NCBI GenBank assembly: GCA_028692205.1
Contig: JAQUXV010000019.1
Coordinates: forward strand, 3,940 to 16,567
Source of the DNA: Eubacteriales bacterium
GTDB taxonomy: Bacteria; Bacillota_A; Clostridia; Christensenellales; Aristaeellaceae
DNA: 12,628 nt
Direction of reading: 5' to 3'
The position numbers were made by a program, and so were the translations under genes. Positions 1 through 12,628 of the stretch are shown in pieces. Numbering within the stretch: the stretch's first letter is position 1; each line of letters starts with the position of its first letter. The notes beneath the pieces were generated by a model. The model was not told where the DNA came from, made no database searches, and was given only the letters and a program-made list of their open reading frames with translations.

Positions 1-725
1 CCGTTTCTTTCGACCCGAAAAAGCTGCCCAGGCATATCGGCATCATTATGGACGGCAATGGCCGCTGGGCGAAAAAGAATAAAATCAAAATCGCCCTTGG
101 CCATCGCGCGGGCACCGAAGCCCTGCGTGAAATCATCCGCAATTCCAGCGATATCGGCATCGAAGCGCTTTCGCTGTACGCTTTTTCCACCGAGAACTGG
201 TCTCGTTCCCAAACCGAGGTGGACGCGCTGATGAACCTGCTGCTGGAGTTTTTTCAAAGTGAAATCGACGAGCTGGACGAAAAAAACGTCCGCATCCTGA
301 TCTTGGGCGACAAGACTGCCCTGCCCCCCGCGCAGCGGCAGGCGCTGATCGACGCCGAAACCCGCACCTTCGACAACACCGGCCTGAAGCTGAACATCGC
401 CATCAACTACGGCAGCCGCGCGGAACTCGCGCGCGCAGCGCGCCTGCTGGCCCGCGAAGCCGCCGACGGCGTGCTGCTGCCGGAAGCGATCGACGAGCAG
501 GCCGTGACCGACCGCCTGTACACCGCCGGGTTGCCGGATGTGGATTTGCTGATTCGTACCAGCGGCGAAATGCGGCTGAGCAATTTTCTGCTTTGGCAGT
601 GCGCTTACGCCGAGTTTGTTTTCCCGCAGAAGCTCTGGCCGGATTTCACGCTGGAGGATTACCACGCCTGCATCGCCGAATACCAGAGCCGTTCGCGCCG
701 TTACGGCGGCCGGGACGCGGAATAA
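1..725 (+). CDS. uppS: Undecaprenyl diphosphate synthase (isoprenyl transferase), 5' partial
   Basis: Cis-prenyltransferase that condenses isopentenyl diphosphate units onto farnesyl diphosphate to make the C55 lipid carrier for peptidoglycan and other wall polymers; it acts at the cytoplasmic face of the membrane. The reading frame is open from base 3, so about 240 residues are visible and the true start lies left of the window. The ATG at 48 is internal: the residues before it (LPRHIGII) belong to the conserved LPRHIxIIMDGNGRWA block, which carries the catalytic Asp. Other family blocks are visible: GHRAG, the YAFSTENWxR stretch, INYGSR, and DLLIRTSGEMRLSNFLLWQ near the C-terminus. Members are usually about 230-260 residues, so only some ten residues are missing. 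It is followed by cdsA after 226 bases, the usual order in Bacillota. The family call is secure. Confidence 0.96.
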   Translation, partial: VSFDPKKLPRHIGIIMDGNGRWAKKNKIKIALGHRAGTEALREIIRNSSDIGIEALSLYAFSTENWSRSQTEVDALMNLLLEFFQSEIDELDEKNVRILILGDKTALPPAQRQALIDAETRTFDNTGLKLNIAINYGSRAELARAARLLAREAADGVLLPEAIDEQAVTDRLYTAGLPDVDLLIRTSGEMRLSNFLLWQCAYAEFVFPQKLWPDFTLEDYHACIAEYQSRSRRYGGRDAE

Positions 726-951
726 CCACCCGGGCACCGCGCCGGTTCGGAAACGCGCGGCGTTCCTAAACGGTTGTCCCGCATGGCAAACAGCGCCGTC
801 GGGCGGGTTTCCGCCGCCCGGGTTTCCCCTGCCGGGCAGGAATTCGCCTGTAAACGGCGAATAACAAGTAGCTTACAACATGGTTTAACGGTGTTTCCAG
901 CCCGCCTGCGCGGCGCGGAAACGCACGATTTGCGCGAAGGAAGGTGGCAGT
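726..951. other. GC-rich uppS-cdsA spacer with three short inverted repeats
   Basis: These 226 bases have no convincing gene. Three perfect inverted repeats lie close together: CGGGCGG (800-806) with CCGCCCG (814-820); CCTGCC (828-833) with GGCAGG (835-840), separated by one base; and ATTCGCC (842-848) with GGCGAAT (856-862). None is followed by a T-run on the plus strand, so they are not convincing terminators. The motif GGAAACGC appears at both ends of the spacer. I found no good -35/-10 pair, so cdsA may be read through from upstream. Short frames here look like chance. Confidence 0.5.
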
Positions 952-1776
952 ATGGCGCAGAGAATCGTTACCGGCGCGCTCCTGCTGATCGCGCTGGCGG
1001 CGCTTTTGTTCCTCGGCGGGTGGTATTTTGCGGTGGCGGCTTTTATCGCCGTTACGCTGTGCATTTACGAGGAGCTTCGCGCCCTGAAGCAGCACGGCCA
1101 TCACCCCGTATGCTGGACCAGTTATGTCGCGCTCGCCGTGAGCGTGCCGCTGATGATGTATTACAGCTCCGTCGTCATCATCCCGACGCTGACGATCATC
1201 TTTTTCTTTGTGCTTTTGCAGATCATGCGCCGTGAGGACCCGACCCTGACGGATGTGATGGTGAGCGCCCTGCCGATGCTTACGCTGGTGCTGCCCGGCA
1301 TGTGCCTGTTCGGCATTCTGGATGTGCCGCTGCGCCGCATGCAGGCGATGCTTTTAACGATGGTGTTCGCCATCGCCGTGGGCGGGGATACCTTCGCGCT
1401 GTTTACGGGCACATGGATCGGCGGCAAAAAGCTGTGCCCGCACATCAGCCCGCACAAAACCGTATCCGGGGCCATCGGCGGGCTGGTTGGCAGCGTGCTG
1501 ATGGCGTGGCTGGTAGGCTACATTTTCGAGCGGGTGCTGCCCACGCAGGCGTTCCCGCCGATGTGGGCCAATATTGTGGTGGGGTTTGTGGGCGGTGTGG
1601 CCGCGCAGATGGGCGACCTGTTCGCCAGCATGGTCAAGCGCCATTGCGGCATCAAGGATTTCGGCACCCTGTTCCCCGGCCACGGCGGCATGCTGGACCG
1701 GATGGACAGCATCCTGTTTTCGGCGATCATCGTGTACAGCTACCGCGTGATCGTGATGACGTTTATTCGGGTGTGA
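952..1776 (+). CDS. cdsA: Phosphatidate cytidylyltransferase (CDP-diacylglycerol synthase)
   Basis: Integral membrane enzyme that makes CDP-diacylglycerol from phosphatidic acid and CTP, the branch point for phosphatidylglycerol and other phospholipids. The 274-residue length fits the family. The first half is strongly hydrophobic, with several membrane segments (for example residues 8-36, 58-90 and 108-122). The conserved GGDTFALFTG segment is at 144-153, followed by the KLCPHISPHKTVSG segment at 160-173. The family signature runs from Ser226 to Asp252 and contains the KR, KD, HGG and DRMD residues expected of it. The start is supported by AAGGAAGG a few bases upstream of the ATG. Gene order uppS-cdsA is typical, but here a terminator and an unrelated operon follow instead of dxr and the site-2 protease gene. 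Confidence 0.97.
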   Translation: MAQRIVTGALLLIALAALLFLGGWYFAVAAFIAVTLCIYEELRALKQHGHHPVCWTSYVALAVSVPLMMYYSSVVIIPTLTIIFFFVLLQIMRREDPTLTDVMVSALPMLTLVLPGMCLFGILDVPLRRMQAMLLTMVFAIAVGGDTFALFTGTWIGGKKLCPHISPHKTVSGAIGGLVGSVLMAWLVGYIFERVLPTQAFPPMWANIVVGFVGGVAAQMGDLFASMVKRHCGIKDFGTLFPGHGGMLDRMDSILFSAIIVYSYRVIVMTFIRV

Positions 1777-1825
1777 TTTACCCGAACTTCACCTGTCTTA
1801 CAATTGTACGCAAATAAAAACATAC

Positions 1826-1860
1826 GGCGCGGGGTCCGAAAAGGGGCTCCGCGCCTGTTT
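1826..1860 (+). terminator. Intrinsic terminator after cdsA
   Basis: A 12-pair stem (1826-1837 with 1844-1855, two G-U pairs, loop GAAAAG) is followed by TGTTTG. It lies about 50 bases after the cdsA stop and just before the next promoter, so it separates the lipid genes from the methionine operon. The T-tract is short but the stem is very GC-rich. Confidence 0.75.
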
Positions 1861-1864
1861 GCGC

Positions 1865-1893
1865 TTGACAACCCCGCGTTTATCTGCTATTCT
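1865..1893 (+). promoter_or_regulatory. Sigma-A type promoter of the methionine operon
   Basis: A perfect -35 TTGACA (1865-1870) and a -10 TATTCT (1888-1893) are separated by 17 bases. The expected transcript start is near 1900, giving a leader of roughly 205 bases before metY. This is among the best promoters in the window and begins only a few bases after the cdsA terminator. No clear operator overlaps it, so control is more likely in the transcribed leader. Confidence 0.85.
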
Positions 1894-1927
1894 AACCCAA
1901 ACCTACTCCGAAAGCGAGGGATGACCC

Positions 1928-1990
1928 ATGATCATGACCATGCGAATGTCCGGCATGAGCAATTGTCGCCCCGATAGCGGTCGTGGGTGA
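1928..1990 (+). CDS. Methionine-rich leader peptide (putative attenuator uORF)
   Basis: A 20-residue frame, reading MIMTMRMSGM then SNCRPDSGRG and a TGA stop at 1988-1990. Five of the first ten codons are ATG. GAGGG (1916-1920) lies 7 bases before the ATG at 1928, ideal spacing, and the peptide starts about 28 bases after the predicted transcript start. It lies in the transcribed leader of an operon that makes methionine, ahead of an intrinsic terminator. By analogy with amino-acid leader peptides such as those of trp, his and leu, I infer that ribosome speed through the Met codons senses methionyl-tRNA. Another ATG at 1921 opens an 18-codon frame, but GAGGG directly abuts it, which makes it a poor start. 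No homologue is known to me; translation is unproven. Confidence 0.7.
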   Translation: MIMTMRMSGMSNCRPDSGRG

Positions 1991-2034
1991 ACGCTTTTGC
2001 GTTCGCAACTTTGCGTAGTAGCAAGCCCTCCCGC
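1966..2034 (+). promoter_or_regulatory. Alternative RNA folds of the met leader (proposed anti-terminator switch)
   Basis: Pairings were worked out by hand. Fold 1: 1966-1974 pairs with 1981-1983 and 1985-1990 (nine pairs, one G-U, a bulged T1984). It covers the second half of the leader peptide and ends on its stop codon. Fold 2: GAACGC (1989-1994), loop TTTT, GCGTTC (1999-2004). Competing short hairpins are TTGCG/CGCAA at 1997-2008 and CGCAA/TTGCG at 2004-2015. A candidate anti-terminator pairs 1977-1980 with 2031-2034 and 1985-1988 with 2025-2028, using the same bases as the left arm of the terminator. A ribosome stalled on the Met codons would break fold 1 and free 1977-1988. This is inference; no energies were computed. 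Confidence 0.5.
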
Positions 2035-2053
2035 CTCGGGATGGGCTTGTTTT
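2022..2053 (+). terminator. Intrinsic terminator (attenuator) in the metY leader
   Basis: CAAGCCC (2022-2028) pairs with GGGCTTG (2043-2049), and TCCCG (2029-2033) with CGGGA (2037-2041), leaving loop CCT and one bulged T at 2042. TTTT follows (2050-2053). It lies between the operon promoter and metY, 55 bases before the metY ATG, with no long gene in front of it. It can therefore only act on the operon's own leader transcript, which is the arrangement of an attenuator. Confidence 0.8.
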
Positions 2054-2107
2054 GCATATTCAGGCAGAACGGTCTGTTCCGGGCCGATCTGAAAGGAGAA
2101 CCAGACC

Positions 2108-3385
2108 ATGGCGAAAAAGAAACCCGGTTTCGAGACGCTCCAGCTGCACGCTGGGCAGATCCCCGATAAGCAAACCTATTCCCGCGCGGTGCCTATTTAC
2201 CAAACCACCAGCTATTGCTACCCCAACGCCAAAGCGGCGGCGGATGTGTTTTCCGGCGTGGCAGAAGGCTTTACCTACACCCGTATTGAAAACCCGACCG
2301 TAGGCGTTTTGGAAGAACGCGTAACCGCGCTGGAGGACGGCGCGGCGAGCGTGGCGTTTGCCAGCGGCATGGCGGCGGTATCGGCGGCGGTGTTCGCCCT
2401 GTGCGATACCGGCGACCATATCGTGGCCATCAGCACGCTGTACGGCGGCACGGTTACGCTGCTGGCCTCGCGCCTGCCGCAGGTGGCGGGCATCACCACC
2501 ACGTTTGTCGATCCCGACGATGTGGCGGCCATGGAAGCGGCCATCCGCCCCAACACGAAAATGCTCTATCTGGAAACCATCTGCAACCCCAACATCAACG
2601 TGCCGGATTTTGACGCCGTCAGTGCCGTCGCCCGCCGCCACGGCCTGCCCTTGGTGCTGGATAACACCTTCGGCATGCCCCCCATCTTCCATGCCAAAGA
2701 GCACGGTGCGGACATCGTTGTCCACAGCCTCAGCAAATACGCGGGCGGCCACGGCACCACCATCGGCGGCATCGTGGTGGATATGGGCACGTTCGATTTT
2801 CACAACCCCCGCTTTGCCAGCCTCACCACGCCCGACGCGCAAAACGGCAACATCGTCTATGCCGATCAGCCCGCGCCCATCGCCACACGGCTCCGGCTGC
2901 AGATGATCCGCGAATTCGGCGCGTGCTTAAGCCCCATGAGCGCTTTCCTGATCCTGCAGGGGCTGGAAACGCTCAGCCTGCGCATTGCCCGGCATTGCGA
3001 CAACGCGCGCAGGGTGGCAGAGTTTCTCAGCACGCACCCCAAGGTCGCCTATGTGCATTACCCGACGCTGACGGGCGATCCCTACCATGTAAGGCAGCTT
3101 ACCTACCTGCCCAACGGCGCGGGCGCCATTATGAGCTTCGGCGTCAAGGGCGGGGTGGAGGCGGGCCGCCGCTTCATCGACGGGCTGACGCTGTTCAGCC
3201 TTCTGGCTAACGTGGCGGACGCGAAATCGCTGGTCATCCACCCGGCCAGCACCACCCACGGCCAGATGAACGAAGCCCAGCTGGAAGCCGCGGGCGTGAA
3301 ACCGGAACTGATTCGCCTGAGCATCGGGCTGGAAGACCCGGACGACCTGATCGCCGATCTGGAGCGCGGCCTCGCACAGGTGTAA
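2108..3385 (+). CDS. metY: O-acetylhomoserine sulfhydrylase (O-acetylhomoserine aminocarboxypropyltransferase)
   Basis: PLP enzyme of the Cys/Met metabolism family that joins O-acetylhomoserine and sulfide to give homocysteine and acetate in the cytoplasm. The 425 residues match the MetY subgroup, which is longer than the roughly 380-residue MetB/MetC enzymes. The PLP lysine is Lys210 in HSLSKYAGGHGT. Asp185 in VLDNTF should contact the pyridine nitrogen. YTRIENPT (57-64) is the segment that reaches the partner subunit's cofactor phosphate. A family SGM block is at 86-88. AAAGGAG at 2092-2098 sets the ATG at 2108 with 9 bases of spacing. It is the first structural gene behind the leader peptide and attenuator, and metA follows after 41 bases. 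The neighbouring acetyl-type MetA supports O-acetylhomoserine as the substrate. Confidence 0.95.
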   Translation: MAKKKPGFETLQLHAGQIPDKQTYSRAVPIYQTTSYCYPNAKAAADVFSGVAEGFTYTRIENPTVGVLEERVTALEDGAASVAFASGMAAVSAAVFALCDTGDHIVAISTLYGGTVTLLASRLPQVAGITTTFVDPDDVAAMEAAIRPNTKMLYLETICNPNINVPDFDAVSAVARRHGLPLVLDNTFGMPPIFHAKEHGADIVVHSLSKYAGGHGTTIGGIVVDMGTFDFHNPRFASLTTPDAQNGNIVYADQPAPIATRLRLQMIREFGACLSPMSAFLILQGLETLSLRIARHCDNARRVAEFLSTHPKVAYVHYPTLTGDPYHVRQLTYLPNGAGAIMSFGVKGGVEAGRRFIDGLTLFSLLANVADAKSLVIHPASTTHGQMNEAQLEAAGVKPELIRLSIGLEDPDDLIADLERGLAQV

Positions 3386-3426
3386 CTGTTTTCGTTTCCC
3401 ACACCACATCACACAGGAGGATCCCT

Positions 3427-4386
3427 ATGCCTGTTAAAATTCCGGACGCGTTGCCCGCAACGCGCATCCTCACCGAGGAAAACGTATTTGTGATGACGGA
3501 GAAGCGTTCGCAGACGCAGGATATCCGCCCGCTTCGCATCGCCATCGTCAACCTGATGCCCACCAAGGAGAAAACGGAAACCCAGCTTTTACGCCTCATC
3601 TCCAACTCGCCCCTGCAGGTGGAAATTACCCTGCTTCGAACCGGCACCTACGAGGGCACGCACGTGTCCACCGATTATCTGGACACCTTTTACCGGACGC
3701 TTAACGATGTGAAGGACGAGTTTTTCGACGGCGTCATCATCACCGGCGCGCCGGTGGAGCGGCTGGATTTTACGGACGTCCTGTACTGGGAGGAGCTTAC
3801 CCGCATCATGGACTGGACGGACCGGCGCGCCTTCAGCACCCTGCACATCTGCTGGGCAGCGCAGGCGGGACTGTACTACCATTACGGCGTCAACAAGCTT
3901 CCCCTGCCCAAAAAGCTGTTCGGCGTGTACGAAACCGCGCTCACCGACCGGCGGGACCGCCTGCTGTGCGGGTTTGACGATACGTTCGTCGTGCCCATGA
4001 GCCGCCATACGGCGCTGGACGAGGAAGCCCTCGCCAAGTGCGACGATCTGGTGGTGCTGGCCACCTCGCCGCAAACCGGCGCTGCGCTTGTGCGCAGCCG
4101 GGACGGGCGGCGCGTGTTCGCCACCGGCCACAGCGAGTACGACCGCGATACGCTGGCCCACGAGTATTACCGCGACGTGGACAAGGGCATGGCCATGGAC
4201 CTGCCTGAGCATTATTTCCCCAACAACGATCCGTCGCTGGCCCCGCGCATGTGCTGGCACGCGCACGCGAGCCTGCTGTTTGCCAACTGGCTCAACTATT
4301 TCGTGTATCAGGAGACGCCTTTTGAGCTTTCCAAAGGCTTAAGTCCTTTGGACACCCATACCGTCCATATCCCCGACAAGCGCTGA
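3427..4386 (+). CDS. metA: Homoserine O-acetyltransferase (MetA family)
   Basis: First committed step of methionine synthesis: transfers an acyl group from acyl-CoA to homoserine. The 319 residues align with the classical MetA numbering: catalytic Cys142 in the ICWAAQAG block, His235 and Glu237 in GHSEYD. Residue 111 is Glu (GAPVE). In this family Glu at 111 marks acetyl-CoA use and Gly marks succinyl-CoA use, so I call it an acetyltransferase although many databases name the family succinyltransferase. This fits metY next door, which uses O-acetylhomoserine. The ATG is set by a perfect AGGAGG at 3415-3420, 6 bases upstream. It lies 41 bases after metY in the same operon. Confidence 0.95.
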   Translation: MPVKIPDALPATRILTEENVFVMTEKRSQTQDIRPLRIAIVNLMPTKEKTETQLLRLISNSPLQVEITLLRTGTYEGTHVSTDYLDTFYRTLNDVKDEFFDGVIITGAPVERLDFTDVLYWEELTRIMDWTDRRAFSTLHICWAAQAGLYYHYGVNKLPLPKKLFGVYETALTDRRDRLLCGFDDTFVVPMSRHTALDEEALAKCDDLVVLATSPQTGAALVRSRDGRRVFATGHSEYDRDTLAHEYYRDVDKGMAMDLPEHYFPNNDPSLAPRMCWHAHASLLFANWLNYFVYQETPFELSKGLSPLDTHTVHIPDKR

Positions 4387-4497
4387 ACAACGCTTTTGCG
4401 CCTGCCGAGGCAGGCGCAGCGGGGTCGAACCGTCGTTTTTCCGAAAAACCCGCCGCCGGGGGCGGCCGAAAACCGATGCGAGGAGCGTAGTGAAGAT
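4387..4497 (+). other. Hairpin-rich metA-metF spacer
   Basis: A 111-base gap inside the operon. GCGCCTGC (4398-4405) and GCAGGCGC (4410-4417) form a perfect 8-pair stem with loop CGAG. GTTTTT (4435-4440) pairs with AAAAAC (4444-4449), and CCGCC (4450-4454) can pair with GGCGG (4461-4465). No hairpin is directly followed by a T-run, so I do not call a terminator; transcript processing or partial polarity is possible. The 12 bases AACGCTTTTGCG at 4389-4400 also occur in the operon leader at 1990-2001. Confidence 0.55.
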
Positions 4498-5364
4498 ATG
4501 AAAATCGTGGACCTGCTCGGCAGCCCGGGCGTACACATGAGCTGCGAGGTGTTTCCCCCCAAGGAATTCGCGCGCGTTGACGAAGCCAAAGCCGTCGTGC
4601 GCGGCCTTGCGGAGCTTTCGCCCGCTTACATCAGCGTCACCTACGGCGCGGCGGGCCGCACCCCCCATTTTACGCGGGAGCTGGCCGAGGCGGTGCAGGC
4701 TTCCGGCGTGCCGGCGCTTGCGCACCTGACGTGCATCAACGATACCGTTTCCAAAATCGACGAGGTGCTGGATAAGCTTACGGAAGCGGGCGTTACCAAC
4801 GTGCTGGCCCTTCGCGGGGACATTCCCGAGGGCGAAACCTTCCCCACGGGCGACCATTTTGAGCACGCGGCGGAGCTGGTGAGCTATGTCAAAAAGCGCG
4901 GCGGCTTCTGCGTGGGCGCAGCCTGCTACCCCGAAGGGCACCCCGAGGCGGCCAACCGAGCCGAGGATTTGCGCTACCTGAAGCTCAAGGTGGACGCGGG
5001 CGTTGATTTTTTGACCACGCAGATGTTTTTTGACAACGCGACACTGTACAATTTCATGTACCGCGCGCTGAAAGCGGGCATCAGCGTGCCCATCGGCGCG
5101 GGCATTATGCCGGTGGTCAACGCCCGGCAGATCAAGCGCATCGCCTCGCTTTCCGGCGCGACGCTGCCGCCCCGCTTCTGGTCCATCGTCGACCGTTTCG
5201 GCGACGATCCTGCTTCCATGCGGCAGGCGGGCGTAGCCTACGCCACCGAGCAGATTATCGACCTGATCGCCAACGGCGTGAACAACATTCACCTCTACAC
5301 CATGAACCGTGTGGACGTGGCCGCCGATGTGTGCCGCAACCTGGGCGCCATCCTGGGGAAATGA
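4498..5364 (+). CDS. metF: 5,10-methylenetetrahydrofolate reductase
   Basis: FAD-dependent cytoplasmic enzyme that reduces 5,10-methylene-THF to 5-methyl-THF, the methyl donor for MetH encoded downstream. From the ATG at 4498 the protein has 288 residues, normal for bacterial MetF, and begins MKIVDLL. SCEVFPPK at 15-22 holds the catalytic Glu17. Also visible are the HLTC block (76-79), ALRGD (104-108), TTQMFFD (173-179) and the C-terminal GVNNIHLYTMNR (260-271). The frame stays open upstream to a TTG at 4396, but those residues are Arg/Pro-rich products of the hairpin spacer and resemble nothing in the family. AGGAG at 4481-4485 is 12 bases from the ATG, a loose spacing, so translation may be weaker than for its neighbours. 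No MetV partner gene is present. Confidence 0.94.
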   Translation: MKIVDLLGSPGVHMSCEVFPPKEFARVDEAKAVVRGLAELSPAYISVTYGAAGRTPHFTRELAEAVQASGVPALAHLTCINDTVSKIDEVLDKLTEAGVTNVLALRGDIPEGETFPTGDHFEHAAELVSYVKKRGGFCVGAACYPEGHPEAANRAEDLRYLKLKVDAGVDFLTTQMFFDNATLYNFMYRALKAGISVPIGAGIMPVVNARQIKRIASLSGATLPPRFWSIVDRFGDDPASMRQAGVAYATEQIIDLIANGVNNIHLYTMNRVDVAADVCRNLGAILGK

Positions 5365-5428
5365 CGGTCAATTCCCCCGCCATCCCCGTTTTCCCCTGTA
5401 ACAATCGCCGACCAAAGGAGCTGTTGTC

Positions 5429-8017
5429 ATGCACCCGTTTCTAACGCTTCTCTCCGAACGGATCACCTATTTTGACGGCGCCATGGGCACCCGCCTGCAG
5501 GCGGTGGGCCTGAAGGGCGGCGAGCAGCCGGAACGCTGGAACCTCACGCACCCGGACGATGTGAAAGCCGTGTACGCAAGCTATCTGCGTGCGGGCGCGG
5601 ACATGGTGACCGCCAACACCTTCGGCGCAAACCCCCTGCATTTTCCGCAGGAATGGGAAACGGTGCTCCGCGCGGGCATCCGGCAGGCGAGGGAAGCTGT
5701 GGCCGAGTCGGGGCGCACCGCCTTCGTGGCGATGGACGCGGGCAGCGTGGGGCGGCTGATCCAGCCGCTGGGTGAGCTGGCGTTTGAGGATGCGGTGGTG
5801 ATTTACCGCGAGATGGCTCTCGCCGCGATCGACGAGGGGTGCGACCTGCTGCTGGCCGAAACCATGACCGACCTGCGAGAGGTGAAGGCCGCGGTGCTGG
5901 GCTACCGGGAAGCGTTTGAACAACTCGGCGTTAGCAAGCCGGTGCTGGTAAGCATGAGCTTCGACGTAAGCGGCAGGCTGCTGACCGGCGCGGATATCGA
6001 GGGCGCGGCGGCGGCGCTGTGCAGCATGGAGGGCGTGGACGCGCTGGGCATGAACTGCGGGCGCGAGCCGAAAGCCCTTTTACCCAACCTAAAACGGCTG
6101 CTCGCCTGCGCGGGCGGAAAGCCCGTGTTCTTTATGCCTAACGCCAGCGTGCCCACCCTCGTTAACGGGCAAACGGTGTTCGCCACCCAGCCGGAGGAGT
6201 TCGCCGCCGACATGGCCGAAGCGGCCCGCCTCGGCGCGCGGGGCCTGGGCGGCTGCTGCGGCACCACCGAGGCGCACATCGCGGCGCTGGTCGCCGCCAC
6301 GAAGCCCCTTTCCAAACCCGTAAAAACCGAAGTGAGTGATGAGGAGGACGGGTTGGCCCCGACCTTCCTTTCCGGGCGCAGCGCCACCGTAACGCTGGGG
6401 GCGCGGACGCTGGTAATCGGCGAGCGGCTGAACCCCACCGGCAAAAAGCGCATGAAACAGGCGCTTCGGGACGGGGAGATCGATTATCTGCTCGGCGAAG
6501 CCACCGCGCAGATGGAGGCGGGCGCGGACGTGCTAGATGTGAACGTCGGCCTGCCGGAGCTGGACGAGCCCAAGCTGCTGACCGAGGTTACCGAAGCCGT
6601 GCAGGGCATCACCGGCGCGCCCCTCCAGCTGGACACCGCCGACCCCGAAGCCCTCGCCCGCGCGCTGCGCGCTTATGTGGGCAAGCCCATCATCAACAGC
6701 GTCAACGGCAAACAGGCCGTGATGGCGCAGGTGTTTCCGCTGGTGCGTAAGTACGGCGGCGCGCTGGTCGCCCTGCTGCTGGACGAGGACGGTATTCCCC
6801 CCACGGTGGAAGGGCGCATCGCCATCGCGCGCCGCATTCTGGCCGAAGCGAAACGCTTTGGCGTGCCCAAGCGCGATCTGCTTTTCGACGCGCTCACCAT
6901 GACCGTGGCTACCGATCCCGACGCCGCGTGCGTGACGCTGGAAACCGTGCGCCGCCTGCACGACGAGCTGCGGGTAAAAACCGTGCTGGGCGTGAGCAAC
7001 GTCAGCTTCGGCCTGCCCGCGCGCGGCGTGCTTACCGCGTCGTTTCTGGCCATGGCGATGGACCGCGGGCTGTCCGCGGGCATTATCAACCCGCTGGATG
7101 AAAGCGTGATGAACGCGTATCGCGGTTCCTGCGCCACACTTGGCTACGACGAGGGTTTTGAAACGTATCTTGCGCGGTATTCCAAGCAGCCTAAGGCGGA
7201 AAAGCCCGCCGCCGGCGTGGAAAACACCGCCGCACGCGAAGCCGTAAAGCTCGCGGGCGAAGCCATCCGCAAGGCGGAAGCGGCGCTGCATATCGCGGGG
7301 CTTGCGCCCGCGGCGGCCCCCGCCTGCGACTGCGCCGTTTGCAACCCCGCCCCGGCAAAGCCTGCCGAGACGCCCGCAACGAAAGACGAGGCTTTTTCGG
7401 AGCTGTTCCAGTCCATCCTTCGCGGGCTTGCCAAAGCCGCCGCGCAGAATGCCGACCGCCTGATGGACGGCGGTGCGGAACCGCTTTCCGTGGTGGAAAA
7501 GGGCGTAATCCCCGCGCTGACCGAGGTGGGCGCGCGCTATGAGCGCGGCGAGTTCTTTTTGCCGCAGCTGATGCAAAGCGCGAACGCCGCCAAGCAGGCC
7601 ATCGCCGCCGCCACCGCGCGGATGCCGGAAAGCAAGCCCTCCGCCGGGCGTACTGTGCTGCTGGCGACCGTGCACGGGGATGTGCACGACATCGGCAAGA
7701 ACATCGTCGCCACGCTGCTGGGCAGCTACGGCTTCGGCGTGATCGACCTCGGGCGGGATGTTCCGCCGGAAACGGTGGTCGCCGCCGCGAAGGAATCCGG
7801 CGTAAAGCTGGTGGGCCTTTCCGCGCTGATGACCACCACAGTGCCCGCCATGCGGGAAACCATCGAGCAGCTGCGCAGGGAGCTGCCGGGCGTGCGCATC
7901 ATGGTCGGCGGCGCGGTGATGACCGAGGAACTGGCAAAAGAGCTTGGCGCGGACGGGTATTCCGCCGACGCCATGGGCTCGGTGCGCTACGCGGGCGAAG
8001 TGCTGGACAAGGCTTAA
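5429..8017 (+). CDS. metH: Cobalamin-dependent methionine synthase, short form without reactivation domain
   Basis: Transfers a methyl group from 5-methyl-THF to homocysteine through protein-bound cobalamin. Domains in its 862 residues: homocysteine-binding barrel about 1-295, with DGAMGT at 16-21 and zinc ligands Cys210 (MNCG), Cys276 and Cys277 (GGCCGT); pterin-binding barrel about 320-580, with GERLNPTGKK at 331-340 and DVNVG at 370-374; a linker about 585-650; helical cap about 652-735; cobalamin domain about 740-862, with His753 in DVHDIGKN as the lower axial ligand. The protein ends after the cobalamin domain, whereas E. coli MetH (about 1227 residues) has a further AdoMet-binding reactivation domain. 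Short forms are common in Bacillota and Thermotogae and need a separate reactivator; none is in this window. The linker has an unusual CDCAVC cluster (Cys633, Cys635, Cys638). AGGAG at 5416-5420 supports the start. Last gene of the met operon, 64 bases after metF. Confidence 0.96.
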   Translation: MHPFLTLLSERITYFDGAMGTRLQAVGLKGGEQPERWNLTHPDDVKAVYASYLRAGADMVTANTFGANPLHFPQEWETVLRAGIRQAREAVAESGRTAFVAMDAGSVGRLIQPLGELAFEDAVVIYREMALAAIDEGCDLLLAETMTDLREVKAAVLGYREAFEQLGVSKPVLVSMSFDVSGRLLTGADIEGAAAALCSMEGVDALGMNCGREPKALLPNLKRLLACAGGKPVFFMPNASVPTLVNGQTVFATQPEEFAADMAEAARLGARGLGGCCGTTEAHIAALVAATKPLSKPVKTEVSDEEDGLAPTFLSGRSATVTLGARTLVIGERLNPTGKKRMKQALRDGEIDYLLGEATAQMEAGADVLDVNVGLPELDEPKLLTEVTEAVQGITGAPLQLDTADPEALARALRAYVGKPIINSVNGKQAVMAQVFPLVRKYGGALVALLLDEDGIPPTVEGRIAIARRILAEAKRFGVPKRDLLFDALTMTVATDPDAACVTLETVRRLHDELRVKTVLGVSNVSFGLPARGVLTASFLAMAMDRGLSAGIINPLDESVMNAYRGSCATLGYDEGFETYLARYSKQPKAEKPAAGVENTAAREAVKLAGEAIRKAEAALHIAGLAPAAAPACDCAVCNPAPAKPAETPATKDEAFSELFQSILRGLAKAAAQNADRLMDGGAEPLSVVEKGVIPALTEVGARYERGEFFLPQLMQSANAAKQAIAAATARMPESKPSAGRTVLLATVHGDVHDIGKNIVATLLGSYGFGVIDLGRDVPPETVVAAAKESGVKLVGLSALMTTTVPAMRETIEQLRRELPGVRIMVGGAVMTEELAKELGADGYSADAMGSVRYAGEVLDKA

Positions 8018-8051
8018 CCCCGCGCACGGCGGAAAAGAACGAAAGAAAACC

Positions 8052-8103
8052 ATCCCGTTCCAACGGCGTCCAGCCCGGTTTCACGCCGACGGAACGGGAT
8101 TTC
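8052..8103 (+). terminator. Large hairpin after metH, possible terminator
   Basis: ATCCCGTTCC (8052-8061) pairs perfectly with GGAACGGGAT (8091-8100), and inside it CGGCGT (8064-8069) pairs with ACGCCG (8083-8088). Only TTTC follows, so the T-tract is poor on the plus strand. On the minus strand the same hairpin is followed by a T-rich stretch, but no minus-strand gene reads into it. It lies 34 bases after the metH stop and before the next promoter, so ending the met operon is its most likely role. Confidence 0.5.
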
Positions 8104-8141
8104 GCAGGTTCAAAAGCGCCTCCGTTTCTGTCCGTTCCCGC

Positions 8142-8170
8142 TTGACGCGGGCGCGCGACAGGCGTACGAT
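8142..8170 (+). promoter_or_regulatory. Probable promoter of the GtrA-family gene
   Basis: TTGACG (8142-8147) and TACGAT (8165-8170) with 17 bases between. The -35 matches consensus at five of six positions and the -10 at four. It lies about 100 bases upstream of the chosen start at 8272 and after the hairpin that seems to end the met operon. Confidence 0.6.
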
Positions 8171-8271
8171 AAACAAAATTGGGGCGCCGTACGCCCGCGG
8201 GCTCCGATACGGATTTTATGATTGGAATCATCGATTGCTTACGGGCGAACCAGTGCAAAGGAGTGCGGCAT

Positions 8272-8757
8272 ATGGCAGAAAAGGAGACCCAGAAGACGAT
8301 CAAGCAGCTCACCGCCCGCCAGCAGTCGTGGCAGATGGTCAAGTTCACGCTGTTCTCGGCCTCGGCGGGGTTAATACAGGTATTATCCTTCACGCTTTTT
8401 AACGAGGTCTTTCAGTTCCCCTACTGGCTGGGGTACGGCATCGCGCTGGTGCTGAGCGTGCTGTGGAACTTCACCTTCAACCGCCGTTACACCTTCCGCA
8501 GCGTGGCGAACATCTCCAAGGCGATGACGCTAGTGTTCCTGTATTATCTGGTGTTTACGCCCCTGTCCATCTGGTGGGGCGACGCGCTGACCGGCGCGGG
8601 CTGGAACGATTACATCGTGCTGGTCGGCACGATGCTTATCAATTTCGTTACGGAGTACACATTCCAGCGCTTTGTGGTTTACCGCTACACCATCGACACC
8701 AACGAAGTGGCTAAACGCGCGGAGGAGAAAGCCGCCTGCACGACAAGCGGAGAATGA
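8272..8757 (+). CDS. GtrA-family small membrane protein
   Basis: GtrA-like proteins are small four-helix membrane proteins thought to move polyprenyl-phosphate-linked sugars across the membrane or to assist cell-surface polysaccharide glycosylation. The start at 8272 is set by AAAGGAG (8257-8263), 8 bases upstream, and gives 161 residues, a normal family length; earlier in-frame starts from 8179 have no such site. Predicted membrane segments are about 22-44, 51-68, 83-101 and 113-130. WNFTFNRRYTF (65-75) matches the conserved N-x-x-F-x-R-x-[WY]-x-F pattern after helix 2, and a related RFVVYRY (133-139) follows helix 4. The soluble tail is charged. No glycosyltransferase lies beside it, so its sugar substrate cannot be guessed. 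Confidence 0.85.
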   Translation: MAEKETQKTIKQLTARQQSWQMVKFTLFSASAGLIQVLSFTLFNEVFQFPYWLGYGIALVLSVLWNFTFNRRYTFRSVANISKAMTLVFLYYLVFTPLSIWWGDALTGAGWNDYIVLVGTMLINFVTEYTFQRFVVYRYTIDTNEVAKRAEEKAACTTSGE

Positions 8758-8770
8758 TGTCCTTTCAGGG

Positions 8771-8799
8771 TTGCTTTCCGCCGCCCGTGCGGGTATAAT
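8771..8799 (+). promoter_or_regulatory. Promoter of the FMN-binding protein gene
   Basis: A perfect -10 TATAAT (8794-8799) lies 17 bases after TTGCTT (8771-8776), a partial -35. It starts just after the GtrA-family stop codon and about 35 bases before the next ATG, so the FMN-binding protein has its own promoter. The spacer contains a small CCGC/GCGG inverted repeat. Confidence 0.75.
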
Positions 8800-8832
8800 A
8801 GCTGTCGGAACACCAAAGGAGCGTATACGAAC

Positions 8833-9357
8833 ATGAAAAAGATTCCCCCTTTCCTGATTTTGACGATCATCACGCTTTGCGCGGGCCTTTTGCTCGCGAT
8901 GACCAACGCCGTCACCCTGGGCCCCATTGCCGAAGCCTCCGCCAAGGCGGCCGACGAAGCCCGCAGGGCTGTACTCGCCTCCGCGGACAGCTTTGAGGAG
9001 CTTGCCCACGACCAGACGGTGGATACCCTTTTCCGCGGCTTGAAGGACGGCCAGCCCATCGGCTACACCGCCACCGTTACCGTTACCGGATACGGCGGAC
9101 CCGTTGAGATCACCGTCGGCATCGGCATGGACGGCGCGCTGACCGGCCTGAGCGTCGGCGGCACCAAGTTTGCCGAAACCGCGGGCCTCGGCGCAAAAGC
9201 CAAGGAACCGGCATTTACCGACCAGTTCATCGGCGTAAAAGCGCCCGTGACCCTCAACAAGGATGTGGACGCCATCAGCGGCGCCACCATCACCAGCACC
9301 GCCGTTACCAAGGGCGTCAACATCGCCGCCGCCGCCGTGGCGGGCGCAGCGGAGTAA
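8833..9357 (+). CDS. Membrane-anchored FMN-binding domain protein (RnfG/NqrC-like domain)
   Basis: A 174-residue protein with a hydrophobic N-terminal segment (about 6-25) after MKK, so it should be anchored with its domain outside the cytoplasm. The rest is one FMN-binding domain as in RnfG, NqrC and many Gram-positive surface electron-transfer proteins. ETAGLGAKA (115-123) corresponds to the conserved ET-GLG block. DAISGATITSTAV (146-158) holds the SGAT flavinylation motif, with Thr152 the expected site of covalent FMN attachment by ApbE. AAAGGAG (8815-8821) supports the ATG, 11 bases upstream. There is no Rnf or Nqr operon here: the gene has its own promoter and a strong terminator, so it is a single-gene unit. 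An electron-carrier role is inferred from the domain; the partner is unknown. The tail after residue 163 is mostly alanine. Confidence 0.88.
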   Translation: MKKIPPFLILTIITLCAGLLLAMTNAVTLGPIAEASAKAADEARRAVLASADSFEELAHDQTVDTLFRGLKDGQPIGYTATVTVTGYGGPVEITVGIGMDGALTGLSVGGTKFAETAGLGAKAKEPAFTDQFIGVKAPVTLNKDVDAISGATITSTAVTKGVNIAAAAVAGAAE

Positions 9358-9388
9358 CCCCGCCTAATATCGCATTGAATCTTTTTTA

Positions 9389-9422
9389 GCCGCGCGGAAA
9401 ATCCGCGCGGCTCTTTGTTTTT
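9389..9422 (+). terminator. Strong intrinsic terminator after the FMN-binding protein gene
   Basis: GCCGCGCGGA (9389-9398) pairs perfectly with TCCGCGCGGC (9402-9411) around an AAA loop, followed by TCTTTGTTTTT. It begins 32 bases after the stop codon and is the clearest terminator in the window. Confidence 0.93.
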
Positions 9423-9477
9423 CCGGCAAACCGTCGGGCTGTTCTTCTCCGCCACCCCTTACGAAAACAAAATATAG

Positions 9478-9723
9478 CCTGCTCACAAGGCGAAGCAGGC
9501 AACACCCACCGCTTTTCCCTCCGTTACCCCCCTCCGAACGCAAGTGTCCGGCCTGCTTAAAAAGGTGCAGCAGGCAACACAGGCCCACTTTCCCCGCCAT
9601 TAAACCCCTCCGAATACAAGTGTCCGGCCTGCTCAAAAAGGGTGCAGCAGGCACCACAGATCCATTTCCCCCGCCATTAAACCCCTCCGAATACAAGTGT
9701 CCGGCCTGCTCAAAAAGGTGCAG
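9478..9723. repeat. Imperfect tandem repeat, 74-77 bp unit, three full copies plus a partial one
   Basis: Units begin with CCTGCT at 9478, 9552, 9628 and 9705, giving lengths of 74, 76 and 77 bases and then a 19-base partial copy. Each full unit opens with a hairpin, GCCTGCT and AGCAGGC around a loop of 10-12 bases (usually with an A-run and GGTGC). It continues to a shared end containing CCCCTCCGA and CAAGTGTCCGG. Copies 2 and 3 are the closest pair; copy 1 has diverged more. Unit lengths are not multiples of three, so the units do not encode a conserved repeated peptide. Function unknown. Confidence 0.85.
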
Positions 9724-9828
9724 ATGTTAGGAACCAAGCCCGATCCGGGCAGGAGCGTACACGGACGTACGTGACTGCCCGGTCGTGGCGCAGGTGACAA
9801 CACAGATGTGCCTTTTTCAGCAGGCCGG
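9701..9828. other. 128-base inverted-repeat structure upstream of the ABC operon (possible structured RNA or small element)
   Basis: The arms CCGGCCTGCTCAAAAAGG (9701-9718) and CCTTTTTCAGCAGGCCGG (9811-9828) pair at 17 of 18 positions. Between them lies a second perfect stem, CCGGGCAG (9745-9752) with CTGCCCGG (9775-9782), then an internal GAG/TGA loop, then CGTAC (9756-9760) with GTACG (9767-9771). Short pairings TGTT/AACA, ACC/GGT, GCC/GGC and CGA/TCG connect the two, so the whole segment can fold as one rod with small internal loops. CAGATGT occurs as a direct repeat at 9721-9727 and 9803-9809. The left arm is the last partial copy of the tandem repeat; the right arm is the same motif inverted. 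I match it to no known riboswitch or RNA family. On the plus strand it precedes the ABC promoter, so it is probably not part of that transcript. Confidence 0.5.
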
Positions 9829-9838
9829 TGGGTGTTGC

Positions 9839-9908
9839 TTACGGGGCTTAATCTGTATCTATCATACGTTTCTAATCTGGTTTTAACCCTTCTCTGGTTG
9901 CCCCGTAA
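9839..9908. repeat. Inverted repeat spanning the ABC promoter's -35 region
   Basis: TTACGGGGC (9839-9847) is the perfect complement of GCCCCGTAA (9900-9908), with 52 AT-richer bases between. The right arm overlaps the -35 element and the start of the spacer. It could be a pair of regulator half-sites or a long hairpin; I cannot tell which. Confidence 0.45.
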
Positions 9909-9926
9909 AATAACGGATGCTATACT
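9898..9926 (+). promoter_or_regulatory. Promoter of the ABC exporter operon
   Basis: TTGCCC (9898-9903), 17 bases, then TATACT (9921-9926) preceded by TGC, an extended -10. The predicted transcript start is near 9933, about 60 bases before the chosen ATPase start. Confidence 0.7.
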
Positions 9927-9949
9927 ATACCCGCATTCCGGCCGGTATA
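9926..9949. promoter_or_regulatory. Operator-like inverted repeat at the ABC transcript start
   Basis: TATACC (9926-9931) and GGTATA (9944-9949) are perfect inverted half-sites 12 bases apart, and the 8-base palindrome CCGGCCGG lies at 9938-9945. The element begins at the last base of the -10 and covers the expected start site, a normal place for a repressor. No regulator gene is in the window. Confidence 0.45.
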
Positions 9950-9993
9950 CGATTGTGCCTGCCGACGAGGTTTCCATGTACGGAGGGATCACA

Positions 9994-10908
9994 TTGGATA
10001 AGATTATCGAGGTAAACGGGCTTCGAAAAGCGTACGGGCCGGTCAAGGCCGTGCGGGGCGTTGATTTTTATGTAGAGCAGGGCAAGCTGTTCGCCTTTCT
10101 GGGGCCGAACGGCGCGGGCAAATCCACCACCATCGATATGCTTTGCACGCTCCTGGGCGCGGACGAGGGCGAGGCGGTCATCGACGGGCATCGGTTGGGC
10201 ACGGACGACGCGGCCATCCGCTCGTCCATCGGCGTCGTGTTTCAGGATCATCTGCTGGACCCGCTGCTGACCGTGGAGGAGAACATCCGCCTGCGCGGCG
10301 GGCTGTACACCGCATCACACAAATCGCTTACGGAAGCCGTGCGCCGGGTGGCTGACGTCGCCGACGTTAAGGACTTTCTGCGCCGCCCGTACGGCAAGCT
10401 GTCCGGCGGGCAGAAGCGGCGGGCCGATATCGCCCGCGCGCTGATCAACACGCCGAAAATCCTCTTTCTGGACGAACCCACCACAGGGCTGGACCCGCAA
10501 ACGCGCAAGAGCGTGTGGGACAGCATTCGCGCCCTGCAGCTGGATACGGGGCTGACCGTGTTCCTGACCACCCACTACATGGAGGAGGCCGCCGACGCCG
10601 ATTACGTAGTCGTGATCGACGATGGGCTGATCGCCGCCAAAGGCACGCCCACGGAGCTGAAGGAGCAGTACGCCAGCGACCAGCTTAAGCTTTCGCCCGC
10701 CGATCTGCCGGGGCTCCTGCTGACGCTTCAGGATATGAACGCGGAATACTCGCGGGTCGCGGACCGGATTGTGCTGAAGATTGACAACACGCTTTCGGCG
10801 CTGCCGATGCTGGAGCGCGTGAAACCGTTTATCAGCGGCTTTGAGGTGCTCGGCGGCACCATGGACGACGCGTTTATCGGCATCACCGGAAAGGAGATCC
10901 GTCAATGA
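9994..10908 (+). CDS. ABC transporter ATP-binding protein (DrrA/CcmA-like exporter ATPase)
   Basis: Cytoplasmic ATPase that should drive the ABC-2 permease encoded next. From a TTG start at 9994 it has 304 residues: Walker A GPNGAGKST at 37-45, Q-loop Gln84, signature LSGGQKRR at 136-143, Walker B ILFLDE at 156-161, H-loop His194. About 80 residues follow the nucleotide-binding domain, as in DrrA-type drug-export ATPases. TTG is chosen because GGAGGG (9982-9987) lies 6 bases upstream; the in-frame ATG at 9976 has a weaker GAGG at 9967-9970 and remains an alternative. The family suggests export of a lipid, peptide or drug, but the substrate cannot be read from sequence. The stop overlaps the permease start in ATGA. 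Confidence 0.9.
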   Translation: MDKIIEVNGLRKAYGPVKAVRGVDFYVEQGKLFAFLGPNGAGKSTTIDMLCTLLGADEGEAVIDGHRLGTDDAAIRSSIGVVFQDHLLDPLLTVEENIRLRGGLYTASHKSLTEAVRRVADVADVKDFLRRPYGKLSGGQKRRADIARALINTPKILFLDEPTTGLDPQTRKSVWDSIRALQLDTGLTVFLTTHYMEEAADADYVVVIDDGLIAAKGTPTELKEQYASDQLKLSPADLPGLLLTLQDMNAEYSRVADRIVLKIDNTLSALPMLERVKPFISGFEVLGGTMDDAFIGITGKEIRQ

Positions 10909-11762
10909 AAGCTCTCATCATCCGCAATATGAAGGTCTTTTTCCGGGATAAGGTGTCGGTGTTTTTCTCCCTGATGGCGGTGTTCATCATCTTTGCGCTG
11001 TACCTGCTGTTTCTGGGCGACGTATGGGCGTCCAGCTTGCCGAAGGTGGAAGGCGTGCATACCCTGATGGACAGCTGGCTCATGTCCGGCGTGCTGGCCG
11101 TGGCCTCCATGACCACGGTACTGGGCGCGTTCGGCACCATGGTGGAAGACCGGGCCAACAAGATCGTAAAGGATTTCAAGGCCTCGCCGGTCGGGCGCAG
11201 CAGGCTGGTGGCGGGGTACGAGCTTTCCGCTTTTCTGATCGGCAGCATCATGTCGATGCTCGCCTTTATCCTGGCGGAAACCTACATCGTCGCCCGCGGC
11301 GGCGCGCTGCTGCCGCCCCTGCGGATGCTTGAAGCCGTCGGGCTGATCCTGCTGTCGGCCTTAAGCAACACGGCGTTCCTGTCGCTGATCGTATCGTTTA
11401 TCAAAACCCAGAACGCGTTCGGCACGCTCAGCAGCATCGTCGGCACGCTGGTCGGGTTTCTAACCGGCGTTTATCTGCCCATCGGCATTCTGCCGGACGC
11501 CATCCAGTTCCTGATCAAAATCATTCCGCTTTCCCATTCCGCGCTGCTGCTTCGGCAGGTGATGATTGCCGATTCCCTGCAGCAGGTGTTTGGCAGCCTG
11601 CCCCCGGCTATCGGTGATAGCTTCCAGCAGGAGATGGGCGTGGTTTTCCGCTTCGGCGGCCAGGCGGTGCCCACGTATGTCAGCCTGCTGATCATCGTGG
11701 GTTCCGGCGTGCTGTTCTACCTGCTGTCCATCCTGCGGTTCTCCACGAAAGCCGAAGGCTGA
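10905..11762 (+). CDS. ABC-2 type transporter permease
   Basis: Membrane half of the exporter. The 285 residues carry about six hydrophobic segments (around 19-37, 58-80, 105-130, 142-165, 172-194 and 258-277) and no ATPase motifs, as expected for an ABC-2 permease. A cytoplasmic stretch at about 81-103 (EDRANKIVKDFKASPVGRSR) contains the D/E-R-x-x-K...D/F...SP pattern common between helices 2 and 3 in this family. PLSHSALLLRQ (208-218) fits the conserved P-x-H...LR pattern near the C-terminal half. The ATG overlaps the ATPase stop by 4 bases, so translation is probably coupled. One ATPase with one permease implies that a homodimer of each forms the transporter. Confidence 0.9.
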   Translation: MKALIIRNMKVFFRDKVSVFFSLMAVFIIFALYLLFLGDVWASSLPKVEGVHTLMDSWLMSGVLAVASMTTVLGAFGTMVEDRANKIVKDFKASPVGRSRLVAGYELSAFLIGSIMSMLAFILAETYIVARGGALLPPLRMLEAVGLILLSALSNTAFLSLIVSFIKTQNAFGTLSSIVGTLVGFLTGVYLPIGILPDAIQFLIKIIPLSHSALLLRQVMIADSLQQVFGSLPPAIGDSFQQEMGVVFRFGGQAVPTYVSLLIIVGSGVLFYLLSILRFSTKAEG

Positions 11763-11800
11763 TAAACGTAACGGCTTCATGCCGCAAAAGATCTAAAATA

Positions 11801-11828
11801 GCGCCCCGCTGTTTTCACAGCGGGGCGC
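11801..11828. terminator. Bidirectional-type terminator between the convergent permease and metK genes
   Basis: GCGCCCCGCTGT (11801-11812) pairs perfectly with ACAGCGGGGCGC (11817-11828) around TTTC. On the plus strand the T-tract after it is weak (AGCTGCTTTCC). On the minus strand the stem is followed by TATTTTAGATCTTTT. It lies 39 bases after the permease stop and can serve both directions. Confidence 0.75.
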
Positions 11829-11846
11829 AGCTGCTTTCCCCGTATA

Positions 11847-11892
11847 TGAAAAAGTGCCCGGAAGTTTGGCAATGCCATACTTACGGGCACTT
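11847..11892 (-). terminator. Probable metK terminator
   Basis: AAGTGCCCG (11852-11860) pairs with CGGGCACTT (11884-11892), with further pairing inside, including TGGCA/TGCCA. Read on the minus strand it is followed by TTTTT. It lies about 160 bases after the metK stop, upstream of the second hairpin at 11801-11828, and suits a minus-strand transcript best. Confidence 0.65.
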
Positions 11893-12053
11893 CTATTTTA
11901 CTGGGTTCACCTTTGGACAGGCAAGTCGGCAAAGGCGCTGTCCGCTACTGGATGCAGGGCGGCAATATCGCCGCGGGGCTTCGCTTTCCCGTTTGGAAAC
12001 GGTATTCCCCGCCGCCCCGGGGTCGACTGTGCAAACAATCCCTACTTGCAAGC

Positions 12054-12628
12054 CTATTTCAGCAGCTTTTTCAAGTCCTCCACCCGGTCGGTCTTTTCCC
12101 AAGGCAGGTCAAGGTCCGGACGGCCGAAATGGCCGTAGGCCGCCACCTGCCGGTAGATGGGCTGCCGCAGCTTCAGCGTGCGGATGATGCCGGAAGGGCT
12201 CAGGTCGAACAGCTTAAGCACCTCGCGGCTCAGCTCCTCATCGGTCAGCTTGCCGGTGCCGAAGGTATCCACCTGCACGCTCACAGGCTGCGCCACACCG
12301 ATCGCGTAAGCCAGCGCCACTTCGCAGCGCTCCGCCAGCCCGGCGGCCACGATGTTCTTGGCGACGTAGCGCGCGGCATAGCAGGCAGACCGGTCCACCT
12401 TGGTGGGGTCCTTGCCGCTGAACGCGCCGCCGCCGTGGTGGGCGTATCCGCCGTACGTATCCACGATGATCTTGCGGCCCGTGAGGCCCGTATCTCCCGC
12501 GGGGCCGCCCAGCACGAAGCGCCCGGTGGGGTTAACGTATATCTTCGTTTCCGCCGTCATCAGCTCCGCCGGAATCACCTTGCGGATCACCTCGCGCTCA
12601 ACCGCTTCCCGGATCGCCTGCTGGCTGA
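12054..12628 (-). CDS. metK: S-adenosylmethionine synthetase, C-terminal part (5' end beyond the window)
   Basis: Makes S-adenosylmethionine from methionine and ATP in the cytoplasm. About 190 residues are visible; the family is usually about 390-400, so this is the C-terminal half and the frame stays open to the window edge. The GTG at 12590 is internal, since upstream residues ([14 protein letters not shown]) continue the family sequence. Conserved blocks: [21 protein letters not shown], and the glycine-rich signature [19 protein letters not shown] with the P-loop-like stretch and the lysine and aspartate used in ATP and phosphate binding. The C-terminal AAYGHFGR also fits. It uses the methionine made by the operon at 1928-8017 but is on the opposite strand with its own terminator, so it is regulated separately. 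Confidence 0.96.

What the first reader, a model, noticed from the sequence alone, without database searches (positions are those of the whole stretch)
1894..1990. Methionine-rich leader peptide ahead of a methionine operon
A promoter, a well-spaced ribosome binding site and a 20-codon frame with Met at positions 1, 3, 5, 7 and 10 lie directly upstream of metY-metA-metF-metH. Leader peptides rich in the end-product amino acid define classical attenuation for Trp, His, Leu, Thr and others, but a methionine-sensing one is unusual. In Clostridia, methionine genes are usually under SAM riboswitches or T-boxes, and I see neither. The design has a twist: low methionine would also lower initiator tRNA, so the sensor would have to separate elongation stalling from poor initiation.
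Basis: partly seen in the sequence, partly recalled or inferred. Interest (0 to 1): 0.85.

Follow-up and report, generated by a model that had tools for sequence, protein, structure and literature searches.

The report
Methionine-codon leader attenuator of methionine genes
A tiny methionine-rich reading frame followed by a transcription stop signal sits before methionine-making genes in this bacterium, and unrelated versions sit before methionine-uptake genes in relatives, so these bacteria probably sense methionine by how fast a ribosome reads methionine codons, a trick known for other amino acids but not, as far as we found, for this one.

Summary
Window 1928-1990 is a 20-codon frame (MIMTMRMSGMSNCRPDSGRG) with promoter, Shine-Dalgarno and a strong intrinsic terminator (2022-2053) ahead of metY-metA-metF-metH. 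No SAM riboswitch or T-box was found there.

Eight homologous leaders precede this operon in relatives (two without metY), all in frame. Met at codon 7 (14 before the stop) is kept in 9 of 9, codon 5 in 8 of 9; the rest drifts.

Decisive: Met/Cys-rich leaders of unrelated sequence, followed by terminators, precede the methionine importer metQ-metN-metI (24 of 70 upstream regions), some other metY genes, and metN or metY in more distant Clostridia. Such clusters precede 29 of 125 metQ/metN/metY ORFs but 2 of 246 others. The SAM riboswitch precedes metK instead in 5 of 5 loci read.

Best explanation: ribosome-mediated transcription attenuation sensing Met-tRNA. Folding suggests the leader's own Shine-Dalgarno is the antiterminator, without covariation support. 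A rare CGA codon before the key Met recurs in several leader types. Known mechanism, new amino acid; eight paper searches listed no earlier report.

The parts
1865..1893 (+). sigma-70-like promoter, TTGACA-17-TATTCT with TG before the -10
   Evidence: Pattern scan. TTGACA is invariant in the six leaders first aligned and was found upstream of all nine by the script.
1916..1920 (+). Shine-Dalgarno GAGGG of the leader frame; inside 'region 2' (1914-1927), predicted antiterminator strand
   Evidence: Sequence. Duplex of 1914-1927 with 2021-2036 is -9.7 kcal/mol; the leader 5' region binds the arm better than the shuffled mean in 9 of 9 leaders; pairs 1914-1920 with 2026-2034.
1928..1990 (+). Met-rich leader ORF MIMTMRMSGMSNCRPDSGRG, stop TGA
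   Evidence: eight homologous frames.
1940..1942 (+). Met codon 5 (-16 from stop), kept in 8 of 9 leaders
1943..1948 (+). CGA-ATG: rare Arg codon, then Met codon 7 (-14), the only Met besides the start kept in 9 of 9; CGA before it in 8 of 9
1955..1957 (+). Met codon 10 (-11)
   Evidence: also in L002, L004 and L063
1965..1978 (+). 'region 1' in the 3' part of the ORF, can pair with region 2 (predicted protector helix)
   Evidence: Duplex -12.0 kcal/mol; similar pairing in the fold and the consensus; no covariation support.
2022..2053 (+). intrinsic terminator CAAGCCCUCCCG-ccu-CGGGAUGGGCUUG-UUUU
   Evidence: Hairpin -22.1 kcal/mol; 95.4% of cells paired over nine leaders. The simple scan did not list it.
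2108..3385 (+). metY, O-acetylhomoserine sulfhydrylase
   Evidence: TIGR01326 above cut-off
3427..4386 (+). metA, homoserine acyltransferase
   Evidence: Best model NF047918 (acetyltransferase MetA), 446 bits against a cut-off of 460.5
4498..5364 (+). metF, methylenetetrahydrofolate reductase
   Evidence: TIGR00676 above cut-off (run on the frame from 4396); start chosen by eye at MKIVDLL
5429..8017 (+). metH, shortened methionine synthase (862 aa)
   Evidence: TIGR02082 best hit, below its cut-off

Best explanation
A ribosome-mediated transcription attenuator whose control codons are AUG. The RNA starts near 1900 (inferred from the promoter). With enough charged Met-tRNA, ribosomes clear the 20-codon leader and new ones load on the Shine-Dalgarno, which keeps region 2 covered, so the terminator 2022-2053 forms and metYAFH is not transcribed. 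When Met-tRNA is short, the leading ribosome stalls at Met codons 5, 7 or 10. It no longer covers the Shine-Dalgarno and blocks the next ribosome, so region 2 pairs with the terminator's 5' arm (2026-2034), the terminator fails and the operon is read. Shown: anatomy, conservation, association with methionine genes. Inferred: sensing of Met-tRNA and read-through under starvation. Least certain: that the Shine-Dalgarno is the antiterminator (about even odds).
For: (1) Anatomy. (2) Frame kept in 9 of 9, Met -14 in 9 of 9, Met -16 in 8 of 9; the CGA-ATG to stop distance is the same in the 8 that have it; other codons drift, pN .375 against pS .324 over nine. (3) Met/Cys-rich leaders of other sequence before metQ/metN: 18 of 30 upstream regions and 6 of 40 (antisense 2 of 40). 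The background, 19 clusters in 192 kb, would give about 4 in the 30 regions. 25 leaders have internal Met 189 of 734 codons and Cys 12.7%, against 2.8% and 1.1% in window genes. (4) A terminator-like hairpin follows in 24 of the 24 with usable sequence, better than all 20 shuffles in 23 (not L104). (5) Clusters before 29 of 125 metQ/metN/metY ORFs, 2 of 246 other ORFs, Fisher p 4e-13, not corrected for kinship. (6) Same layout before metN (L184) and metY (L186, with L187 identical in the printed stretch) in class-level genomes. (7) No Rfam SAM riboswitch or T-box at gathering score in 78 related loci; the SAM riboswitch precedes metK in 5 of 5 loci read. (8) Ribosome-position folding: antiterminator pairing mean .16 on codons 1-3.74 at Met -14.
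Against: No expression data. Other Met codons are lost freely; L007 keeps one internal Met. L005 and L006 have a 74-75% identical metY without leader, and 46 of 70 metN upstreams lack a Met cluster (L114, L124 and L174 are cut by contig ends). Four near-identical metQ leaders show pN/pS .21, so some peptide constraint is not excluded there. Covariation does not support the antiterminator or protector helix. Shuffled 5' regions also pair with the arm (mean .50 against .74; in the window .36 against .41). A first folding run that let pairs span the ribosome gave low values at Met -14 in several leaders (window .11, L001 .02, L002 .00, L007 .00); the rule forbidding that was added afterwards. Even then L001 and L004 give .0 at -16. 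The metQ-type leaders gave no clear antiterminator. A phylum-wide M.MMM.M pattern (61 matches in 45 of 274 genomes) found no leader before a recognisable met gene in the 40 loci read.
Confidence: 0.85

Rival explanations
1. Nascent-peptide sensor: the leader's C-terminal end (G-x-G-UGA) arrests the ribosome at the stop in response to methionine or SAM, as TnaC does for tryptophan; the Met codons are incidental.
For: G-x-G-UGA is kept in 9 of 9 window-type leaders, with wobble changes GGT/GGA and GGG/GGC.
Against: The seven codons CGC CCC GAT AGC GGT CGT GGG are identical in five of the six closest leaders (L060 has GCT for GAT), synonymous sites included, and pN/pS over the last 16 codons is about 1.15, which points to RNA constraint. 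The metQ-type leaders have no such end; 13 of 24 stop at TAA, 11 at TGA.
Confidence: 0.07
2. SAM sensing through release-factor methylation: low SAM leaves RF2 unmethylated, release at Gly-UGA is slow, and the parked ribosome prevents termination.
For: Stop is TGA after Gly in 9 of 9 window-type leaders. Methylated RFs release peptide faster than unmethylated ones (PMC8131318, passages incl. abstract); that the effect is largest after Gly and Pro is recalled, not read here.
Against: Does not explain the Met codons or the metQ-type leaders, 13 of 24 of which end in TAA. In the window a ribosome at the stop gives little antiterminator pairing (.06; mean of nine .59).
Confidence: 0.03
3. An RNA aptamer (new SAM or Met riboswitch); the frame is a by-product of conserved RNA.
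For: Several stretches are conserved at nucleotide level; the leader folds better than shuffles (z -4.4).
Against: Frame, ATG and Shine-Dalgarno kept in 9 of 9; metQ-type leaders share Met codons, not the RNA sequence; no Rfam match, which cannot exclude an undescribed family.
Confidence: 0.04

Closest known systems
Classical amino-acid attenuators (trp, his, leu, thr, phe, ilv leaders of proteobacteria; recalled, and summarised in the abstract of PMC1183508)
   Same: Short ORF rich in control codons, terminator before the first gene, genes for supply of that amino acid
   Different: Control codon is AUG, which is also the start codon; predicted antiterminator is the leader's own Shine-Dalgarno; no Rfam leader family matches
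Leader peptides reported in Firmicutes (His leader before hisS/hisZ, PMC2965389, passages read; leucine-rich attenuator peptide of S. aureus, PMC5794164, listing with abstract start)
   Same: Leader-peptide attenuation outside proteobacteria
   Different: Different amino acid; the passages seen name no methionine leader
Cysteine leader peptides of Actinobacteria (PMC1262725, passages read)
   Same: Sulfur amino acid sensed by codons in a leader ORF
   Different: Cys codons, cys operons, no conserved terminator hairpin in Mycobacterium; the paper says no conserved RNA structures were seen before methionine operons
SAM-I riboswitch (RF00162) and T-box (RF00230)
   Same: The usual RNA control of methionine genes in Clostridia (recalled)
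   Different: Not found in these loci; SAM-I is elsewhere in 27 of 32 genomes, before metK in 5 of 5 loci read

Membership tests
Ribosome-mediated transcription attenuator | Short translatable ORF with Shine-Dalgarno between promoter and first gene | tested here: met
   9 of 9 window-type leaders; translation itself not tested
Ribosome-mediated transcription attenuator | Control codons for the pathway's amino acid, enriched and kept | tested here: met
   Met -14 in 9 of 9; 25.7% internal Met in 25 metQ/N leaders; ATG columns 0.92 against 0.78 nucleotide identity in 7 close metQ leaders, p 0.03
Ribosome-mediated transcription attenuator | Intrinsic terminator between leader ORF and first gene | tested here: met
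   Window and homologs; 24 of 24 metQ/N leaders with usable sequence, 23 above all shuffles
Ribosome-mediated transcription attenuator | Mutually exclusive antiterminator set by ribosome position | tested here: inconclusive
   Predicted for window-type leaders, weaker without the span rule, no covariation; unclear for metQ type
Ribosome-mediated transcription attenuator | Derepression when the charged tRNA is short | not testable with these tools
   Needs expression experiments
SAM riboswitch | Match to a SAM riboswitch covariance model in the leader | tested here: not met
   Window, E up to 1; related loci at gathering score
T-box | Match to RF00230 in the leader | tested here: not met
Metabolite-sensing arrest peptide (TnaC-like) | Leader peptide under selection as amino acids | tested here: not met
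   Window type pN/pS about 1.15, metQ type about 0.9 outside Met codons; one set of four near-identical leaders gives .21

The most novel reading that the evidence does not exclude
Methionine attenuation in these Clostridia is a two-input sensor built round a CGA-AUG dicodon. Because the leader's Shine-Dalgarno is also the antiterminator, poor initiation (little formyl-Met initiator tRNA) and elongation stalling (little elongator Met-tRNA) could both favour read-through. The stall is sharpened by CGA, a slowly read codon that makes up 2% of Arg codons but precedes the key Met in 8 of 9 window-type leaders and in 3 of 3 CCRM leaders of the second metY. Upstream of metQ the hexamer CGAATG occurs in 40 of 69 loci (2 antisense), also where no Met cluster exists, and neighbouring copies lie a multiple of three apart in 14 of 18 cases, as codons would.
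Probability: 0.25. Interest if true: 0.88.

Novelty: new variant of a known kind. Interest (0 to 1): 0.74.

Why it matters
Methionine is the amino acid for which codon-counting attenuation looks least likely, since AUG also starts most proteins. Bacteria are known to use SAM riboswitches, T-boxes or repressors for it (established knowledge). Here the cell appears to split the task: SAM is read by a riboswitch before metK, and Met-tRNA by leader peptides before Met synthesis and uptake. It gives a direct experiment on how a leader tells elongation stalling from poor initiation, and a reason to look for short Met-rich frames ahead of metQ and metY in other Clostridia.

Tried and rejected
Considered and dropped: peptide-end sensing and RF2 methylation (first favoured after the G-x-G-UGA end was seen, then weakened by neutral pN/pS and by metQ-type leaders without that end). 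New riboswitch (no Rfam match; frame kept). Weak covariance-model hits: of five read for the six-sequence model (L064-L068) the stretches seen were plain terminators or coding; of 20 loci for weak hits of the nine-sequence model (L082-L101) three were Met-rich leaders (L086, L088, L090), L101 is the L063 locus on the other strand, L084 and L098 printed empty and were not read, and the other 14 looked like plain terminators. Order-wide exact pattern: 1 of 396 genomes. Ribosome-position folding of metQ-type leaders gave no clear rule. Class-wide M.MCMC pattern: 12 of 274 genomes, reversed-pattern control 4; 13 loci read: L184 and L186/L187 precede met genes, L183 is a homologous leader whose next gene is cut off, the others were no met leaders as far as read. 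Phylum-wide M.MMM.M pattern: 45 of 274 genomes, 61 matches, 40 loci read, none before a recognisable met gene; L213 has a short Met/Cys-rich frame but the next long ORF looks, by eye, like an aldolase. Other-metY survey: of 28 loci (L029-L056) seven had a frame of 8-60 codons with at least 4 Met; five look like leaders (L032, L035, L039, L041, L048), two do not (L042, L044).

Correction made on checking: the second frame before metQ (motif NRESxRM) gave pS .435 and pN .024 over 13 copies, but those copies had been picked by the amino-acid motif, so pN is biased low. Taken without that bias, by CGAATG in the 24 Met-leader loci, 19 have CGAATG: 11 read NRESRRM, six read close variants (NRCSMRM, NQESRRM, NRCSRRM, NTESRRM, NVESRRM, NILNERM), two (L162, L168) are unrelated.

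Rows dropped before counts: loci L008-L021 (other phyla); L111 (not extracted), to which L104 and L086 were added from outside the 70; L156 (stored piece unusable); L174 (143 nt long). The 40 regions follow the list but leave out G433 (already held, a positive) and G626 (overlooked). Searches used slightly different cluster rules. 'Other' ORFs include many that may not be genes. Loci share ancestry, so p-values overstate independence.

Full report
WHAT IS THERE. The window carries uppS, cdsA, then a promoter TTGACA-17-TATTCT (1865-1893), a Shine-Dalgarno GAGGG (1916-1920), a 20-codon frame at 1928-1990 (MIMTMRMSGMSNCRPDSGRG), an intrinsic terminator at 2022-2053 (-22.1 kcal/mol) and metY-metA-metF-metH. 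Rfam finds no SAM riboswitch or T-box. The Met-rich frame is unique in the window, and 200 randomised windows contain none with a Shine-Dalgarno. No whole genome is held for the window; its closest MetY relatives (84-87% identical) are Clostridia MAGs.

HOMOLOGOUS LEADERS. A search with MetY in genome contigs gave 21 loci, seven of them close; five of the seven have the same leader (L001-L004, L007) and two do not (L005, L006). Covariance models found three more (L060, L061, L063) in the genus (5 of 6 genomes hit) and the family: at least eight of the 308 held family genomes carry this type. In L060 and L061 the leader stands before metA-metF-metH without metY. All nine frames are open with an ATG start. 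Met at -14 is in 9 of 9, Met at -16 in 8 of 9 (L007 has Ala there). L007 (MRWFDQARMPGRVCLPSLCGLG) keeps a single internal Met.

WHAT IS SELECTED. Outside Met codons the last 16 codons show pS .324 and pN .375 over nine leaders.194 and .221 over the six closest, so the peptide is not conserved as a peptide. In the six closest the last seven codons are almost identical even at synonymous sites, which suggests RNA constraint.

INDEPENDENT LEADERS. Three weak hits of the second model turned out to be other Met-rich frames, before metQ-metN-metI or metN (L086, L088, L090). MetN, MetQ and MetI are best HMM hits below NCBIfam cut-offs; the Pfam NIL domain (MetN) and NlpA lipoprotein domain (MetQ) reach theirs. 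A MetN search in the 308 genomes hit 259. Of the 30 best loci 18 have at least 5 Met in 16 in-frame codons upstream (about 4 expected from the background of that call), and of 40 further regions 6 have (antisense 2 of 40). Three of the 70 are cut by contig ends (L114, L124, L174). Examples: MMKQQAIMMSMMMPMCMCRMSMLRCAFK, MKNTAMMSMMMRMCSMCMASRVNLRWAFR, MKATREMMDRMMCMRRMCMFCCAVFG. In 25 such leaders internal Met is 189 of 734 codons and Cys 12.7%, against 2.8% and 1.1% in the window's genes. A terminator-like hairpin follows in all 24 with usable sequence, 14-50 nt after the stop; L104 did not beat its best shuffle. Five of 28 loci of other metY genes have Met/Cys leaders too.

SPECIFICITY. In 400 nt before ORFs of at least 200 codons, such clusters occur before metQ 23 of 58, metY 5 of 35, metN 1 of 32, metA 0 of 20, metF 0 of 10, metH 0 of 7, metI 0 of 31, and other ORFs 2 of 246. 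One of the two others is the antisense of a leader, the other a Cys/Met-rich frame with terminator before an amino-acid ABC permease (L039). Kinship inflates the p-value of 4e-13.

WIDER SPREAD. A pattern for M-x-M-C-M-C in 274 genomes of the class matched 12 (reversed control 4). Among 13 loci read, L186 and L187 (identical in the printed stretch) have MIIELVISMDMCMCSMDMHAKKCMSAVF, a terminator and then metY; L184 has MRTNVSAYLNMNASDMCLSDMYMCMCMSMPCCSHIAFCSYL, a terminator and then metN; L183 is similar but cut before the next gene. A protein search with the L184 leader found one further relative, 73% identical. A phylum-wide pattern gave nothing in 40 loci read.

DIVISION OF LABOUR. 27 of 32 genomes examined have a SAM-I riboswitch, two in G602 and G388, one in the rest; in 5 of 5 loci read metK follows on the same strand (four above the metK cut-off, one cut by the contig end). 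T-boxes match in all 32 at E up to 0.001 and above the cut-off in 25, but neither family matches any of 78 related loci at gathering score (some loci overlap).

HOW IT MAY WORK. I folded the nine window-type leaders up to the terminator's 5' arm with a ribosome placed at each codon. A first run allowed pairs across the ribosome and gave low antiterminator pairing at Met -14 in several leaders. After forbidding pairs that would span the ribosome with under 20 nt of linker, pairing of the 5' leader with the arm is low with the ribosome on the first three codons (mean .16) and high at the invariant Met (mean .74, lowest .41, which is the window). With shuffled 5' regions the mean is .50; the duplex beats the shuffled mean in 9 of 9, but 2 to 42 of 200 shuffles reach it. 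So a stalled ribosome may free the Shine-Dalgarno to act as antiterminator, while a loading ribosome covers it. Covariation neither supports nor excludes this. The metQ-type leaders gave no simple rule.

CGA-AUG. CGA is 62 of 2789 Arg codons in 191 met ORFs, and 2 of 82 Arg codons before Met there. It precedes the invariant Met in 8 of 9 window-type leaders, in CCRM leaders of the second metY (3 of 3) and in L086, but not in the RM of L041, which is CGG, nor in that of the L103 Met-rich leader, which is CGC. Upstream of metQ CGAATG occurs in 40 of 69 loci, in 2 of 69 antisense and in 9 of 69 in the metQ part; neighbouring copies are a multiple of three apart in 14 of 18. Several loci without a Met cluster have frames such as VKGKTTWRDD(RM)CRCCLN(RM)RRPD. 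This is unexplained.

KNOWN OR NEW. It works like the classical attenuators; the theory of such devices is in PMC1183508 (abstract read). Eight paper searches on methionine leaders (listings, of which one search showed 15 of 117) listed no methionine leader-peptide attenuator; most subscription papers are not in that library. PMC3766115 lists His, Trp, Thr and Leu as the amino-acid leaders it analysed (passages).

Noticed in passing
L104-L111, L114, L116-L119, between leader terminator and metQ (e.g. L105 reverse strand near 498): A second short frame ends in N-R-E-S-x-R-M (13 copies, pS .435, pN .024, but picked by the motif, so biased). Without that choice, 17 of 24 Met-leader loci have this or a close variant.
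   Followed up: partly
window 1943-1948; L032, L035, L048, L086; 40 of 69 regions upstream of metQ: The hexamer CGAATG (rare Arg codon CGA before Met) recurs in several kinds of leader, also in loci without a Met cluster, mostly in one frame. Reason unknown.
   Followed up: partly
L103:8068-8934 and L104:5948-6796 (reverse strand): MetQ may be circularly permuted: in L103 the best of two stretches, residues 35-170, matches positions 99-234 of 236 of the NlpA lipoprotein profile (L104 similar); L102's MetQ has the usual order by eye.
   Followed up: no
L032, L035, L048 upstream of metY: A conserved Cys/Met leader with CCRM...SRA before a second type of metY, followed by a CCCGGG-rich hairpin.
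   Followed up: no
L039:3289-3432: Leader MCMGVGTMSKRMCGMQLGECSCTCLALPCVSCLF, rich in Cys, with a terminator before an amino-acid ABC permease; may sense cysteine.
   Followed up: no
window 5429-8017: metH is 862 aa and falls far below the full-length model's cut-off (427 of 1011 bits), so it looks like a shortened form.
   Followed up: no
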